64,000 bases of DNA from Maribacter algarum (ex Zhang et al. 2020) (lineage in GTDB: Bacteria > Bacteroidota > Bacteroidia > Flavobacteriales > Flavobacteriaceae), in assembly GCF_005885635.1 (NCBI RefSeq), contig NZ_VATY01000001.1, positions 496,001 to 560,000 of the forward strand, given 5' to 3'. Positions 1 to 64,000 of this stretch are shown in pieces. A program made the position numbers and the translations under genes. The notes beneath the pieces are model-generated. The model saw only the letters and a list, made by a program, of their open reading frames with translations. It had not been told where the DNA came from and did not search any database. Each line of letters begins with the position of its first letter. Within the stretch, counting starts at the first letter, position 1.

Positions 1-80
1 GAAAAGTTGATACCTTTTAAAACATGTAGGGAATTGCTTCCCATCTTATACGATTTATGAAGGTTTTTGATTTCAATCAT
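1..80 (-). CDS. ABC transporter ATP-binding protein (MacB/LolD-like), N-terminal fragment
   Basis: The reverse strand opens with ATG at 80-78 and reads 26 codons, beginning MIEIKNLHKSYKMGSNSLHV, before the window edge. This is the usual start of a LolD/MacB-type ATPase: the first beta strand, then the aromatic residue (Tyr11) that stacks on adenine. The Walker motifs lie outside the window. It is the fourth gene of a minus-strand operon, after two MacB-type permeases and a membrane-fusion protein, so it should be the ATPase that drives that pump. Identification rests on a short stretch plus context. Confidence 0.8.
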   Translation of the reverse strand, partial: MIEIKNLHKSYKMGSNSLHVLKGINF

Positions 81-185
81 GTTGGTAGTATTTGTTTTGT
101 TTGGTGATTGCCAAAAGGTATTCGGCAATAAGACACCTAAGTTGTTAATTTGTTACAAGATTTCCTCCAAATTTTATGTTAAAGA

Positions 186-1301
186 TTAGTTGGAATCTTC
201 TTCGCCCGATTCTATAGCATTCCAGACTTTTATTTTATCATCTTTGGATATCCCTGATTTCACTTCTACGAAAATTCCATCGCTCACTCCTAATTCGACA
301 TCTTTTCGATCAAACTTTTGATTTCCACTTTCAATTTCGACAAAAGGTTTCTTGGTCTCATCATCAAATTGCACCAAGGCCTCTTTAACAGCCAATACAC
401 TATCGGCTCTTGCCAAAATAATAGAGGCATTTGCACTCAGACCAGCACGAATGAATACCGTATCTTGCTTCTTCATGGTACCTTTAATTTCGAACTGAAT
501 CGCACCATTTTCTTCTTTCCCTTTGGGAGCTATATAATCCAACACGGCATCAAATACTGTATTTTCAATAGCTCCAACTGTAATCTCTAAAGGAAGATCT
601 TCTTTGATTTTACCCACCTCAGACTCATCTACCTTGCCTTCAAAAATCATTTTTTCAACATCGGCGATAGCGGCAATCGTGGTGCCCTCATTAAAGTTGT
701 TACTTTCTATTACTTGGTTACCCACTTCCACTGGTACTTCCAATACCATTCCGCTAACTGTCGCCCTAATCTGCGTATTAGCTGAATTCCCGAACCCTTT
801 GGCAGTACCTGTTTTTACAATATCGTACCTTTTGTTGGCCGCACCATAAGACTGTTTGGCTTGATCGTAAGTCACTTGAGCTCGTTCCAAATCCACTTTA
901 GAAATCACTCCTTTCGCAAAAAGACCTTTTTGACGTTCCAAATTACGGAGTTGATCATCTAATCCGATTTTTGCTTCATCGATTGCATTTCTTGCGTCAT
1001 TTAGCGCATTTAAATTCGGCACAACTTTTATTCTGCATAGCAGATCTCCGGACTTCACATAATCTCCACCTTCGACAAAAACCTCTTCTATTACCCCAGA
1101 AATATTAGGTTTAATTAAAACCTCTTCTAAAGGAAGAATACTTCCAGTGGCTACTGTTTTCTTAATGATGGTTTGGGTCGAGGCTTGATCTGTTTCGTAT
1201 ACAACAGGGTCTTCTGAATTTTTTTGATAGAGATAATACATTGCTCCTCCGAATAAAATAACGATAAGCAATAAGATAATTCTAGTAACTGATTTCTTCA
1301 T
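186..1301 (-). CDS. Periplasmic adaptor (membrane fusion) protein of a MacAB-type efflux pump, HlyD/MacA family
   Basis: 371 aa. Residues 7-26 form one N-terminal membrane anchor. A lipoyl/barrel-sandwich half follows (about 60-95, 'KPNISGVIEEVFVEGGDYVKSG'-like region with the typical V.EG..V..GD pattern). A helical hairpin covers about 100-165, the second lipoyl half about 175-215, and beta-barrel/membrane-proximal domains run to the end. In this family the protein bridges inner-membrane ABC permeases to an outer-membrane channel. It lies between the second permease (39-nt gap) and the ATPase start. No TolC-like outer-membrane factor is seen in the window; it may lie beyond the left edge. 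The substrate cannot be inferred. Confidence 0.88.
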   Translation of the reverse strand: MKKSVTRIILLLIVILFGGAMYYLYQKNSEDPVVYETDQASTQTIIKKTVATGSILPLEEVLIKPNISGVIEEVFVEGGDYVKSGDLLCRIKVVPNLNALNDARNAIDEAKIGLDDQLRNLERQKGLFAKGVISKVDLERAQVTYDQAKQSYGAANKRYDIVKTGTAKGFGNSANTQIRATVSGMVLEVPVEVGNQVIESNNFNEGTTIAAIADVEKMIFEGKVDESEVGKIKEDLPLEITVGAIENTVFDAVLDYIAPKGKEENGAIQFEIKGTMKKQDTVFIRAGLSANASIILARADSVLAVKEALVQFDDETKKPFVEIESGNQKFDRKDVELGVSDGIFVEVKSGISKDDKIKVWNAIESGEEDSN

Positions 1302-1340
1302 TTTTGATTGGTTTGTTAATAAATACTTGATTGATGTTCT

Positions 1341-2594
1341 TTATTCTGTCCTTAAAGCTTCTATGGGCCGTACTCGTATTGCACTATTTGCAGGAATGAA
1401 ACCTGCTAATAATCCGGATACGATTAATATAACCAGGGCACTAACAACAACACCTAAACTTACGCTCGGATTAAGAAACATATCTACGGGACCAATCGAA
1501 TCTAAGAGCGAATTTATGCCGTAAATAGAAAGAGCTCCGAAAATTATGCCTATCATTCCAGAAATAATGGTCAAGAAAATGGACTCCATTAAGATTTGTA
1601 AACGTATTGACCAAGGGTTTTCCCCTAAGGCCCTGCGTATCCCAATTTCTTTAGTTCGCTCCTTTATTACAATGAGCATGATATTACTCACCCCTATTAT
1701 TCCTGAAATGAGTACTAAAATACCAACGAAATAGGCCACGAACCTCAATGCCCCAAATAAGCTTTCCACCCTATTAAATTGCTCGTACAAATCAAAATAC
1801 CCAATGGCTCTTTCATCATCTGGATGTACTTTTCTACTTTGTTTTACGGTGTTAATTACCTCCTCATTTAATTCACTTATTGAGCTTCCGTCTTTTGCCG
1901 TAATGGCCATCCATCCAACATTATCAGCTCTATTGTAAGCTTGGGAAAAGGATGTAAACGGCATGAAGATTTGACGTTCACTGTTTTCACCACCATTGTT
2001 GGTTTTCTCTTTATATGTACCAATAACCATAAAATTCACACCACTGATTTTGAGATAAGTCCCCAAAACTTCTTCATCTTCTTCATAAAGGTCTTGTCGA
2101 ATCCCATCGCCAATAACGACTACCTTGCGCTTCTCATTGATATCATTATAGTTGAAAAATCGCCCATGAGCTACAAACATTGGGTTCTGTTCTATAATTT
2201 CAGGGTAATCACCGAAAACACGATATCTGCCCGTTTCCGTTCCTCGAATCACATTGTCACCCTCTTGCATTCGAATACTATTTCTAGGGGATATTATTCG
2301 TAATTCAGGGACATTTCGACGCAAAAGGTCAACATCTTCCAATTTAAAGTTGAAGTTTCTCCCTTCCGGAAGTCCTTCATACGCCATAGAAGTAGTCTCC
2401 GTCCACATGAACATCGTATTTGTTGCCACACCATTAAAATCCTGTCGGATACCATTTTCAAGGCCCTTACCAGCAGCTAACAAGATAATTAGAATAAAGA
2501 TTCCCCAACCCACACCAAAAGCCGTCGCTACCGTTCTCCACACATTGCTTGAGAGCACCTCTAATATTTCTTTCCAACGGTCTTTACTAAACAT
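1341..2594 (-). CDS. MacB-type ABC transporter permease (second of a pair)
   Basis: 417 aa with the FtsX/MacB layout: a cytoplasmic N-terminal helix, TM1 at about 20-42, a large periplasmic domain (about 45-280), then three TM segments near 285-310, 335-360 and 375-400. The 'VVIKERTKEIGIRRALGENP' region matches the conserved loop before TM3 that contacts the ATPase. It is homologous to the next gene upstream (2634-3884), with the same length and the same ERT-EIGIR-ALG motif. The pair looks like a tandem duplication forming a heterodimeric permease. No ATPase domain is fused, unlike E. coli MacB, so the separate ATPase at the left edge should serve both. Confidence 0.88.
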   Translation of the reverse strand: MFSKDRWKEILEVLSSNVWRTVATAFGVGWGIFILIILLAAGKGLENGIRQDFNGVATNTMFMWTETTSMAYEGLPEGRNFNFKLEDVDLLRRNVPELRIISPRNSIRMQEGDNVIRGTETGRYRVFGDYPEIIEQNPMFVAHGRFFNYNDINEKRKVVVIGDGIRQDLYEEDEEVLGTYLKISGVNFMVIGTYKEKTNNGGENSERQIFMPFTSFSQAYNRADNVGWMAITAKDGSSISELNEEVINTVKQSRKVHPDDERAIGYFDLYEQFNRVESLFGALRFVAYFVGILVLISGIIGVSNIMLIVIKERTKEIGIRRALGENPWSIRLQILMESIFLTIISGMIGIIFGALSIYGINSLLDSIGPVDMFLNPSVSLGVVVSALVILIVSGLLAGFIPANSAIRVRPIEALRTE

Positions 2595-2633
2595 TTTTAC
2601 TTGCTATTTTTCTAAATATGATTCATATTATCG

Positions 2634-3884
2634 CTACTCATCACGAAGTGCTTCGATTACCTGAACTCGTACGGCTTTCCAGGCTGGAAAAAAACCTGCA
2701 AAAGCGCCTGCAACAATTAACAAAATCACTGTAGATAGGGCTACTTTAAAATCTACAGATGGATTCAATACATAATCTACTTCTATCTCAGGACCAACAA
2801 TCTCTAATAGCCCCATACTAAAAATGAGACCTGAAAATCCTGCAATCGCAGTAACAAAAATGGCTTCGTGCATAATCATTCCAATAATAGAAGAAGGTTT
2901 TGCTCCCAATGCTTTTCGTATACCAATTTCTCGAGTTCTTTCTTTAACTACTATGAGCATGATATTGCTAACACTAACAACTCCTGCAATCAACGTTAAA
3001 AATCCAACCCCCCAAAAGAACATTTCGATTGCGGTTCCTAATGTGTAAAACCGTTTTGCTTCTTGAATCGGATTCCATAAGCGAATGGCCCTATCATCTT
3101 CCGGGGCAACCCCATGATATTGCTTTAAATAAGTCAAAAGCTCTTTAGTAAATTCATTGTTCTTTTCTACAGTTGCATCAAACGATTCCATTTCTGGAAG
3201 CATAAAATTCAGGTTGTTAATATTATCGGACCCATTAAATGCTAGTTGAGCTGTAGTTATAGGTATAAAAATGCGTTCCTCTTCACCTTCATTCTCACCA
3301 TGTTCACCGAATACACCAACGATTCTGAAACCTGCCCCAGATATAGTAAGGTATTCTCCTATAGGTGTTTCTAAATCGGCAAAGACCTCTCTTTTTATTT
3401 TATTACTGATTACAGCAACCTTAGCATTTTCCTGTACATCTGTTTCATTGATATATCTTCCTTCCGACAAAAACTCGTTTTCAATGGTTTGAAGGTCTCC
3501 GTTTGTTCCGGCCACATTGTAAACCAATAAATCATTATTGTAAACCACCTGAACATCGCGGGGAAAGTATAATAAAGACGCTTTTTCATAATCATTTTTG
3601 AAGGCATTCGTAACGGTTTCAAAATTCTCATTACGAAGTTGAATGCGGCGTCCAGGATTCAAACCATTATGCTCAATAGTAGTACGTTGAGGCCAAACCC
3701 AAATACTTGTGGCAGCATCTTCTTTAAACTCCTCGGCAATGCCATTTTGCATGCCTTGACCAAAACCCAATAAAATAACTAGGATAAATATTCCAGAGGC
3801 AACAGATAGACCTGTGAGGAAAGTCCGCAATTTATTTTTACGGATGGTGTCAAAAATCTCTTGCCATCTTTCGATGTCGAACAT
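2634..3884 (-). CDS. MacB-type ABC transporter permease (first of a pair)
   Basis: 416 aa, first gene of the minus-strand efflux operon. TM1 is at about 20-42, the periplasmic MacB_PCD-like domain at 45-270, and three C-terminal TM helices follow. The motif 'VVKERTREIGIRKALGAKP' precedes TM3 as in the FtsX family. Only 39 nt separate it from the paralogous second permease. The upstream 120 nt to the next gene contain no exact TAnnTTTG promoter box, so I cannot place the promoter. MacB-like systems move substrates from the periplasm by mechanotransmission and often export antimicrobial compounds or lipoproteins. The substrate here is unknown. Confidence 0.88.
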   Translation of the reverse strand: MFDIERWQEIFDTIRKNKLRTFLTGLSVASGIFILVILLGFGQGMQNGIAEEFKEDAATSIWVWPQRTTIEHNGLNPGRRIQLRNENFETVTNAFKNDYEKASLLYFPRDVQVVYNNDLLVYNVAGTNGDLQTIENEFLSEGRYINETDVQENAKVAVISNKIKREVFADLETPIGEYLTISGAGFRIVGVFGEHGENEGEEERIFIPITTAQLAFNGSDNINNLNFMLPEMESFDATVEKNNEFTKELLTYLKQYHGVAPEDDRAIRLWNPIQEAKRFYTLGTAIEMFFWGVGFLTLIAGVVSVSNIMLIVVKERTREIGIRKALGAKPSSIIGMIMHEAIFVTAIAGFSGLIFSMGLLEIVGPEIEVDYVLNPSVDFKVALSTVILLIVAGAFAGFFPAWKAVRVQVIEALRDE

Positions 3885-4004
3885 TGTATTGATTTAGTTG
3901 ATTGATGAATGTATGGTATAACCACACACTTACTATATGACGCTCAATGTCACAAAAATGTTACAGTTTTGATAACAAAAAAATGTTAAAAAAGTTTGAG
4001 GCCC

Positions 4005-4217
4005 TTAATTTTTCATCTTTTTGTAAACAAAATAGAAGAGCACCGCTACCAAAACGTAGGGGATAGCCATCAAATAAACAATGCCATTATTGATGCCTTC
4101 TGCAGTTTCGTTATTTCCCTCACTTTCCAAGACAGCTCTACACATGGCGCATTGCGCTTGCGCAGTGTCCGGAAGAAAAAGCAGCAAGAATAAGATTATA
4201 AGAATAGCTTTTTTCAT
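4005..4217 (-). CDS. Small membrane protein with CxxC motif, linked to cytochrome oxidase assembly genes
   Basis: 70 aa from the ATG at 4217; a longer reading to 4238 adds seven residues before an evident signal peptide and is unlikely. It has a signal peptide ending in AQA, then an immediate CAMC motif, a short acidic stretch and one C-terminal TM helix followed by KKMKN. It is the last gene after SCO and DUF420 on the minus strand. I know of no established function. The exported CxxC next to a copper chaperone suggests a role in CuA-site assembly or thiol chemistry; this is inference from position only. Confidence 0.7.
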   Translation of the reverse strand: MKKAILIILFLLLFLPDTAQAQCAMCRAVLESEGNNETAEGINNGIVYLMAIPYVLVAVLFYFVYKKMKN

Positions 4218-4254
4218 TTGAAAACACTTTGATTCCACTCAAAGCAACATTAGA

Positions 4255-4788
4255 CTAGTTAATATAATAGGGTGAAATCATGAGGTAAACCACCACCCCT
4301 GAAATAGCTACATAAAGCCATATCGGAAAAGTGATTTTCGCAAACTTACGATGACTTTCGTATTTACCTAAATATCCTTTTGCATAGGTCTTTAAAACTA
4401 GGGGAATAACTACAATTGATAATATGATATGTGAAATCAAAATAATAAAATAGAGGTACTTCAAAATTCCATCTCCTCCATAAGAAGTAGATTCAGAAGT
4501 CATGTGGTAGATGATATATAAGATTAAAAATACCAGAGAAAGACCAATACAACTTGTCATTAGCTTCTGATGCAAACTTTGGTTTCCATTTTTAATTGCC
4601 ATAATTGCCGCAATCAATAGAATTGCTGTAAGCCCATTTATAGTTGCATAAATAGGAGGTAAAAAACCCATTCGCTCAACTCCATCAATTTTAACTCCGA
4701 ACAAAATCGCCACCACCAAAGGCACAACAATTGAAACAATAGTTATCAATCGATTAAACTTTCTTTCCTTTAATGCCAAGTCTTCCAT
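4255..4788 (-). CDS. DUF420 family integral membrane protein
   Basis: 177 aa with about five TM helices and short loops. It matches the DUF420 family as I know it, which is repeatedly found beside SCO/SenC and cytochrome oxidase genes (the CtaM-like group in Firmicutes is needed for aa3 oxidase). His residues (for example in 'YIIYHMTSES', 'ILISHIILS' and 'KYESHRKFAK') lie near membrane boundaries and could bind heme or metal. It follows SCO with a 1-nt overlap (the SCO stop and this start share position 4788), so the two are translationally coupled. A role in oxidase maturation is inferred. Confidence 0.8.
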   Translation of the reverse strand: MEDLALKERKFNRLITIVSIVVPLVVAILFGVKIDGVERMGFLPPIYATINGLTAILLIAAIMAIKNGNQSLHQKLMTSCIGLSLVFLILYIIYHMTSESTSYGGDGILKYLYFIILISHIILSIVVIPLVLKTYAKGYLGKYESHRKFAKITFPIWLYVAISGVVVYLMISPYYIN

Positions 4789-5513
4789 TATTCTTCAAGT
4801 AGTTTTTTAATATCCACTTTCAAAACAGTTATTTGTTGCTTTTCGCCTTCATCATTCTCCCCTGCTTCCTCAGTAATTGCACCCCTGTAGTAAACAATCG
4901 GATTGCCAAATTCATCAACTCGTGAACGGATATAGCCATTCTTGTCAATTAGGGCAAATAATCCGGAATGTTCAAAACCTCCCGGAGCATCAGGCATTTC
5001 AGCCGCGAATATATTGAATCCACTATTTGCCAAGTCATAGATTTTGGTTTTGTCGCCGGTCATTAAATGCCAATCGAGATCGGTAATACCATATCGCTCA
5101 GCATATTCCTTTAAAACACGAGGGGTATCATAATCGGGGGTTATGGAAAACGAGGCGATGCCAAAGTTCTCCGATTCAGAAAACTCATTTTGAATCTCGA
5201 CTAGATTCTTTGACATAATCGGGCAAATGGAAGGACAGCTGGTAAAAAAGAATTCTGCAACAAAAACCTTTCCTTCATAATCTTTATCACTGATTAAAAG
5301 GCTATCTTGATTTAAGAATTCAAAACTAGGAACCCTCCTCTTTTTACCATTTAGCATTACAAATGCTAAATCTCCATTATTATCTTTTACGTTAATTCTG
5401 TCGTTTTCTACAACAGTTCCCCCTTTTACGCGATCGATTATTCTCGGTATAAAAATAATTCCGAAAATCAAGATAATTAGTGATACCCAGACGTAGGTAT
5501 ATTTATTCTTCAT
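4788..5513 (-). CDS. SCO1/SenC/PrrC family copper chaperone for cytochrome c oxidase
   Basis: 241 aa. TM anchor at residues 8-24, then a thioredoxin-fold domain. The copper ligands are visible: CxxxC at Cys93 and Cys97 in 'FFTSCPSICPIM', and a distal His182 in 'GGFEHSGLFALID'. These three residues bind Cu for delivery to the CuA site of subunit II. The length is normal for the family. It overlaps by 1 nt both the cysteine-free thioredoxin-like gene upstream and DUF420 downstream. CoxB, its likely client, is encoded about 34 kb away. Confidence 0.92.
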   Translation of the reverse strand: MKNKYTYVWVSLIILIFGIIFIPRIIDRVKGGTVVENDRINVKDNNGDLAFVMLNGKKRRVPSFEFLNQDSLLISDKDYEGKVFVAEFFFTSCPSICPIMSKNLVEIQNEFSESENFGIASFSITPDYDTPRVLKEYAERYGITDLDWHLMTGDKTKIYDLANSGFNIFAAEMPDAPGGFEHSGLFALIDKNGYIRSRVDEFGNPIVYYRGAITEEAGENDEGEKQQITVLKVDIKKLLEE

Positions 5514-6145
5514 TATTTCCTTCGATTTGGATCATTCTTTTTCAATGCCAAGCGATATTCCGCCAAGATGACTTTTACATCGTCTACCATTTTGTTATTT
5601 AAATCGGCAACGGATACGGTATTAAAACCGTATTTCGTTCCTTCATCCTCATCTTCGTCTCTGCCCCTAAGGTTCTTATCTTTATCAATAACAAATACAT
5701 AAGGTGTTGCTAAATTCTCATCTAAGGCCAAGTCCGTTTTTAGGCTTAAAAACAAATCTTTTATCTGGCTTTCTTCAGCGTAAACAAACTTCCATTTTGA
5801 TGTGTCAGCCAGATTGGCAAGTTCATCGGTTAGTTCCGCTACTTTTTCCTCGTTCCCCTTTGGAACGAGCATCACAAATTGAAAGTCATTGAATTCATAA
5901 AAACGTTTGTAAATCTTCTGATTTAGATTGAAGGTATTTGCCTTTTTATTTTCAATATCGCTTCCTAAAAAACCTAATATTGTAATCTTGTCATGTAGTG
6001 AAACATTTCCGTTTATGTTCGAAACATCGTTTACATTTTCCGTTAGAGTCGGTAGTTTTCCAAAGTTATTTACTCCGGAAGCAAAAAAGAGATATGCTAC
6101 TATAGGAAGTATAAAAAGAATAGCTAAAACAAAGGTCTTCTTCAT
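5513..6145 (-). CDS. Membrane-anchored SCO-like/thioredoxin-fold protein without cysteines
   Basis: 210 aa. Residues 5-22 are a TM anchor. The rest alternates beta strands and helices like SCO/AhpC proteins: 'KITILGFLG' fits the strand before the active site, and 'TPYVFVIDKDKNLRGR' fits the SCO strand 'FALIDKNGYIRSR' of the next gene. At the expected CxxxC position it reads GSDIENKK, and the protein contains no cysteine at all. It overlaps the true SCO gene by 1 nt. I read it as a diverged SCO paralogue that has lost metal binding and may act as a structural partner. The fold assignment is by eye. Confidence 0.65.
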   Translation of the reverse strand: MKKTFVLAILFILPIVAYLFFASGVNNFGKLPTLTENVNDVSNINGNVSLHDKITILGFLGSDIENKKANTFNLNQKIYKRFYEFNDFQFVMLVPKGNEEKVAELTDELANLADTSKWKFVYAEESQIKDLFLSLKTDLALDENLATPYVFVIDKDKNLRGRDEDEDEGTKYGFNTVSVADLNNKMVDDVKVILAEYRLALKKNDPNRRK

Positions 6146-6204
6146 GATTACAATAATAGGGAACCGTATTATTACTGAATACTAGTTCCGGAAAAATTGA
6201 AAAG

Positions 6205-6225
6205 AAGCCGAACTAAATTCGGCTT
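6205..6225. terminator. Hairpin upstream of the SCO-like operon
   Basis: AAGCCGAA, 5-nt loop, TTCGGCTT: a perfect 8-bp stem. It lies just beyond a stronger hairpin at 6236-6264 and has no clear U-tract of its own. It may reinforce that terminator or belong to the 5' leader of the SCO-like gene. Confidence 0.5.
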
Positions 6226-6235
6226 GTACAAAAAT

Positions 6236-6265
6236 AAAAAAGACGGCTCATATGCCGTCTTTTTA
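6236..6265 (-). terminator. Rho-independent terminator after the subunit IV gene
   Basis: AAAAAAGACGGC, 6-nt loop, GCCGTCTTTTT: a 7-bp GC-rich core extended by an A/T-tract on both sides. It sits 17 nt past the subunit IV stop on the minus strand. It separates the ctaB-cox3-cox4 unit from the SCO-like operon. Confidence 0.85.
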
Positions 6266-6281
6266 GATTGTTAATTATACG

Positions 6282-6665
6282 TTAGAAATTCCATGTCACA
6301 AAGCCATCTTTGTAAACGTTGTACACGTAATCGGCTTCAAAAAGCAATATGAATACAAGGTATAGCACAAGGAATATCGGTGTCCAAACAATTGCTCTTC
6401 TCAGGGCCGTTTTTTCATCACGCAGGTGCATAAAATCCCAGGCAATATAATAGGCTTTCACAAGAGTCAAGATAATGAATATCCAATTCAACAACTTCAT
6501 GCCTAAAAAATAGGTGTCTGTTAGGATTTCGGGCTTCATGATACCCAGAACTACTTCTATTGCCGTAACAACACATAAGAAGGCAAGTACGCCCCAAATT
6601 TTTTGCGTGTTAGATTTGAACTTCCATAATCCTCTGAAAATTTCTAATTTATGCTCGTGTGCCAT
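6282..6665 (-). CDS. Cytochrome c oxidase subunit IV (CoxD/CyoD-like)
   Basis: 127 aa with three TM helices (about 22-42, 55-77, 95-115) and a hydrophilic N-terminus rich in His and Lys. This is the size and topology of prokaryotic subunit IV of heme-copper oxidases, a small accessory subunit with no cofactors. It follows the 328-aa subunit III gene by 88 nt, in which a dispersed palindrome lies (6723-6742). A strong terminator follows its stop. Confidence 0.85.
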   Translation of the reverse strand: MAHEHKLEIFRGLWKFKSNTQKIWGVLAFLCVVTAIEVVLGIMKPEILTDTYFLGMKLLNWIFIILTLVKAYYIAWDFMHLRDEKTALRRAIVWTPIFLVLYLVFILLFEADYVYNVYKDGFVTWNF

Positions 6666-6722
6666 TTAATAAACTCTTTTTAATCCCGTTGAATCTGAAA
6701 AATATATAACTAAGTTAAATAG

Positions 6723-6742
6723 ATTCCCGCCTACGCGGGAAT
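6723..6742. repeat. Short palindromic repeat (ATTCCCGC-CTAC-GCGGGAAT)
   Basis: A perfect 8-bp inverted repeat around CTAC, followed by GACA. From general knowledge, this 'attcccgcctacgcgggaatgaca' type of unit is a common dispersed intergenic repeat in many bacterial genomes. It lies between the subunit III and subunit IV genes, inside the presumed transcript, where it could form an RNA hairpin. There is no U-tract, so it is unlikely to be a terminator. Confidence 0.7.
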
Positions 6743-6753
6743 GACAATAAATA

Positions 6754-7740
6754 TTATACCAAGTAGAAAAAGGTAAATACGAATACCCAAACTAAATCTA
6801 CAAAGTGCCAGTACAATCCTACCTTTTCGACCATTTCATAATGGCCTCGTTTTTCATAGGTCCCTAAAACTACATTGAAGAATATAATTAGATTAATTAC
6901 AACCCCTGAAGTAACGTGAAAACCGTGAAATCCTGTTATGAAGAAAAAGAAATCCGCAAAAAGTCGGCTACCATATTCATTTTGAATAAGGTTTGCGCCT
7001 TCCACCACTTGAACTGCGTCATTTAATTTTGTTAAGGTTTCTTCTCTGCTCAAGAGTGTTTTCTCTCCTTGTCCTTCTCCTTCTTGAATAATAGCCTCTG
7101 TTCTTATTTGGATATTGGAATTCGCCTTAACACCAGCAATAACCTCGTTCAAAGAATACGAAGGAAGTGCTTGACCCTCATAATACCATACGCCATTTTT
7201 CTTCTCATGGTTAACTCGTTCGCTTTCAATAGTTGTTGCAAAATCGGCAATTGCAGCTCTTTCACCAGTATCTGCATTTACAAATTGTAAAATACGACCA
7301 CCTTTGGTTTCTAAAGCTCCAAAGTCACCCTTAATGAAAGTTGCCCATTCCCATGCTTGAGAACCAACGAAGATGGCACCACCAATAATGGTCAAAAACA
7401 TGTACCAGATAACCGCATTCTTTTTCATTCTATGGCCCGCGTCAACAGCCAGTACCATAGTTACTGAGGATATAATCAGAATAAGCGTCATAAACGCTAC
7501 ATAAATCATTGGAAAATTACCGTGAACAAAAGGAACGTGAGTAAAAACCTCATCTGCAATTGGCCAAGTCTCAATAAACTTAAAACGAGAGAATCCGTAT
7601 GCGGCCAACAATCCAGAGAATGTCAAGGCATCGGAGACCAAGAAAAACCACATCATTAATTTACCATAACTTGCTCCTAAGGGCTTGTTACCTCCACCCC
7701 AAACGTTTTCTTCCGAACCTGTAGCTACCGTTGAATCCAT
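6754..7740 (-). CDS. Cytochrome c oxidase subunit III with a large soluble insertion
   Basis: 328 aa, longer than a typical bacterial subunit III (about 200-270). Helices are visible at about 30-50, 77-99, 108-135, then 260-290 and 308-327. Conserved subunit III features include 'GSQAWEW' and, near the C-terminus, 'FHGFHVTSGV' and 'YWHFVDLVWVFVFTFFYL'. Residues about 140-255 form a hydrophilic insertion between helices, probably exposed to the periplasm. It is the third gene of ctaB-cox3-cox3-cox4. An excellent promoter lies just upstream (7770-7797), so it can also be transcribed independently. Confidence 0.9.
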   Translation of the reverse strand: MDSTVATGSEENVWGGGNKPLGASYGKLMMWFFLVSDALTFSGLLAAYGFSRFKFIETWPIADEVFTHVPFVHGNFPMIYVAFMTLILIISSVTMVLAVDAGHRMKKNAVIWYMFLTIIGGAIFVGSQAWEWATFIKGDFGALETKGGRILQFVNADTGERAAIADFATTIESERVNHEKKNGVWYYEGQALPSYSLNEVIAGVKANSNIQIRTEAIIQEGEGQGEKTLLSREETLTKLNDAVQVVEGANLIQNEYGSRLFADFFFFITGFHGFHVTSGVVINLIIFFNVVLGTYEKRGHYEMVEKVGLYWHFVDLVWVFVFTFFYLV

Positions 7741-7769
7741 ATATAACTTATCCTGTGATTAGATTTGTG

Positions 7770-7797
7770 CAAATTTACATCTTTTTTAACGTTTCAA
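7770..7797 (-). promoter_or_regulatory. Bacteroidota-type promoter for subunit III/IV
   Basis: On the minus strand: TTG (7797-7795), a 17-nt spacer, then TAAATTTG (7777-7770), an exact match to TAnnTTTG. It is 29 nt upstream of the subunit III start and inside the gap after the second cox3 gene. Confidence 0.7.
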
Positions 7798-7833
7798 AAA
7801 TTGAATTGCTATGAAAACCTATTTTAATTCAAT

Positions 7834-8415
7834 TTATTTTACAAAGGTCATAAACAATATTAAATACACCCATAAAATGCCTAAAAAGTGCCAGAAAGTA
7901 GCACCTAATGTCATGCCTAGATATTCTTGTGAAGTGTATTTCCCTTTTAGATGATTGAATAAAACAACTGATAACGAAATGAGCCCCGCTACTACATGCA
8001 GAATATGCACACCAGCGATTAAATAAATGTAGGATGCCTTGATATTACTAGTTGGCCCTGTAAAGTAATTCCCTTTAGAAAGCATTTGTTCAAAACCACT
8101 AAACTGGAGCAGAATAAAGGCAATGCCTAGAATCATAGTTGTGATTAATAGTATTGTACTGAACTGGTTTTTGTTCTGTTGCACGCCCCGTTTTGCCAAG
8201 ATATAGGTTAGGCTACTGATAATAATAAGTCCTGTGCTTACATAAAAAAGAGATGGTAATTCAATATTTTCTATCCAGTCTTTTCTAGAGCTACTTACGA
8301 TATAAGCACTCGTCCAAGCCGCAAAGCCCATCAATAAAGCAACAATGCCGAACCATAGCATCATTACTTTCGATCTATCAACTTTATCCTTCTCCGAACC
8401 TTGGGTTAAATCCAT
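7834..8415 (-). CDS. Cytochrome c oxidase subunit III family protein (second, short form)
   Basis: 193 aa from the ATG at 8415 (MDLTQGSEKDK...). Starts at 8421 and 8445 are in frame, but the last would overlap ctaB, and the MDLTQG beginning is familiar for this family. Five TM helices; subunit III hallmarks are 'YLIAGVHILHVVAGL' and 'ATFWHFLGILWVYLILFM'. It is shorter than the neighbouring subunit III and lacks its insertion. The gap to ctaB is 13 nt. Two different subunit III-like proteins in tandem are usual in this phylum. They may both enter one complex or serve different assembly states. Confidence 0.87.
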   Translation of the reverse strand: MDLTQGSEKDKVDRSKVMMLWFGIVALLMGFAAWTSAYIVSSSRKDWIENIELPSLFYVSTGLIIISSLTYILAKRGVQQNKNQFSTILLITTMILGIAFILLQFSGFEQMLSKGNYFTGPTSNIKASYIYLIAGVHILHVVAGLISLSVVLFNHLKGKYTSQEYLGMTLGATFWHFLGILWVYLILFMTFVK

Positions 8416-8428
8416 TGCCATATATGCG

Positions 8429-9328
8429 TTATATAAATTTATCAATTACGTAAACAATCTGCATCAATGTAATATAGCTTACACTAGCCAACATTAATTT
8501 CCGCGCTGCGGGATTATCTCTTTTTTCATAAAGACGGAAAGCAAAAAACAACATCACGGCTCCAATTAGAAATACAACTATCGCCGCAGGTATTGAGAGT
8601 GTCAAATCTCCTGTTATTCCAAAAACGGGAACTATCGATATGACCATCATCCAAATCGTATACATTATAATCTGTAATGCCGTACCAGTATCTTTTTTGC
8701 CCGTGGGAAGCATTTTAAAGCCCCCTTTTTTATAATCCTCATCCAACATCCATCCTAGTGCCCAAAAATGTGGGAACTGCCAAAAAAACTGTATCATAAA
8801 TAAGGTTCCTGGTTCAATTCCGAAATCATTTGTTGCCGCAACCCACCCTAACATAAAAGGAATTGCACCTGGAAAAGCACCCACAAAAACCGCTAAGGGC
8901 GTTTTGGTTTTTAAAGGGGTATAAACACTTGTGTATAAAAAAATAGAAATCGCGCCGAACATTGCCGTTTTCGGATTCAAATAGTATAGAGCGATTACAC
9001 CTAACAACGTCATCAAAACCGCGATCCATAAGGCCTTGTTTACCGACATACGCCCTGAAGGTATGGGTCGATTCTTTGTTCGGTTCATTAAGGCATCCAA
9101 ATCCTTTTCTATGACTTGGTTGAAAGCATTCGAGGCCCCAACCATACAATAGCCTCCAAAGGCCAAAAGCAATAACGAAAAGGCATCTAGGGAAACAGGA
9201 GCCAGTAAATATCCCGCAAGGGAAGAAAAGACAACGCTTATCGCCAGCCGTGCTTTGGTAATCTCCTTAAAATCGGAAAAAGCCAAAGACCAAGTGGTAC
9301 TTTTTGCCGAACTGACTGCCGTCTTCAT
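8429..9328 (-). CDS. ctaB: Heme O synthase (protoheme IX farnesyltransferase)
   Basis: 299 aa from the ATG at 9328. The longer reading to 9364 is rejected because an exact promoter -7 box lies inside it (9349-9356). UbiA-family membrane prenyltransferase with about nine TM helices. The first Asp-rich motif is in 'NAFNQVIEKDLDALMNRTKNRP', which identifies heme O synthases; the second lies in 'WMLDEDYKKGGFKMLP'. It farnesylates heme b to heme O, a precursor of the heme A used by aa3 oxidases. No ctaA (heme A synthase) is visible in the window. It heads the oxidase cluster. Confidence 0.93.
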   Translation of the reverse strand: MKTAVSSAKSTTWSLAFSDFKEITKARLAISVVFSSLAGYLLAPVSLDAFSLLLLAFGGYCMVGASNAFNQVIEKDLDALMNRTKNRPIPSGRMSVNKALWIAVLMTLLGVIALYYLNPKTAMFGAISIFLYTSVYTPLKTKTPLAVFVGAFPGAIPFMLGWVAATNDFGIEPGTLFMIQFFWQFPHFWALGWMLDEDYKKGGFKMLPTGKKDTGTALQIIMYTIWMMVISIVPVFGITGDLTLSIPAAIVVFLIGAVMLFFAFRLYEKRDNPAARKLMLASVSYITLMQIVYVIDKFI

Positions 9329-9348
9329 ATCTGTTTTTAAATGGTGTG

Positions 9349-9379
9349 CAAAGATAAACCCCAACCTTCTTTTTTACAA
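9349..9379 (-). promoter_or_regulatory. Promoter of ctaB
   Basis: Minus strand: TTG at 9379-9377, a 20-nt spacer, then TATCTTTG at 9356-9349, an exact TAnnTTTG. The ctaB ATG is 20 nt downstream. It is divergent from the hydrolase promoter at 9401-9408. Confidence 0.7.
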
Positions 9380-9400
9380 CCAATTACACTGATTTAATCC

Positions 9401-9408
9401 TATATTTG
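9401..9408 (+). promoter_or_regulatory. -7 box of the metallo-hydrolase gene
   Basis: TATATTTG is an exact TAnnTTTG box, with transcription predicted to begin near 9415. No TTG is found at the usual -33 spacing. A TTG at 9406 that would extend the reading frame lies inside this box, which argues for the ATG at 9436 as the true start. Confidence 0.6.
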
Positions 9409-9435
9409 AAAATAGACACAATAACTCTCAATCGT

Positions 9436-10338
9436 ATGAAAATGAAAGCTTCCTTTTTGACATTTCTATTTACTTTTACTTCGATTTTTCTTGTGAACGC
9501 ACAGGACAAAGAAGTCATAATTACTGTGGATACTCTTTCACAAAACGTTTATATGCTAACCGGTCAAGGTGGAAATATTGGTATTTATGTTGGCGAAAGC
9601 AATGTATTTATGATCGATGATCAATTTGACAGGCTAAGTAAAAAAATTCAAGCAGCCATCGCAAATTTAACGGATAAGCCAATTGCTACTTTATTCAATA
9701 CACATATGCACGGAGATCATTCCGGTGGAAATGCCAAATTCAATTCAGATGCTGTCATTTTGGTGGCCCATGATAACGTACGGGACCGAATCAAAGCCAC
9801 CATGCAGGCAAAGCTTGACAAAAATGAGATTACAGCAGACTATTTGGCCAAAATGCTTCCTGAAGTTACTTTTTCTGAGGATATTACATTTTATGACGGC
9901 GATGAGACCATAATGGCTTTCCATGTTCACAATGCGCATACCGATGGAGATGCCATGGTATACTTTATGAATAATAATGTACTGCACATGGGTGACACCT
10001 ATTTTTCAGGTCGCTATCCGTATATGGATTTGAAAAGTGGCGGTAGTGTCAATGGCTATATAGAGGCCCATAAAAAGGCTTTAATGGTAATCAATGAGGA
10101 TACTAGAATCATTCCAGGTCATGGCAGACCTTCTTCTAAGAAAGAACTGGAAACGTATGTTGCCATGCTGGAAGATATACGCGGCAAAATTCAGGCAGCA
10201 ATTGATGCTGATGCTACCTTAGAGGATGTAAAAGCCAATGCAGCACTTACTGAAGCTTATGACACTGTTCATGGCAATGGATTTATTAGTCCGGAAAGAT
10301 TTCGCGAAACGGTTTATAATAGCTTAAAAGAAAAGTAG
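9436..10338 (+). CDS. Secreted metallo-beta-lactamase-fold hydrolase
   Basis: 300 aa from the ATG at 9436, giving a clean signal peptide (residues 1 to about 22, ending 'LVNAQ'). The zinc motif HMHGDH is at residues 90-95. A further metal His lies in 'VHNAHTDGDAMVYF', an Asp in 'LHMGDTYFSG' and the last His in 'IIPGHG'. All ligands of a dinuclear MBL enzyme are present. The C-terminal 70 residues are helical. Class B3 beta-lactamases, lactonases and other hydrolases share this plan, so the substrate is open; resistance should not be assumed. It stands alone between divergent ctaB and a shared terminator. Confidence 0.85.
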   Translation: MKMKASFLTFLFTFTSIFLVNAQDKEVIITVDTLSQNVYMLTGQGGNIGIYVGESNVFMIDDQFDRLSKKIQAAIANLTDKPIATLFNTHMHGDHSGGNAKFNSDAVILVAHDNVRDRIKATMQAKLDKNEITADYLAKMLPEVTFSEDITFYDGDETIMAFHVHNAHTDGDAMVYFMNNNVLHMGDTYFSGRYPYMDLKSGGSVNGYIEAHKKALMVINEDTRIIPGHGRPSSKKELETYVAMLEDIRGKIQAAIDADATLEDVKANAALTEAYDTVHGNGFISPERFRETVYNSLKEK

Positions 10339-10361
10339 AATTCTACTCATAGATTGAAAAC

Positions 10362-10394
10362 AAAAAATCCCCAGCGAGTTGCTGGGGATTTTTT
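10362..10394. terminator. Bidirectional terminator between the metallo-hydrolase and tonB genes
   Basis: AAAAAATCCCCAGC, 5-nt loop, GCTGGGGATTTTTT: a 14-bp stem with A-tract and T-tract on opposite sides. It can end the plus-strand hydrolase transcript and the minus-strand tonB transcript, which converge here. Confidence 0.92.
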
Positions 10395-10411
10395 ATGAGA
10401 GAATATTTCTT

Positions 10412-11116
10412 CTATTGTAATTTAAAAGTAATCGGAATACTAAAAGGTACACGTACCGCCCTACCTCTTTGCTTACCAGGAGTCATTCTTGGTAATTTAG
10501 AAATAATTCTAGCAGCTTCTTTTTCTAAGTTCTTGTCCGGACCACGCATTCTAACGTTTCCGATACTACCATCCTTTTGAATCGTAAACATAACACTAAC
10601 TCTACCTTGCACACCCATTTCCTGAGCGATTTCTGGATAACGGAAGTTCTTACTGATATGTTTTTGCATCATTTTATTAAAGCAAGCTCTTTTATTACTC
10701 TCACTTTCACAACCTGGAAAAACAGGTACATTTTCAATTACAGCAAAAGGTACATCAACATCTTCATCAACTTCTTCAACCTCAACATCCTCTACTTCCA
10801 TAACTTCTTCTTCCTCGTTACTTTCCGTAGATTCGATTACCGTTTCTTCAACTTCCTCTTCATCTTCAACAACCTCAATGATTTCAGGTGCCGCTGGTGG
10901 TGGTGGTGGTGGTGGAGTTTTTAATTGCTCAGTCATTGGAACTTCTTCATCCAAATCATCATCAACATTCATTGAAATATCATATTCATTACCCCCTTCA
11001 TAGGTTTTATGCTCTAAGGCAAAATACGTAAGAGCCATTACAGCGAACAATCCTACAGCAAAATATAAACCAGTATTTCTACTTAAGTCTGCTTTTGGAT
11101 TCTTTTTTGGTTCCAT
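10412..11116 (-). CDS. Energy transducer TonB family protein with acidic linker
   Basis: 234 aa. A short cytoplasmic N-terminus is followed by a TM helix at about 17-33. The periplasmic linker contains a run of seven prolines within 'KTPPPPPPPAAPE', then about 50 residues dominated by Glu, Val and Asp. The C-terminal TonB_C domain (about 140-234) includes 'YPEIAQEMGVQGRVSV.F' and the pattern 'VRVPFSIPITFKL'. Such proteins couple the proton gradient to TonB-dependent outer-membrane transport. The usual TonB linker is Pro/Lys-rich, so the strongly negative one here is a Bacteroidota-style variation. No ExbB/ExbD or receptor is nearby. Confidence 0.88.
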   Translation of the reverse strand: MEPKKNPKADLSRNTGLYFAVGLFAVMALTYFALEHKTYEGGNEYDISMNVDDDLDEEVPMTEQLKTPPPPPPPAAPEIIEVVEDEEEVEETVIESTESNEEEEVMEVEDVEVEEVDEDVDVPFAVIENVPVFPGCESESNKRACFNKMMQKHISKNFRYPEIAQEMGVQGRVSVMFTIQKDGSIGNVRMRGPDKNLEKEAARIISKLPRMTPGKQRGRAVRVPFSIPITFKLQ

Positions 11117-11170
11117 AGTTTTACTTTTAATGTGTTTGCTAATTTAATTAAATATATCCTAAAAAAGCAA

Positions 11171-11572
11171 TTAAAATTCCCACTTTAACCGTCTTTTACC
11201 AGAAAAATAGAATTTCATTAAGATTCCACCACAAAAACTTCCTGTAGTATTTGCAAGTCCATCTAGTAAATCACCCGTTCTAGTTACGGTCATGCTATAT
11301 TGTAGCACTTCCATAAGTATACCAAAAAAAATGGTCCCCAAAATCATGATTACCACAGCCTTTTTAAACGGTAGGTTACCCTTAGTGCGTTCTCTTAAAA
11401 AGAAGGTTCCCAAAATGCAGGCAACGAAGTAAAACACGAAATGAACGATCTTATCGGCGTGCGGAATATTGAATCGAGATACGTGGGGTCCTTGAAAAGA
11501 ATATAAGCTGGAAAATGTTACAAACACCATCCAGCTTATAAACGCAATTGTGAAAAAAATTCGTTTAGGCAC
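11171..11572 (-). CDS. VanZ-like family membrane protein
   Basis: 133 aa with about four TM segments. The pattern 'FNIPHADKIVHFVFYFVACILGTFF' is the conserved VanZ-like motif (HxDKxxHF). VanZ itself gives low-level teicoplanin resistance, but the wider family has no settled role. It overlaps the end of gcvH by 8 nt, so the two are co-transcribed; this gcvH-vanZ adjacency recurs in flavobacteria, as I recall. Confidence 0.82.
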   Translation of the reverse strand: MPKRIFFTIAFISWMVFVTFSSLYSFQGPHVSRFNIPHADKIVHFVFYFVACILGTFFLRERTKGNLPFKKAVVIMILGTIFFGILMEVLQYSMTVTRTGDLLDGLANTTGSFCGGILMKFYFSGKRRLKWEF

Positions 11573-11945
11573 CTATTAAGTTTTTGTAATCGGCATCTGA
11601 AAGTAATCCTTCAAATTGCGAAGGGTCACTCATTTTTATTTTTATCATCCATCCGTCACCATAGGGATCCGTATTCACTTTTTCCGGCTCATCCTCCAAT
11701 GATTCATTGAATTCAATAATTTCACCGGTCAAAGGAAGAAAAAGGTCAGAAACCGTCTTCACCGCTTCTACCGTACCGAAGACTTCGTCTTGATCTAAGG
11801 TTTCATCTAAAGTTTCGACTTCAACATAAACAATATCGCCTAATTCACCTTGGGCAAAATCAGTAATTCCGACTGTAGCGATATCACCTTCGATACTTAC
11901 CCATTCGTGATCTTTGGTATACTTTAATTCTGATGGTATGTTCAT
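11565..11945 (-). CDS. gcvH: Glycine cleavage system H protein
   Basis: 126 aa, the standard length. The lipoyl-lysine is Lys63 in 'GTVEAVKTVSDLF'. 'YTKDHEWV' at the start and 'NTDPYGDGWMIKIK' near the end are family signatures. It carries the aminomethyl intermediate between the P, T and L proteins; none of those genes is in the window. It has its own promoter (11969-11998). It lies downstream of sprA on the same strand, the order also seen in Flavobacterium johnsoniae. Confidence 0.95.
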   Translation of the reverse strand: MNIPSELKYTKDHEWVSIEGDIATVGITDFAQGELGDIVYVEVETLDETLDQDEVFGTVEAVKTVSDLFLPLTGEIIEFNESLEDEPEKVNTDPYGDGWMIKIKMSDPSQFEGLLSDADYKNLIGA

Positions 11946-11968
11946 TATAGGAATTTTAATTAGTCAGA

Positions 11969-11998
11969 CAAATGTAAATGATTCCGTTACAAACTCAA
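11969..11998 (-). promoter_or_regulatory. Promoter of gcvH-vanZ
   Basis: Minus strand: TTG at 11998-11996, a 19-nt spacer, then TACATTTG at 11976-11969 (exact TAnnTTTG), 23 nt upstream of the gcvH ATG. Confidence 0.68.
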
Positions 11999-12040
11999 AT
12001 ACTAAAATCGAATTCAAACTGAAAATTCCATTCCGAGACA

Positions 12041-12200
12041 TCTTTGCGAGGAACCAAACCAAACTTTGAAGAAAAACAAATGTCATGGCGACGAGGTAAT
12101 CTGTTTGTTTACTTTACTGTAACGAAGCGGTAAGTTCATATTGAAAAACTTCTGGTTTGATAGCAACAGATTGCTTCGGCAAAAAAAAGCCTCGCAAAGA
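12041..12200. repeat. MITE-like palindromic element downstream of sprA
   Basis: About 160 bp bounded by an 11-bp perfect terminal inverted repeat, TCTTTGCGAGG (12041-12051) and CCTCGCAAAGA (12190-12200). Internal arms are also inverted: 'ggtaatctgtttgt' near 12095-12109 and 'aacagattgcttcg' near 12163-12177. It has no ORF of note. A second, more decayed relative lies at about 60290-60396, sharing ACAGATTGCTTCG and CTCGCAAA. It fills the gap between the sprA stop and the gcvH promoter. Confidence 0.75.
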
Positions 12201-12206
12201 CGTTTT

Positions 12207-15200
12207 TTAATTCCCGAAGTTATAGCGAAGTGTAAACCCTGTATTAATGGTGGTTTGCGGAAAGGCTGTAGATACCGCGAACTGTGAGAAAGAGTGGTCG
12301 TAAAAGAACAATGCATTCAAATTCTTGCTTAATGCGTAGTCTGCAGTAAACTTAATGGATAAGAGGTTTTGGCCTGAAGTAATTTGATTGTTATCAATGT
12401 CGAGGTTACGAATAATGGTCAAATTATCCCTTAGGGTAACATCGGCCTTCAAATTCAAATCTCCTTTCAGACGCGTTTTTTGTCCGCCAATATTGGTGAC
12501 GAATTTCACATCCTTTATTCGGTAGCCTAAACCAACAGTATACTCTTTTCCGTTATTTTCGGTAAGTAAATTGTTATCCAAACTCAAGGATAGCATACGG
12601 TCGGTTCGAACCTCTGCCAAAACACTTACGGAATTTTTCATTTCAAAATCAACACGCATCAACGGATTGAACTGATCTGTCAGAACTACATTGTTAAATA
12701 TCAACTCAGGTCGGAAGTCAAATTCGATTCCGCTCGGGTCATCTTCATCAAAAATTTCCCTACCATTTTGTATTTCTAAATTCGACTGAAATGAATTAAT
12801 ACTATATGCAGCTCGATACCCATGACTAACAGAAAAACGTTTAAACTTCTTTTTAAACCACTTGTTTTTCATCAATCCCGTGTATTTTATATTCCAATTT
12901 GGAATGGGGATTTTTCTAAAACCATCTAAGTTCACACGACTAGCATCCTGACCAGTGTAGGCCGCAAAAAATGCGGGAAGCAAAACATCAGGCTGCGTTT
13001 TTCCATAACCTCTAGGAAAACCTTCTGCATCAACCGCACCTTCAGATTGATTACCACGGTCAGCCTCTATTCGATTGGCAACCGTAATCCTATTTTGCTT
13101 AAACTGCTCAAAGTTTTTTGAATCAAATTCATCACTTTTTCCAAAAGCAGTACCTATCATCATGGTAGATATACTAAAACTTCCAAGGCTATTAACAAGG
13201 GCGGGTTGTCCGTTTTTCCATTTTTCCAGATCAAAATTTTCTTGAGAGCTTTCAGAGAATTGGCGGTCCGCCACCAAATCAATAGTCAAATCTTTAAGAG
13301 GTTGCGCAGTTGCTGTAATATTCAACTGTTTGTTCGTTCTGCGGATGTATTGCTCATTAAAATCTCCAAACGGAGTCAACCATCCGTTTCTCGCCGCCTC
13401 AAACCGAACATCGGACTGACTGCCAAATACAAAACCAAAAGTTGGTCTGGTAGTACCTACAAAACCTATCGATTGTGTATAACCTGGCAAAACAGTACCA
13501 TTCGTTTCATTATAATTAAGGTTCAAGCGTTTCACCATAGTAACCGCATCTACAAACGTATTAAAAAGTTTACTGGTTTTACGCGGTCCTTTTTTCTTCT
13601 CTTTTTCCTTAGGGTTGCCTGCCTTATCTTTTCGAACAGGGGCTGCACTTGTCTGAGTTTTACCTGTTTTTTTCTTTAACCCGATAAGATCATAGAATTT
13701 TTGCATCGATAAAGACGCCGTCAAATTATGGGTGTTAGAATTTTGAACTGTATTAACCTGAGAGTTTCCTGCCCTACCGGGATCATTCAGTTCTAACCAC
13801 TCGCGTGCCACCTGATTTATAGCATCACCACCTCTTTGCCAGTCAAAATTGCTACTGTAGGTATACTGTGAGCTGATAAAATCTAAAGCTGGAATCTTAC
13901 TGAATGGCAGTTCATAATTCAACTCCATTTGTTGTGCATGACGGTTAGGCTCACCGATATCGAAAAAACCATCCCAAATATTCAATTGTCTGTCAAGGTC
14001 ATCGTCTATTCTACCATCTGCATCTAAAAAGTTACGTACGATACTATTATTGCTAGCGGTCAGATTTAATCGTAACGACTTGGTCAAACTATAATTCACT
14101 GCATATTGCCAATTGAATTGATAGTTGCGTTGTCTTAACGTAGGCAGTGCTAAGCGCTCTTCCCCTTCCACAAAAACATCGCGAAAGCGTTGCTGGTTAA
14201 ACTGCCTATCAATATTTGAATTCACTGATATGGTAGCGGGCAATATATTAAAATTCAAATCCTTCAACCATTTCAAATACTTACCATTAAATAAAGAATC
14301 TTTCTTTGCAAACGGAGCTACTTCAGCTGGTTTGAATGCATGGTTATAAACAAATCCGGTGTTTACACTTTGATCTCTCAAATCTTCAATCTCAAAATCA
14401 CGATGTTCGGTTTCGTTATAGGAATAATTAAAGGTGAAATTTTCAATATCGTAGAAATTGGCATCAGCTTCTTCTCCTCGATCTTTTCGAACTCCTATTA
14501 AATTGATACTTGTTCGTTTGGTATAATCTTCAGCTTGCTCCAAAACCATGTCTTTATCTTCCTGCGAATCGGCAGCATCAATTCGGTCTTGAAGTTTTAA
14601 GTCGTCATAAACAGGGTCGAATTCAGGTGTAATAATTTCTTCAGATATACCATAGTTGAAAGGTAGTTGAATATTCCATTTGTTAGGAAGCAACTGCCCA
14701 ACATTCACATTGGTTACCACGTCATAAGAAAGTGCGTCCTCTCTAGCTCGTTCATTTGGCATTTGATCAATTCCCCCAAAACCAGAAGTGCTTTTGGCTC
14801 CAGTAGCGGTAACATTGGCAAAGTCCGCCATATTTGCATCTATGGCAGCTACTGCAGCCCAACCACCATTGTTATCCAAACCGGCTAGACGTAATTCGTT
14901 AAACCAAACTTCACCTCTAGCAGGGATATTATCAATATTCTTTACCCCGACCATCATACTTCGGATACTTCCTAAAGAAGGATTCCCTTTTATTCCAATT
15001 CGGTTACGTCCTAAAGTCCTTGGCGCAAACTCGTCTACTGGAATCACCTCTCCATTCTCTACTTCAAAAAAGCGTACTTCGCTTAAATCACCACCAGCTA
15101 TCCAAGCAGATTTCACTTTATTCAAATCAGACAGCAGAATCTCCATCTCATTCACCTCAGGCCAGATTTCATCTTCTGTTCTTGCTGTAAAGGGGGTAAG

Positions 15201-18200
15201 CTGTAATGCACGTTCAATTTGGTAAAAGTTCTCTGAGAAATCGGTACCAATTCTTAAGAATCCTACCAAAGGGGTATCATCGTCAGAATAGTCACTATCG
15301 ACAATTTTCTCCGCATGCATGAACATTTTCAACTTCTTATACTGACGTACATCAATATTCAAGCTCTTAAAAACACCTCTTGAATCTTCAGACTCCAAAT
15401 TTTCGACGACAAAGGATAGGGACTGTTCATTTTGACGAATCACCGTATTGTTATTATTCAAACGTTCACGTACCACTCCAGGAGGTAAAACATATGGAAT
15501 GGGAGTTCGGTTTTCATTCTCCTCAATATTTACCGCATTTACATCAATTACAGTTCCATCATCGGTTGGGTCACTGTCAACCATATCATCTTGAAGATTC
15601 TTGGTATACGTTCTCCAATCCCCACGAACTAGATCTAAAGTTGCAAAACGAAGTACCGCCGGAGTTGTAAAGCCAGTCATGTACATTCGCATAAAACTAA
15701 TAGACCTGAAATCAGAAATACCCCCTACTGCTTCGGTAAAATCACTCAAAGGGATTTTATACTGAATCCAACGTCTGTTGATTTGCCTACCATCAGGTAC
15801 ATCATTTGTCGGCACGGGTGCTGTTTCCAGAACATCGGTAACATATTTATCGTTTACGGTAGCATTGGGCCGAATGGGAATGCGATATTCATAATAACTA
15901 TTAATCGTATTCATAGTTAAATCACGATCAATGTCCTCAACATCGGGTAAGGTATTTGATCCTCTATCGGTATTAGAAACACTAACAGGGGAATTACCAT
16001 CCGGGTTATTAAAATCTTTGTACCGTTCTAAAATATCACCTTCACGATTCAGGTAATATTGATAATTATCCAATGCTGGATCATCACCAGTATTGTTTCC
16101 GTAAATTGTTGCTTCATCGGCGTCGTTTAGACCATCCAATCCTATATCCTGTAAAGTCCTGTTGTTTTCATCAGCATCAAAGGCATATACTAGGGCCTGT
16201 GTTTGAGGTACTCTACCCCAGTCTGTATCTCGAACGAGTTCACTACTATCAACACCTGGAAGTCCATTCTCATATTGTTTTCTTCCGTCTTTAAGAATGT
16301 CCTCTGAGATATTTCCAAAATTCAGGACCAGTTCTCCAGGGGAATCTGTAATTCCATCAACATAGGGATCTAATATCCAAAACTGGACGAACTCCACATT
16401 TGCTTGCTCAAAGTTGGTACTGCTCAGTGAACGCATAATTCCAGCCCATTTATCCTGTGGTTGCTCGGCTTCAAAATTCGGATTGTTATTGTAGGGCCCT
16501 TTTTCGTTTGGAAAGTAATTAATATTCAAAGTATTCTGTACTTGTGTCTGTCCTTGAGCCACGTCTTGTTGAAAAAGTTGCTGTATAAACACCCGTCTTG
16601 TTTCGTTGGTTGACATGTCACTATCCGTAACACCAGAAGGTCTTTGATTCGTATAAAATATAGGGTCGATGGTATACCAAGACATTTTGGCTCTTTCAAA
16701 GCCCGTTTCCAAACCTTGTTTACCTTCTGCAAACTCAATTGGGGTACTCGCCAATGACCAGCCCAAAGAAGAGCGAATATCGATTAAGGCTTGCGCTCCT
16801 TCAAAATCATCCAAATACGTTGTAGTCTCTCCTTGAAAATCTGCATTTTTTGGGGAATTAGGTTTTAACCATGCTACTTCAGCACGTACTGATACATTCG
16901 AAGCTACATCAGTATCTATATTCGGCAATTTGTTTGCCATTCTAGTCAACCAAGGTACTTCTGTTGAAAAGTTTCCATTTAAACCAAAAATAGTATTGTT
17001 AACAGGTTCTGTTCCAAAATTCGATTTTTGCGTTAAGGGACGCTCATTTAGATTCAAAAGTGTTCCACCTAAAACAAAATTTTCATTCACCTGGTGCTCT
17101 ACATTAATACCCGTGAAACGCCTGGTTTGCTGTCCAAAAACAGCATTATTCTCTACCGATATATTAATGGGTGTATTCGAAGCTTCTAAGCTTGGGTCTA
17201 GTATCTGTACCGTACCTGCTTGATAGTTTACCGTATAGTCAATACCCTCCTGTAAAGTTCGACCACCAGCCGTTACACGTACTGAGCCTCTTGGCACATT
17301 AAAAGCACCAATCGGAATACCATTGCTTCCTTCGGATTTATAACGTCCTTTCAAGAGAAATTTATTTTTCTCTGGATTTTGCAAAGAAGCTGCCTTCGTA
17401 AGCTCATACATGTCGCGAAATACATACTTCGCCTGATTATTGTTGTAATCTTCTTCCCTGTTATAATCACCACCTCCTAACAAATCATGTAAATATTCTC
17501 CAAACGGTTCGGTCTTTGTGAAAATTATAAGTCCGTTTCGGGTATTTACCGTTCGACCTGGAATGAAATCAAAGAAACCATCACCACCTGGTTGTAAATC
17601 ATTATAGGCATTCAATCTATCCAAATTGAAGACATCTAATAAAATTCGTTCCTCTAAAGGTTTTCCTTTCTCACTTTGGGCCGACGTAGGAAAAGGGTCA
17701 ACGGGAGTAATATAATTACGAGGTGTTGGGTCAGAGTATAGAATATTCAGCTTGAAATCTTCTTGACTCAAACGAAAAGCACCTGTAGCGTAAATGTTTT
17801 TCATCATCAAATCCCATATAGGGTCGGTGATATTGGTTACATTACTTTTCAATAATTTCAGAATCAAAGTATTGTTCTCAATTATTGGGTTTGTCGTTCC
17901 TGTTTGAACAGTAGCACTAGTGGCATCAACACCGCCGTTCGCAAATTCACCTACTTGAAAAACTTGCCCATCGATGGTGTATTGAAACGCAACACCCAAT
18001 ACCTCATCGTTACTCAAACGCTGATTTAATGAAATGTACCCTAACTGTGTATCAAACTCGTAATCTCTACCTGGGTCTAATTTTCTTGCATTTTCCAAGA
18101 TAGCATAGTCAAAACCTTGATCAACTTGATATCCGGGAATATTGAAGCCTGTTTCTACTGTTGCAATATCACGAATATCAGTAGTAAGCGCCCCACTTCC

Positions 18201-19433
18201 TATTTGCGTAGGGTCAAAACCATTTGCATTGTTTCTAGGCAAATTATTTGGACCATTGCCATTGGTATTAAAGAATGTTCCTGAAACACCTCCTAGCTTA
18301 CCCACTCTTGTCGTTCTTTCTTCTATTACCGTACTTAACTCGTCGTATTCCCCTAAATCTTGTATAGCAACCACATTTCTAACATTCAAAGTCTGCTGAC
18401 TTCTGTTCGTTACCCAGACTTCTAATCTTGTGATTTGAACCTTGCTTTGTATATACGGGTATTTTGAAAGGGCTTGGTCGTAATTGTCTCTAAAATATTG
18501 GGCTAAAAAGAAGTGCCTATCTTCATCATAATCCAAAGCGGTAATCGAAAAATCACTTATAGTTCCTCCACCTTGTGCGACTACTGTGTTATTCTGCGAT
18601 CGTTGCTCTGAGAAAACCGCCGTAACCTTCGTTTTACCAAACTGCAATTGTGTTTTTACCCCGAATAGACTTTGGGCACCTTGAATAAGCGAACTATTCA
18701 ATGGCATATTTACGTTACCTACTTCAATACTCTGAATGATATCATCCTCAGTAGGTGTATAGTCTAATTTTACGATATTCTGAAAATCGAAAGTAGCTTC
18801 GGTATCATAGTTGGCTGTGACTTGAAGCCGCTCTCCTATTTTACCCAGCATACTTAAACTGATCCGCTGATCAAAATCAAAAGATAAATTGGTTCTATTT
18901 CTTGGAGATAAAGAAGGATTGTCATTCTTCTGCCAAATCACACCTAGATCCATCGCAACAGAGCCTTGTGGTATCACCTCAATAGTATTTCCACCAAAAA
19001 CGGATTGAAAGAAGTTATTGTTTACATAAAAATTTGGAAGTAGGTTTTTCTGAGCGTCGCCAGACCCTTCTTTTTTACCGGATAGTGCGTCTCCTTTTTC
19101 CTTAAAATAATCCTTTATTCCCTCCTTACGGACTAAATCGTAATATTGATCCGGCGTAAGAATGATGGGATAGCCAATATCAAAATCACCGACACTTTCG
19201 TTGTAGATGTACCGGTCTAAATTCGGATCGTAGATATATTTGGAGACAATACTTTCAGGATTCTCAAGAATCAGTTTTCCTAATGAGAAACCTGTTTTTA
19301 CAGAGTCTTGTTGCTGTGTATTCTCTTCATCTGTTTCTTGGGCATAGGAAGACTCCGTGGCCGTAAAGAAAAGTAGGAATAGAATGGTTAGCTTAAATGA
19401 AGATTTAAGTATTTGTTTTGCCCCTTTTTTCAA
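12207..19433 (-). CDS. sprA: Type IX secretion system outer-membrane translocon SprA
   Basis: 2408 aa, the normal giant size of SprA (Sov). The signal peptide is residues 1 to about 31 (ending 'ESSYAQ'). Early SprA signatures include 'VIPQGSVAMDLGVIWQKND' and 'RISLSMLGKIGERLQVTANYD'. Long beta-rich stretches run throughout, and the C-terminus ends in 'TGFTLRYNFGN', a typical outer-membrane strand ending in an aromatic-X residue. SprA is the large beta-barrel through which T9SS cargo crosses the outer membrane, needed for gliding and exoenzyme secretion in related species. It starts 5 nt after the ruvA stop. The frame is intact over 7.2 kb. Confidence 0.96.
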   Translation of the reverse strand: MKKGAKQILKSSFKLTILFLLFFTATESSYAQETDEENTQQQDSVKTGFSLGKLILENPESIVSKYIYDPNLDRYIYNESVGDFDIGYPIILTPDQYYDLVRKEGIKDYFKEKGDALSGKKEGSGDAQKNLLPNFYVNNNFFQSVFGGNTIEVIPQGSVAMDLGVIWQKNDNPSLSPRNRTNLSFDFDQRISLSMLGKIGERLQVTANYDTEATFDFQNIVKLDYTPTEDDIIQSIEVGNVNMPLNSSLIQGAQSLFGVKTQLQFGKTKVTAVFSEQRSQNNTVVAQGGGTISDFSITALDYDEDRHFFLAQYFRDNYDQALSKYPYIQSKVQITRLEVWVTNRSQQTLNVRNVVAIQDLGEYDELSTVIEERTTRVGKLGGVSGTFFNTNGNGPNNLPRNNANGFDPTQIGSGALTTDIRDIATVETGFNIPGYQVDQGFDYAILENARKLDPGRDYEFDTQLGYISLNQRLSNDEVLGVAFQYTIDGQVFQVGEFANGGVDATSATVQTGTTNPIIENNTLILKLLKSNVTNITDPIWDLMMKNIYATGAFRLSQEDFKLNILYSDPTPRNYITPVDPFPTSAQSEKGKPLEERILLDVFNLDRLNAYNDLQPGGDGFFDFIPGRTVNTRNGLIIFTKTEPFGEYLHDLLGGGDYNREEDYNNNQAKYVFRDMYELTKAASLQNPEKNKFLLKGRYKSEGSNGIPIGAFNVPRGSVRVTAGGRTLQEGIDYTVNYQAGTVQILDPSLEASNTPINISVENNAVFGQQTRRFTGINVEHQVNENFVLGGTLLNLNERPLTQKSNFGTEPVNNTIFGLNGNFSTEVPWLTRMANKLPNIDTDVASNVSVRAEVAWLKPNSPKNADFQGETTTYLDDFEGAQALIDIRSSLGWSLASTPIEFAEGKQGLETGFERAKMSWYTIDPIFYTNQRPSGVTDSDMSTNETRRVFIQQLFQQDVAQGQTQVQNTLNINYFPNEKGPYNNNPNFEAEQPQDKWAGIMRSLSSTNFEQANVEFVQFWILDPYVDGITDSPGELVLNFGNISEDILKDGRKQYENGLPGVDSSELVRDTDWGRVPQTQALVYAFDADENNRTLQDIGLDGLNDADEATIYGNNTGDDPALDNYQYYLNREGDILERYKDFNNPDGNSPVSVSNTDRGSNTLPDVEDIDRDLTMNTINSYYEYRIPIRPNATVNDKYVTDVLETAPVPTNDVPDGRQINRRWIQYKIPLSDFTEAVGGISDFRSISFMRMYMTGFTTPAVLRFATLDLVRGDWRTYTKNLQDDMVDSDPTDDGTVIDVNAVNIEENENRTPIPYVLPPGVVRERLNNNNTVIRQNEQSLSFVVENLESEDSRGVFKSLNIDVRQYKKLKMFMHAEKIVDSDYSDDDTPLVGFLRIGTDFSENFYQIERALQLTPFTARTEDEIWPEVNEMEILLSDLNKVKSAWIAGGDLSEVRFFEVENGEVIPVDEFAPRTLGRNRIGIKGNPSLGSIRSMMVGVKNIDNIPARGEVWFNELRLAGLDNNGGWAAVAAIDANMADFANVTATGAKSTSGFGGIDQMPNERAREDALSYDVVTNVNVGQLLPNKWNIQLPFNYGISEEIITPEFDPVYDDLKLQDRIDAADSQEDKDMVLEQAEDYTKRTSINLIGVRKDRGEEADANFYDIENFTFNYSYNETEHRDFEIEDLRDQSVNTGFVYNHAFKPAEVAPFAKKDSLFNGKYLKWLKDLNFNILPATISVNSNIDRQFNQQRFRDVFVEGEERLALPTLRQRNYQFNWQYAVNYSLTKSLRLNLTASNNSIVRNFLDADGRIDDDLDRQLNIWDGFFDIGEPNRHAQQMELNYELPFSKIPALDFISSQYTYSSNFDWQRGGDAINQVAREWLELNDPGRAGNSQVNTVQNSNTHNLTASLSMQKFYDLIGLKKKTGKTQTSAAPVRKDKAGNPKEKEKKKGPRKTSKLFNTFVDAVTMVKRLNLNYNETNGTVLPGYTQSIGFVGTTRPTFGFVFGSQSDVRFEAARNGWLTPFGDFNEQYIRRTNKQLNITATAQPLKDLTIDLVADRQFSESSQENFDLEKWKNGQPALVNSLGSFSISTMMIGTAFGKSDEFDSKNFEQFKQNRITVANRIEADRGNQSEGAVDAEGFPRGYGKTQPDVLLPAFFAAYTGQDASRVNLDGFRKIPIPNWNIKYTGLMKNKWFKKKFKRFSVSHGYRAAYSINSFQSNLEIQNGREIFDEDDPSGIEFDFRPELIFNNVVLTDQFNPLMRVDFEMKNSVSVLAEVRTDRMLSLSLDNNLLTENNGKEYTVGLGYRIKDVKFVTNIGGQKTRLKGDLNLKADVTLRDNLTIIRNLDIDNNQITSGQNLLSIKFTADYALSKNLNALFFYDHSFSQFAVSTAFPQTTINTGFTLRYNFGN

Positions 19434-19438
19434 ACTAG

Positions 19439-20020
19439 TTACAAATTTTTAAGCGCGAGTTTTATAATGTTTTCAACGCTTAGGGAGGAATCTTGAAGAA
19501 GCACTTTATCCACAATTTTTTCAGACTGTCTTCGGGTGTACCCAAGAACCTCTAATGCTGATAACGCTTCTTCTTTATTTGTATTGTTTGAACTGAGGGA
19601 AACTTCGTCAATATCATAGACTTTTAAAACCTTGTCTTTTAGATCCAAAATCACACGTTGCGCCGTCTTAGCCCCTATACCTTTGATACCCTGTATTGTA
19701 GGAACATCACCCCTTGCAATTGCATCCCGAATTTGAGCAGGTGATAATGATGATAACATTGTACGAGCTGTACTGGATCCAATACCGGAAACGGACAATA
19801 AGAGCCTAAATATTTCCCGTTCTGATTTTTCAGAAAACCCGAACAAGGTATGTGAGTCCTCTTTCACCTGCAAATGCGTAAAGAGATTGATACTTTCTAC
19901 ATCAGCTATCTTAGAAAATGTATGTAAGGATATGTTCACGAAATAACCAACTCCTCCACACTCAATTATAACATGGGTTGGATTCTTTTCTACAAGTTTT
20001 CCTTTAAGGTGATGAATCAT
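19439..20020 (-). CDS. ruvA: Holliday junction branch migration protein RuvA
   Basis: 193 aa, the expected size. The N-terminal OB fold begins 'MIHHLKGKLVEKNPTHVIIE'. Two helix-hairpin-helix motifs are present: 'LLSVSGIGSSTARTMLS' and 'IQGIKGIGAKTAQRVILDLKDK'. The C-terminal domain III, which contacts RuvB, follows from about residue 145. RuvA binds four-way junctions and loads RuvB, encoded about 13 kb away on the same strand. It lies between maeB (12-nt gap) and sprA (5-nt gap), so all three appear to be one transcript. Confidence 0.96.
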   Translation of the reverse strand: MIHHLKGKLVEKNPTHVIIECGGVGYFVNISLHTFSKIADVESINLFTHLQVKEDSHTLFGFSEKSEREIFRLLLSVSGIGSSTARTMLSSLSPAQIRDAIARGDVPTIQGIKGIGAKTAQRVILDLKDKVLKVYDIDEVSLSSNNTNKEEALSALEVLGYTRRQSEKIVDKVLLQDSSLSVENIIKLALKNL

Positions 20021-20032
20021 TTGGGTATTCTA

Positions 20033-22327
20033 TTATTTATTAATTCTGGCCTTTTTTCTTTTCTCCCTTTCCTGAGCATCAATTGCGGCTACAGCGGTCA
20101 TATTTACCATTTCATCAACACTGGCTCCTAATTGCATAATATGTACAGATCTTCGGAGGCCAACCATAATAGGGCCTATAGAATCTGCTTTATTCAATTC
20201 CTTAAGTAGCTTGTATGTAATATTTGCTGATTCTAAGTTGGGGAAAATCAAGGTATTTACCTTTTTACCTGCAAGTTTCGAAAATGGAAATTGGCTTTGC
20301 AGCAATTCTTTGTTCAAGGCAAAATCTGCCTGAATTTCTCCATCTACTATTAAATCAGGATTTCGTTCATGCAAAATACGAATGGCTTCTTTTACCTTTC
20401 TTGAATGCGGATGGGTTGAGGAGCCGTAATTCGCATAAGATAATAAAGCCATAACCGGTTCAAAACCAAAAGTAGAAGCTACATTAGCGGTATTTTGAGC
20501 AATCTCCGCCAGTTGTTCGGCTGTCGGATTAATATTTATAGAAGTATCCGCTAAGAAGATAGGACCACTTTTAGTAATCATTATATGAACGGTTGAAGCT
20601 TTTGAAACTCCAGAAGCCCTACCGATTATTTCAAAAACAGGTTTTACCACCATAGGGTAAGCTCTGGAATACCCAGAAATCATACCGTCGGCATCTCCTT
20701 CCAAGACCATCATTGACCCGAACGAATTTCGTTTCTTCATTTGCGTTTGAGCATAGTACAAAGTACTTCCAGTACGACGTCTATTCATCCAAAATCGTTC
20801 TGCATACTTTTCCCGCTTTGCTGAAGCCTCATCAGATTGAGGGTTGATAATTTCAACGTCCGCATGGAATTCCAATTCATGCATCAATTCTAAAATAATC
20901 TCTTTATTCCCTAACAAAATAGGTGTCGCAATTCCTTCATCATAGGCTATCTGAGCGGCTTTTAACACATCCAAATGATCCGCCTCAGCAAAAACAATTT
21001 TCTTCAAACTCATTTTTGCTCTATTGTGCAGCAAGCGCACTACTTTATTATCACCACCTGAACGCTGGAGTAATTCTTCTTTATACCTATCCCAATCTTC
21101 AATGGGTTCTTTTGCGATGCCACTGTCCATAGCCGCTTTTGCAATAGCAGGTGGAATTTCAGAAATCAACCTCGGGTCAAAAGGTTTGGGGATTATGTAT
21201 TCTTTGCCAAAAGTCAAACGGGTTTCTCCATAAGCGATATTCACTTGCTCCGGTACAGGCTCACGGGTAAGTTCGGCCAAAGCTTTTACCGCAGCCATTT
21301 TCATAGCCTCGTTAATACCAGTTGCTCGAACGTCTAAAGCTCCTCTAAATATAAATGGGAACCCAAGAACATTATTCACTTGATTGGGATGGTCAGAACG
21401 GCCTGTCGCCATAATAATATCTTTTCTCGTCTTACAAGCTAATTCGTATTTAATCTCTGGATCAGGATTCGCCATGGCAAAAACGATAGGGTCTTTTGCC
21501 ATAGAAAGCAACATTTCAGGGGATACAATATCTTTTATGGAAAGTCCGATAAATACATCTGAATCCTTCATGGCCTCATCAAGGGTGTCTATTTTTCTAT
21601 CGGAGGCGAATTCCAACTTTTCTTTGGATAAGTTTTCACGGTCTTTGCGAATGACCCCTTTGCTATCGAGCATGACGATATTTTCGTCTTTTGCTCCGAA
21701 AGCTTTATACAATCTTGTACAGGAAACAGCTGCAGCCCCGGCACCACTTACTACAATACGAACATCTTCAATCTTTTTACCAGTCAATTCCAGTGCATTC
21801 AATAACGCCGCCGCGGAAATAATTGCAGTGCCATGCTGATCGTCATGCATTACAGGGATGTCCAATTCCTCCTTCAATCTACGCTCAATCTCAAATGCTT
21901 CTGGAGCTTTGATGTCTTCCAAATTGATTCCCCCGAAAGTGGGAGCAATCATCTTTACCGTCTCAATAAATTTATCAACATCTTCTGTATCTACTTCGAT
22001 GTCCATACCATCTATATCAGCAAAAATCTTAAAGAGGAGACTCTTTCCTTCCATAACAGGTTTGGAGGCTTCAGGACCAATATTGCCCAGGCCTAAAACG
22101 GCAGTACCGTTTGAAATAACTGCTACTAAATTTCCTTTTGAAGTATATTTATAGGCGTTGTCCTTGTCTTTTGCAATCTCTAAACAAGGCTCTGCAACTC
22201 CCGGAGAATATGCCAATGCCAAATCACGTTGTGTGGAATAAGGCTTTGTAGGAACAATTTTTATCTTACCTGGCTGGGGTTTGGCATGATAAATCAATGC
22301 CTCGCGCCTACTCTTCTCTTCACTCAT
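20033..22327 (-). CDS. maeB: NADP-dependent malic enzyme with C-terminal phosphotransacetylase-like domain
   Basis: 764 aa, the length of MaeB-type fusion enzymes. Residues about 1-430 are malic enzyme: 'YSPGVAEPCLEI', 'FGGINLEDIKAPEAFEIE', 'PVMHDDQHGTAI', and the nucleotide site 'VVSGAGAAAVSC'. Residues about 435-764 resemble phosphate acetyltransferase and are thought to be regulatory (acetyl-CoA sensing) in this family. It converts malate to pyruvate with NADPH and CO2. It heads the presumed maeB-ruvA-sprA transcript and has a -7 box 21 nt upstream. Confidence 0.95.
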   Translation of the reverse strand: MSEEKSRREALIYHAKPQPGKIKIVPTKPYSTQRDLALAYSPGVAEPCLEIAKDKDNAYKYTSKGNLVAVISNGTAVLGLGNIGPEASKPVMEGKSLLFKIFADIDGMDIEVDTEDVDKFIETVKMIAPTFGGINLEDIKAPEAFEIERRLKEELDIPVMHDDQHGTAIISAAALLNALELTGKKIEDVRIVVSGAGAAAVSCTRLYKAFGAKDENIVMLDSKGVIRKDRENLSKEKLEFASDRKIDTLDEAMKDSDVFIGLSIKDIVSPEMLLSMAKDPIVFAMANPDPEIKYELACKTRKDIIMATGRSDHPNQVNNVLGFPFIFRGALDVRATGINEAMKMAAVKALAELTREPVPEQVNIAYGETRLTFGKEYIIPKPFDPRLISEIPPAIAKAAMDSGIAKEPIEDWDRYKEELLQRSGGDNKVVRLLHNRAKMSLKKIVFAEADHLDVLKAAQIAYDEGIATPILLGNKEIILELMHELEFHADVEIINPQSDEASAKREKYAERFWMNRRRTGSTLYYAQTQMKKRNSFGSMMVLEGDADGMISGYSRAYPMVVKPVFEIIGRASGVSKASTVHIMITKSGPIFLADTSININPTAEQLAEIAQNTANVASTFGFEPVMALLSYANYGSSTHPHSRKVKEAIRILHERNPDLIVDGEIQADFALNKELLQSQFPFSKLAGKKVNTLIFPNLESANITYKLLKELNKADSIGPIMVGLRRSVHIMQLGASVDEMVNMTAVAAIDAQEREKRKKARINK

Positions 22328-22347
22328 GTTCTCGAAAATTTAAGACA

Positions 22348-22355
22348 CAAATATA
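22348..22355 (-). promoter_or_regulatory. -7 box of maeB
   Basis: Minus strand TATATTTG, an exact TAnnTTTG, 20 nt upstream of the maeB ATG. No TTG is found at the usual distance. It probably serves maeB-ruvA-sprA. Confidence 0.6.
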
Positions 22356-22410
22356 ATTCTATTCTTCTTTGATTTTACATTAAAGATGCAGCGCCATGAG
22401 AGTTGCTTAA

Positions 22411-24261
22411 TCAAAAAATAGCATCAGGATCCACAAGTTCATCAAGATTAGCAATCCTATTTTTCGGCAACAAACTCAAACCATATTGGTAAGAAGCGTT
22501 CATCCAACCAAATCCGGAAGTTGTGATGTAATCAAATTCGGTTCCCACATTACCGTACTCCGCATATACTTTATGTGTACAAGAAACCACATCATATTTC
22601 TCTGGAATTGTTCCATTATAATCTACCGCATTCCGTGTAATCATCCAAAGCCAGCGATAGGCAAGTTCGTGCGCTTCTTTTTCAAAACCGTAGTTCAAAA
22701 GTCCTTTCCAGATTAACATTTGATGGGGTGCCCATCCGTTAGGATAATCCCATTGTCGCTGCACCTTTCCTTTGGATAATTCTTCAATTGACCTTTTCGA
22801 GGTAGAAGCAATTCCGCCTTTTACCTTGAAATTACTCATCAAAAGGACCACCATTTGATTTGCCTGTTCTTGACTACAACATTTTGCCCATAGCGGGTAA
22901 AAATTGGTTGCAGAACCAAAGTCAGTCAATAATTTGCTTTTGATATTGAAATCAAAATAGTTTTGAAGCTTCTCTGACCATAAAATGGAATTCATTCGTT
23001 CTTTGCGGTTTTTGGCCTTTGTCAACCAATACTGGGAAGTATATATTCCACCATCTGTTCTAAATTTGTCACAAAAGTAAGTTTCAATGAGATAGGCAAA
23101 ATCTGTCTCGTACTTGTACAACAAGGAATTCAAATCTACCGTATTCAAATCAGCACATACATCGTCTAAGCGCCAAGAGGTATCATGACCACTTTCACGA
23201 AGGCTCCTATCGTGAACAAAATAGGTGTCTAAATCCTCATCGCGAATTTCTCGGCTTTGATACTTTTCAACCAAATCAGAAATAGTCAGTTCATGTTTTT
23301 TGGCGTATTCCTCTAATACTTCAACAAAATGACCGGGCTCTGTTTCGGGGGGAATTCCAATCCCCTCAGCAAAATAGCGATTAAGTCCATTTTCCGTTTG
23401 TCGCTTTTTGGGTACCATCCAAACCGTTTCGTATTCTTTGATGGCCGTTTCTAAAACCCCTTCAAGCCATTTTTTACCTATGGATTCATCAGTTTGATAC
23501 ACTTCCCGAATAAAGGAGCTTAAAAATGGGGGCTGAGTTCTTGTCAAATAATAGGAACGATTTGCATTCAGAATTTTACCATAGTGTTCAATTTGATAAC
23601 AAAAATTGTCGACCATACCTTTTGCCAAATCTACTCGCCCGTCTAATAAAAGTCCTATTCCTTCAAAATAGCTATCCCAGCCATACATTTCATTAAACCT
23701 TCCGCCAGGAACAACAAATGGAACTCCGTTTTCACCTTCAAGCTTTAAGGACAAAATCCCCGGTTTTGTATTGATGGACTTTACATATTCAGGCGTTATA
23801 TCTGCGGGAAGAACCACAACTTCCAAATCATATTTGGACGCTATCTTCTTAAAATAATCTTGGGCGGCATAATCCAAATACGGAACATAAATTCGATTTA
23901 CTACACTTTCTGCCTTATCATCTCCTACGATATTTGAAATGCCTTTTTCGTCTATGGTTCTTGTGAGGTCATCCCAAAAAACCTCACGAATCATTCTAGA
24001 AATTCGCTGAGTAGGCTCTTCCTCGATTTTTGACAAGGGAATCTCAACTTCCTCGAGACCTTTGTTTTTTGCCAAGGCTAACTCTTGAAGAAGATTTGAT
24101 AGAAAATAAGTCCCTTTTATTTTATAGGTCCGTCCTTCAGTAGATAGTATCTCGAAACTTTTAGGCCCCTGATCTTCTTTGGTTATTTTTTTGTCCCCAT
24201 CTGTGTCTTCTTGAAGCAGTAATTCTGCAAGAGTTTTACTTATTAATAGTCTAAAAATCAT
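22411..24261 (-). CDS. Cytoplasmic alpha,alpha-trehalase (GH37) with N-terminal calcium-binding-like motif
   Basis: 616 aa, no signal peptide. GH37 signature 1 is present ('PGGRFNEMYGWDSYFEG') and signature 2 ('QWDYPNGWAPHQ'). The catalytic acid Asp lies in 'ESGHDTSWR' and the base Glu in 'GTIPEKYDV', by comparison with E. coli trehalase. Residues 19-34 read DTDGDKKITKEDQGPK, close to the calcium-binding loop of fungal neutral trehalases (DTDxNxQITIEDTGPK as I recall). It hydrolyses trehalose to two glucose. Its start overlaps the preceding MFS gene by 4 nt (ATGA), so the two are translationally coupled. Confidence 0.9.
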   Translation of the reverse strand: MIFRLLISKTLAELLLQEDTDGDKKITKEDQGPKSFEILSTEGRTYKIKGTYFLSNLLQELALAKNKGLEEVEIPLSKIEEEPTQRISRMIREVFWDDLTRTIDEKGISNIVGDDKAESVVNRIYVPYLDYAAQDYFKKIASKYDLEVVVLPADITPEYVKSINTKPGILSLKLEGENGVPFVVPGGRFNEMYGWDSYFEGIGLLLDGRVDLAKGMVDNFCYQIEHYGKILNANRSYYLTRTQPPFLSSFIREVYQTDESIGKKWLEGVLETAIKEYETVWMVPKKRQTENGLNRYFAEGIGIPPETEPGHFVEVLEEYAKKHELTISDLVEKYQSREIRDEDLDTYFVHDRSLRESGHDTSWRLDDVCADLNTVDLNSLLYKYETDFAYLIETYFCDKFRTDGGIYTSQYWLTKAKNRKERMNSILWSEKLQNYFDFNIKSKLLTDFGSATNFYPLWAKCCSQEQANQMVVLLMSNFKVKGGIASTSKRSIEELSKGKVQRQWDYPNGWAPHQMLIWKGLLNYGFEKEAHELAYRWLWMITRNAVDYNGTIPEKYDVVSCTHKVYAEYGNVGTEFDYITTSGFGWMNASYQYGLSLLPKNRIANLDELVDPDAIF

Positions 24262-25496
24262 GAATTGACCTGGGCTTGTTTCTTAGAAATTTTGTCGATA
24301 AGTAAAACGAAAACAATTAGTAGCACCATTGGAATCAGCAAAAAATAAAAGGCATTTGCACCTCCAATATTTTCAAATAATTCTCCAACAATTCTTGAAC
24401 CTATGGTTCCACCTAGTGCTGAGAAGATTATAATAAGGCCTGACATGGGTGAATGTAAATTTTTAGGAAGCGAACTGAGTACTGTTGAGTTTAATAATGG
24501 ATAAATTGGAGCGATAAAGAGTCCAATAAGTGGTAAAATAAATCCTAATATTGGAACGTCAGCCAAACTGGATATTTCAGTAAGTGCCTCTACGTCCACC
24601 TCTAATTGTGGCAAAACTGCTAAGAGAATTCCACCTGAAATCAATACGCAAACTATGACCAAAAATACCCATGAAATTTTTTTCGTTAAGTACCCGGCTA
24701 AAAATCTTCCTATAGCAAGGGAGAGAGCAAAAATAACCGCCATCTGTACACTCAACGCCTCGCTGAAACTAAATATTTTTTCATTAAATCTAGGCAACCA
24801 TGTCATTATACCCTGTTCTATCATTACAAAGAAGAATGCAGATGCTAAGAAAACCAGTACTAAAGGCACAAGTATCAACTTAAGGGATTGGATTAAATCT
24901 TCTTTAATATTTGACCCAATTACTTCTACTTCGTATTCAACTTTGGAAAACAAAAGAAATAGAAAAGAGAGCGCAATAAGTAACATCAAAACATAATATA
25001 CATTGAGCCAAGCATTTTCATCGGTATCTGAATAAAAGGCTGGAAATAGGAAATATGCTGCCGCAATTCCGACCATAAAGAAACCTTCAATTGAACTCAT
25101 TAGTGAAGAGTGTTCTTTTTTGGAATCGGTAATAATCCCAATTAGGGAATACACAGATAGTTTTATCAGAGCAAAACTTACACCAATCGCCATAAAAAGA
25201 ACTTTGGTATAAAGAAAAGTATTTCCGAAAATCATTAAAAGACAACTAGCAAAGACAATTGCCAAGCCCGTTAACATTGCTTTTTTATAACCAAATCTTG
25301 GGAGGAAGGATGCAATGAAAAAAGAAACTACAGCAATTGGCAAATCTTTGAATGCTTCAAGCACAGAAGCTTGAGATTCGCTTACACCGTACACATTAAT
25401 GGACTTGGCTATTACTATTCCCACACTATTCAGTAAAATTGCAAAAACAAAATAATTCAGAAAGAGCGAGATTTTTATTCCTGTATTCTTCATCAA
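24258..25496 (-). CDS. MFS transporter, probably sugar uptake
   Basis: 412 aa with 12 predicted TM helices in two halves and a central loop near residue 195-205 ('KVEYEVEVIGSNIKEDL'). The pattern 'PRFGYKKAML' after TM2 corresponds to the MFS A-motif region. It lies 1 nt after the SLC45-like MFS gene and overlaps the trehalase start, so the operon context suggests trehalose or a related disaccharide. No specificity residue can be read from the sequence. The alternative is a glucose or fructose transporter. Confidence 0.8.
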   Translation of the reverse strand: MMKNTGIKISLFLNYFVFAILLNSVGIVIAKSINVYGVSESQASVLEAFKDLPIAVVSFFIASFLPRFGYKKAMLTGLAIVFASCLLMIFGNTFLYTKVLFMAIGVSFALIKLSVYSLIGIITDSKKEHSSLMSSIEGFFMVGIAAAYFLFPAFYSDTDENAWLNVYYVLMLLIALSFLFLLFSKVEYEVEVIGSNIKEDLIQSLKLILVPLVLVFLASAFFFVMIEQGIMTWLPRFNEKIFSFSEALSVQMAVIFALSLAIGRFLAGYLTKKISWVFLVIVCVLISGGILLAVLPQLEVDVEALTEISSLADVPILGFILPLIGLFIAPIYPLLNSTVLSSLPKNLHSPMSGLIIIFSALGGTIGSRIVGELFENIGGANAFYFLLIPMVLLIVFVLLIDKISKKQAQVNS

Positions 25497-25497
25497 A

Positions 25498-26802
25498 TTA
25501 CTTTTTAGATATGTTCAATCGCATCGCTAGAACCGCAGATATTATGAAAAACACACCGGCGAAAAGAATAGCATTAATTGCGCTACCACCTAATAAATAT
25601 TTGTAAATAGGGCCAAAAGTCAATGTTTCAATTCCCATGGGAATTACTATCATCATATTCAATATTCCCATGTAAACCCCACGTCGATCTTGAGGGACTA
25701 CCTTTGAAACCATTGTATATGGAATACCCATCATAGCCGCCCAACCAATACCGAAAAGTACCATCGGTGCCAAAACTAAATAAGCATCAGTAATGAAAGG
25801 AATTGCAAAAAGTGCTAAACCCGTACCTACAAGACTTAAGGCATATATTTTTTTTCCTCCATATTTCAAAGTAAGTGGTACCAATGCCAGCGCCACCACC
25901 ATCGTTACGATGTTATAGGTCAAACTCATTTGAGCGGATTGAGAGGCGGCTTCCGAAGTTGAATAGCCCATTGTCAACTTGAATAGCGGAGTAATATATT
26001 GCCAATATATAAACAGCGCGTACCACTGAAAAAGATAGACCGCTCCTACTTTCCACATAAATGAAGGCATCTCTTTAATCGCTTTCGCAATCTCAGTAAA
26101 TGGCTCCGCTATACGTTTCCCTAATGCTAGGCTTTTGCTGTGATTAATTTCCGCCAGTTCCCCATCAGATGGAGGTATTTCGGGTGTTTTTAGAACCGAC
26201 CAAAGAATGGTTGCGATTGATAAAATTCCACCTATGTAAAACGAATAATACAGCCATTGCGGAATTTCACCTGCAACTTCAATTGATTCATCGCCGAGCA
26301 GATATTGAAACAATACAATAGAACCGTTAGCCAAAAGAATTCCAGCCCCTACAAACAAACTCTGCATTTGGTATCCTAAGCTTAACTGCTTTTCAGGTAG
26401 TTTATCACCAACAAAGGCCCTATACGGCTCCATAGCCATGTTGTTTCCAACATCAAGTATCCATAGTAACCCAACCGCAAACCATAATACCGGACTTGAG
26501 GGAAAAGCAAACAAACACAGACTACCTATAATCGCACCGATTAAAAAATAGGGTTTGCGCCTACCCCATCGCGGTGACCATGTCTTATCAGACATTGCAC
26601 CAATAATAGGCTGCACCACTAAACCGGTAACTGGGCCAGCAATGTTTAGGATTGGTAGCATTTCTTCCGGAGCACCTAAGTATAAAAAAATAGGATTAAT
26701 AGCTGTCTGCTGTAAACCGAAACTATATTGAATGCCTAGGAAACCGACATTCATATTAAAAATCTGCCAAAAGCTAAGAGTCGGTTTTTTTAATACTTCC
26801 AT
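25498..26802 (-). CDS. MFS sugar transporter of the SLC45/sucrose-symporter (GPH-like) type
   Basis: 434 aa with 12 TM helices. 'GAMSDKTWSPRWGRRKPYFLIGA' after TM2 is the conserved loop of the SLC45/plant SUT group (SDxxxSRxGRRRP), which supports sucrose/H+ symport. It is the second gene of the sucrose phosphorylase operon, 119 nt after that gene, and lies 1 nt before the next MFS gene. It is probably the sucrose importer of the inner membrane. No outer-membrane SusC/SusD pair accompanies it, which is unusual for Bacteroidota sugar loci. Confidence 0.83.
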   Translation of the reverse strand: MEVLKKPTLSFWQIFNMNVGFLGIQYSFGLQQTAINPIFLYLGAPEEMLPILNIAGPVTGLVVQPIIGAMSDKTWSPRWGRRKPYFLIGAIIGSLCLFAFPSSPVLWFAVGLLWILDVGNNMAMEPYRAFVGDKLPEKQLSLGYQMQSLFVGAGILLANGSIVLFQYLLGDESIEVAGEIPQWLYYSFYIGGILSIATILWSVLKTPEIPPSDGELAEINHSKSLALGKRIAEPFTEIAKAIKEMPSFMWKVGAVYLFQWYALFIYWQYITPLFKLTMGYSTSEAASQSAQMSLTYNIVTMVVALALVPLTLKYGGKKIYALSLVGTGLALFAIPFITDAYLVLAPMVLFGIGWAAMMGIPYTMVSKVVPQDRRGVYMGILNMMIVIPMGIETLTFGPIYKYLLGGSAINAILFAGVFFIISAVLAMRLNISKK

Positions 26803-26921
26803 TTTATAAAGGTTTGGTGGTAGTTCTGCCTAACAATATACTATTAAAAACGATTGGCTAAACCAAACTTAACAGTAAAAACCTGAGAAATGAAAACGAA
26901 AACGATATAGTAGGATTCTCA

Positions 26922-28382
26922 CTATAGTTCCAATCTCATAGTAGTATTGCCAATTGCAGAATAACTGATGAATACTTCCATATTTTCTAAATCGATGTTA
27001 ATCTCGGACCAGTCCTTATCAGCAATCCATTTCATTTGCAAAATGTGCGGTTCGGAATCTATCAATTCAAAATTACCATCGAAAGATGGATGCGAATTTC
27101 TGAATAACATCAACTTTTTTAATTTAGAAAACAAGGGTGTTTGCGTAGTTTCTACAATCTCTTCGTGGGTAAAATAATGTCGGTTGATATCCCTACCCAC
27201 ATTTGTTCCGGCAAGTAGTTGCATATCATTTTCTCCGGCCATCAATCCAACATAATATACCTGTGGGATTCCGGGAACAAAAAATTGAATGGCCCTTGCA
27301 ATGAAATAAGCGTTTTCATCTTTACCTAGGGCATCGAAATAGGTGCAATTTACTTGGTACAAATCTAAATTTGATGCCGCAGCACCAGTGGCCTTTCTAC
27401 TCATACCCCCACTATTTTCATGGATTCGCTCCACAATAGCATTCAGTCGGTCATCGGGAATCAAACCTGGTTTACCTCCTTCTGAAGCCACGTCTACTAT
27501 ACCGATTCCATCATGGGTATCGAGTACTGTTATCACATTTCTAGGAGCAACTTTCAACCATTTCTTAAGATTGGATCCATCTTGATTGTACAAACAATCC
27601 AAAACCAAAACAGGTAGGGCAAAATCATAAACGTAATCTACGCGTTTGGCAATCTCTATCTGTGTTTGGTAAAAGGAGTGAATTTCCACTAAAACCTCAA
27701 TACCTTTTAGTCTTGCCTTTTCCGTGAGCTGTCCTATGAAATCGAATGTCTCATCAGTCATAAAACATGAAGTTCCCCTGCGCTTCACAGCATAACCAGC
27801 AGCATCTAGACGTATCATAGTAATTCCTCCCTTTTGAAAGGTATCCAGTATTCCATCCAAGTAATCAGAACCTATTTCACTTTTTACATCGATATCTATT
27901 TGATTCTGAGTAAAAGTGGTCCATAAGGTTTTGGTCTCCCCATTTTGTAATTTGAATTCGGTAAAAGGCAATCCTGGTCTAGGGCGGTAGATCATATTGA
28001 TTTCCGCGTCGCTAGCCCCATTCGGAAAAACTTTGTCTTTGGTAAGGAACAGGTCAGCAAATTCCGAATCTTCCCCTTTTTGTAAATAGTCTTGAAAAGC
28101 GTCTGATTTTGCAGATACATGATTCACAATCAAATCTGACATGATATCTATTTCAGAACCTAAAGATTTCAGGTCATTCCAATCTCCCAGCCTTTCGTCT
28201 ATCTTGGTATGATCAATAGGGTCAAATCCCGCGTCAGCGCCATCAATTGGGAAGAAAAAAGGAAGAATATGAACACCTCCAAAGAGGCCTTTAAATTCAT
28301 TGGCCACCAAAGATTCTAGGTCTGATAAATTGTTACACCCGATGCGGTCAACGTAGGTTATCAGTTGTATTTTGTTCTTCAT
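26922..28382 (-). CDS. Sucrose phosphorylase (GH13 subfamily 18)
   Basis: 486 aa. It resembles bifidobacterial sucrose phosphorylase strikingly: the start 'MKNKIQLITYVDRIG', 'GVHILPFF.P.DGADAGFDPIDHTK', 'IYRPRPGLPF', the nucleophile Asp in 'MIRLDAAGY', the acid/base Glu in 'VLVEIHSFY', the transition-state Asp in 'VLDTHDGIGIVD', and the acceptor-site loop 'GAAASNLDLYQVN'. It splits sucrose with phosphate into glucose-1-phosphate and fructose in the cytoplasm; no signal peptide. Sucrose-6'-phosphate or glucosylglycerate phosphorylases share the fold, but the acceptor loop favours sucrose. First gene of the operon; a palindrome overlaps its start codon. Confidence 0.93.
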   Translation of the reverse strand: MKNKIQLITYVDRIGCNNLSDLESLVANEFKGLFGGVHILPFFFPIDGADAGFDPIDHTKIDERLGDWNDLKSLGSEIDIMSDLIVNHVSAKSDAFQDYLQKGEDSEFADLFLTKDKVFPNGASDAEINMIYRPRPGLPFTEFKLQNGETKTLWTTFTQNQIDIDVKSEIGSDYLDGILDTFQKGGITMIRLDAAGYAVKRRGTSCFMTDETFDFIGQLTEKARLKGIEVLVEIHSFYQTQIEIAKRVDYVYDFALPVLVLDCLYNQDGSNLKKWLKVAPRNVITVLDTHDGIGIVDVASEGGKPGLIPDDRLNAIVERIHENSGGMSRKATGAAASNLDLYQVNCTYFDALGKDENAYFIARAIQFFVPGIPQVYYVGLMAGENDMQLLAGTNVGRDINRHYFTHEEIVETTQTPLFSKLKKLMLFRNSHPSFDGNFELIDSEPHILQMKWIADKDWSEINIDLENMEVFISYSAIGNTTMRLEL

Positions 28383-28404
28383 AGCTGCTTTGACAAACAG
28401 CTAT
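28381..28404. promoter_or_regulatory. Candidate operator palindrome at the sucrose phosphorylase start
   Basis: ATAGCTGcTTTG-a-CAAACAGCTAT: two 11-nt arms that are perfect inverted repeats apart from one extra C in the left arm. It overlaps the last two bases of the start codon (complement at 28380-28382), where a bound repressor or an RNA hairpin would block initiation. No regulator gene is adjacent. Confidence 0.5.
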
Positions 28405-28452
28405 ATTAAAAATAATTGATGATTTAATTTTCTTTTTTTTCAATTAAAACCA

Positions 28453-28468
28453 ACTACAACCTTGTAGT
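28453..28468. promoter_or_regulatory. Palindrome between queG and the sucrose operon
   Basis: ACTACAA-cc-TTGTAGT, a perfect 7-bp inverted repeat around a 2-nt centre, ending 1 nt before the queG stop. As RNA it would give only a 5-bp stem with a 6-nt loop and a weak T-run (minus strand), so it is either a poor terminator for queG or an operator about 70 nt upstream of sucrose phosphorylase. Confidence 0.4.
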
Positions 28469-28469
28469 A

Positions 28470-29390
28470 CTATTGTAGAAATTTGATATTGCGTTGCAAA
28501 CCGGAAAATTTAGTTCTTTTCACCGCAGATTTTTGAAATACTTTCTTGAAAACATCCTCAGTAATTTCTTCCCAATCCTTCTTGGTCATCGAAAGTAAAT
28601 CAGGATGAGGATTAAAAAGAGGCTCACGATGCGGCTTTGAGAATTTATTCCATGGACAAACATCTTGACATATATCACAGCCAAAGGCCCAATCATCAAA
28701 TTTGCCTTCAAATTCATTAGGAATTTCATTTTTTAACTCAATAGTGAAATAAGATATGCATTTACTGCCATCAACGACATAAGGCTCCACGATGGCCTCG
28801 GTTGGGCAGGCGTCGATACAGGCGGTACATGTGCCACAATGGTCAGTTACGGGGGTATCATATTCCAATTCCAAATCAACAATCAACTCCGCGATAAAAT
28901 AAAAAGAGCCCACTTGTTGCGTCAGGAGGTTACTGTGTTTACCTATCCAGCCTAGTCCACTCTTAGCAGCCCAGGCTTTATCCAAGACAGGAGCGGAATC
29001 TACAAAAGCGCGACCGCTGACTTCTCCGATTTCTTCAGAAATAAAGTTTTGCAGTTGTCTTAGTTTTGATTTGATTACATGGTGGTAATCACTGCCATAA
29101 GCGTATTTGGAAATCTTATATGTACTCTCCTCTTGCGTTTCTTCTGGGTAATAATTCAGTAATAAAGAAATCACAGATTTCGAACCATCTACTAATAAAC
29201 GGGGATCTAAGCGTTTGTCGAAATGGTTTTCCATATAGCCCATTTCTCCGTGCATATTGTTCTTTAGCCATTTTTCCAAACGAGGAGCTTCCTCTTCTAA
29301 AAAATCAGCTTTCGAAATACCACACGACAAAAAACCGAGGCGTTTGGCTTCGGTTTTTATCATTTGAGTATGATTTTCTTTTGAACTCAT
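28470..29390 (-). CDS. queG: Epoxyqueuosine reductase QueG
   Basis: 306 aa from the ATG at 29390. The frame is open to 29558, but those 56 residues have no family counterpart. Conserved '[28 protein letters not shown]' binds cobalamin and substrate. Two ferredoxin-like [4Fe-4S] motifs follow: '[16 protein letters not shown]' and '[10 protein letters not shown]'. It carries out the last step of queuosine synthesis, reducing epoxyqueuosine in the wobble position of tRNAs for His, Tyr, Asn and Asp. It stands as a single minus-strand gene upstream of the sugar operon. The C-terminus is shorter than in E. coli QueG, without the HEAT repeats. Confidence 0.93.
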
Positions 29391-29583
29391 TTTTAAATCT
29401 ACAGAAAACCAATTTATTTGGTTCCCAATAGCTGCTAAATTACAATTATCAGATACAACAACCTTTCTATTGAATAGAACTCGAAATGCACCTTTATGAA
29501 ATTTGAAAATAAAAACAACTCCAGAAATGTAACATTTTGTCTTTTTTGTAACTAACAAGAAGTATTGAAAACAACAACCTAAA

Positions 29584-30339
29584 ATGATTCAAATAAACAA
29601 GCTAACAAAATCCTTTACTTCTAAAACAGGAAAAGGGTTTAAAAAAGAAACTGTTACAGTGAATGCTGTAAACGAAGTTTCTTTCGAATGTAAACCCGGA
29701 AGAATTTTTTCGCTCCTTGGTCCAAATGGCGCAGGAAAAACTACTACACTGCGTATGATAGCCGGGATTATCAATCCTACCTCGGGCTCAGCCATTGTAG
29801 ATGGTGTGGATATTTCCCAAGGAAATAATGAAGTAAAAAAACGTATTGGATTCCTTACAGGTTCAACCGGACTCTACGAACGTCTGAACCCAGATGAGAC
29901 CCTAGATTTCTTTGGGAAATTGTTCAAGTTGCCAGAGAGAGAACTAAAAGAACGTAAGGAATATCTTTTTGAAAAACTCGGTATCAACGAGTTTCGCAAA
30001 AAACGTATGGGACAAATGAGTACGGGTATGAAACAAAAAGTATCCATTGCACGTACCTTGATTCATAATCCTGAGGTACTCATATTCGACGAACCCACTT
30101 CAGGGCTTGACGTGATTACCGCGGATAGTATCATTGATTTAATCCGTGAATCAAAAGCAGATAACAAAACGGTGATTTTCTCATCTCATATCATGAGTGA
30201 GGTAGACCTATTATGCGATGACCTTGCAATAATTAACAAAGGCTCTATCATCTACAACGACACTTTTGACAATTTCAAAAGAGATATGAAGGCCGACAAC
30301 CTAACCCAAGAATTCATTAATCGAGTAAAAGAAGCCTAA
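29584..30339 (+). CDS. ABC transporter ATP-binding protein (NatA-like)
   Basis: 251 aa. Walker A '[13 protein letters not shown]', signature '[15 protein letters not shown]', Walker B '[12 protein letters not shown]' and switch His in 'FSSHIMSEV' are all present, so the ATPase is complete. It is followed 1 nt later by a NatB-type permease. In Bacillus, NatAB exports sodium; other members of this family export peptides or drugs, so the substrate is not fixed. The 193-nt gap upstream (shared with divergent queG) shows no exact TAnnTTTG box on this strand. Confidence 0.9.
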
Positions 30340-30340
30340 G

Positions 30341-31519
30341 ATGAACGAACTATTTGTAATTATAAAGAAAGAGCTTACTGAGCTTTTACGCGATAAAAAA
30401 ACAATTATCAACTCGATTGTGCTACCTACATTGCTGATTCCAGTTCTCATGTTTGGAGGCTTAAAGGTCAGCCAGATGATTCAGAAGAGTAATCAAGAAA
30501 AGAAAGTACAAATCGGGTTAGTGAATGCTCCTGATGATTTTAAAAGTTTGGTGGTCAGTGACACCTTGAACCAAGTTACCAATTATGATGAATCTATAGA
30601 CTTTAAGACACTGATTGACGATGGTACAATTCAAAGTGCTTTGGTGTTTTCCTCTGATTGGCGCGTACGGATGGATAGTCTAGAAAGCAGTGAAGTATAT
30701 ATATATCAGAACGGAACTAAGGATAATGTAAATAGTCGTGTTTCAGCAATGCTGGAGGAGTATAGTGCGAGATTAAAAGAAACTAGGATAACACAATTGA
30801 AAATTCCAGTTGAGAAAATGACTCCATTTGTTAAGAATGTAGTTGAAGTTGGTGAACAAAAAGAACTCATCGGCAAAAGAGTTGGGGGCTTTATACCTTA
30901 CATCTTTATTTTGACCATGTGGGGGGGGTGTCTTCTGGCAGCCATTGATTTGGTTACTGGTGAAAAAGAACGTAAAACCATTGAAACTACATTATCACTG
31001 CCTATTTCAAAGTTCAAGGTACTCATGGGCAAAGCTATTGTCGCTTCCTTTCTTGGATTTATACCTGCCTTACTAAATCTTATTGGTCTGATTTTAGGAT
31101 TGCAATTTATAGATGGCATACCAGAAGTAATCACCTCAGCATTAGGTGAAATGTTGAACTTTCAATCCATCACTATGATCTTATTATTATTGATTCCGTT
31201 CTCTCTCTTCTTGGCCGGACTTATCATAGCATTGGTAGCTGGAGCCACCTCTTTCAAGGAAGCACAAAGCAAAGCCTCACCTATCATTATATTGATAATC
31301 ATTCCTTTGGTTATGGCCCTAATGCCTGGAATTGAGTTTACCTGGGCTACTGTATTTATTCCAGTGTTGAATATTGGATTGGGTGTAAAAGAAATTATGG
31401 CAGGGACCATTAATATGGGCATGTACAGTGCAATGCTTTTGTCATTAATTGCCTTCGCGATAACTGCAATTTATTTCAGCTATAAAAAATTCTCAGATGA
31501 GAACGCAATTTTAAAGTAG
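30341..31519 (+). CDS. ABC transporter permease (NatB/ABC-2 type)
   Basis: 392 aa. One TM at about 20-40, an extracytoplasmic domain of about 140 residues, then six helices (about 180-385). 'LTMWGGCLLAAIDLVTGEKERKTIETTLSLPISK' is the conserved gating-helix region of NatB/ABC-2 permeases with the GEKE motif. It is paired with the NatA-like ATPase one base upstream. A terminator follows 20 nt after its stop. Confidence 0.88.
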   Translation: MNELFVIIKKELTELLRDKKTIINSIVLPTLLIPVLMFGGLKVSQMIQKSNQEKKVQIGLVNAPDDFKSLVVSDTLNQVTNYDESIDFKTLIDDGTIQSALVFSSDWRVRMDSLESSEVYIYQNGTKDNVNSRVSAMLEEYSARLKETRITQLKIPVEKMTPFVKNVVEVGEQKELIGKRVGGFIPYIFILTMWGGCLLAAIDLVTGEKERKTIETTLSLPISKFKVLMGKAIVASFLGFIPALLNLIGLILGLQFIDGIPEVITSALGEMLNFQSITMILLLLIPFSLFLAGLIIALVAGATSFKEAQSKASPIIILIIIPLVMALMPGIEFTWATVFIPVLNIGLGVKEIMAGTINMGMYSAMLLSLIAFAITAIYFSYKKFSDENAILK

Positions 31520-31540
31520 ATTTAGCGGTTGATTATGAAG

Positions 31541-31575
31541 AAGGCGGAGTGATTCATATTACTTCGCCTTTTTTA
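31541..31575. terminator. Terminator between the NatB-like and P450 genes
   Basis: AAGGCGgAGT, 10-nt loop, ACTtCGCCTT then TTTT: a 10-bp stem with one G-T wobble. The T-tract is on the plus strand, ending the ABC operon. It overlaps the stop codon of the converging P450 gene. Confidence 0.8.
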
Positions 31576-32898
31576 TCTTGGGATAAATCTTAAACGAACT
31601 TCTTTAGGCCTCAGCGAAATTAAAGGATCTAGTTCCACTTCCTCTGTCTGTTTTTCTATTCGGAACTTTTTTAAGATTCTGGCCACGACCAAAATCATTT
31701 CGTACATCGCAAAATTATTCCCAACACACATTCTAGGTCCCGCTCCGAAAGGGTAATAATAGTTCGAAAAATCTTTCTTATTCTCAGGATGAAAACGCTC
31801 CGGTTGAAATGCCTCTGGGTCATTCCAAAAATTTGGGTCTCGATGTAATTCATAAACAGCCAGTAATATCATAACATCTTTTGGTATGGTATGTCCCCCC
31901 AATTTATCTTCCGCAATTGACATACGGTCAATATAATACGCAGGTGGATACAATCGCATACCTTCTTCAACGCACTGTTTTACGTATTGAAGTGAGACAA
32001 TATTTTCAAGATGATTCCGATCGTCCAAATCTACTTTAGAAACACTTTCAAAGGCCTTGGCCTGCACCTCTTCATTCTGAGCTAATAGAAAAAGGGTAAA
32101 ACTCAAAGCATTGGCCGTAGTTTCGTGACCTGCAGTAAATAAAATAAGTACCTCATCAATCAATTGATCTCGCGACATGGGTTCTTCGTCTTCATAGCGC
32201 GCTTTCAACAACATATCAAGAAGGTCATCTTTTTCTATGCCTGAGTTAATGCGTTCTTGGATGATTTTATCTAGAATTCCCCTGGCTTCTTTAGAGTATG
32301 TTAAATGCCTATTGATTGCCCCGCTCATTTTGAACCACCAATTCAAATAAGGCTGTCGCATTTCCTTAATCAGCATCACCTGATTGGTTTCTGTGATGCG
32401 TTTCAATTCAGCCATTTCAGCTTGAATATCATCCCTACTAAAAAGTGATTGTGCCACGACCTGAAAGGCCAAATCCCCCATTAAGGGGTAAATATCTTGT
32501 GCCTCACCATCATGAATTCGCTCTAGTTCCCTATGAATGGCAGAATTCATAATACCTATTAAACCTTCCAATTTTTTCTTGTGAAATGCAGGTTGCACCA
32601 TTCGTCGATGGGTGCGCCAGTGTTCTCCATTAGATGTCAGCAGGCCTTTACCAATGTATTTGGCCAAATCTTCTGTTTGCAAAGTAGACTTATGATACTT
32701 TTTGTGATTTTTTTGAAGGATTTGTTTAATGAACTCGGGACTTCTAGTAAAAAGAATCAAACCAGTAGGGCCGATTTTGACCTTAAAAATATCACCTAGC
32801 TTATTAAAATTTTCATTGTGAAAAGGAAGGGGATTTTTCAGAATACTTTTTCGGTTCTTAAAAACTCTGTACGCTGAAACGGTAGGAATATTTTGCAT
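31573..32898 (-). CDS. Cytochrome P450
   Basis: 441 aa, soluble, no anchor. The I-helix is 'LFTAGHETTANALSF' with the acid-alcohol pair, the K-helix ExxR is in 'VEEGMRLYPPAYYID', and the heme-thiolate loop is 'YPFGAGPRMCVGNNFA' with Cys391 as ligand. All catalytic features are intact. Sequence character is nearest the CYP4/CYP102-like fatty-acid oxidising groups, but the substrate is unknown. Its start shares position 32898 with the ruvB stop, so it is translationally coupled to a DNA repair gene. No redox partner is adjacent. Confidence 0.92.
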   Translation of the reverse strand: MQNIPTVSAYRVFKNRKSILKNPLPFHNENFNKLGDIFKVKIGPTGLILFTRSPEFIKQILQKNHKKYHKSTLQTEDLAKYIGKGLLTSNGEHWRTHRRMVQPAFHKKKLEGLIGIMNSAIHRELERIHDGEAQDIYPLMGDLAFQVVAQSLFSRDDIQAEMAELKRITETNQVMLIKEMRQPYLNWWFKMSGAINRHLTYSKEARGILDKIIQERINSGIEKDDLLDMLLKARYEDEEPMSRDQLIDEVLILFTAGHETTANALSFTLFLLAQNEEVQAKAFESVSKVDLDDRNHLENIVSLQYVKQCVEEGMRLYPPAYYIDRMSIAEDKLGGHTIPKDVMILLAVYELHRDPNFWNDPEAFQPERFHPENKKDFSNYYYPFGAGPRMCVGNNFAMYEMILVVARILKKFRIEKQTEEVELDPLISLRPKEVRLRFIPR

Positions 32899-33920
32899 TA
32901 GAACAATCCGGGTTGGGTTCCTCCTTTTATTTTACCAAGATGTTTGTACGCCAGTTCGGTCACTTCCCTACCTCTAGGAGTACGCATAATAAAACCTTGC
33001 TGAATCAAGAAAGGCTCATACACCTCTTCAATCGTTTCAGCACTTTCGGAAACGGCGGTTGCCAAGGTGGTAATTCCGACAGGACCTCCTTTGAATTTAT
33101 CAATTATGGTGGTGAGAATCTTATTGTCCATTTCATCCAAGCCATGGGCATCAACATTCAAAGCTTTCAAACTGAATTTCGAAATATCCATATCAATATT
33201 TCCATTCCCTTTGATTTGAGCAAAGTCACGAACACGCCTCAGAAGAGCATTACAAATTCTTGGGGTGCCTCGGCTTCTTCCCGCTATTTCAATTGACGCA
33301 TCATTCGTGATTGGTACTTTTAATATTTGGGCACTGCGCTGCACAATCGTCGAAAGTAACTCCGTGTCGTAATACTGAAGTCTACTTTGTATTCCAAATC
33401 TTGCACGCATGGGGGCCGTCAATAATCCGGAACGGGTGGTTGCTCCAATCAGGGTAAACGGACTTAAATTGATTTGCACAGATCGTGCATTCGGACCCGT
33501 TTCTATCATAATATCGATTCGATAATCTTCCATAGCAGAGTACAAATATTCTTCTACAATAGGACTCAAACGATGAATTTCATCAATAAAAAGTACGTCG
33601 CGCTCATCTAGATTTGTAAGCAGTCCGGCTAAATCCCCTGGTTTATCTAAAACAGGACCAGAAGTAATTTTAATACCAACGCCCAATTCGTTGGCAAGAA
33701 TATGTGCAAGTGTGGTTTTTCCTAATCCCGGAGGACCATGAAATAAAGTATGATCTAAAGCCTCACCCCTCTGATTAGCCGCTTCGACAAATACTTTTAA
33801 GTTCTCCAGTACTTGTTCTTGACCCGTAAAATCATCAAAACTAACCGGACGCAAAGCTCTCTCGATATCGAGTTCCTCATTGGAAAATCCGTCAGTAGAA
33901 GGGTCTAAATACTCATTCAT
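32898..33920 (-). CDS. ruvB: Holliday junction DNA helicase RuvB
   Basis: 340 aa, standard. AAA+ signatures: Walker A '[14 protein letters not shown]', Walker B '[10 protein letters not shown]', sensor 1 'LIGATTRSG', arginine finger region 'PMRARFGIQ', and the winged helix with '[17 protein letters not shown]'. It drives branch migration with RuvA. ruvA lies about 13 kb away with maeB and sprA rather than adjacent. Its -7 box is only 7 nt upstream of the ATG, so its mRNA may be nearly leaderless. Confidence 0.97.
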
Positions 33921-33927
33921 TGTTACA

Positions 33928-33935
33928 CAAAGATA
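33928..33935 (-). promoter_or_regulatory. -7 box of ruvB-P450
   Basis: Minus strand TATCTTTG (exact TAnnTTTG) at 33935-33928. The ATG begins at 33920, so transcription would start within a few bases of the start codon. Confidence 0.5.
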
Positions 33936-34017
33936 GGGGAAAAAGTCAGAAGATTGTTGCCAATAAAGAACCTGGGTTCGGACTATTTGAAAGCAAATAA
34001 ATTCGTAATTTCAAAGC

Positions 34018-36282
34018 ATGGAAAAGAAAACATACTCCCCGGGAATTCTTCAATATATTCCTTTTTTTTATGTGATTTGGTCAGATGATTTAGTATCTGC
34101 TTCAGAAATAAATGTTGTTGAAAAAGCAATTGGGCAAGATGCCAGTTTAAGCAAGGACGAATCTTTTGTCCTGAAATCTTGGTTAAATACAAAAAATCGA
34201 CCTGCAAATGATGAGCTCAAGAACTGGAAGCATATTGTGTCCAACTCAGATGTAAAGCTTGTAGAGAGCAATACTTATCCTTTAAGTACTTTTAGTCAAA
34301 AAGTCGTTTGCAATTATTTTGAGGAATGTCCTTTTAACGATTCCCTAAAACATATTGAGGTAAATTTAGGAATTCAACCCAATCATTACAATCATTTGTT
34401 TGATGTGGAGGTTGAGCATGAAATCACGTCAAACTACTACAATGCTTCCGAAATTGATGAAATATTAAAAGGAGAACATGCCGAGGTTATTGATGGATTT
34501 CGCAACACATTGGATAATCCAATTTTCAGATGGGACATCCATCGAAATAAAGAAGAATTCCGTGAGGTGGTTTTGAATCAAGTAAAATATCTTGCGGATA
34601 AAGGTTATGGCGCACTTGCCTACCCAAAAGCTTACGGCGGAATTGAAGATATGGAAGGCTATGCATACATGTTTGAAAATATGATGTATGTGGATGGAAG
34701 CTTGACCATAAAATTTGGGGTGCAATTTGGACTATTTGGTGGAAGCATTCAAAAACTCGGCACCAAAAAACATCATGACGAATACTTGACTGAAACAGGA
34801 AAGGCAAGTCTTTTAGGTTGTTTCGCTATGACCGAAACAGGTCACGGTTCCAACGTTCGGGGAATTAAAACCACAGCCACCTATGACAAGGCTTTAGACC
34901 AAATTATCATTCATACTCCCGGGAAAAATGACAACAAAGAATACATCGGCAATGCCCTACATTCTAAAATGGCATCGGTATTTGCACAGTTGATTGTTGA
35001 CGGAAAGAATGAAGGGGTACATGCGATTTTAGTTCCTGTACGAAATGAAAAACATGAATTACTCTCTGGAATTACTATTGAAGACAATGGTTATAAGTTG
35101 GGATTGAATGGAGTTGATAACGGAAAGATTTGGTTCAATCAGGTGGCCGTTCCCCGGGAAAATCTATTGAATAAATATGGTGATATCAAAGAAGATGGTT
35201 CATATCGCTCGGATATTAAAAATCCTAATAAACGCTTTTTTACCATGCTTGGAACTTTGGTAGGCGGACGTATCTGTGTTGCCAGAGCAGGACTTGGAGG
35301 TGCAAAAATGGCTTTAACAGTTGCTATCAAACATGCGCTCAAAAGACGGCAGTTCAATGACAGCATAAAAGTTCAAGAAGATCTCTTGATGGATTATCCT
35401 ACACATCAATTGCGTTTGACCCCTTTAGTGGCAAGTGCCTATGTATATCATGTCACCCTTGATAAGATGATGAAGGATTATTGTGATGAGAGCAAACCTG
35501 ACAAACGTATTGTAGAAACGCAGGTTGCAGGGTTAAAATCTATCATAACTTGGTATGCAAATGACACCATTCAAGAATGTCGAGAAGCCTGTGGTGGAAA
35601 AGGATACTTGATAGAAAACCGCATTGCCGATTTAAAAGGAGATGTAGACATTTTCACTACTTTCGAAGGTGACAATACCGTTCTTTTGTTACTTGCAGCC
35701 AAAGGCGTTCTTTCTGACTTTAAAGCGGAATTTAATAGTGCTGGATTTTCGGCGGTATTAAAACTTCTAAGTAGTCAGTTAAGTGATAAGCTATCCACAA
35801 TTAATCCCTTATATTCCAATAAAGTGGATAAGGAGCATTTATACAACCCTCAATTCCATAAACATGCTTTTGATTATCGCACCCGCAGGTTGACCTATAC
35901 ACTAGCGAAGCGTATCCGTAGTTATATTAAAAAGGGAATGCCTTCTTATCAAGCATTTATGAAAGTGCAAACACATTTAATAGCATTAGGTAAAGCCTAT
36001 GCCGTTGAACTTGCTTACACTACCTATTCAGATTTTGTTGATGGAATGTCAGAAGGAAAAAACAAAGACCTTTTTAAAAAATTAGGAACTATTCATGCCC
36101 TATATGAAATTCGAAAGGATTCAGAATGGTATCTAGAACAGGGTTACATTAGTGGTACGAAGTCAAAAGCTATTCGTCAGCGCGTAGAACGTTTATGTAC
36201 CGAACTAAGGCCTCATATTGGAATACTAGTAGACGGTTGGGGAATACCACAGTCTTGTATGAGTGCGCAGATTGCTGAGTAG
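34018..36282 (+). CDS. Large acyl-CoA dehydrogenase family protein
   Basis: 754 aa, about twice the 380-aa core. An N-terminal region of about 150 residues precedes the acyl-CoA dehydrogenase fold, a plan resembling peroxisomal acyl-CoA oxidases. FAD and substrate motifs include 'GCFAMTETGHGSNVRGIKTTATY', 'GGRICVARAGLGGAKMALTVAIKHALKRRQF' and, in the C-terminal domain, 'CREACGGKGYLIENRIADLKGDVDIFTTFEGDNTVLL'. The Glu in 'TFEGDN' is placed like the catalytic base of acyl-CoA oxidases. It should act in fatty acid oxidation. It is a single gene, divergent from ruvB with about 97 nt between them. Confidence 0.9.
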   Translation: MEKKTYSPGILQYIPFFYVIWSDDLVSASEINVVEKAIGQDASLSKDESFVLKSWLNTKNRPANDELKNWKHIVSNSDVKLVESNTYPLSTFSQKVVCNYFEECPFNDSLKHIEVNLGIQPNHYNHLFDVEVEHEITSNYYNASEIDEILKGEHAEVIDGFRNTLDNPIFRWDIHRNKEEFREVVLNQVKYLADKGYGALAYPKAYGGIEDMEGYAYMFENMMYVDGSLTIKFGVQFGLFGGSIQKLGTKKHHDEYLTETGKASLLGCFAMTETGHGSNVRGIKTTATYDKALDQIIIHTPGKNDNKEYIGNALHSKMASVFAQLIVDGKNEGVHAILVPVRNEKHELLSGITIEDNGYKLGLNGVDNGKIWFNQVAVPRENLLNKYGDIKEDGSYRSDIKNPNKRFFTMLGTLVGGRICVARAGLGGAKMALTVAIKHALKRRQFNDSIKVQEDLLMDYPTHQLRLTPLVASAYVYHVTLDKMMKDYCDESKPDKRIVETQVAGLKSIITWYANDTIQECREACGGKGYLIENRIADLKGDVDIFTTFEGDNTVLLLLAAKGVLSDFKAEFNSAGFSAVLKLLSSQLSDKLSTINPLYSNKVDKEHLYNPQFHKHAFDYRTRRLTYTLAKRIRSYIKKGMPSYQAFMKVQTHLIALGKAYAVELAYTTYSDFVDGMSEGKNKDLFKKLGTIHALYEIRKDSEWYLEQGYISGTKSKAIRQRVERLCTELRPHIGILVDGWGIPQSCMSAQIAE

Positions 36283-36313
36283 AATGAAATTCGCTAATCA
36301 TTGAAGTTTCAAA

Positions 36314-36340
36314 GTTCTCGACTCCGCTCGAAGTGTCAGT
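36314..36340. repeat. Short dispersed repeat-like sequence
   Basis: Contains TCTCGACTCCGCTCGAAGTG, a motif I recognise as a frequent intergenic unit in flavobacterial genomes. It is imperfectly palindromic (TCGA...TCGA). It sits between the converging acyl-CoA dehydrogenase and DUF2807 genes. No second copy is seen in the window. Confidence 0.45.
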
Positions 36341-36362
36341 CTGTTACGCATCTAACAAAAAA

Positions 36363-37184
36363 CTACTTCTCTTTGTGAAGTTCTGAGGTATCTAAAAATT
36401 CAATAATATCAATCTCGGCATCTCCACTCAGATAGGTTTTTGACGAACCCCTAGAGGTAAGCTCAAAAACTTTGCTTGCATATACGCGGGCACTTGGCGA
36501 TCCCTCTGCAATTACTTCCACACCTTCAGCATCTAATTTACGTGCTTTTAAGTTTGCGTTATCAAAAAGTTTTACGCTCATTGCGTAGGCAGTACCCTCC
36601 ATTTTCGCACTTGCATTCGAATTCATTTGAATATCATTACGTTGGCTCGTAGTATACAAACTCACGTCCACCCTATCCTTTAGTGTTATATTTAAAGAAT
36701 CACCTTCTAAACTCAAATCTCCTGAGCTATTTCCTTCCATAGTCAAGTTCGTAAAATTTGTATTTGCATTTAACTGTAATTTCGAAGAGCCGTAGGTTTC
36801 GATAGTAAGCTCATCTGTCTCAATGACATCCTTCATAAGTATTCTGCCATCACGGAGTTTGAGACTCGAAATATCATAGTAGTTGACCGTGATATCAAGT
36901 TTCTTTTTGCTGGTTATTTTATAAAAGGAACTAATCACCAAAGTATTATCTTCTACCTTGAACTTTAATACGTCTACCAAATTATCATCAATTGTAAGGC
37001 TATAACCCTCTTGGTTTGCTTTTACCAAGTTGATGTCTAGGTCATCATTTAATTCGATGGCATTGAAAGCCGGAAGACTTTCAGTTACCTCAATTACATT
37101 TTTGTTTCCTTTTATTTTGGGTTTACGTTGCGCAAAAACTTGTACGCATAATAACAAGGAAAGTAGTACAACAATATTTTTCAT
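36363..37184 (-). CDS. Secreted DUF2807 (head GIN domain) protein
   Basis: 273 aa. Signal peptide about 1-18 ending 'CVQVFAQ'. The remainder is a right-handed beta-helix-like repeat: 'FNAIELNDDLDINLVKANQEGYSLTIDDNLVDVLKFKVEDNTLVISS' is the usual DUF2807 opening, then short strands alternating with polar turns. Members are exported putative auto-transporter adhesin-like proteins, common in Bacteroidota and of unknown role. It stands alone between two terminators or repeats. Confidence 0.83.
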   Translation of the reverse strand: MKNIVVLLSLLLCVQVFAQRKPKIKGNKNVIEVTESLPAFNAIELNDDLDINLVKANQEGYSLTIDDNLVDVLKFKVEDNTLVISSFYKITSKKKLDITVNYYDISSLKLRDGRILMKDVIETDELTIETYGSSKLQLNANTNFTNLTMEGNSSGDLSLEGDSLNITLKDRVDVSLYTTSQRNDIQMNSNASAKMEGTAYAMSVKLFDNANLKARKLDAEGVEVIAEGSPSARVYASKVFELTSRGSSKTYLSGDAEIDIIEFLDTSELHKEK

Positions 37185-37242
37185 CTCTAGTGTTCTTGGT
37201 TTATTGATGGTGTTCTAAATATAATACATAATAGCTAGTATC

Positions 37243-37280
37243 AAAAAAAATGCCCAACTAGATTAGTTGGGCATTTTTTT
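37243..37280. terminator. Strong terminator after coxA
   Basis: AAAAAAAATGCCCAACTA, 3-nt loop, TAGTTGGGCATTTTTTT: about 17 bp of stem with flanking A- and T-tracts. It closes the act-cox operon, 18 nt past the coxA stop on the minus strand. Confidence 0.93.
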
Positions 37281-37297
37281 GAATTATTTCAACTTGT

Positions 37298-39127
37298 TTA
37301 ATGCTGAAGCTCTTCTTCATCCTCTTGTAAAGGCACCGTTTGAGGTACAAAATCTTGTCCCGGTATTATATATTCCCCATTCTCATCAACCTTGCTGTAG
37401 TCATAGGCCCAGCGGTGTACGTGAGGAATTGGTCCATCCCAGTTGCCATGAATGTGTTTTACTTCTGCCGTCCATTCCAAAGTATTTGAATTCCAAGGGT
37501 TTTTAGGCCCTTTCTTTCCGTAAAACATACTTCTTACAAAATTATAAACAAATAGTAACTGTGCAGCTCCTGCGATTAAAGCGAATGTAGTCATCAATAC
37601 TTGAATATCCGTAAATTCATCAAACATGGGAAATGCCGTATTTTCATAATAACGTCTCGGTAGACCTGCCATACCAACAAAGTGCATTGGGAAGAAAACC
37701 CCATAGGCACAGACCGCAGTTACCCAGAAATGGACATAACCCAAGTTCTTATTCATCATCCTTCCTTCGAACAATTTTGGGAACCAATGATAAACACCAG
37801 CGAATAATCCGTAAAGTGCAGAAATACCCATTACCAAATGAAAGTGCGCTACCACGAAATAAGTGTCGTGAACGTTGATATCCAAGGTACTATCTCCAAG
37901 GATAATTCCTGTCAAACCACCCGTAATGAAAGTTGATACCAATCCTATGGAAAACAACATAGCTGGGTTGAGCTGCAAATTACCTTTCCATAAAGTGGTT
38001 ATATAATTAAATGCTTTTACTGCTGAAGGAATCGCAATCAATAAGGTTGTAAATGTAAACACAGACCCTAGAAAAGGATTCATACCTGAAATGAACATAT
38101 GGTGACCCCATACGATAGTTGAAAGGAATGCAATTGCCATAATTGAAGCAACCATCGCACGGTAACCAAAAATAGGTTTACGGGCGTTGGTAGACATTAC
38201 TTCAGAAGTAATACCCAAGGCTGGTAATAATACAATATATACTTCAGGATGTCCTAAGAACCAGAATAGGTGTTCATATAAAACCGGAGACCCGCCTTGG
38301 TAATGCAATACTTCTCCTTGAATAAATATGTCGGATAGGAAGAACGACGTTCCAAAACTTCTATCCATAATCAACAACAAGGCTGCGGAAAGAAGAACTG
38401 GGAATGAAATCACACCGATAATTGCAGTGATAAAGAAAGCCCAAATCGTTAAAGGCAATCTAGTCATTGACATTCCTTTTGTTCTTAGATTAATTACAGT
38501 AACAATATAGTTCAATGACCCTAATAGCGAAGAAGCAATGAAAATGGCCATAGAAACAAGCCACAAGGTCATACCCATACCAGAACCTGGCTGAGCCATG
38601 GGCAGAGCGCTTAAAGGCGGATAAATTGTCCAACCTGCCGCCGCCGGTCCTGCTTCAACAAAAAGTGAAATAACCATGACAACACAGGATACAAAAAACA
38701 TCCAAAAGGAAAGCATATTCAAAAAGCCAGATGCCATATCCCTAGCACCAATCTGCAATGGAATCAACAGATTACTAAAGGTACCTGAAAGTCCTGCAGT
38801 TAATACAAAGAACACCATAATGGTTCCATGCATCGTTACCAATGCCAGATACATATCTGCATCCATTACCCCGTCAGGTGCCCACTTTCCAAGAATCGCT
38901 TCAAAGATTGGAAAAGATTCTCCTGGCCAAGCGATTTGCATTCTGAAAAACAAGGACATTGCGATTCCAATAAAACCCATTACCAAAACACCAGTAATTA
39001 GATATTGCTTCGCAATCATCTTATGATCTTGGCTAAAAATGTATTTTGTTACAAAGGTTTCTTTGTGATGATGTCCGTGATCATCATGAGCGTGATCATC
39101 TACCTGTGCATGTGCTGTTGCTGACAT
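37298..39127 (-). CDS. coxA: Cytochrome c oxidase subunit I
   Basis: 609 aa with 12 or more TM helices. A His-rich N-terminus ('DDHAHDDHGHHHKET') precedes TM1. The heme-copper signature is 'FWFLGHPEVYIVLLPALGI', with the CuB His, the cross-linked Tyr and the Glu of the A1-type D-channel; 'WGHHMF' gives the two further CuB histidines, and 'HDTYFVVAHFHLVMG' the heme a and a3 ligands. It reduces O2 to water and pumps protons. It is the last gene of the actABCDEF-coxBA operon. Subunits III and IV are encoded about 28 kb away. Confidence 0.96.
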   Translation of the reverse strand: MSATAHAQVDDHAHDDHGHHHKETFVTKYIFSQDHKMIAKQYLITGVLVMGFIGIAMSLFFRMQIAWPGESFPIFEAILGKWAPDGVMDADMYLALVTMHGTIMVFFVLTAGLSGTFSNLLIPLQIGARDMASGFLNMLSFWMFFVSCVVMVISLFVEAGPAAAGWTIYPPLSALPMAQPGSGMGMTLWLVSMAIFIASSLLGSLNYIVTVINLRTKGMSMTRLPLTIWAFFITAIIGVISFPVLLSAALLLIMDRSFGTSFFLSDIFIQGEVLHYQGGSPVLYEHLFWFLGHPEVYIVLLPALGITSEVMSTNARKPIFGYRAMVASIMAIAFLSTIVWGHHMFISGMNPFLGSVFTFTTLLIAIPSAVKAFNYITTLWKGNLQLNPAMLFSIGLVSTFITGGLTGIILGDSTLDINVHDTYFVVAHFHLVMGISALYGLFAGVYHWFPKLFEGRMMNKNLGYVHFWVTAVCAYGVFFPMHFVGMAGLPRRYYENTAFPMFDEFTDIQVLMTTFALIAGAAQLLFVYNFVRSMFYGKKGPKNPWNSNTLEWTAEVKHIHGNWDGPIPHVHRWAYDYSKVDENGEYIIPGQDFVPQTVPLQEDEEELQH

Positions 39128-39170
39128 AATCGAAATTCTTTAATTTATTAATCTTCTTTTTATAGCCTAC

Positions 39171-40277
39171 TTATTGAACAGATGCCATTGTTTGGCCAAA
39201 CGTCTGTTGTGTTTTCATCCAAGCCTCATACTCCTCTTGCGTCTCCACAATAATCTTCATCTGCATATTGTAGTGAGATTTACCACATATCTTATTACAT
39301 AATAAAATGTAATCGTATTCCCATGAATCCAAAAGCTCTTTAGTGGGTTCTCCGTGTGCTTCTAAAATCCGATTCTCTTCGGTAATTTTTACATTTTTTT
39401 CAGCACGTATCTTATTCGTCCTTTTTACTTTGTCAACTACCTCAGAGTTTTGTCTAATCTCGGCGGTAGTCGTAATAGGCGTAAAAGAAAACTCGGTAGT
39501 CATACCAGGAACACAATTCATTTGTGCTCTAAAGTGCGGCATATATGCAGAATGCAATACGTCTTGCGAACGCATCTTAAAGTTTACTTTTCTACCAACT
39601 GGCAGATGCAATTCTTTAACGATTACATCGTCTGCAGCATAGCTATCAGATTCATCTAAACCCAAAACATTGGCTCTGTCGATATCTATCATTCTAACAT
39701 TGGCTCCACCTAAAACATTATCGGCTCCACCATATCTAGCGGTCCAGTTGAATTGCTGTGCGTATAACTCTACAATCAATGGGTCATCTTCGTCATTGAC
39801 ATCCATTATGTTTGTCCAAGTATATAATCCCCACAGGATTAAACCAGCTAAGACAATTACGGGAATGATAGTCCATATAAATTCCAAACGATCATTATCC
39901 GCATAAAAGAGGGCTTTCTGACCTTCTCTACCTCTGTACTTGTATCCAAAATAATGCAATAAGAATTGTGTAATAAACTGTACAATGAAAATAATTACGA
40001 ATGATACCAGCATCAAATAATCATACTCCTCACCATGTGCCGAAGATGCATCTGGTAAAAGGAATTTCGAATACTTCCAAAAGGAGAAAATGGTAATCAG
40101 ATAGGTGAAAACCATAAAGGCGAATAATAGATAACCGTTATTCTTGTTATCGTTATCGTTGGCTATCTGCGCTCTTGATTGATCTGCCTTTAGTTGAGAC
40201 AATTCAAAGATTTTGGTCATTTGCCAAATCGCAATTGCCACTAGTGCTAAAACAGCTAAAGTTAAAACTACAGTCAT
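39171..40277 (-). CDS. coxB: Cytochrome c oxidase subunit II
   Basis: 368 aa. It has an extra N-terminal TM (1-18), then TMs at about 50-68 and 85-110 before the cupredoxin domain. CuA ligands: His in 'DVLHSAYMPHFRAQMNCVPG', then Cys327, Cys331, His335 and Met338 in 'CNKICGKSHYNM'. The residue after the first Cys pair spacing is Lys329, where most bacterial CuA sites have Glu. No fused cytochrome c domain. It takes electrons from cytochrome c or directly from ActE/ActA. It is the seventh gene of the act-cox operon. Confidence 0.95.
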   Translation of the reverse strand: MTVVLTLAVLALVAIAIWQMTKIFELSQLKADQSRAQIANDNDNKNNGYLLFAFMVFTYLITIFSFWKYSKFLLPDASSAHGEEYDYLMLVSFVIIFIVQFITQFLLHYFGYKYRGREGQKALFYADNDRLEFIWTIIPVIVLAGLILWGLYTWTNIMDVNDEDDPLIVELYAQQFNWTARYGGADNVLGGANVRMIDIDRANVLGLDESDSYAADDVIVKELHLPVGRKVNFKMRSQDVLHSAYMPHFRAQMNCVPGMTTEFSFTPITTTAEIRQNSEVVDKVKRTNKIRAEKNVKITEENRILEAHGEPTKELLDSWEYDYILLCNKICGKSHYNMQMKIIVETQEEYEAWMKTQQTFGQTMASVQ

Positions 40278-40307
40278 CGTATCTATTTCTGTTATACTTT
40301 AATCGTA

Positions 40308-41639
40308 CTAATAATGAAAATGTCTACTCTCCTCGATAAACGGATTACGTTTCGGTTGTAATGGAGCCGAGGCTAGTGCCCTGAAAATCCAGAAAATGAA
40401 TAAACCGGCAAAGAACAATATCGCTCCTATTTCAGGGATACCTATATACCATTGATCACCAACAGTTGAAGGCATAATGGCATTAAAGATATCCATATAG
40501 TGTCCTGCTAGTATAACTATACCCGCCATTACTACAAACCAGTTCAAGCGCTTATAATCACTATTCATCAATAACAACACAGGAAACAAAAAGTTCATTG
40601 CCACCATACCAAAGAATGGCAGATTATAATCTTCTATTCTAGTGATATAATAGGTTACTTCTTCAGGAATGTTCGCATACCAAATCAACATGAATTGTGA
40701 AAACCATAAATAGGTCCAGAAAATACTGATGCCGAACATGAACTTCGCCAAATCATGAATATGACTATCATTTACTTCCTCCAGGTATCCTTTTGATTTC
40801 AAATAGATAGTTACCATTGCGATAACGGTAATACCCGAAACAAACATACTTGCAAAAATATACCAACCAAACAAGGTACTGAACCAGTGTGGATCTACGC
40901 TCATAATCCAATCCCAAGACATAATAGATTCTGAGATTAAATAAAATACTAGGAATGCAGCTGAAATTCTAAAGTTTAATTTGAAGTTTGAATTGTCATC
41001 AGACTCATCTTGCGCTAATGATAACTTTCTTGAATATTCACGATATCCAATCCATCCCGCTAAGAAAATTGCTGCACGGATTAAGAAGAAAGTTGGATCA
41101 AGATAGCCAGCTTTTCCTTGCAACAAAACATCTTTGTCCACAACCGTTTGATCCATCCAAACAAATAAATGATTCATGTGCATTACTGACAACACCAAAA
41201 TCACAAAGACAATAATTCCACCAGGAACAATATATGAGGTTATTCCTTCCATTACACGAAATAGTAAAGGAGACCACCCTGCCTGTGCAGCGCGCTGAAT
41301 GGCATAGAATGCCAGCACCCCTAATGCTATCATAAAGAAAAAGAAGGCTGCAACATACAACGCCGCCCAAGGCTTATTTGCTAACTGGTGAAACACATGC
41401 TCATCGTGCTCTGCTTCGGTCATCGCATGACCTTCTTCTTTGTAAGAACCGTGTCCTTCGTCAATTACCTTAACCACATCACCATGAGATTCTCCGTGAC
41501 TATCACCATGACTCGCTACCATTGCTTTTGCCTCCGCAACATTTGACGGAGCAGACAAAAATCCAGTAACAATTCCTAAAGCACCAACCACCATTAAAAT
41601 GATAGCGCCAATCTTTAATTTGTTCGAAACCGTGTACAT
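40308..41639 (-). CDS. actF: Alternative complex III subunit ActF (quinol:cytochrome c oxidoreductase membrane subunit)
   Basis: 443 aa with about ten TM helices, related to the NrfD-like ActC fold. The loop after TM1 is His-rich ('SHGDSHGESHGD...HGSYKEEGHAMTEAEHDEH'), unusual and possibly metal-binding. 'WDWIMSVDPHWFSTLFGWY' is a well-known ActF signature. In characterised complexes (Rhodothermus, Flavobacterium) ActF is a membrane subunit whose proton path may couple to quinol oxidation. Sixth gene of the operon, 16 nt after actE. Confidence 0.92.
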   Translation of the reverse strand: MYTVSNKLKIGAIILMVVGALGIVTGFLSAPSNVAEAKAMVASHGDSHGESHGDVVKVIDEGHGSYKEEGHAMTEAEHDEHVFHQLANKPWAALYVAAFFFFMIALGVLAFYAIQRAAQAGWSPLLFRVMEGITSYIVPGGIIVFVILVLSVMHMNHLFVWMDQTVVDKDVLLQGKAGYLDPTFFLIRAAIFLAGWIGYREYSRKLSLAQDESDDNSNFKLNFRISAAFLVFYLISESIMSWDWIMSVDPHWFSTLFGWYIFASMFVSGITVIAMVTIYLKSKGYLEEVNDSHIHDLAKFMFGISIFWTYLWFSQFMLIWYANIPEEVTYYITRIEDYNLPFFGMVAMNFLFPVLLLMNSDYKRLNWFVVMAGIVILAGHYMDIFNAIMPSTVGDQWYIGIPEIGAILFFAGLFIFWIFRALASAPLQPKRNPFIEESRHFHY

Positions 41640-41655
41640 ATTCAGTATCTATGTA

Positions 41656-42216
41656 TTATTTAGTTAAGTCTTGTTTCAATTTCATAACATACTCAGAAAC
41701 CTGCCACATTTCTTCCGTATTCATTTGCGATGCATAAGAACCCATTGAATTCAACCCGTATTGAACGGTATGAAAAGAAGTTCCAACGGTAATATTACGT
41801 GCTACATCATCATAACTAGGAACTCCTAATATTTTCTCGTTCTTTACTAACGCACCTTGCCCCTTACCTTTTGGTCCATGACAAATAGCACAATAGATAT
41901 TGTATAACTCTGCTCCCTTGGCCAAGTTTGCGTCTCTTTGTAAAGTGTCTAACGGACTAACATTCAATCTTGCCAATTCCTTACCTTCAGGTGTATTCTC
42001 AATACCGTAGGGCATCCAACCTCTTGGAACCGTGTTTGCCGGAGGCACCATAGCCTCTTGACCACTAGGCAAGAAATCAACTTGCTCATACGTTTCATAA
42101 CCTACCGGCTCATACATGTTAGGCATGTACTGATAGTTCGGTTTGCTATTGTCTTGACAAGAAACCAAAACAGCGAGCAATCCAAATACGATTCCTATTT
42201 TCTTCAAACTGTTCAT
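41656..42216 (-). CDS. actE: Alternative complex III subunit ActE, monoheme cytochrome c lipoprotein
   Basis: 186 aa from the ATG at 42216, giving a clean lipoprotein signal ('LLAVLVSCQDN', lipobox Cys). The earlier start at 42252 would overlap actD. One heme motif, 'YCAICHGPKGKGQG', with Met residues downstream ('YGLNSMGSYASQM') as candidates for the sixth ligand. In known complexes ActE relays electrons from the ActA hemes to the oxidase. It lies 1 nt after actD. Confidence 0.92.
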   Translation of the reverse strand: MNSLKKIGIVFGLLAVLVSCQDNSKPNYQYMPNMYEPVGYETYEQVDFLPSGQEAMVPPANTVPRGWMPYGIENTPEGKELARLNVSPLDTLQRDANLAKGAELYNIYCAICHGPKGKGQGALVKNEKILGVPSYDDVARNITVGTSFHTVQYGLNSMGSYASQMNTEEMWQVSEYVMKLKQDLTK

Positions 42217-42217
42217 A

Positions 42218-42748
42218 TTAATGAAGGTCTTTTTCTGATACGTTAATCTCAACTGCTCCTGTATCTGATAACAAGCTCATTAATTCAGCTTCATTATCGT
42301 GAATTTCAATTTCCATTAAAAAATGGTCATCTGTTGTTCTCAAATCAGGATTTTCAGCTTCTTTAAAGGGCCATAATCTACTTCTCAAGTAGAACGTAAT
42401 AACCATTAAATGAGCCGCAAAAAATACAGTCAACTCAAACATGATAGGTACAAATGCTGGCATATTTTCGATATAGCTAAAGCTTGGCTTACCACCTATA
42501 TCTTGAGGCCAATCTTCAATCATAATGAAATTCATCATTACAATAGCCACGGTTAAACCTACACAACCATACATAAAAGATGTAATTGCTATTCGTGTTG
42601 GCTCTAAGCCCATAGCTTTGTCTAGCCCGTGAACGGGAAAAGGACAATACACTTCCTCAATATGATGTTTGGCAGCCTTCACCTTTTTGACCGCATGCAT
42701 AAGCACATCGTCATCATTATAAAATGCCTGTATAACTTTAGATGCCAT
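42218..42748 (-). CDS. actD: Alternative complex III subunit ActD (DUF3341)
   Basis: 176 aa. Two TM helices (about 60-82 and 97-120) after a soluble N-terminal domain with 'EVYCPFPVHGLDKAMGL', the standard DUF3341 motif. It carries no cofactor. It sits between actC (2-nt gap) and actE (1-nt gap), which fits tight translational coupling of membrane subunits. Confidence 0.93.
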   Translation of the reverse strand: MASKVIQAFYNDDDVLMHAVKKVKAAKHHIEEVYCPFPVHGLDKAMGLEPTRIAITSFMYGCVGLTVAIVMMNFIMIEDWPQDIGGKPSFSYIENMPAFVPIMFELTVFFAAHLMVITFYLRSRLWPFKEAENPDLRTTDDHFLMEIEIHDNEAELMSLLSDTGAVEINVSEKDLH

Positions 42749-42750
42749 AT

Positions 42751-44511
42751 CTATTTGTTGTTATTTAAAGTTCTCGCTTGACCTGCCCAATCATCACGTT
42801 GTGCCCTTCCTGGGAAGGCTTCGGTAATAGAGTCTAACAAATCATATTCTTTTCCTGTCATTCGACTTACTTGTGCAAAAGTGAAAATGCCGATTTGGTT
42901 CAAGGTCTGCTCCATTTTCGGACCAATACCTTTTACTTTCTTTAAATCGTCAGCCGTTTCCGTTGCTGGGTCAAATGTTCCAATTGAAGCTAACAAACTC
43001 GACGCATCTTTCTTTTCAGTCGCTACGGGAGTTGGTTTTTCTACAACAATTTTCTCTGCTGTTTCCGCTTTTGCGGGAATTTCTTGAGATACTTTTGGAG
43101 ATTCATTACTTATTTGATACAAAGGCTGACCCGCATCTCTTAATTTTTTGTATTTCGAACCGGATGACTTCAAGATAGATTTCACTTCCGCTTGAGCAAT
43201 TACAGGGAAGGTTCTTGAGTACAATAAGAACAATACGAAGAAGAAACCGATTGTTCCAATAAAAATTCCAATATCAACAAATGTAGGCGAGAACATCGTC
43301 CATGAAGATGGAAGGTAATCTCTATGTAATGAAGTAACGATAATTACAAAACGTTCAAACCACATTCCTATATTTACCACTATCGAGATAAAGAATGAAA
43401 ACATGATACTGGTACGTAGTTTCTTAAACCACATGAACTGTGGAGAAAATACATTACAAGTCATCATTGCCCAATAGGCCCACCAGTAAGGTCCGGTTGC
43501 TCTATTTAAGAATGCATATTGTTCATATTCAACACCCGAATACCAAGCCATGAAAAGCTCAGTAATATAAGCACATCCCACAATAGAACCCGTAATCATA
43601 ATTACAATGTTCATCAATTCGATATGCTGCACTGTAATATAATCTTCTAAATTACACACCTTTCTCATGATAATCAAAAGAGTGTTTACCATCGCAAAAC
43701 CGGAGAAAATCGCACCAGCAACAAAATAAGGAGGGAATATCGTGGTATGCCATCCTGGAATTACCGAAGTAGCAAAGTCAAAGGATACAATTGTATGTAC
43801 AGAAAGTACAAGTGGAGTTGCTAAACCTGCAAGAACCAAAGATACTTCTTCAAAACGTTGCCAGTCTTTTGCACGGCCACTCCATCCGAAACTTAATAAA
43901 CTATATATTTTCTTTTGGAAAGGAAGAATTGCTCTATCACGCAACATTGCAAAATCAGGAAGCAATCCTGTCCACCAGAATACCAATGAAACGGACAGGT
44001 ATGTTGATATCGCAAATACATCCCAAAGTAGTGGTGAGTTAAAGTTTACCCATAAAGATCCGAACTGATTTGGAATAGGTAATACCCAATATGCCAACCA
44101 AGGGCGACCCATGTGAATGATCGGAAACAATCCCGCCTGAATAACCGAGAAAATAGTCATCGCCTCGGCAGAACGGTTAATAGCCATTCTCCATTTCTGA
44201 CGGAATAATAAAAGTACCGCAGAAATCAAGGTTCCAGCGTGACCAATACCTACCCACCAAACGAAGTTGGTAATATCCCAAGCCCAGTTTACGGTTTTGT
44301 TTAGACCCCAAGTACCAATTCCTGTAGAAATGGTATAGATTATACACCCAACTCCCCAAAGAAATGCTGCCAAAGCAATGGAAAAAACAATCCACCAGTG
44401 CTTATTCGCTCTACCCTCAATAGGAGCTGCAATATCGACAGTTACATCATGGTAACTTTTGTCTCCAGTCACTAAGGGTTTTCTAATAGGTGCTTCGTAA
44501 TGCGACGCCAT
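42751..44511 (-). CDS. actC: Alternative complex III subunit ActC (NrfD-like) with C-terminal helix-hairpin-helix extension
   Basis: 586 aa. Residues about 35-440 are the NrfD/PsrC-like membrane domain with about ten TM helices and the quinol-site region ('WWVGIGHAGTLISAVLLLFRQKWR'). A linker of about 65 residues rich in Glu, Lys, Pro and Ala follows. Residues about 520-586 form a separate soluble domain containing 'DDLKKVKGIGPKMEQTLNQ', a helix-hairpin-helix of the type also found fused to other proteins in this phylum. Rhodothermus ActC is shorter, so this is an added domain. Third gene of the operon. Confidence 0.93.
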   Translation of the reverse strand: MASHYEAPIRKPLVTGDKSYHDVTVDIAAPIEGRANKHWWIVFSIALAAFLWGVGCIIYTISTGIGTWGLNKTVNWAWDITNFVWWVGIGHAGTLISAVLLLFRQKWRMAINRSAEAMTIFSVIQAGLFPIIHMGRPWLAYWVLPIPNQFGSLWVNFNSPLLWDVFAISTYLSVSLVFWWTGLLPDFAMLRDRAILPFQKKIYSLLSFGWSGRAKDWQRFEEVSLVLAGLATPLVLSVHTIVSFDFATSVIPGWHTTIFPPYFVAGAIFSGFAMVNTLLIIMRKVCNLEDYITVQHIELMNIVIMITGSIVGCAYITELFMAWYSGVEYEQYAFLNRATGPYWWAYWAMMTCNVFSPQFMWFKKLRTSIMFSFFISIVVNIGMWFERFVIIVTSLHRDYLPSSWTMFSPTFVDIGIFIGTIGFFFVLFLLYSRTFPVIAQAEVKSILKSSGSKYKKLRDAGQPLYQISNESPKVSQEIPAKAETAEKIVVEKPTPVATEKKDASSLLASIGTFDPATETADDLKKVKGIGPKMEQTLNQIGIFTFAQVSRMTGKEYDLLDSITEAFPGRAQRDDWAGQARTLNNNK

Positions 44512-44547
44512 AGATTTATATTATAGTTACTTACTTTACTGTATTGG

Positions 44548-47500
44548 TTATGCTTCTGTTGTATTTCTTACTTTCACATGATAGAATACGTTTGGTTTTG
44601 TTCCTACGTGCTCTAACAAGTGATACATACGGTCGCTTTCTTTCAGTTCAGCGACTTCACTTTCTTTGTCATTTATATCTCCGAAAACAATTGCACCATT
44701 GCTACATGCAGAAGAACAAGCCGTTTGGAACTCATCATCAGCTACTGGACGACCGTCTCTCTTCGCATCCAAAATGCTTTTTTGTGTTTTCTGAATACAC
44801 ATAGAACACTTTTCGATCACTCCTCTTGAACGAACGTTCACATCAGGATTCACGACCATCTTGCCCAAGTCGTTGTTCATATGGAAATCAAACTCGTCAT
44901 TGTTATTGTACAAGAACCAGTTGAAACGACGTACTTTATACGGACAGTTGTTTGCACAGTATCTTGTACCCACACATCTATTGTAAGCCATGTGGTTTTG
45001 ACCTTGACGGCTATGAGATGTTGCCGCAACCGGACAAACCGTTTCACAAGGCGCATGGTTACAGTGCTGACACATTACGGGCTGGAAAGCCACCTGCGGA
45101 TTTGCAGAAGGTTCTTCCAACCTATCAAAAGTGGAAAGAGAGCCATCCCCTTCGCGATCTCCAAACATATAATTCCCAAGACCAACACCATCAGCATCGT
45201 CCTTTTCTATATCATCAGCTTCAAAAGTATCTTCAGAAGAATAGTATCTATCAATACGAAGCCAGTGCATATCTCTTGACTTTCTGACTTCTTGCTTACC
45301 AACAACAGGAACATTGTTTTCTGCATGGCAAGCAATAACGCAAGCACCACAACCAGTACAAGCATTTAAATCAATTGACATGTTGAAATGATGCCCAATA
45401 GAGCGATCAAAACTATCCCAAAGGTCTACTGAAGTTGCAGGAACTTCCTGATGATTCAAAGAAACAACGGGAACGTGATTCCATTCTGCATGGTCTTTTG
45501 TGTTGAAAATCTCCAAAGTAGTTTCTTTGATGATATCGCCTCTACCCATCATGGTTTTATGCAACTGAACACATGCAAATTCATGCATTCCAACTGCTTT
45601 TTCAATCTTGACCGATTGTATATTATTGAAGTCTTGATACAAAGCAAAAGCATTTACGCCAGTTTGCATCTCAGATTTCATTCCCGCTTTCTTTCCATAG
45701 CCGAAAGACAGTCCTGCAGTTCCTTTTGCTTGACCAGGCTGGATAATTACAGGAACATTATTTACTGGAATGCCATTTACAGTTAAGTTGGCATAGCTTC
45801 CGTCTAATCCTCCGTTAGCCACATTTTCGTTTATCAAGCCTAGCGTTTGTGCATCTGCTTTGGAAACGGTAACATAGTTATCCCAAGAAACACGAGTTAT
45901 TGGGTCAGGAAATTCTTGCAACCACGGGTTGTTCGCTTGTTGACCATCACCCATACCCACTTTAGAGTATAAAGTAAGCTCCATTCCATCTGCTCCTGTA
46001 GCGCTTGCTAAACTTCGTACTGCTGAAGAGATGGAAGTTGACGAAGACATCATTTGTTCCTCATCAATCACAGTATCCGCTTCTTCACTAGCCGTTGTCG
46101 CCATTGCGACAAGCTCTGCAGCATCATTTACTATTGCATCACCACCTGCTACAAAAACGCCGTCGTGAATCGCTTTATTAAAGTCACTTCCATTTAAAAC
46201 AAAAGTGTTCCAAGTTTCTTTGATATAATCGTAATAGCTCTTGTCATTACCCATCCATTTTAAAACAGATGCTTGAAATTGTCTTGTATCGAACAATTCC
46301 TTGATGGTAGGTTGCATTAAGCTATAGTGTCCCTTTTTAATTTGAGCATCACCCCAAGACTCCAAGTAATGGTTAGAAGCAGCAGCATAAGTTGAAACAG
46401 CAGATGTTTCATTCCAGTTCGTTGAGAAAGTCACAGAGAGACCTACATTTTCAATACCGGTTTTAAATTCAGCTGCATTCGGTAAAGAGTACATTGGGTT
46501 TACACCATCAATGATTAAGGCTCCCACTTTACCAGCATTCATGTCAGCGATAAGCGACTGAACAGCCTTTGTGTTTCCCTGTCTTGTATATCTAGGCGCT
46601 TTTGAATCAAAAGCCTTACTACCCAACATTTCATTGATTGCTAAAACAACCGTTTGAACGTTGATATCATCTATTCCAGAAACAACTACAGCTCCGCTTT
46701 TGTTCTTTCTAATTTGAGCGATAAGAATATCCAATACTTTTTGAGCATCAGCAGGAAGCTCGCCACCAGCGTTCGTTCCATTTAGCTTTGCATACAAATA
46801 TGCCAAAGCTACTTTTTGGAACTGAGAGCTTAGCGCAACACGTTTATCCGCATTTGCTCCAGTCAAAGACATGTTTGCCTCGAACTGAACGTGTTTTGAC
46901 ATTTTTCCGTTCTTCGGAACACGACCTTTTGAATAGCCACTATCATAACCTCCACCTTGCCAGTCTCCTAGGAAATCAGCACCGAAAGAAACAATGATAT
47001 CCGCATTCTCAAAGTTATAATCCGCAAGTGCACGCTCACCATATTTTGCCTCAAAAGCTGATAAAGCAGCCTCCTCTGATATGGCGTCGTATGTTACATG
47101 ATTTACTGTAGGATAAGCCGCTTTCAGCTCCTCTAACAATCTTGAAGTAGACGGACTAGCATAGGTCTGCGTCAATAAAGCGATTTGCTTTCCTGAACCT
47201 AATTTTGACTTTACAGCAGCATCGATAACATCCCAAGATACATCATCACCAGCCCCAGATTTAGGACCTTGCAATCTTGTACTATCATATAGAGACAAAA
47301 CAGATGCCTGAACACGAGCATTCGCACTTCCAGCTACTTTAGCCTCTTTATTATTTTCAACTTTTATTGGTCTTCCTTCACGCGTCTTAATTAAGATACT
47401 CGCAAAGTCAAAACCATTTGCAATTGTAGTAGCATAGTAGTTCGCAACTCCAGGAACTATATTCTCAGGAGCAACAACATAAGGGATAGACTTGATAACC

Positions 47501-47721
47501 GGTCCTTCACAAGCAGCCAAAGACGCGGCTGCTGTGCTAAAACCAACATATTTTAAGAAGTCCCTTCTATTAGTATTGGTGGATTCCAAAGTTTCTTTAT
47601 CACCCAAAAACTCATCAACAGGAATATCTTCAACGAATTCATTCTGCCTTAGCGCCTCAACAATGGAATCGTTAGGATTTAACTCCGCTTCGCTTTTCCA
47701 ATATTTTTTGTTTGATGCCAT
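44548..47721 (-). CDS. actB: Alternative complex III subunit ActB (molybdopterin-oxidoreductase-like plus Fe-S domain)
   Basis: 1057 aa. A Tat signal ('NRRDFLKYVGFSTAAASLAAC') ends in a possible lipobox Cys. Residues about 70-740 resemble molybdopterin oxidoreductases but are known in this family to lack the cofactor. Residues about 780-1040 are ferredoxin-like, with four Cys clusters: 'CTGCGACVIAC', 'CQHCNHAPCETVCP', 'CVGTRYCANNCP' and 'CSMC...CSSAC'. In the solved complexes these bind iron-sulfur clusters that pass electrons from quinol to the ActA hemes. Second gene of the operon. Confidence 0.95.
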   Translation of the reverse strand: MASNKKYWKSEAELNPNDSIVEALRQNEFVEDIPVDEFLGDKETLESTNTNRRDFLKYVGFSTAAASLAACEGPVIKSIPYVVAPENIVPGVANYYATTIANGFDFASILIKTREGRPIKVENNKEAKVAGSANARVQASVLSLYDSTRLQGPKSGAGDDVSWDVIDAAVKSKLGSGKQIALLTQTYASPSTSRLLEELKAAYPTVNHVTYDAISEEAALSAFEAKYGERALADYNFENADIIVSFGADFLGDWQGGGYDSGYSKGRVPKNGKMSKHVQFEANMSLTGANADKRVALSSQFQKVALAYLYAKLNGTNAGGELPADAQKVLDILIAQIRKNKSGAVVVSGIDDINVQTVVLAINEMLGSKAFDSKAPRYTRQGNTKAVQSLIADMNAGKVGALIIDGVNPMYSLPNAAEFKTGIENVGLSVTFSTNWNETSAVSTYAAASNHYLESWGDAQIKKGHYSLMQPTIKELFDTRQFQASVLKWMGNDKSYYDYIKETWNTFVLNGSDFNKAIHDGVFVAGGDAIVNDAAELVAMATTASEEADTVIDEEQMMSSSTSISSAVRSLASATGADGMELTLYSKVGMGDGQQANNPWLQEFPDPITRVSWDNYVTVSKADAQTLGLINENVANGGLDGSYANLTVNGIPVNNVPVIIQPGQAKGTAGLSFGYGKKAGMKSEMQTGVNAFALYQDFNNIQSVKIEKAVGMHEFACVQLHKTMMGRGDIIKETTLEIFNTKDHAEWNHVPVVSLNHQEVPATSVDLWDSFDRSIGHHFNMSIDLNACTGCGACVIACHAENNVPVVGKQEVRKSRDMHWLRIDRYYSSEDTFEADDIEKDDADGVGLGNYMFGDREGDGSLSTFDRLEEPSANPQVAFQPVMCQHCNHAPCETVCPVAATSHSRQGQNHMAYNRCVGTRYCANNCPYKVRRFNWFLYNNNDEFDFHMNNDLGKMVVNPDVNVRSRGVIEKCSMCIQKTQKSILDAKRDGRPVADDEFQTACSSACSNGAIVFGDINDKESEVAELKESDRMYHLLEHVGTKPNVFYHVKVRNTTEA

Positions 47722-47756
47722 ACGTATATCTGTAATTAGCTACTTTATCGTTTGTA

Positions 47757-49121
47757 TTAATAGTGACACTTTCCACACTCTAGACCACCCATCTGCGCAG
47801 CAGTTAGCGTCTCAACTCCATATTTCTTAGAAAGTTCCTCATGTATTTTCGCGTAGTATTCGTTACCTTCAACCTGCACATTCGTCTCACGGTGACAATT
47901 TATACACCAACCCATGGTCAATGGAGAATATTGATACATAATTTCCATTTCCTCTACAGGTCCGTGACAAGTTTGGCATTCAATCTTACCAACTTCAACG
48001 TGTTGTGAGTGATTGAAATATGCAAAATCAGGAAGATTATGAATTCGAACCCACTCTACTGGCTTCGTATCGCCAGTATATTTTTGATTTTCTTCATCCC
48101 ATCCAACGGCAGCATATAACTTTTTGATTTCACCTGTATAGAAATCATTCGTGTAACCATTTGCCAAATCTTCTTGACTAGGAGCTTCTCCAGCAACCCC
48201 GGTATACTCGTATATAGACTTGTGACAGTTCATACAAACATTCAAAGAAGGAATTCCTGAATGTTTTGATTTACGTGCCGAAGAGTGACAGTACTTACAC
48301 TCTATTTTGTTTGTTCCTGCATGTATTTTGTGCGAATAATGTATAGGCTGGATTGGTGCATATCCTTGATCAACACCCACTTGCATCATCCATCCGTAAG
48401 CGAAATATCCGCTTCCTAACAAAAGGAAAATAACCGTGCATAAAACCAAAAACTGATTCTTAGCAAAAGCTTTCCAAATTGGTGTTCTTTCTTCAGCATT
48501 CTCATCAGCAACAACCACCCCATTGGCTTCGGCAATTCTTCTTAGCGTTTTATTGACCAAGAAAAGCATCATTACCAAAAGGGCAAAAACCAGAACTAAG
48601 GCGCCCAAGATGATTTCGTTGGATATGCCCGGTTCGTTTGACACGATTGGAATTGTTTTAGTTTCCTTTTCCCCACCATTATCAATTACTGGGACCGTGT
48701 AAGCTAAAATATTATCAATATCTGCATTTGACAAGGTCGGAAAGGCGGTCATTGCAGCTTGATTATATTCATTATAAATCTTAACCGCATAGGCATCACC
48801 AGATTTAATCATACCTGGACTATTCTTAATCCAAGCATATAACCATTCGCGATCCAAGCCTTCATCTTCCGCCAGACGAGCCTCAACATTTGCTAGTGCC
48901 GGACCAGTCATTTTTCGATTTAAGGCATGACAAGCGGCACAATTCTGATTAAAAAGTTGCTTCCCTTTCACCGCATCACCACTAGAAGCATCTTCAGTGG
49001 CTGCTGGCTCTTCGGCGACAACTTCGTTTTGTGCAAAAAGTGAAATAGAGGAGAGTAGAAAAACTACTAGACTGATACCTAAAACTTTAGAAATTTGATT
49101 GCGGTAAGTAACCTTTTTCAT
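47757..49121 (-). CDS. actA: Alternative complex III subunit ActA, multiheme cytochrome c with an extra N-terminal monoheme domain
   Basis: 454 aa. Signal peptide to about residue 31. A class I cytochrome c domain follows (CAACH at 61-65, Met ligand candidate in 'QAAMTAFP'). Two TM helices lie near 168-190 and 220-242. The C-terminal pentaheme part has CKYCH, CMNCH, CQTCH, CINCH and CGKCH, so six CxxCH in all. The Rhodothermus ActA is pentaheme; the extra monoheme domain could shuttle electrons to the oxidase. First gene of the act-cox operon, with a -7 box 87 nt upstream. Confidence 0.94.
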   Translation of the reverse strand: MKKVTYRNQISKVLGISLVVFLLSSISLFAQNEVVAEEPAATEDASSGDAVKGKQLFNQNCAACHALNRKMTGPALANVEARLAEDEGLDREWLYAWIKNSPGMIKSGDAYAVKIYNEYNQAAMTAFPTLSNADIDNILAYTVPVIDNGGEKETKTIPIVSNEPGISNEIILGALVLVFALLVMMLFLVNKTLRRIAEANGVVVADENAEERTPIWKAFAKNQFLVLCTVIFLLLGSGYFAYGWMMQVGVDQGYAPIQPIHYSHKIHAGTNKIECKYCHSSARKSKHSGIPSLNVCMNCHKSIYEYTGVAGEAPSQEDLANGYTNDFYTGEIKKLYAAVGWDEENQKYTGDTKPVEWVRIHNLPDFAYFNHSQHVEVGKIECQTCHGPVEEMEIMYQYSPLTMGWCINCHRETNVQVEGNEYYAKIHEELSKKYGVETLTAAQMGGLECGKCHY

Positions 49122-49207
49122 ATACAGAATATTTCAATCTAAATCTTGGCACGATAATTTATATACTTAAGAATGTAGGTTAGAATTATCGCTTCCTAAA
49201 TTGGATG

Positions 49208-49215
49208 CAAAAATA
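49208..49215 (-). promoter_or_regulatory. -7 box of the act-cox operon
   Basis: Minus strand TATTTTTG (exact TAnnTTTG) at 49215-49208, leaving a leader of about 80 nt before actA. No TTG is seen at the consensus distance. Confidence 0.6.
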
Positions 49216-49315
49216 CGACACAGACTTTATTTAGAAAATCTTAACGTATTGATAATTTCTAATTTATAATTGTTCTAAATAAAGATGAATTTCTTTCCTA
49301 TGAAAGATAAAAAAT

Positions 49316-49323
49316 TACTTTTG
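49316..49323 (+). promoter_or_regulatory. -7 box of the SPOR-domain gene
   Basis: TACTTTTG, an exact TAnnTTTG box, 32 nt upstream of the ATG at 49356. Confidence 0.55.
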
Positions 49324-49355
49324 TACGTACCTATACAAGACCTTTAGCAGAAAAC

Positions 49356-49718
49356 ATGAAAACACTGACATACATACTTCTATTCACCTTTTCGTCTACT
49401 TTTGTCCTTGCGCAAACAGGAGAAATTACAATTGACCAAGATGAAAAAATTGAAGCGCTTTTAGAGATTTATAAGTCCGCCGGTAGCTCTGGATATTATA
49501 CCATTCAAGTAGGTTTTGTAAGCTCAAACCAAAAAGCAAATGACCTTAGGTCATTAGTAAATATAGACTTCCCCAATTTATCTTCGAGGGTTGATTTTGA
49601 TTCCCCCACTTATAGAGTAAAAGTAGGTAGATTCAAAACAAAGTTGGAGGGTGAAAGAAAGCTCCAAGAAGTTAGACGAAAATATCCTGCCGCGATGTTA
49701 TTAAAACCAAAAAAATAG
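49356..49718 (+). CDS. Small secreted SPOR-domain protein
   Basis: 120 aa. Signal peptide about 1-20 ('STFVLAQ'). Residues about 45-118 form one SPOR domain: 'YYTIQVGFVSSNQKANDLRS' and 'YRVKVGRFKTKLEGERKLQEVRRKYPAAMLL' give the characteristic beta-alpha-beta repeat. SPOR domains bind denuded septal peptidoglycan. With only this domain it may be a small cell-wall protein involved in division. It is a lone plus-strand gene between two minus-strand operons. Confidence 0.87.
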   Translation: MKTLTYILLFTFSSTFVLAQTGEITIDQDEKIEALLEIYKSAGSSGYYTIQVGFVSSNQKANDLRSLVNIDFPNLSSRVDFDSPTYRVKVGRFKTKLEGERKLQEVRRKYPAAMLLKPKK

Positions 49719-49740
49719 AGCCAATTGGCTCTATTTTTTT
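49709..49740. terminator. Bidirectional terminator between SPOR and infB genes
   Basis: AAAAATAGAGCC, AATT loop, GGCTCTATTTTT: a 12-bp stem with T-tracts on both strands. It overlaps the SPOR gene stop codon and lies 38 nt past the infB stop, serving both converging transcripts. Confidence 0.9.
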
Positions 49741-49777
49741 GTCTTAATGGTAGATTTTTCTACCTAAATACTTTAAT

Positions 49778-52507
49778 TTATTTTAGCTTTTTCGCAACAG
49801 CTACTTCTTGGAACGCTTCCACAATATCGCCTTCCTTGATATCATTGTAGTTCTTAATTTGAAGACCACAATCATACCCTTTTGCAACTTCTTTCACATC
49901 ATCTTTGAATCGTTTCAATGAAGCAAATTCACCTGTGTAAATAACAACCCCATCACGAATCAATCGTATGTTTGAGTTTCTATAAATCTTACCGATAGTT
50001 ACCATACATCCAGCAATGGTACCGATCTTAGAAATTTTGAAGGTCTCACGTATTTCAGCAGTACCTGTAATCTCCTCTTTCATTTCAGGAGAAAGCATTC
50101 CTTCCATAGCGTCCTTCAAATCATTTATGGCATCATAAATAATAGAATACATACGGATATCGATTTCTTCCTTATCGGCTATCTGCCTAGCATTGCCCAT
50201 TGGCCTAACATTGAATCCAATAATAACCGCATCGGAAGCAGAAGCCAACAATACATCTGATTCTGTTATCGGACCAACAGCTTTATGGATAATATTTACC
50301 TGTATCTCATCTGTGGACAATTTCTGGAAAGAATCAGTAAGTGCTTCTACAGAACCATCAACATCACCTTTTAAGATAATGTTCAATTCTTTAAAGTCGC
50401 CTAAAGCAATACGCCTTCCAATCTCGTCGAGTGTGATGTGACGTTGTGTTCTTACAGATTGTTCTCTCTGAAGCTGCGAACGTCTTGTGGCAATCTGCTT
50501 TGCTTCACGTTCATCATCCAATACATTGAATTTATCACCAGCTTGAGGTGCACCGTCCAATCCTAAAATAGAAATAGGCTGCGAAGGACCTGCTTTTTTT
50601 ACAATTTTACCTCGTTCATCCTGCATGGCCTTTACCTTACCACTGCAAGTTCCGGCGAGAACGTAATCACCAATTTTAAGGGTTCCTGCCTGCACCAAAA
50701 TAGTTGAAACATAACCTTTTCCTTTGTCCAAGAATGCCTCTACCACAGTACCATTGGCGAGCTTGTCTGGATTGGCCTTCAACTCCAATAATTCAGCTTC
50801 AAGCAATACCTTTTCTAATAATTCCTTAACACCATCACCTGTCTTGGCGGAAATATCGTGTGATTGTATTTTACCACCCCAATCTTCTACCAACAAATTC
50901 ATATTTGCCAAACCTTCTTTGATCTTATCAGGATTTGCGGTTGGTCTATCTATCTTATTAATTGCAAAAACAATGGGAACTCCCGCCGCTTGAGCATGAC
51001 TGATTGCCTCCTTAGTTTGTGGCATGATATCATCATCAGCCGCAATCACAATAATAGCGATATCAGTTACTTGAGCACCACGTGCACGCATCGCGGTAAA
51101 GGCTTCGTGACCCGGTGTATCTAGAAAGGCTATTTTTTGACCATCTGCTAATGTCACTCCATAAGCTCCTATATGCTGCGTAATTCCACCACTCTCCCCT
51201 GCAATAACGTTTTCTTCACGAATATGATCTAACAGCGACGTTTTACCATGGTCAACGTGACCCATTACCGTAACAATTGGAGCTCTTGGCTGTAAATCTT
51301 CTGGGGCATCTTCCGCCTCTTGAATCGTCTCCTCAATATCAGCGGTTACAAACTCAACATCATATCCGAATTCATCGGCAACAATAGAAAGTGTTTCAGC
51401 ATCCAGACGTTGGTTCATGGTTACCATCAACCCAAGTGACATACAAGCCGAAATAATCTCGGTGGTTGAGACATCCATCATGGTAGCAACCTCATTAGCT
51501 GTTACAAACTCGGTAACTTTAAGTGTTTTGCTTTCTATTTCTTGTAATTCAGCATCAACATCCATCTGTTCACGATGCTGCTCTCTCTTGTTTCTGCGAT
51601 ACTTCGCTCCTTTTCCTTTTTTCGATTTACCCTGAAGTTTCTCAAGAGTTTCACGAACTTGTTTTTGCACATCGGCTTCAGTAGGCTCGACCTTTGGCGC
51701 TCCAAAACGTTGCCCTCCTCCCTTACGATTTCCACCTCCGGAATTAGCACCTCTAGGACCTGTTCCTCTTCCGGAAGTTGAACCAGGCTTATTGCTAATA
51801 ATCCGTTTACGCTTACGCTTTTCGGTATTCGCTGCGGGCTTCGCTTCTTCTTTCTTTTTCTTCGGCTTTTGAAATTTGGTGAGATCTATCTTATCACCCA
51901 TAATTTTCGGCCCAGAAAGCTTTTTATATTGGGTTTGAATCTTCTCATCCACTGGAGCTTCCTCAGCAGCGGGCGTCTCACCTTCAGCAGCTTTGGATTT
52001 TACCTTAGCTTCAACAACCTCATCTGTCTTAACCTCATCTTTTGCAGATTTGGCAACCTCAGAAACCTTAGGCTCTTCTGCAGTAGGTGCTTCCTCTTTT
52101 ATTGGAGCTTCTTCTTTTACAGCAGCTTTCTCTTTTTTCTTCGGATTTAAATCTATTTTCCCAACAGTCTTTGGACCGCTAAGTTCGGCCTTAGCTTTGA
52201 TGACTTCCGAGGCAGCAGCTCGTTTCTCACGCGCCATCCTTCTTTCTTCTTGCTCCTGCTCTAATTGAACTCTAATAGCCTCTTTCTCTTTCCTCTTTTC
52301 CTCTCCAACTTCTTTTGATGCAACTTTCTTGCTCATATCAGTCTGGAACTCGTCCAACAACACCTGATGCACCTCTTCGGAAATCTTGGTGGTTGGGCGC
52401 GCCTCTATTTCATGGCCTTTTGACGATAGATAGTCCACCGCTCTGTCCAATGAAATATTAAGTTCTCTAAGAACCTTATTAAGCCTTATTGTTGCATTAT
52501 CTGCCAT
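49778..52507 (-). CDS. infB: Translation initiation factor IF-2
   Basis: 909 aa. An N-terminal IF2_N motif ('[25 protein letters not shown]') is followed by about 300 residues of low-complexity Lys/Glu/Ala and Gly/Arg-rich sequence. The G domain has '[19 protein letters not shown]', '[14 protein letters not shown]' and 'FAINKIDRP', and domains II-IV end in '[22 protein letters not shown]'. It brings initiator tRNA to the ribosome. Third gene of rimP-nusA-infB. Confidence 0.97.
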
Positions 52508-52559
52508 AAATTCAAATTCCTATTCTTGTAATACCTTATAAAACACCGCTAATATATAG

Positions 52560-53792
52560 CTATTCTTCTAATTCTGCTTTTAGTATGCGTACAACTTCTG
52601 TAATTGTCTCTTCTTCAAGATCTGTTCTTTTAACTAGGTCCGCCACATCTTGCTCTAAAACACTTCTTGCCGTATCCATTCCTATTTTCTTAAACTCATC
52701 GATAATCCAAGCATCGATTTCATCTGAAAACTCGGTCAATTCCACATCTTCTTCAACACCTTCACGGAAAACATCAATCTCATAACCCGTTAATTGACCG
52801 GCTAATCGAATATTATGACCCCCTCTACCTATTGCTTTAGAAACTTCTTCTGGCTTCAAGTAAACTTGAGCTGTCATTTTCTCATCATTCAATTTTACCG
52901 ATGAAACTCGTGCCGGACTTAAAGCTCTAGTAACTAATAATTGAGGATTGTTCGTCCAGTTGATGACATCTATATTTTCATTCCCCAATTCACGCACAAT
53001 ACCGTGAATACGAGACCCTTTCATACCTACACATGCACCTACGGGATCGATACGGTCGTCATAAGAATCAACCGCCACTTTTGCTTTTTCCCCAGGTATA
53101 CGAACTGCTTTCTTAATAGAAATCAAACCATCAAAAACCTCAGGAATTTCTTGAAAGAATAATTGCTCTAAAAATCTAGGCGAACTACGCGACATGATAA
53201 TCGCAGGCTTGTTACCTTTCAATTCAACACTCTCAATAATACCTCTTACATTATCTCCTTTTCTAAAGAAGTCAGACGGAATCTGTCTGTCTTTCGGAAG
53301 AATAATCTCATTACCTTCATCATCTAACAAGATAATTGCCTTATGACGAATATGATGCACTTCGGCAGTATAAATTTCTCCTTCAAGATCCTTGAACTGT
53401 TTGTAAATTGTAGTATTATCATGCTCATGAATTTTAGAAATCAGATTCTGACGTAAAGCCAAAATTGCCCTTCTTCCTAAATCCATTAACTTTACTTCCT
53501 CAGACACATCTTCTCCAACTTCAAAATCAGGCTCTATTTTTTGAGCTTCAGAAAGTGAAATTTCTTCATTAGGCTCCTCAACTTCACCATCTTCAACTAC
53601 GATACGGTTTCTCCATATCTCCAAATCCCCTTTGTCGGGGTTGATGATTATATCAAAGTTATCATCCGATCCAAACTTTTTCTTCAGGGCATTTCGAAAT
53701 ACATCTTCCAAAATAGCCATCAACGTTACTCTATCTATGAATTTATCATCTTTAAACTCTGAGAAAGATTCTATTAACGCAATATTTTCCAT
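52560..53792 (-). CDS. nusA: Transcription termination/antitermination factor NusA
   Basis: 410 aa, shorter than E. coli NusA (495) because it lacks the two acidic C-terminal repeats, as is usual outside proteobacteria. Order: NusA N-terminal domain (1 to about 130), S1 ('GEIYTAEVHHIRHKAIILLDDEGNEIILP'), KH1 ('DRIDPVGACVGMKGSRIHGIVREL') and KH2 ('AIGRGGHNIRLAGQLTGYEIDVF'), then a short acidic tail. The gap to rimP is 14 nt. NusA stabilises hairpins and pausing, which is relevant to the terminator-like leader of its own operon. Confidence 0.96.
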   Translation of the reverse strand: MENIALIESFSEFKDDKFIDRVTLMAILEDVFRNALKKKFGSDDNFDIIINPDKGDLEIWRNRIVVEDGEVEEPNEEISLSEAQKIEPDFEVGEDVSEEVKLMDLGRRAILALRQNLISKIHEHDNTTIYKQFKDLEGEIYTAEVHHIRHKAIILLDDEGNEIILPKDRQIPSDFFRKGDNVRGIIESVELKGNKPAIIMSRSSPRFLEQLFFQEIPEVFDGLISIKKAVRIPGEKAKVAVDSYDDRIDPVGACVGMKGSRIHGIVRELGNENIDVINWTNNPQLLVTRALSPARVSSVKLNDEKMTAQVYLKPEEVSKAIGRGGHNIRLAGQLTGYEIDVFREGVEEDVELTEFSDEIDAWIIDEFKKIGMDTARSVLEQDVADLVKRTDLEEETITEVVRILKAELEE

Positions 53793-53806
53793 GGGTCTGT
53801 TTCCTA

Positions 53807-54268
53807 TTAAAATTTAAGTATAACTTTTGCTTCTTTTATCTCAGAAAAATTAATCTCTTTCTTCTTCTGAACTGTATGCTTCCCTTTTCCTATGGGTTTG
53901 GGTTCCCGTGCTTTCCACTCTAAAACGATATTATCTTCTGTAGCCGCCGTCAAATTACCTTCAAAGGTTTCCTCAGCTGTTCTAACTGCTACTTTCCTAC
54001 CAACATTCTTTTTATACTGACGCGGCAAAACCATCGGCGAAGCGGCTCCTGCCGAAGCTACTTCCAAAGAAAAGTCTTGCTCTTCCCGATCTAAATTATG
54101 CTCAATTGCGCGACTGATTTTCATGCAATCTTGAACTGTAACCCCTTTATCTCCATCTAAAACCACATTGATTTTGTTATCCGTAGAGATAGAAAAATCA
54201 ATCAAAAACAGATTTCCATCTTCCTCTAATGCATCATTCAAAAGTGTCTCGACCTGCTTTTTAAACAT
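53807..54268 (-). CDS. rimP: Ribosome maturation factor RimP
   Basis: 153 aa, standard length. The family motif 'LDGDKGVTVQDCMKISRAIEHNLD' and 'SLEVASAGAASPMVLPRQYKKNVGRKV' are present (the usual SPG is AGA here). It assists 30S subunit maturation. It heads rimP-nusA-infB behind a leader of about 114 nt with three hairpins. Confidence 0.94.
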   Translation of the reverse strand: MFKKQVETLLNDALEEDGNLFLIDFSISTDNKINVVLDGDKGVTVQDCMKISRAIEHNLDREEQDFSLEVASAGAASPMVLPRQYKKNVGRKVAVRTAEETFEGNLTAATEDNIVLEWKAREPKPIGKGKHTVQKKKEINFSEIKEAKVILKF

Positions 54269-54291
54269 ATCTTTTATCTAATTTTGAAAGA

Positions 54292-54332
54292 CCCTGAAAT
54301 TTTTCAGGGTTGCTGAAACAAAGTTTCAGCAA
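54292..54332 (-). promoter_or_regulatory. Two tandem hairpins in the rimP leader
   Basis: ACCCTGAAA/TTTCAGGGT (54292-54310) and TTGCTGAAAC-aaa-GTTTCAGCAA (54310-54332), the latter a perfect 10-bp stem. Both are in the leader RNA between a terminator-like hairpin and the rimP start. They share sequence (CTGAAA/TTTCAG), so alternative pairing between them is possible. Confidence 0.65.
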
Positions 54333-54333
54333 T

Positions 54334-54358
54334 AAAAAAGAGGACTTAATGTCCCCTC
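54334..54358 (-). terminator. Terminator-like hairpin inside the rimP-nusA-infB leader
   Basis: In the minus-strand RNA: GAGGGGAC, loop AUUAA, GUCCUCUU, then a U-tract (the A6 at 54334-54339 on the plus strand). The 8-bp stem uses G-U wobbles that become A-C mismatches on the plus strand, so it works only for the minus direction. No minus gene lies between it and the promoter, so it can only act on the rimP transcript. Confidence 0.7.
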
Positions 54359-54388
54359 ATGAATAAAAAATCTATCCTTTCAGTCGCG

Positions 54389-54419
54389 CAAATATACATT
54401 TATTTTTGTTTTTCTGCAA
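54389..54419 (-). promoter_or_regulatory. Promoter of rimP-nusA-infB
   Basis: Minus strand: TTG at 54419-54417, a 20-nt spacer, then TATATTTG at 54396-54389 (exact TAnnTTTG). Transcription should begin near 54382, giving a leader of about 114 nt. Confidence 0.72.
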
Positions 54420-54558
54420 TTCTACGGATCCACTTAATTTTACCTTTTCAAAGATTCTATTTATTCAATAATCCACCACTTGACACAATAATATCGTATT
54501 AAATGCTATTTTTAATATATCGAGAACCATAGTTCTAATCACAAAAACCAAATAACCA

Positions 54559-55944
54559 ATGGAAATTTTGTCTTCTTACAACCTCATTATTGGGGCTTCA
54601 CTTATCGTAGTTCTATCATTTTGGTTTAACGGAATTTCAAAAAAGACAAACATCCCTTCGGTATTGATGCTGATTGTTTTGGGGGTACTTATTAATATAG
54701 GGCTTGGCTTTTTCATTCACGGTGATGTGAATTTTGGCGATTCCCTTGGAGGCACTCTTGAAATCTTAGGAACAGTCGGACTTATCATGATAGTCTTAGA
54801 AGCTGCCCTCGAGCTTGAACTCAAAAAGGAAAAGACTATTCCTATTCTAAAATCGATGGCAATTGCACTGATTGGTTTGGTAGGATCTGCCTGGGTGGCC
54901 GCGCTAATTCTTTTTTATTTTATAGACGGCATGACCATGCAATCAGCTTGGTTATACGCAACACCATTGTCGATTCTTTCAAGTGCGATAATTATTCCTA
55001 GTGTAGGCGGCTTAGTTGAAACTAAAAAGGAATTCCATATCTACGAAAGTACCTTCTCTGACATATTCGGTATCATGATGTTCTATTTTCTAGCAGGAGG
55101 ATTGAACCCTGAAAGCGATGGAGGGGTAGTTGGTTTCGCAGGAAATTTAGTGCTCACCATCGTAATTGCAGTTGTAGCAAGTTATGCCATTATCCTAATT
55201 TTTCAACGTATAAAAAGTCAGGCGAAGCTATTTCTTTTGATTGCTGTGCTCTTATTATTATATGCCATCGGAAAACAGATGCACCTTTCATCCTTAATAA
55301 TTATCTTGATTTTCGGACTGATAATCAAAAACATCAACCTATTCTTTCCTGGCAAAACAAAGATATTTTTAGAAGAAGAACGTATGCATCAAATGTATCA
55401 TGAATTGCATATCATAACCCTAGAAACTGCATTCGTCGTTCGAACCTTCTTTTTTGTCATCTTCGGAATAACCATAGTTTTATCATCACTTCTTAGTTTA
55501 AAAGTGGCGTTGGTGAGTATTTTAATCATCATTTCTATTTATGCGATTCGCTGGGTTATTCTACGTGTTTTTATCGGGAAGGATATGTTACCCCAACTTT
55601 TTATTGCTCCTAGGGGATTGATTACCGTATTGCTTTTCTATGCTATACCTGCACAAGCTGAAGTAGAAGGTTTTGAATCTGGAATTCTACTCTTTGTAAT
55701 TATCGCAACAAGTTTGATAATGACTTGGGCCATGATTAAAGACAAGCGTAAAATGGGAACAATGCTCGATGAAATCGATGAAGAAATTTTACTTCGCAAC
55801 GAAGCGGAAGATGCTTTGAATGAACATTCGGAAACATCAGAAGCCATAGAATCTCCTGAGCCAGACGTTTTGGAAAATCCTGAAACAGATGGTGGTATTT
55901 CTATGGAAGATTTGGATATTGACGGTGAGTTGCCCGCTGACTAA
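54559..55944 (+). CDS. Cation:proton antiporter (CPA family)
   Basis: 461 aa with about 12-13 TM helices ('SGISKK...SVLMLIVLGVLIN' near TM2 is typical of Na+/H+ exchanger domains). The last 70 residues are a strongly acidic cytoplasmic tail. No TrkA-N/RCK domain is fused. The probable role is Na+ or K+ export against protons, useful in a marine cell. The ion is not readable. It is divergent from rimP with 290 nt between them; no exact promoter box is seen on this strand. Confidence 0.85.
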   Translation: MEILSSYNLIIGASLIVVLSFWFNGISKKTNIPSVLMLIVLGVLINIGLGFFIHGDVNFGDSLGGTLEILGTVGLIMIVLEAALELELKKEKTIPILKSMAIALIGLVGSAWVAALILFYFIDGMTMQSAWLYATPLSILSSAIIIPSVGGLVETKKEFHIYESTFSDIFGIMMFYFLAGGLNPESDGGVVGFAGNLVLTIVIAVVASYAIILIFQRIKSQAKLFLLIAVLLLLYAIGKQMHLSSLIIILIFGLIIKNINLFFPGKTKIFLEEERMHQMYHELHIITLETAFVVRTFFFVIFGITIVLSSLLSLKVALVSILIIISIYAIRWVILRVFIGKDMLPQLFIAPRGLITVLLFYAIPAQAEVEGFESGILLFVIIATSLIMTWAMIKDKRKMGTMLDEIDEEILLRNEAEDALNEHSETSEAIESPEPDVLENPETDGGISMEDLDIDGELPAD

Positions 55945-56050
55945 AGTATTCCAAAAAAGATACCTCATTACACCAAAACCCTTAATTATTGCGTTAGTGA
56001 ACTGGAATAATTCATGGTTACACCCATATTAAAACGAATTGGCAATCATT

Positions 56051-56437
56051 ATGAAAGCATTTTTTTATATACTATTGGTTTTAGGATTAACTTCAGCTTA
56101 CTCGCAGGAAAATTGTAAAAACTTTAGAACTGGGAAATTTCAAAATATCGAAAATGGCATTTTAAAGGCAGAGATTCAGAGGAATGATACAATTCAAACT
56201 GAAAAATATGGCCAAAAAGAAGTGAAACTTAAAATTGAATGGATTAATGATTGTAGTTATCTACTAAAATTTTTAGAAGGAAATACAGCTTTCTGGAATT
56301 CTAGACCTAAGAACAAGCCAACACCTGATTTGATTGTCAGAATAACAGGAACCGAGGGGAATTCATACTTACAAGAATCAAAATTCGATATTGAAGACGC
56401 CTTCATCTATAAGAGTAAAATAACTAAAATAGAATAA
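56051..56437 (+). CDS. Small secreted hypothetical protein
   Basis: 128 aa from the ATG at 56051, which begins a clear signal peptide (MKAFFYILLVLGLTSAYSQ). The mature part opens with 'ENCKNFRTGKF', and has a second Cys in 'WINDCSYLLKF', probably forming a disulfide. It is mostly beta strands, like a lipocalin-like or small beta-barrel fold. Relatives in databases are, as I recall, often mislabelled DNA topoisomerase IV; nothing here supports that. Function unknown. Lone gene between the antiporter and tRNA-Gln. Confidence 0.75.
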   Translation: MKAFFYILLVLGLTSAYSQENCKNFRTGKFQNIENGILKAEIQRNDTIQTEKYGQKEVKLKIEWINDCSYLLKFLEGNTAFWNSRPKNKPTPDLIVRITGTEGNSYLQESKFDIEDAFIYKSKITKIE

Positions 56438-56450
56438 GGTAAAACTGGAT

Positions 56451-56485
56451 AAAAAATCCCGACACTTTCGTATCGGGACTTTTCG
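56451..56485 (-). terminator. Terminator of tRNA-Gln
   Basis: TCCCGA/TCGGGA stem (56457-56462 with 56473-56478) with further TA pairing, followed on the minus strand by a T-run (A6 at 56451-56456). It begins just after the tRNA 3' end. Confidence 0.78.
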
Positions 56486-56557
56486 TTGGCCCACAAGGAC
56501 TCGAACCTTGAATGACGGTACCAAAAACCGGAGTGTTGCCAATTACACCATGGGCCA
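56486..56557 (-). tRNA. tRNA-Gln (anticodon TTG)
   Basis: 72 nt on the minus strand from T1 (56557) to discriminator A (56486). Acceptor TGGCCCA/TGGGCCA, D stem GTGT/ACAC with GG in the loop, anticodon loop TTTTGGT with TTG at 34-36, T stem CAAGG/CCTTG with loop TTCGAGT. The first anticodon-stem pair is a C-T mismatch. The CCA end is not encoded. It reads CAA (and probably CAG). Confidence 0.96.
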
Positions 56558-56595
56558 ATCTCTAGAAACTGAACCAAGTTCAGCTTTCGAGCGTG

Positions 56596-56625
56596 CAAAT
56601 TTAAAACAATGTTTGGTTTGCACAA
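56596..56625 (-). promoter_or_regulatory. Promoter of tRNA-Gln
   Basis: Minus strand: TTG at 56625-56623, a 19-nt spacer, then TAAATTTG at 56603-56596 (exact TAnnTTTG), 38 nt upstream of the tRNA 5' end. Confidence 0.7.
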
Positions 56626-56740
56626 ACATTTTACATTACAATTATATAAAAAAATGCACCTTTTTGGCTGTTAAAGGTTTATCAAAAATCTATTCGCATA
56701 TCTATATTTATTCCTAAATTCGCCCCATCGGTTAAACACC

Positions 56741-56903
56741 TGTGTTATGTTTAGTCCGTTGTGTTGGTTAAGTCGTAGTTATTTTTTGCCAGAACTAGAC
56801 AAAAAATTAGTGCATAGCCTTTGCTACGGAATCATTTTTTAACGCAGTACTGGTGAAAAAGAACAAGACTTGGGCCGACTAAAACTGGCTCAACATAACA
56901 CTT
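56741..56903. repeat. Long foldback element abutting the DUF2723 start codon
   Basis: The 351-nt stretch 56558-56908 holds the tRNA promoter and then this element. Ends: GTGTTATGTTTAG (56742-56754) against CTCAACATAACAC (56889-56901), with imperfect pairing continuing inward for about 25 nt. Inside are GCCAGAACT against AGTACTGG and a central TAGC-CTTT-GCTA. The whole 160 bp can fold as one long imperfect stem. Its right end is 6-7 nt from the ATG at 56909. Confidence 0.6.
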
Positions 56904-56908
56904 GATAC

Positions 56909-59900
56909 ATGTTTTCAAAGAACTTCGAAAAATGGGACACTATTCTAGGGTGGTCCGTCTTTTTTATTGCCTTTATCGTTTACTTCATCACGGTTGAACC
57001 CACAAGCAGTTTTTGGGATGCTGGTGAATACATTTCCACCTCGGCAAAATTACAAGTTGGTCACCCTCCAGGAGCACCACTAATGCAAATGATTGGGGCA
57101 TTTTTCGCCATGTTTGCTTTTGGTGATGATCAATTGATAGCTCGAATGGTAAACTTTGTTTCGGGGGCATCAAGTGCCTTTACCATTCTATTCATGTTTT
57201 GGACAATTACCAATCTAACCCGAAAGATAATTGACAAAAAAGATACGCTTACAAATAGCAAGGCAATGGCGGTTTTGGGCAGCGGCGTTGTGGGAAGTTT
57301 GGCCTTTACTTTTTCCGATAGTTTTTGGTTCAATGCAGTGGAAACCGAAGTATACGCAATGGCAAGTTTTATTATGGCAGCGCTATTATGGATGGGATTA
57401 AAATGGATAGACAATTTAGATGACCCAAGGGGAAATCGATGGCTTGTCTTGATTTCTTTTGTTGTAGGACTCACTTTCGGAATTCAATTTATGGGATTTC
57501 TTGCCATACCTTCCATTGGTCTTCTCTATTATTTTAAGACGTACAAAAACACTACAATAAAAAACTTTTTACTCGCCAATATTATCGTAATTGCCATTTT
57601 AATGTTGGTGTACAAATTCTCACTGACCTTTGTTCTAATGCTTTTTGGAAAGGGTGAAATATTCTTTGTTAATGACATTGGTCTACCCTTTAATTCCGGT
57701 TCAATCATCGTCGGACTCTTATTCATCGCAGCCTTCTATTTTGGATTGAGTTATACACGAAAGAACGATTTCAAAGCAGCAAATACGATTGTACTTTGTT
57801 TGATGTTCTTGCTCTTAGGGTTTTCTTCTTGGATTATGCTTCCCATTCGCGCAAATGCCAATGTAGTGATTAACGAGAATGATCCGTCTGATGCTCGTTC
57901 GCTCCTTGCCTATTACAATCGTGAGCAATACCCAGGTGTTGATAGCCCAGTTTATGGTGCCTACTATTCTGATTTATTTGCCCCGGCTGGAGAAAAAAGA
58001 GATTTAGCGCCCAAGTATGAGCGTGATGAGAAATCAGGCAAATACGTCATAGTAAATTTTTATAAAGATGCCGACCAAAGCCCGAGCCCGGACCATGTAG
58101 GCCTGCTGCCTAGGATGTGGAGCACCCAGCACGCGGAAAATTATATGCAATATTTCGGTCGACTTGACTTTAAAATGAAGCGATCTAATGAAGAGTTACG
58201 TAAGGCCGTAAAACAAGTAAAAGATGGCTACGACAACGGTGAAATTGACGCCGAGCAGTATATCAGCTTCTTAAAGCGTTTCGATGAGTACATTGAGGTA
58301 CAACCCCCTACCCTTTGGCAGAACATTCAATATATGTTCGAGTTCCAATTTAGCTACATGTATTGGCGCTATTTTATGTGGAACTTTACTGGAAAACAAA
58401 ATGACGTTCAAGGTCGCTACAACGAAAATGGCAACTGGATTAGTGGAATCAACTTTATCGATAGTATCCGGTTGGGTAGCCAAGAGAATTTACCTAGCGA
58501 TATCGAAAACAACAAAGGAAGAAATACGTATTTCTTTTTGCCGCTGTTATTGGGAATTATCGGACTGGTATTTCAAATCTCCAAAAACCCGAAACAGTTT
58601 TGGGTACTCTTTGTATTCTTTATGTTTACAGGAATAGCAATACAGTTTTACACTAACCCCTACATCTTTCAACCTAGGGAACGTGATTATTCCTTAGTGG
58701 GTTCATTCTATATTTTTGCGATTTGGATAGGATTAGGTGTTTATGGGCTTTTCGATGAAATTCGGAAATTACTGAGCGCAAAAATTGCCGCACCCGCCAT
58801 AACCATAATCTGTCTTTTAGCAGTACCATTTCTAATGGCATTTCAAAATTGGGATGATCACGATCGTTCAAACAAATTTACTGCTCAATCTACCGCGAAA
58901 GCCTATCTCGACTCTTGTCAAGAAGACGCGGGCGCTATTTTATTTACTATTGGGGACAATGACACCTTTCCACTTTGGTACGCCCAAGAAATTGAAGGCT
59001 ATCGAACAGACGTACGTGTAGTCTGCACTAGTCTTTTTGAGACAGATTGGTATGTAGATCAAATGAAACGCAAAGCCTACGAAAGTGACCCTATCCCTTC
59101 ACAAATAGCGCATGAAAAATACCGTACAGGAAATAGAGATGTGCTGTATCATCAAAACGCGGATCAAATCTTTAATAAAGAAGTTTCTAAAAGTACTTGG
59201 AGTGTTCAAGCTTTTATCGAATGGGTAAATGATGATAAACCACAAACCAAGTTCAAATATTATTTGGAACAGATGGGTGCTGATACTTCTGAATATTCAG
59301 AAGATGTATTGAACTTTGTGTACTACCCCACTAGAAAATTGCGTATTCCGGTAAACAAGAAAAATGCTCTGGAAAGTGGTTTGGTAAAAGAAAAAGACTC
59401 TGCACTATTGGTTGATTATATTGACATTCAACTGCCTGGTGTCATTACCAAAAAGAGCATGATGATGCTAGATATTATGGCCAACTTCGATTGGAAAAGG
59501 CCTATCTATTTTTCTGGCGGAAGTTTTGATGATGCGGAATTTATATGGATGAAAGACTATCTACAATTGGATGGTTTGGCGTACAAATTAGTCCCCATTA
59601 AAACAGAGAGACCGAACAGTTTTGAAATGGGAAGGATTGATACGGACCTCATGTACAATATTGTCAAAAACTGGGATTGGGGTAATTCAGGTGACCCAGA
59701 TATCTACCACGATACGCAGACGCGTATTCAAGGTGTTACCTTTAGAGGAAACCTGGCGCGTTTAATGGAGACTTTAATCAAAGAAGGTAAAATCGAAAAA
59801 GCAAAAGAAGTAATCGATATTTCAATGACTAATATGCCTATCGACCAATATGGGTATTACACTTTGGTGGAGCCCTTTGTTGATGGATATTATAAAGTGG

Positions 59901-60274
59901 GAGAAACCACCAAAGCAAGGGCCCTATTCGAGCGTTTGAAAGTAAAATATCAGGAAAGGTTAGACTATGCTGCGAATACAGATTTAGACCAACAGTATGA
60001 CAAAATTGATGACATCATCGGCGACATGGAAGCCTATCGTAGGAATATTGACGTGCTCATTACCAATAATGATCGAGAATTTGTTGAGAAAGAAACTTTG
60101 ATTTTCAATGAATACATTGATAAATTCAGTCACTTCTATAAGGATGAAATAGATGAAGGAAGGCCGCCTGTTGACACTTCAGACCCTGATATGTCAGATA
60201 CGGTTCCTATTTCTGATACGACTCAAATACAAGAAGAAATTCAGGATTCAACGTTAGTGCCAGCAAGTAATTAA
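56909..60274 (+). CDS. DUF2723 integral membrane protein, probable protein O-glycosyltransferase (TMEM260-like)
   Basis: 1121 aa. The N-terminal part (to about 690) has about 12-13 TM helices with 'VEPTSSFWDAGEYISTSAKLQVGHPPGAPL', the GT-C type catalytic loop with Asp/Glu near the first TM, typical of DUF2723. The C-terminal 400 residues are soluble with helical repeats ('GKIEKAKEVIDISMTNMPI', 'GETTKARALFERLKVKY') and end in an acidic tail. The human homologue TMEM260 is a protein O-mannosyltransferase. In this phylum a role in envelope protein glycosylation is plausible but inferred. Start codon chosen because MFSKNFEKWDTILGW matches relatives. Confidence 0.88.
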   Translation: MFSKNFEKWDTILGWSVFFIAFIVYFITVEPTSSFWDAGEYISTSAKLQVGHPPGAPLMQMIGAFFAMFAFGDDQLIARMVNFVSGASSAFTILFMFWTITNLTRKIIDKKDTLTNSKAMAVLGSGVVGSLAFTFSDSFWFNAVETEVYAMASFIMAALLWMGLKWIDNLDDPRGNRWLVLISFVVGLTFGIQFMGFLAIPSIGLLYYFKTYKNTTIKNFLLANIIVIAILMLVYKFSLTFVLMLFGKGEIFFVNDIGLPFNSGSIIVGLLFIAAFYFGLSYTRKNDFKAANTIVLCLMFLLLGFSSWIMLPIRANANVVINENDPSDARSLLAYYNREQYPGVDSPVYGAYYSDLFAPAGEKRDLAPKYERDEKSGKYVIVNFYKDADQSPSPDHVGLLPRMWSTQHAENYMQYFGRLDFKMKRSNEELRKAVKQVKDGYDNGEIDAEQYISFLKRFDEYIEVQPPTLWQNIQYMFEFQFSYMYWRYFMWNFTGKQNDVQGRYNENGNWISGINFIDSIRLGSQENLPSDIENNKGRNTYFFLPLLLGIIGLVFQISKNPKQFWVLFVFFMFTGIAIQFYTNPYIFQPRERDYSLVGSFYIFAIWIGLGVYGLFDEIRKLLSAKIAAPAITIICLLAVPFLMAFQNWDDHDRSNKFTAQSTAKAYLDSCQEDAGAILFTIGDNDTFPLWYAQEIEGYRTDVRVVCTSLFETDWYVDQMKRKAYESDPIPSQIAHEKYRTGNRDVLYHQNADQIFNKEVSKSTWSVQAFIEWVNDDKPQTKFKYYLEQMGADTSEYSEDVLNFVYYPTRKLRIPVNKKNALESGLVKEKDSALLVDYIDIQLPGVITKKSMMMLDIMANFDWKRPIYFSGGSFDDAEFIWMKDYLQLDGLAYKLVPIKTERPNSFEMGRIDTDLMYNIVKNWDWGNSGDPDIYHDTQTRIQGVTFRGNLARLMETLIKEGKIEKAKEVIDISMTNMPIDQYGYYTLVEPFVDGYYKVGETTKARALFERLKVKYQERLDYAANTDLDQQYDKIDDIIGDMEAYRRNIDVLITNNDREFVEKETLIFNEYIDKFSHFYKDEIDEGRPPVDTSDPDMSDTVPISDTTQIQEEIQDSTLVPASN

Positions 60275-60284
60275 TAGTTCGTCT

Positions 60285-60396
60285 TAGCGCGTGAAACGAA
60301 GCAATCAGTTGCTATAAATTTATATATCCAAGCTGGACGAGACCAAGATAAACAGATTGCTTCGTCGCAAAAACTACTCGCAAATATGAAGTATTA
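60285..60396. repeat. Decayed relative of the palindromic element at 12041-12200
   Basis: Left arm CGAAGCAATC (near 60298-60307) and right arm CAGATTGCTTCGTCGC (near 60352-60368) are imperfect inverted repeats, followed by CTCGCAAA. ACAGATTGCTTCG and CTCGCAAA are shared with the element after sprA. It lies between the converging DUF2723 and thioredoxin-like genes. Confidence 0.6.
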
Positions 60397-60459
60397 AAAC
60401 AGTCTTGTTTATTGAATCTAAGAAAATATCTCGAAGATTCGGGAGTTGACGTCTTTCTT

Positions 60460-60756
60460 TTAAACGTACTCGTTAAGAATACCTATTAAGGTATTGGCAT
60501 CTTGCTCACCACTTTGGCGCCATACCATTTCACCTTTTTTGTAGATCATCAATGTTGGCAAACCTTTTACGCGAAGTGCGTTTGAAAGTTCTTTATTTTT
60601 GTCCACATCTATTTTTATGACCTTACCTTTATCTCCCAAAGCAGCCGCAACATCGCGAAGAACAGGATGCATAGCAGTGGATTGATCGTTCCAATCGGCA
60701 TAGAAATCTAACAATACCGGAACCTTTAAATCTATAAGTTCACCAAATTTTGACAT
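60460..60756 (-). CDS. Thioredoxin-fold protein without active-site cysteines
   Basis: 98 aa, the size of a thioredoxin. The fold is well kept: 'KVPVLLDFYADW' (strand before the active site), 'KVIKIDVDKNKELSNALRVKGLPTLMIYKKGEMVWRQSG' with the cis-Pro in GLPT. The WCGPC motif is replaced by WNDQS (Trp22 to Ser26), and there is no cysteine anywhere. It cannot act as a dithiol reductase. It may be a chaperone or a regulator that binds a partner. It has its own promoter box and is a single gene, upstream of a minus-strand metallophosphoesterase. Confidence 0.85.
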   Translation of the reverse strand: MSKFGELIDLKVPVLLDFYADWNDQSTAMHPVLRDVAAALGDKGKVIKIDVDKNKELSNALRVKGLPTLMIYKKGEMVWRQSGEQDANTLIGILNEYV

Positions 60757-60779
60757 ATGTATATCATTGGGTTACACGT

Positions 60780-60787
60780 CAAAAGTA
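60780..60787 (-). promoter_or_regulatory. -7 box of the thioredoxin-fold gene
   Basis: Minus strand TACTTTTG (exact TAnnTTTG), 23 nt upstream of the ATG. Confidence 0.55.
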
Positions 60788-60847
60788 GTAAAAATTGTTA
60801 AATTCCTAGAAGTATTGTAGGTTTTTGGGGCTTTAACCGAGTTAAAT

Positions 60848-62077
60848 TCATGTTAAGGATTTCTTTTTCAAGGTTATGACCGTGATTTCCGGCCAAATAC
60901 CAAATCGACCTGGATAACCCAAAAAGCCAAAACCTCTGTTTACATTTATGAATTGCCCCATTTCCTCATAGATACCTGCCCATTGCTTATAGCGCCATTT
61001 AACAGGGCTCCATTTAATCCATCCGGGAATTTCTATGCCAAACTGCATTCCATGGGTATGTCCGCTTAAAGTCAGATGATAATGATAATCATCTGGCACA
61101 ACTTCTTCTTCCCAATGACTAGGATCGTGGCTCATCAATATTTTAAAGTCCTCTTTTGCAACTAAAGACTTTGCTTTCTGCAAATCACCTGCCTTTTTAA
61201 ATCCTCCTTTACCCCAGTTTTCAACTCCAATTAGTGCGATACGATCGCCTCCCTTCTGCAAATAGCGACTTTCATTCAATATCAAATCGAAGCCCATTTC
61301 CTTTTGAAGACTTTTTAAATCTTCTAAATTGGCCGACTTAGCTTCTGGGGTATCCCACGCGATATAATCTCCATAATCATGATTTCCTAAAACAGAATAC
61401 TTTCCATCCTTCGCTTTCAAAGTAGAAAAAAGTTCTTTCCAAGGGTGCATCTCTTCAGACTTGTTATTTACCATATCCCCGGTAAATAAGAGCACATCGC
61501 TTTCCTGTTGATTTATCAAATCAATGGCATATTCAATCTTTTTCCGATTGTCAAAACTTCCGCTGTGCACATCAGATATTTGGGTAATCTGATAACCATC
61601 AAAAGCATCTGGAAGATCCTCATATTCCATGGTATACTTCAACACCTTGAAATTATACTTTCCTCTGAACATTCCATATAACAAGGCTCCAAAAGGCAAA
61701 GCTGCAATACCTAGTCCGATTAAACTCAAAAAACGTCTTCTCTCTCCAAAACTGAACTCTTTTTCACTGCCAGCAAATCTTTTATAACCAGCCGATAACA
61801 CTCGAAATATATCCTCAGAAAAAAGAAATAGTACGGTAATTATTTGAAACGCCAGCATGGCAATTAAAAAGCCAAAAGCATAGCTCTTTGGGCGACTCAA
61901 AACGCGACCCGGTTCTTCTCCTACCGTAAATTGAAAAATGAAATTGCCGATAATCAAAAGAGAGAGAGCAATAAAAGTCCAATGCACCCAAGGGTGGCGA
62001 GATGCTGTTTTTAAAGCCTGTAAAGTATAAAAACCTAAAAGGAGGTAGAACCCTATAAAAAGTATCCAACGAAGCAT
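60848..62077 (-). CDS. Membrane metallophosphoesterase (YaeI/LpxH-like calcineurin fold)
   Basis: 409 aa from the ATG at 62077; the TTG at 62083 adds two residues. Four or five N-terminal TM helices (to about 145) are followed by the phosphoesterase domain. The metal motifs are complete: 'QISDVHSGS' (DxH), 'LFTGDMVNN' (GD), 'VLGNHDYGD' (GNHD), 'LMSHDPSHW' and 'LSGHTHGMQFG' (GHxH). The E. coli relative YaeI hydrolyses phosphodiesters. The substrate here is unknown; an envelope lipid is possible given the membrane part. Confidence 0.88.
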   Translation of the reverse strand: MLRWILFIGFYLLLGFYTLQALKTASRHPWVHWTFIALSLLIIGNFIFQFTVGEEPGRVLSRPKSYAFGFLIAMLAFQIITVLFLFSEDIFRVLSAGYKRFAGSEKEFSFGERRRFLSLIGLGIAALPFGALLYGMFRGKYNFKVLKYTMEYEDLPDAFDGYQITQISDVHSGSFDNRKKIEYAIDLINQQESDVLLFTGDMVNNKSEEMHPWKELFSTLKAKDGKYSVLGNHDYGDYIAWDTPEAKSANLEDLKSLQKEMGFDLILNESRYLQKGGDRIALIGVENWGKGGFKKAGDLQKAKSLVAKEDFKILMSHDPSHWEEEVVPDDYHYHLTLSGHTHGMQFGIEIPGWIKWSPVKWRYKQWAGIYEEMGQFINVNRGFGFLGYPGRFGIWPEITVITLKKKSLT

Positions 62078-62091
62078 ATTCAATATTTTGG

Positions 62092-62099
62092 CAAAGGTA
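62092..62099 (-). promoter_or_regulatory. -7 box of the metallophosphoesterase gene
   Basis: Minus strand TACCTTTG (exact TAnnTTTG), 14 nt upstream of the ATG at 62077, giving a very short leader. Confidence 0.55.
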
Positions 62100-62134
62100 T
62101 TTTAAATCGAATTCAAGCGAATTGCAATTAGGTT

Positions 62135-62857
62135 TTATTTAACGGCCTTGATAACTTCCTGAATCACCTCAAAATTCGATACAGGTATGGAATCGTCTGA
62201 CAACATACTAGGAGAGTTCATTTCAACTTTGGGATCTTCAAAAAGCTTCTGCTTCATTTCAACCCCTGATAAATGTATTGCCTTGAATCCTCTCTCTTTA
62301 AACAAATGAGCGTTGCTAGCTTTTATTCCAGAACCGGGCATTATTACAGTACTTGATGCCATATCATGAAGATCAGACAAAAGATCTATACCTTCAACCG
62401 CAGTCTTTTGCTGTCCAGAGCTTAATATGGTATCGACACCCATACTTTGAATCCATTCGAGTCCCCAAATTGGGTCGGGCACCCAATCAAAAGCGCGATG
62501 AAAGGTAGTTTTGAGACCGTGGTTCATTTCACCCAACTCCCAAAAACGGTTCTCATCAAAAACAAAATTGGGATGTAACATTCCTATTACGATTCCATCA
62601 AAGCCCATTTCACCACAAAGCTTGATATTTTCTTTCATAATATTGAACTCGTCATCAGAATAGGTAAAATCTCCACTTCGTGGACGAATAAGTACACGAA
62701 TCGGAATTGAAATTTTCTTGGCAACCTCTTTTAAAAGTCCATAAGATGGGGTAATTCCACCAACTGCAAGTTCCGAGCAAAGTTCGATTCTATCTGCTCC
62801 AGCCTTTTCTGCATTTAAAGCAGATTCCAATGAATTAGCACAAACTTCTACTAGCAT
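62135..62857 (-). CDS. cutC: CutC family protein
   Basis: 240 aa from the ATG at 62857; the open frame reaches 62995 but would cross the divergent asparaginase. CutC signatures: 'MLVEVCANSLESALNAEKAGADRIELCSELAVGGITPSYGLL', 'IPIRVLIRPRSGDFTYSD', 'TFHRAFDW' and 'ILSSGQ'. It forms a TIM barrel. The name comes from copper tolerance in E. coli, but that role has been questioned, so the function is uncertain. Divergent from the asparaginase with 41 nt between starts. Confidence 0.9.
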   Translation of the reverse strand: MLVEVCANSLESALNAEKAGADRIELCSELAVGGITPSYGLLKEVAKKISIPIRVLIRPRSGDFTYSDDEFNIMKENIKLCGEMGFDGIVIGMLHPNFVFDENRFWELGEMNHGLKTTFHRAFDWVPDPIWGLEWIQSMGVDTILSSGQQKTAVEGIDLLSDLHDMASSTVIMPGSGIKASNAHLFKERGFKAIHLSGVEMKQKLFEDPKVEMNSPSMLSDDSIPVSNFEVIQEVIKAVK

Positions 62858-62863
62858 TTTACC

Positions 62864-62871
62864 TATATTTA
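62864..62871 (+). promoter_or_regulatory. Near-consensus -7 box for the asparaginase gene
   Basis: TATATTTA differs from TAnnTTTG only in the last base. It lies in the 41-nt gap between cutC and the asparaginase, 27 nt before the ATG. No exact box is seen for cutC on the other strand. Confidence 0.35.
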
Positions 62872-62898
62872 TTTCTCTAAAATAAACAACCAAAATCG

Positions 62899-63894
62899 AT
62901 GCAAAGAAGAAACTTCCTAAAAAATTCAAGTGCCGCCGCCGCAGGATTGATTTCCGCTCCCTTGATTGCTTCCTGCAAGGATGAAACGGATACAAAGATC
63001 GATACTGGCGATATAGCCCTAACCATTCGCCCCATAGCGATCTGCACTTGGAATTTCGAAAACGCTACCGCCAAAGCTTGGGAGGTTTTAAAAGATGGAG
63101 GAGATTCGTTAGATGCAGTTCAGCAAGGGGCCATGGTCGAAGAAGCCGATGTAAACAACCAAACGGTAGGTATTGGCGGAAGACCTGATAGAGACGGCAA
63201 TGTTACTTTGGATGCATGTATTATGGACAAAAATGGAAACTGCGGAGCGGTTTTAGCGATGCAAAATATTGCTAGTCCTGTTTCAGTAGCGCGTAAGGTC
63301 ATGGAAGAAACGCCACACGTAATGCTTGCAGGAAAAGGCGCCGAAAAATTCGCCTATGAGCAAGGTTTTGAAAAATTAAATCTACTTACAGAGCAATCCA
63401 AACAAGAATGGCTAGAATGGAAAAAAACATCAGAGTACAAGCCCATTATCAATATTGAAAACCACGATACTATTGGTATTTTGGCAATAGATAAAAAGGG
63501 TGATATTTCAGGAGCCTGTACCACCAGCGGCATGGCCTATAAATATGCTGGCCGCGTTGGCGATTCTCCAATAATAGGTGCCGGACTTTTTGTCGACAAC
63601 GAAATAGGTGCAGCCACGGCAACAGGAGTAGGAGAAGAAGTAGTCCGAACCGTGGGCAGTTTTCTAATTGTCGAATTAATGCGACAAGGGAAGTCTCCAC
63701 AGGAAGCCTGTGAAGAAGGCGTAAAGCGCATCATGTCTAAAAATAAGGGGCGAACTGATTTTCAAATCGGTTTTATCGCTATCAATAAAAAAGGAGAAAC
63801 CGGTGGGTATTGCATTCAACCTGGTTTCACCTATCGAACCTACTCAGAGGAGGGACATATGAACAATCCTTCGGAATCATTTCTTAAGTCATAA
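62899..63894 (+). CDS. Tat-exported glycosylasparaginase (N4-(beta-N-acetylglucosaminyl)-L-asparaginase)
   Basis: 331 aa. Tat signal RRNFLK at residues 3-8, hydrophobic run and lipobox 'LIASC' with Cys26, so probably a Tat-exported lipoprotein. Ntn-hydrolase fold: the autocleavage site is HDT at residues 189-191, with Thr191 becoming the nucleophile after self-cleavage. 'GRVGDSPIIGAGLFVDNEIGAATATG' is the conserved substrate-binding segment. It cleaves GlcNAc-Asn from glycoprotein remnants. Flavobacterium (Elizabethkingia) meningosepticum has a well-studied homologue. Context: upstream of polA. Confidence 0.93.
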   Translation: MQRRNFLKNSSAAAAGLISAPLIASCKDETDTKIDTGDIALTIRPIAICTWNFENATAKAWEVLKDGGDSLDAVQQGAMVEEADVNNQTVGIGGRPDRDGNVTLDACIMDKNGNCGAVLAMQNIASPVSVARKVMEETPHVMLAGKGAEKFAYEQGFEKLNLLTEQSKQEWLEWKKTSEYKPIINIENHDTIGILAIDKKGDISGACTTSGMAYKYAGRVGDSPIIGAGLFVDNEIGAATATGVGEEVVRTVGSFLIVELMRQGKSPQEACEEGVKRIMSKNKGRTDFQIGFIAINKKGETGGYCIQPGFTYRTYSEEGHMNNPSESFLKS

Positions 63895-63949
63895 ATAGAA
63901 GGAAGAAGATAATATTTGTAGTTTTGAAATCCTTCAAAAAAAAGCTAAA

Positions 63950-64000
63950 ATGGCAGAACAAAAACGACTTTTTTTACTTGACGCATACGCATTGATTTTT
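63950..64000 (+). CDS. polA: DNA polymerase I, N-terminal fragment
   Basis: ATG at 63950 opens 17 codons, MAEQKRLFLLDAYALIF, before the window edge. 'KRLFLLDAYALIFRA' is the familiar start of flavobacterial DNA polymerase I, where the first Asp belongs to the 5'-3' exonuclease domain. Only this N-terminal piece is visible, and the gap to the asparaginase stop is 55 nt. Confidence 0.85.
   Translation, partial: MAEQKRLFLLDAYALIF

Follow-up and report, generated by a model that had tools for sequence, protein, structure and literature searches.

The leader of the rimP-nusA-infB operon of Maribacter algarum carries a terminator-like hairpin (T1) and a U-run close behind its promoter. This arrangement is conserved across the class with compensatory changes in the hairpin arms, and it stands before nusA in most of the examined genomes in which RimP was not found. 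The element was read as a promoter-proximal transcription attenuator of the operon, with a probability of about 0.65 for this reading. We infer that transcription is partly terminated at T1, that NusA probably stimulates this termination, and that the resulting feedback limits the operon.

The hairpin T1 and its promoter

The window analyzed is a stretch of 64,000 nt. According to gene calls and Pfam domains, its minus strand carries rimP (53807..54268; PF02576 and PF17384 above cut-off), nusA (52560..53792; PF08529 and PF13184 above cut-off) and infB, encoding IF2 (49778..52507; PF11987 and PF04760 above cut-off), consecutively in this order. rimP is the first gene of the operon, and nusA is probably both its regulated and its regulating gene. 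The nearest named kin of the genome are Maribacter, Zobellia, Muricauda and Arenibacter (Flavobacteriaceae). Upstream of rimP, a promoter was recognized by sequence reading at 54389..54419 (minus strand), composed of TTG (54419-54417), a 20-nt spacer and TATATTTG (54396-54389). The latter has the form TAnnTTTG, which we take to be the Bacteroidota promoter type. Judged from the usual promoter spacing, the transcript presumably starts at A54384, and the leader counted from this position is 116 nt long.

T1 (54338..54358, minus strand) was delineated from sequence, folding and conservation. It reads GAGGGGAC-ATTAA-GTCCTCTT and forms 8 bp, two of them G-U pairs, with the 5′ arm at 54358-54351, the loop at 54350-54346 and the 3′ arm at 54345-54338. 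The corresponding minus-strand RNA is GAGGGGAC-AUUAA-GUCCUCUU followed by the U-run (54358-54334), and the hairpin combines a G-rich 5′ arm with a C-rich 3′ arm (GAGGGGAC/GTCCTC). The U-run, defined by sequence and clade alignment, consists of six T (54334..54339, minus strand), the first two of which also close the stem. T1 begins about 26 nt past the likely start, and the U-run ends 65 nt before rimP. These positions agree with the first-pass annotation, which had described a promoter followed some 25 nt later by a hairpin and U-tract. Its observation that this stem pairs well only in minus-strand RNA was borne out by the folding energies (-10.2 kcal/mol for the minus-strand RNA vs -6.3 kcal/mol for the plus-strand RNA).

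The 130-nt stretch 54385-54256 folded with z = -4.56, beating 200/200 dinucleotide shuffles. A simple search for terminators over 49-58 kb showed no excess (8 found vs 6.3 expected, sd 2.5). The lone sequence is thus unremarkable in such a scan, and the evidence beyond chance comes from conservation. The T1 pattern gave one match within the window, where 0.1 was expected. When up to 3 mismatches were allowed in the whole genome, the leader itself was the single match, and a reversed control pattern gave 3.

Conservation and covariation of T1

The rimP leaders of relatives were compared. The first 40 relatives fetched (13 of the same genus, 27 of the same family) were ranked by RimP similarity and are therefore skewed to near kin. 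Together with the window's own leader they make up 41 clade leaders, and a hairpin with U-run preceded rimP in 41/41. All 40 relatives have TATATTTG or TATCTTTG, CTGAA, TATTC[A/G]T and the hairpin, which was also present in 80/80 named genomes, partly the same as these relatives. In the wider family, the hairpin was seen in 40/40 rimP upstream regions for which the clade-trained CM R1 listed no match, and in 57/57 when 17 regions chosen for a model match were included. At the level of the class, 103/110 rimP upstream regions reached a terminator score of 18, compared with 10/550 shuffled regions. The same scan was positive for 4/45 genes of the window, rimP being one of the four. The 110 regions derive from 150 listed RimP rows (173 genomes had RimP), after the window's own genome, G488 (contig edge), G430 and the last 37 rows were left out. 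Seven of the 110 regions gave no scan match, among them L290, which has a hairpin with a T-poor tail. In L291, L313 and L319 (family f52), rimP lies about 30 nt or less past a TAACTTTGC promoter and no hairpin was seen, which by sequence looks like an apparent loss of the attenuator. The class hairpins of L242, L271 and L334 lie at a greater distance upstream, with about 150-185 nt separating them from the RimP domain.

The 5′ arm was G-rich in 91/102 class hairpins and C-rich in none, and it ended in GGGGAC in 64/102. In other classes of the phylum, a terminator-like hairpin was found in 20/26 rimP upstream regions, an uneven sample taken from the best-scoring RimP rows. Only 7 of these 20 hairpins had a G-rich 5′ arm; others had TCGCCC/GGGCGA or similar arms. 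As far as the sequences tell, the terminator persists across the phylum but its letters do not, and the arm sequence is not universal.

The distance from TAnnTTTG to the hairpin was 27-31 nt in 40/40 scored clade leaders (of 41), 22-31 nt in 56/57 family leaders and 6-29 nt (median 21.5) in 98/102 class leaders. Because these distances are short in family and class leaders, the terminator is promoter-proximal. The terminator-like attenuator that had been proposed between the promoter and rimP of the nusA operon therefore has, in its sequence form, class-wide conservation. Some relatives carry a tRNA gene on the same strand, upstream of the leader promoter (two leaders by Rfam, four by eye), which can be likened to metY upstream of rimP in E. 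coli.

The two arms of T1 were found to change together. Compensatory changes include GAGCGGAC/GTCCGCTC and GAGAGGAC/GTCCTCTC in the wider family, and GCGGGGAC/GTCCCCGC, CAGGGGAC/GTCCCCTG and AGGGGTC/GACCCCT in the class. Over the 42 different arm pairs of the class, pairing reached 97.9% of cells, a level that leans upward because the scan selects paired arms, compared with 74.2% (maximum 79.5%) in 1000 re-dealings of the identical arms. Within the 41 clade leaders there were no two-sided and three one-sided changes; the arms barely vary there. Covariation in relatives, which the first-pass annotation had looked to, thus stood for T1 in the class and not within the clade alone.

Searches with a fixed motif and with models were also carried out. 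The exact motif GAGGGGACN{3,9}GTCC occurred in 94/198 class genomes. Among the 150 genomes for which a RimP position was listed, 43 have it near rimP on the right strand; at least 37 additional rows lay elsewhere, and 2 were near rimP on the opposite strand only; this placement is drawn from 111 listed rows, generally with one strand per palindromic pair. Given these class counts and off-rimP matches, the exact 8-mer is not found in every rimP leader, nor is it confined to them. R1 matched in 105/299 family genomes. It models the clade only, because no R1 match was listed in the 40 wider-family genomes that have the hairpin. Three of 20 fetched, mostly weak family matches of R1 were ordinary terminators elsewhere and were rejected. 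In the class, R1 gave 21 matches beyond the window's own rimP leader, and reading of the downstream frames showed that 8 precede rimP and 13 do not. Rfam at gathering gave no match on the window except a tRNA elsewhere, nothing usable and no RF01770 on the leader at E up to 10, and two tRNAs only on eleven relatives.

Target, effector and other readings of the leader

To assign the element to a gene, genomes lacking RimP are informative. The trial set comprised 25 of the 40 genomes that failed the first RimP search (19/25 from the class and 6/15 from the family), and NusA was found in 16 of them. A RimP profile then detected rimP in G398 and G475, where the hairpin precedes rimP, and in three positive controls. 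G398, G475 and G458 (contig edge) were set aside, leaving 13 genomes, whose lack of rimP is judged from draft assemblies; in these the profile found no RimP save a short match (E = 0.05) on another contig of G448. The hairpin was present before nusA in 10/13, compared with 12/650 shuffled regions. All ten hairpins have a G-rich 5′ arm, and from their ends to the NusA domain there are 46-179 nt, a gap that leaves no room for rimP. The 13 genomes represent few lineages: the ten with a hairpin fall in five families, with five of the ten coming from one genus, and one of them, G017, is a member of the same family as the window. The misses were G425, G354 (imperfect hairpin visible) and the 0.5-Mb genome G334. 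These results indicate that the element is tied to the nusA transcription unit, not to rimP. Since the hairpin precedes nusA where RimP is undetected, RimP alone appears unlikely as target or effector. The remaining candidate effectors would be NusA, or IF2, whose gene infB lies behind nusA and travels with it. In two nearly complete Flavobacteriaceae genomes (G053 and G117), neither RimP nor NusA_N was found, possibly reflecting a missing stretch and not a true absence.

How the level of NusA, a core elongation factor, is controlled has been learned mostly from E. coli and B. subtilis. In the attenuation proposed here, RNA polymerase would start near 54384 and make the G-rich hairpin some 26 nt on. 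Some of the polymerases would stop at the U-run and free a transcript of about 50 nt, and the remainder would read into the operon. NusA, a product of the operon, would raise termination at the hairpin and thereby exert feedback on its own operon. Because there is no conserved antiterminator, the simplest controller would be a protein acting on polymerase at the hairpin, and NusA is the best candidate if the B. subtilis mechanism is applied to Bacteroidia.

The same lack of an antiterminator would also fit a fixed partial terminator, which allows constant low readthrough or yields a stable short RNA and answers to no signal, as would the structure kept outside the class while the arm letters change. 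The strong primary-sequence conservation within the class, with GGGGAC in 64/102 hairpins, and the precedent of NusA autoregulation speak against it, and we regard a fixed terminator as unlikely but worth keeping in view. The hairpin might instead act on the finished mRNA, protecting its 5′ end or limiting ribosome access at rimP. A start codon 12-14 nt past the U-run in 25/41 clade leaders, and a similarly short spacing by eye in most of the wider-family leaders inspected, would suit such a role. However, clade leaders differ in this spacing (12 to 176 nt) while hairpin and U-run are constant, a U-run would be unnecessary for it, and the hairpin stands before nusA where RimP is undetected, so that action on the mRNA seems quite improbable. 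A third reading places control in alternative pairing, which the first-pass annotation had put forward beside NusA. Two more stems of 10 and 9 bp sharing CUGAAA had been described, and both are present in the window. The clade-specific second stem (54310..54332, minus strand) pairs TTGCTGAAAC (54332-54323) with GTTTCAGCAA (54319-54310) over 10 bp, and the weakly terminator-like third stem (54291..54310, minus strand) pairs ACCCTGAAA (54310-54302) with TTTCAGGGT (54299-54291) over 9 bp and is followed by CTTTC; A54310 is common to both. CUGAAA recurs at the 5′ end (54383-54378), and three CUGAAA/UUUCAG copies would allow competition between the terminator and stem 2, stem 3 or the 5′ end. The centroid fold does join the 5′ GAAA to UUUC downstream of stem 3, and the sister leader L044 retains stem 3 via a compensatory pair, its stem 2 having one pair compensated and one broken. 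However, the stem 2/3 region is missing from 50 of 88 distinct U-run-to-ATG extensions (three leaders and identical copies excluded), which are short (≤24 nt). Among the 38 long ones, a strict terminator-like second hairpin, the counterpart of stem 3, was found in only 5, compared with 17/760 shuffles; the carriers are the window, L044 and three other leaders. Moreover, predicted folds show no pairing that competes with the T1 arms. Of the two modes of control first suggested, NusA is thus retained as the best candidate, with the hairpin before nusA in 10/13 genomes, and alternative pairing becomes very hard to sustain.

Other features of the long leaders were compared. Several start with ATTGCTnAAACTTT, like the window. 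The 38 long leaders folded with a mean z of -1.06, 8 of them below -2, and the window's own z was -5.54. The first-pass annotation had named absence of the stems from close relatives as grounds for rejecting its reading. Stem 1 was kept in all of them, and stems 2 and 3 were largely absent. On this comparison stems 2 and 3 are real but clade-specific, belonging to some long leaders of the window's clade only; a tandem attenuator in these leaders is possible, a general switch is not. In six long leaders, a candidate helix TTGCT-GA-AACT / AGTT-GA-AGCAA was noticed, with changes such as TTAGT/ACTAA, and a hairpin TTCCG..CGGAA with a T-run follows it. A second regulatory RNA domain between the U-run and rimP is therefore possible in long leaders. 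It stays a lead, because the consensus is weak (nine seeds picked by eye for likeness) and the mean z over the 38 leaders is as given above.

Two conserved unpaired stretches precede the hairpin in the clade. CTGAAAGGATA (54373..54383, minus strand) is the conserved transcript start in the clade alignment, with CTGAA invariant in 41/41, and TATTCAT (54359..54365, minus strand) forms a block with TATTC invariant in 41/41 clade leaders. A plain terminator does not explain the conserved unpaired block. The AT of TATTCAT and the following G make up ATG (54360). A start codon abuts the 5′ arm of T1 in 40/41 clade leaders (ATG in 39, GTG in 1), and the mini-ORFs opened there begin MRG (VRG in one) and span 4 to 36 codons. 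In the window, a ribosome on this mini-ORF (MRGH-stop) might cover the 5′ arm, initiation capacity then setting readthrough. The near-constant position of the start codon favors this idea. On the other hand, one leader has ATA, the frames differ in length without a common peptide past MRG, the ATG is missing from many of the wider-family leaders inspected, and it is not independent evidence since conservation extends over the entire block; a mini-ORF switch can hardly be credited. For the Maribacter-Zobellia-Muricauda clade, a trans-acting factor or an initiating ribosome could conceivably read CTGAA, TATTC and the start codon, with initiation capacity and NusA together setting readthrough. 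The operon encodes IF2, and CTGAA and TATTC are invariant, unpaired and placed before the hairpin; we nevertheless hold this addition to the attenuator to be rather unlikely. An SD-like AAAGGA at the 5′ end was dropped, as relatives have AACGGA or AAAGAA.

Comparison with known leader elements

For F. psychrophilum, the accessible part of Guérin et al. (2021; PMC9723704), whose main text mentions rimP once, lists a structured element 5′ of rimP that is shared with further Flavobacteriaceae genera and has no Rfam hit. It shares gene and family with T1, and the two, set side by side by description, are likely identical. The Rfam family RF01770 (rimP) shares name and gene context. Its cut-off of 47 bits was reached in 0/20 genomes (12 of the own genus including the own genome, and 8 of the own order); the model is narrow, because it scored above cut-off in only 1/14 control genomes. 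The main text of PMC2965389 does not mention Bacteroidetes or Flavobacteria, and the words rimP and nusA are absent from that of PMC7366714. The open-licence literature searched gave no description of the element as a class-wide feature, or of its position ahead of nusA in genomes without rimP. If a promoter-proximal attenuator is present throughout the class and is retained before nusA where rimP seems to be missing, NusA feedback would reach into Bacteroidota as well, where its short leader (about 50 nt) would make it testable.

According to the part of a review available to us (PMC12288461), B. subtilis NusA controls its own expression by stimulating termination in the 5′ leader of its gene. 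The element described here likewise belongs to the nusA transcription unit, before rimP-nusA or, in 10/13 genomes, before nusA alone. The NusA effect is shown in B. subtilis, whereas here it would be carried over by analogy, and unlike the B. subtilis leader of 180 nt mentioned in the accessible part of PMC2965389, the terminator here is promoter-proximal.

The closest likeness is to the 'rimP-leader', presented in the accessible part of Naville and Gautheret (2010; PMC2965389) as the most ubiquitous attenuator, with NusA as the proposed factor. Its general form is described there as a G-rich 5′ arm, a C-rich 3′ arm and a T-stretch, without an antiterminator, 4-130 nt before the gene. The leader studied here shares the hairpin with its T-stretch, the location in the rimP-nusA-infB 5′ UTR (the start being placed from the promoter and termination from sequence form), the G-rich and C-rich arms, and a gap to the gene within 4-130 nt (65 nt in the window). 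It also shares the lack of a general antiterminator, as stems 2 and 3 are not general and none was seen in short leaders by reading. On the other hand, the exact GGGc(...)gCCC motif is replaced by GGGGAC...GTCCTC in the window, which has the C-G closing pair in common with it and an A-U pair parting this from the G run. In E. coli K-12, inspection of the sequence showed GGGC-N5-GCCC and seven T just before rimP. Further differences are the position of the clade hairpin 27-31 nt past TAnnTTTG, the conserved unpaired block, and the long leaders with extra stems. The label 'rimP leader' could be improved upon, since the element follows the nusA transcription unit and not rimP. Taken together, the best reading of the sequences is that T1 would represent the Bacteroidia form of the 'rimP-leader' attenuator, a kind of element already known.
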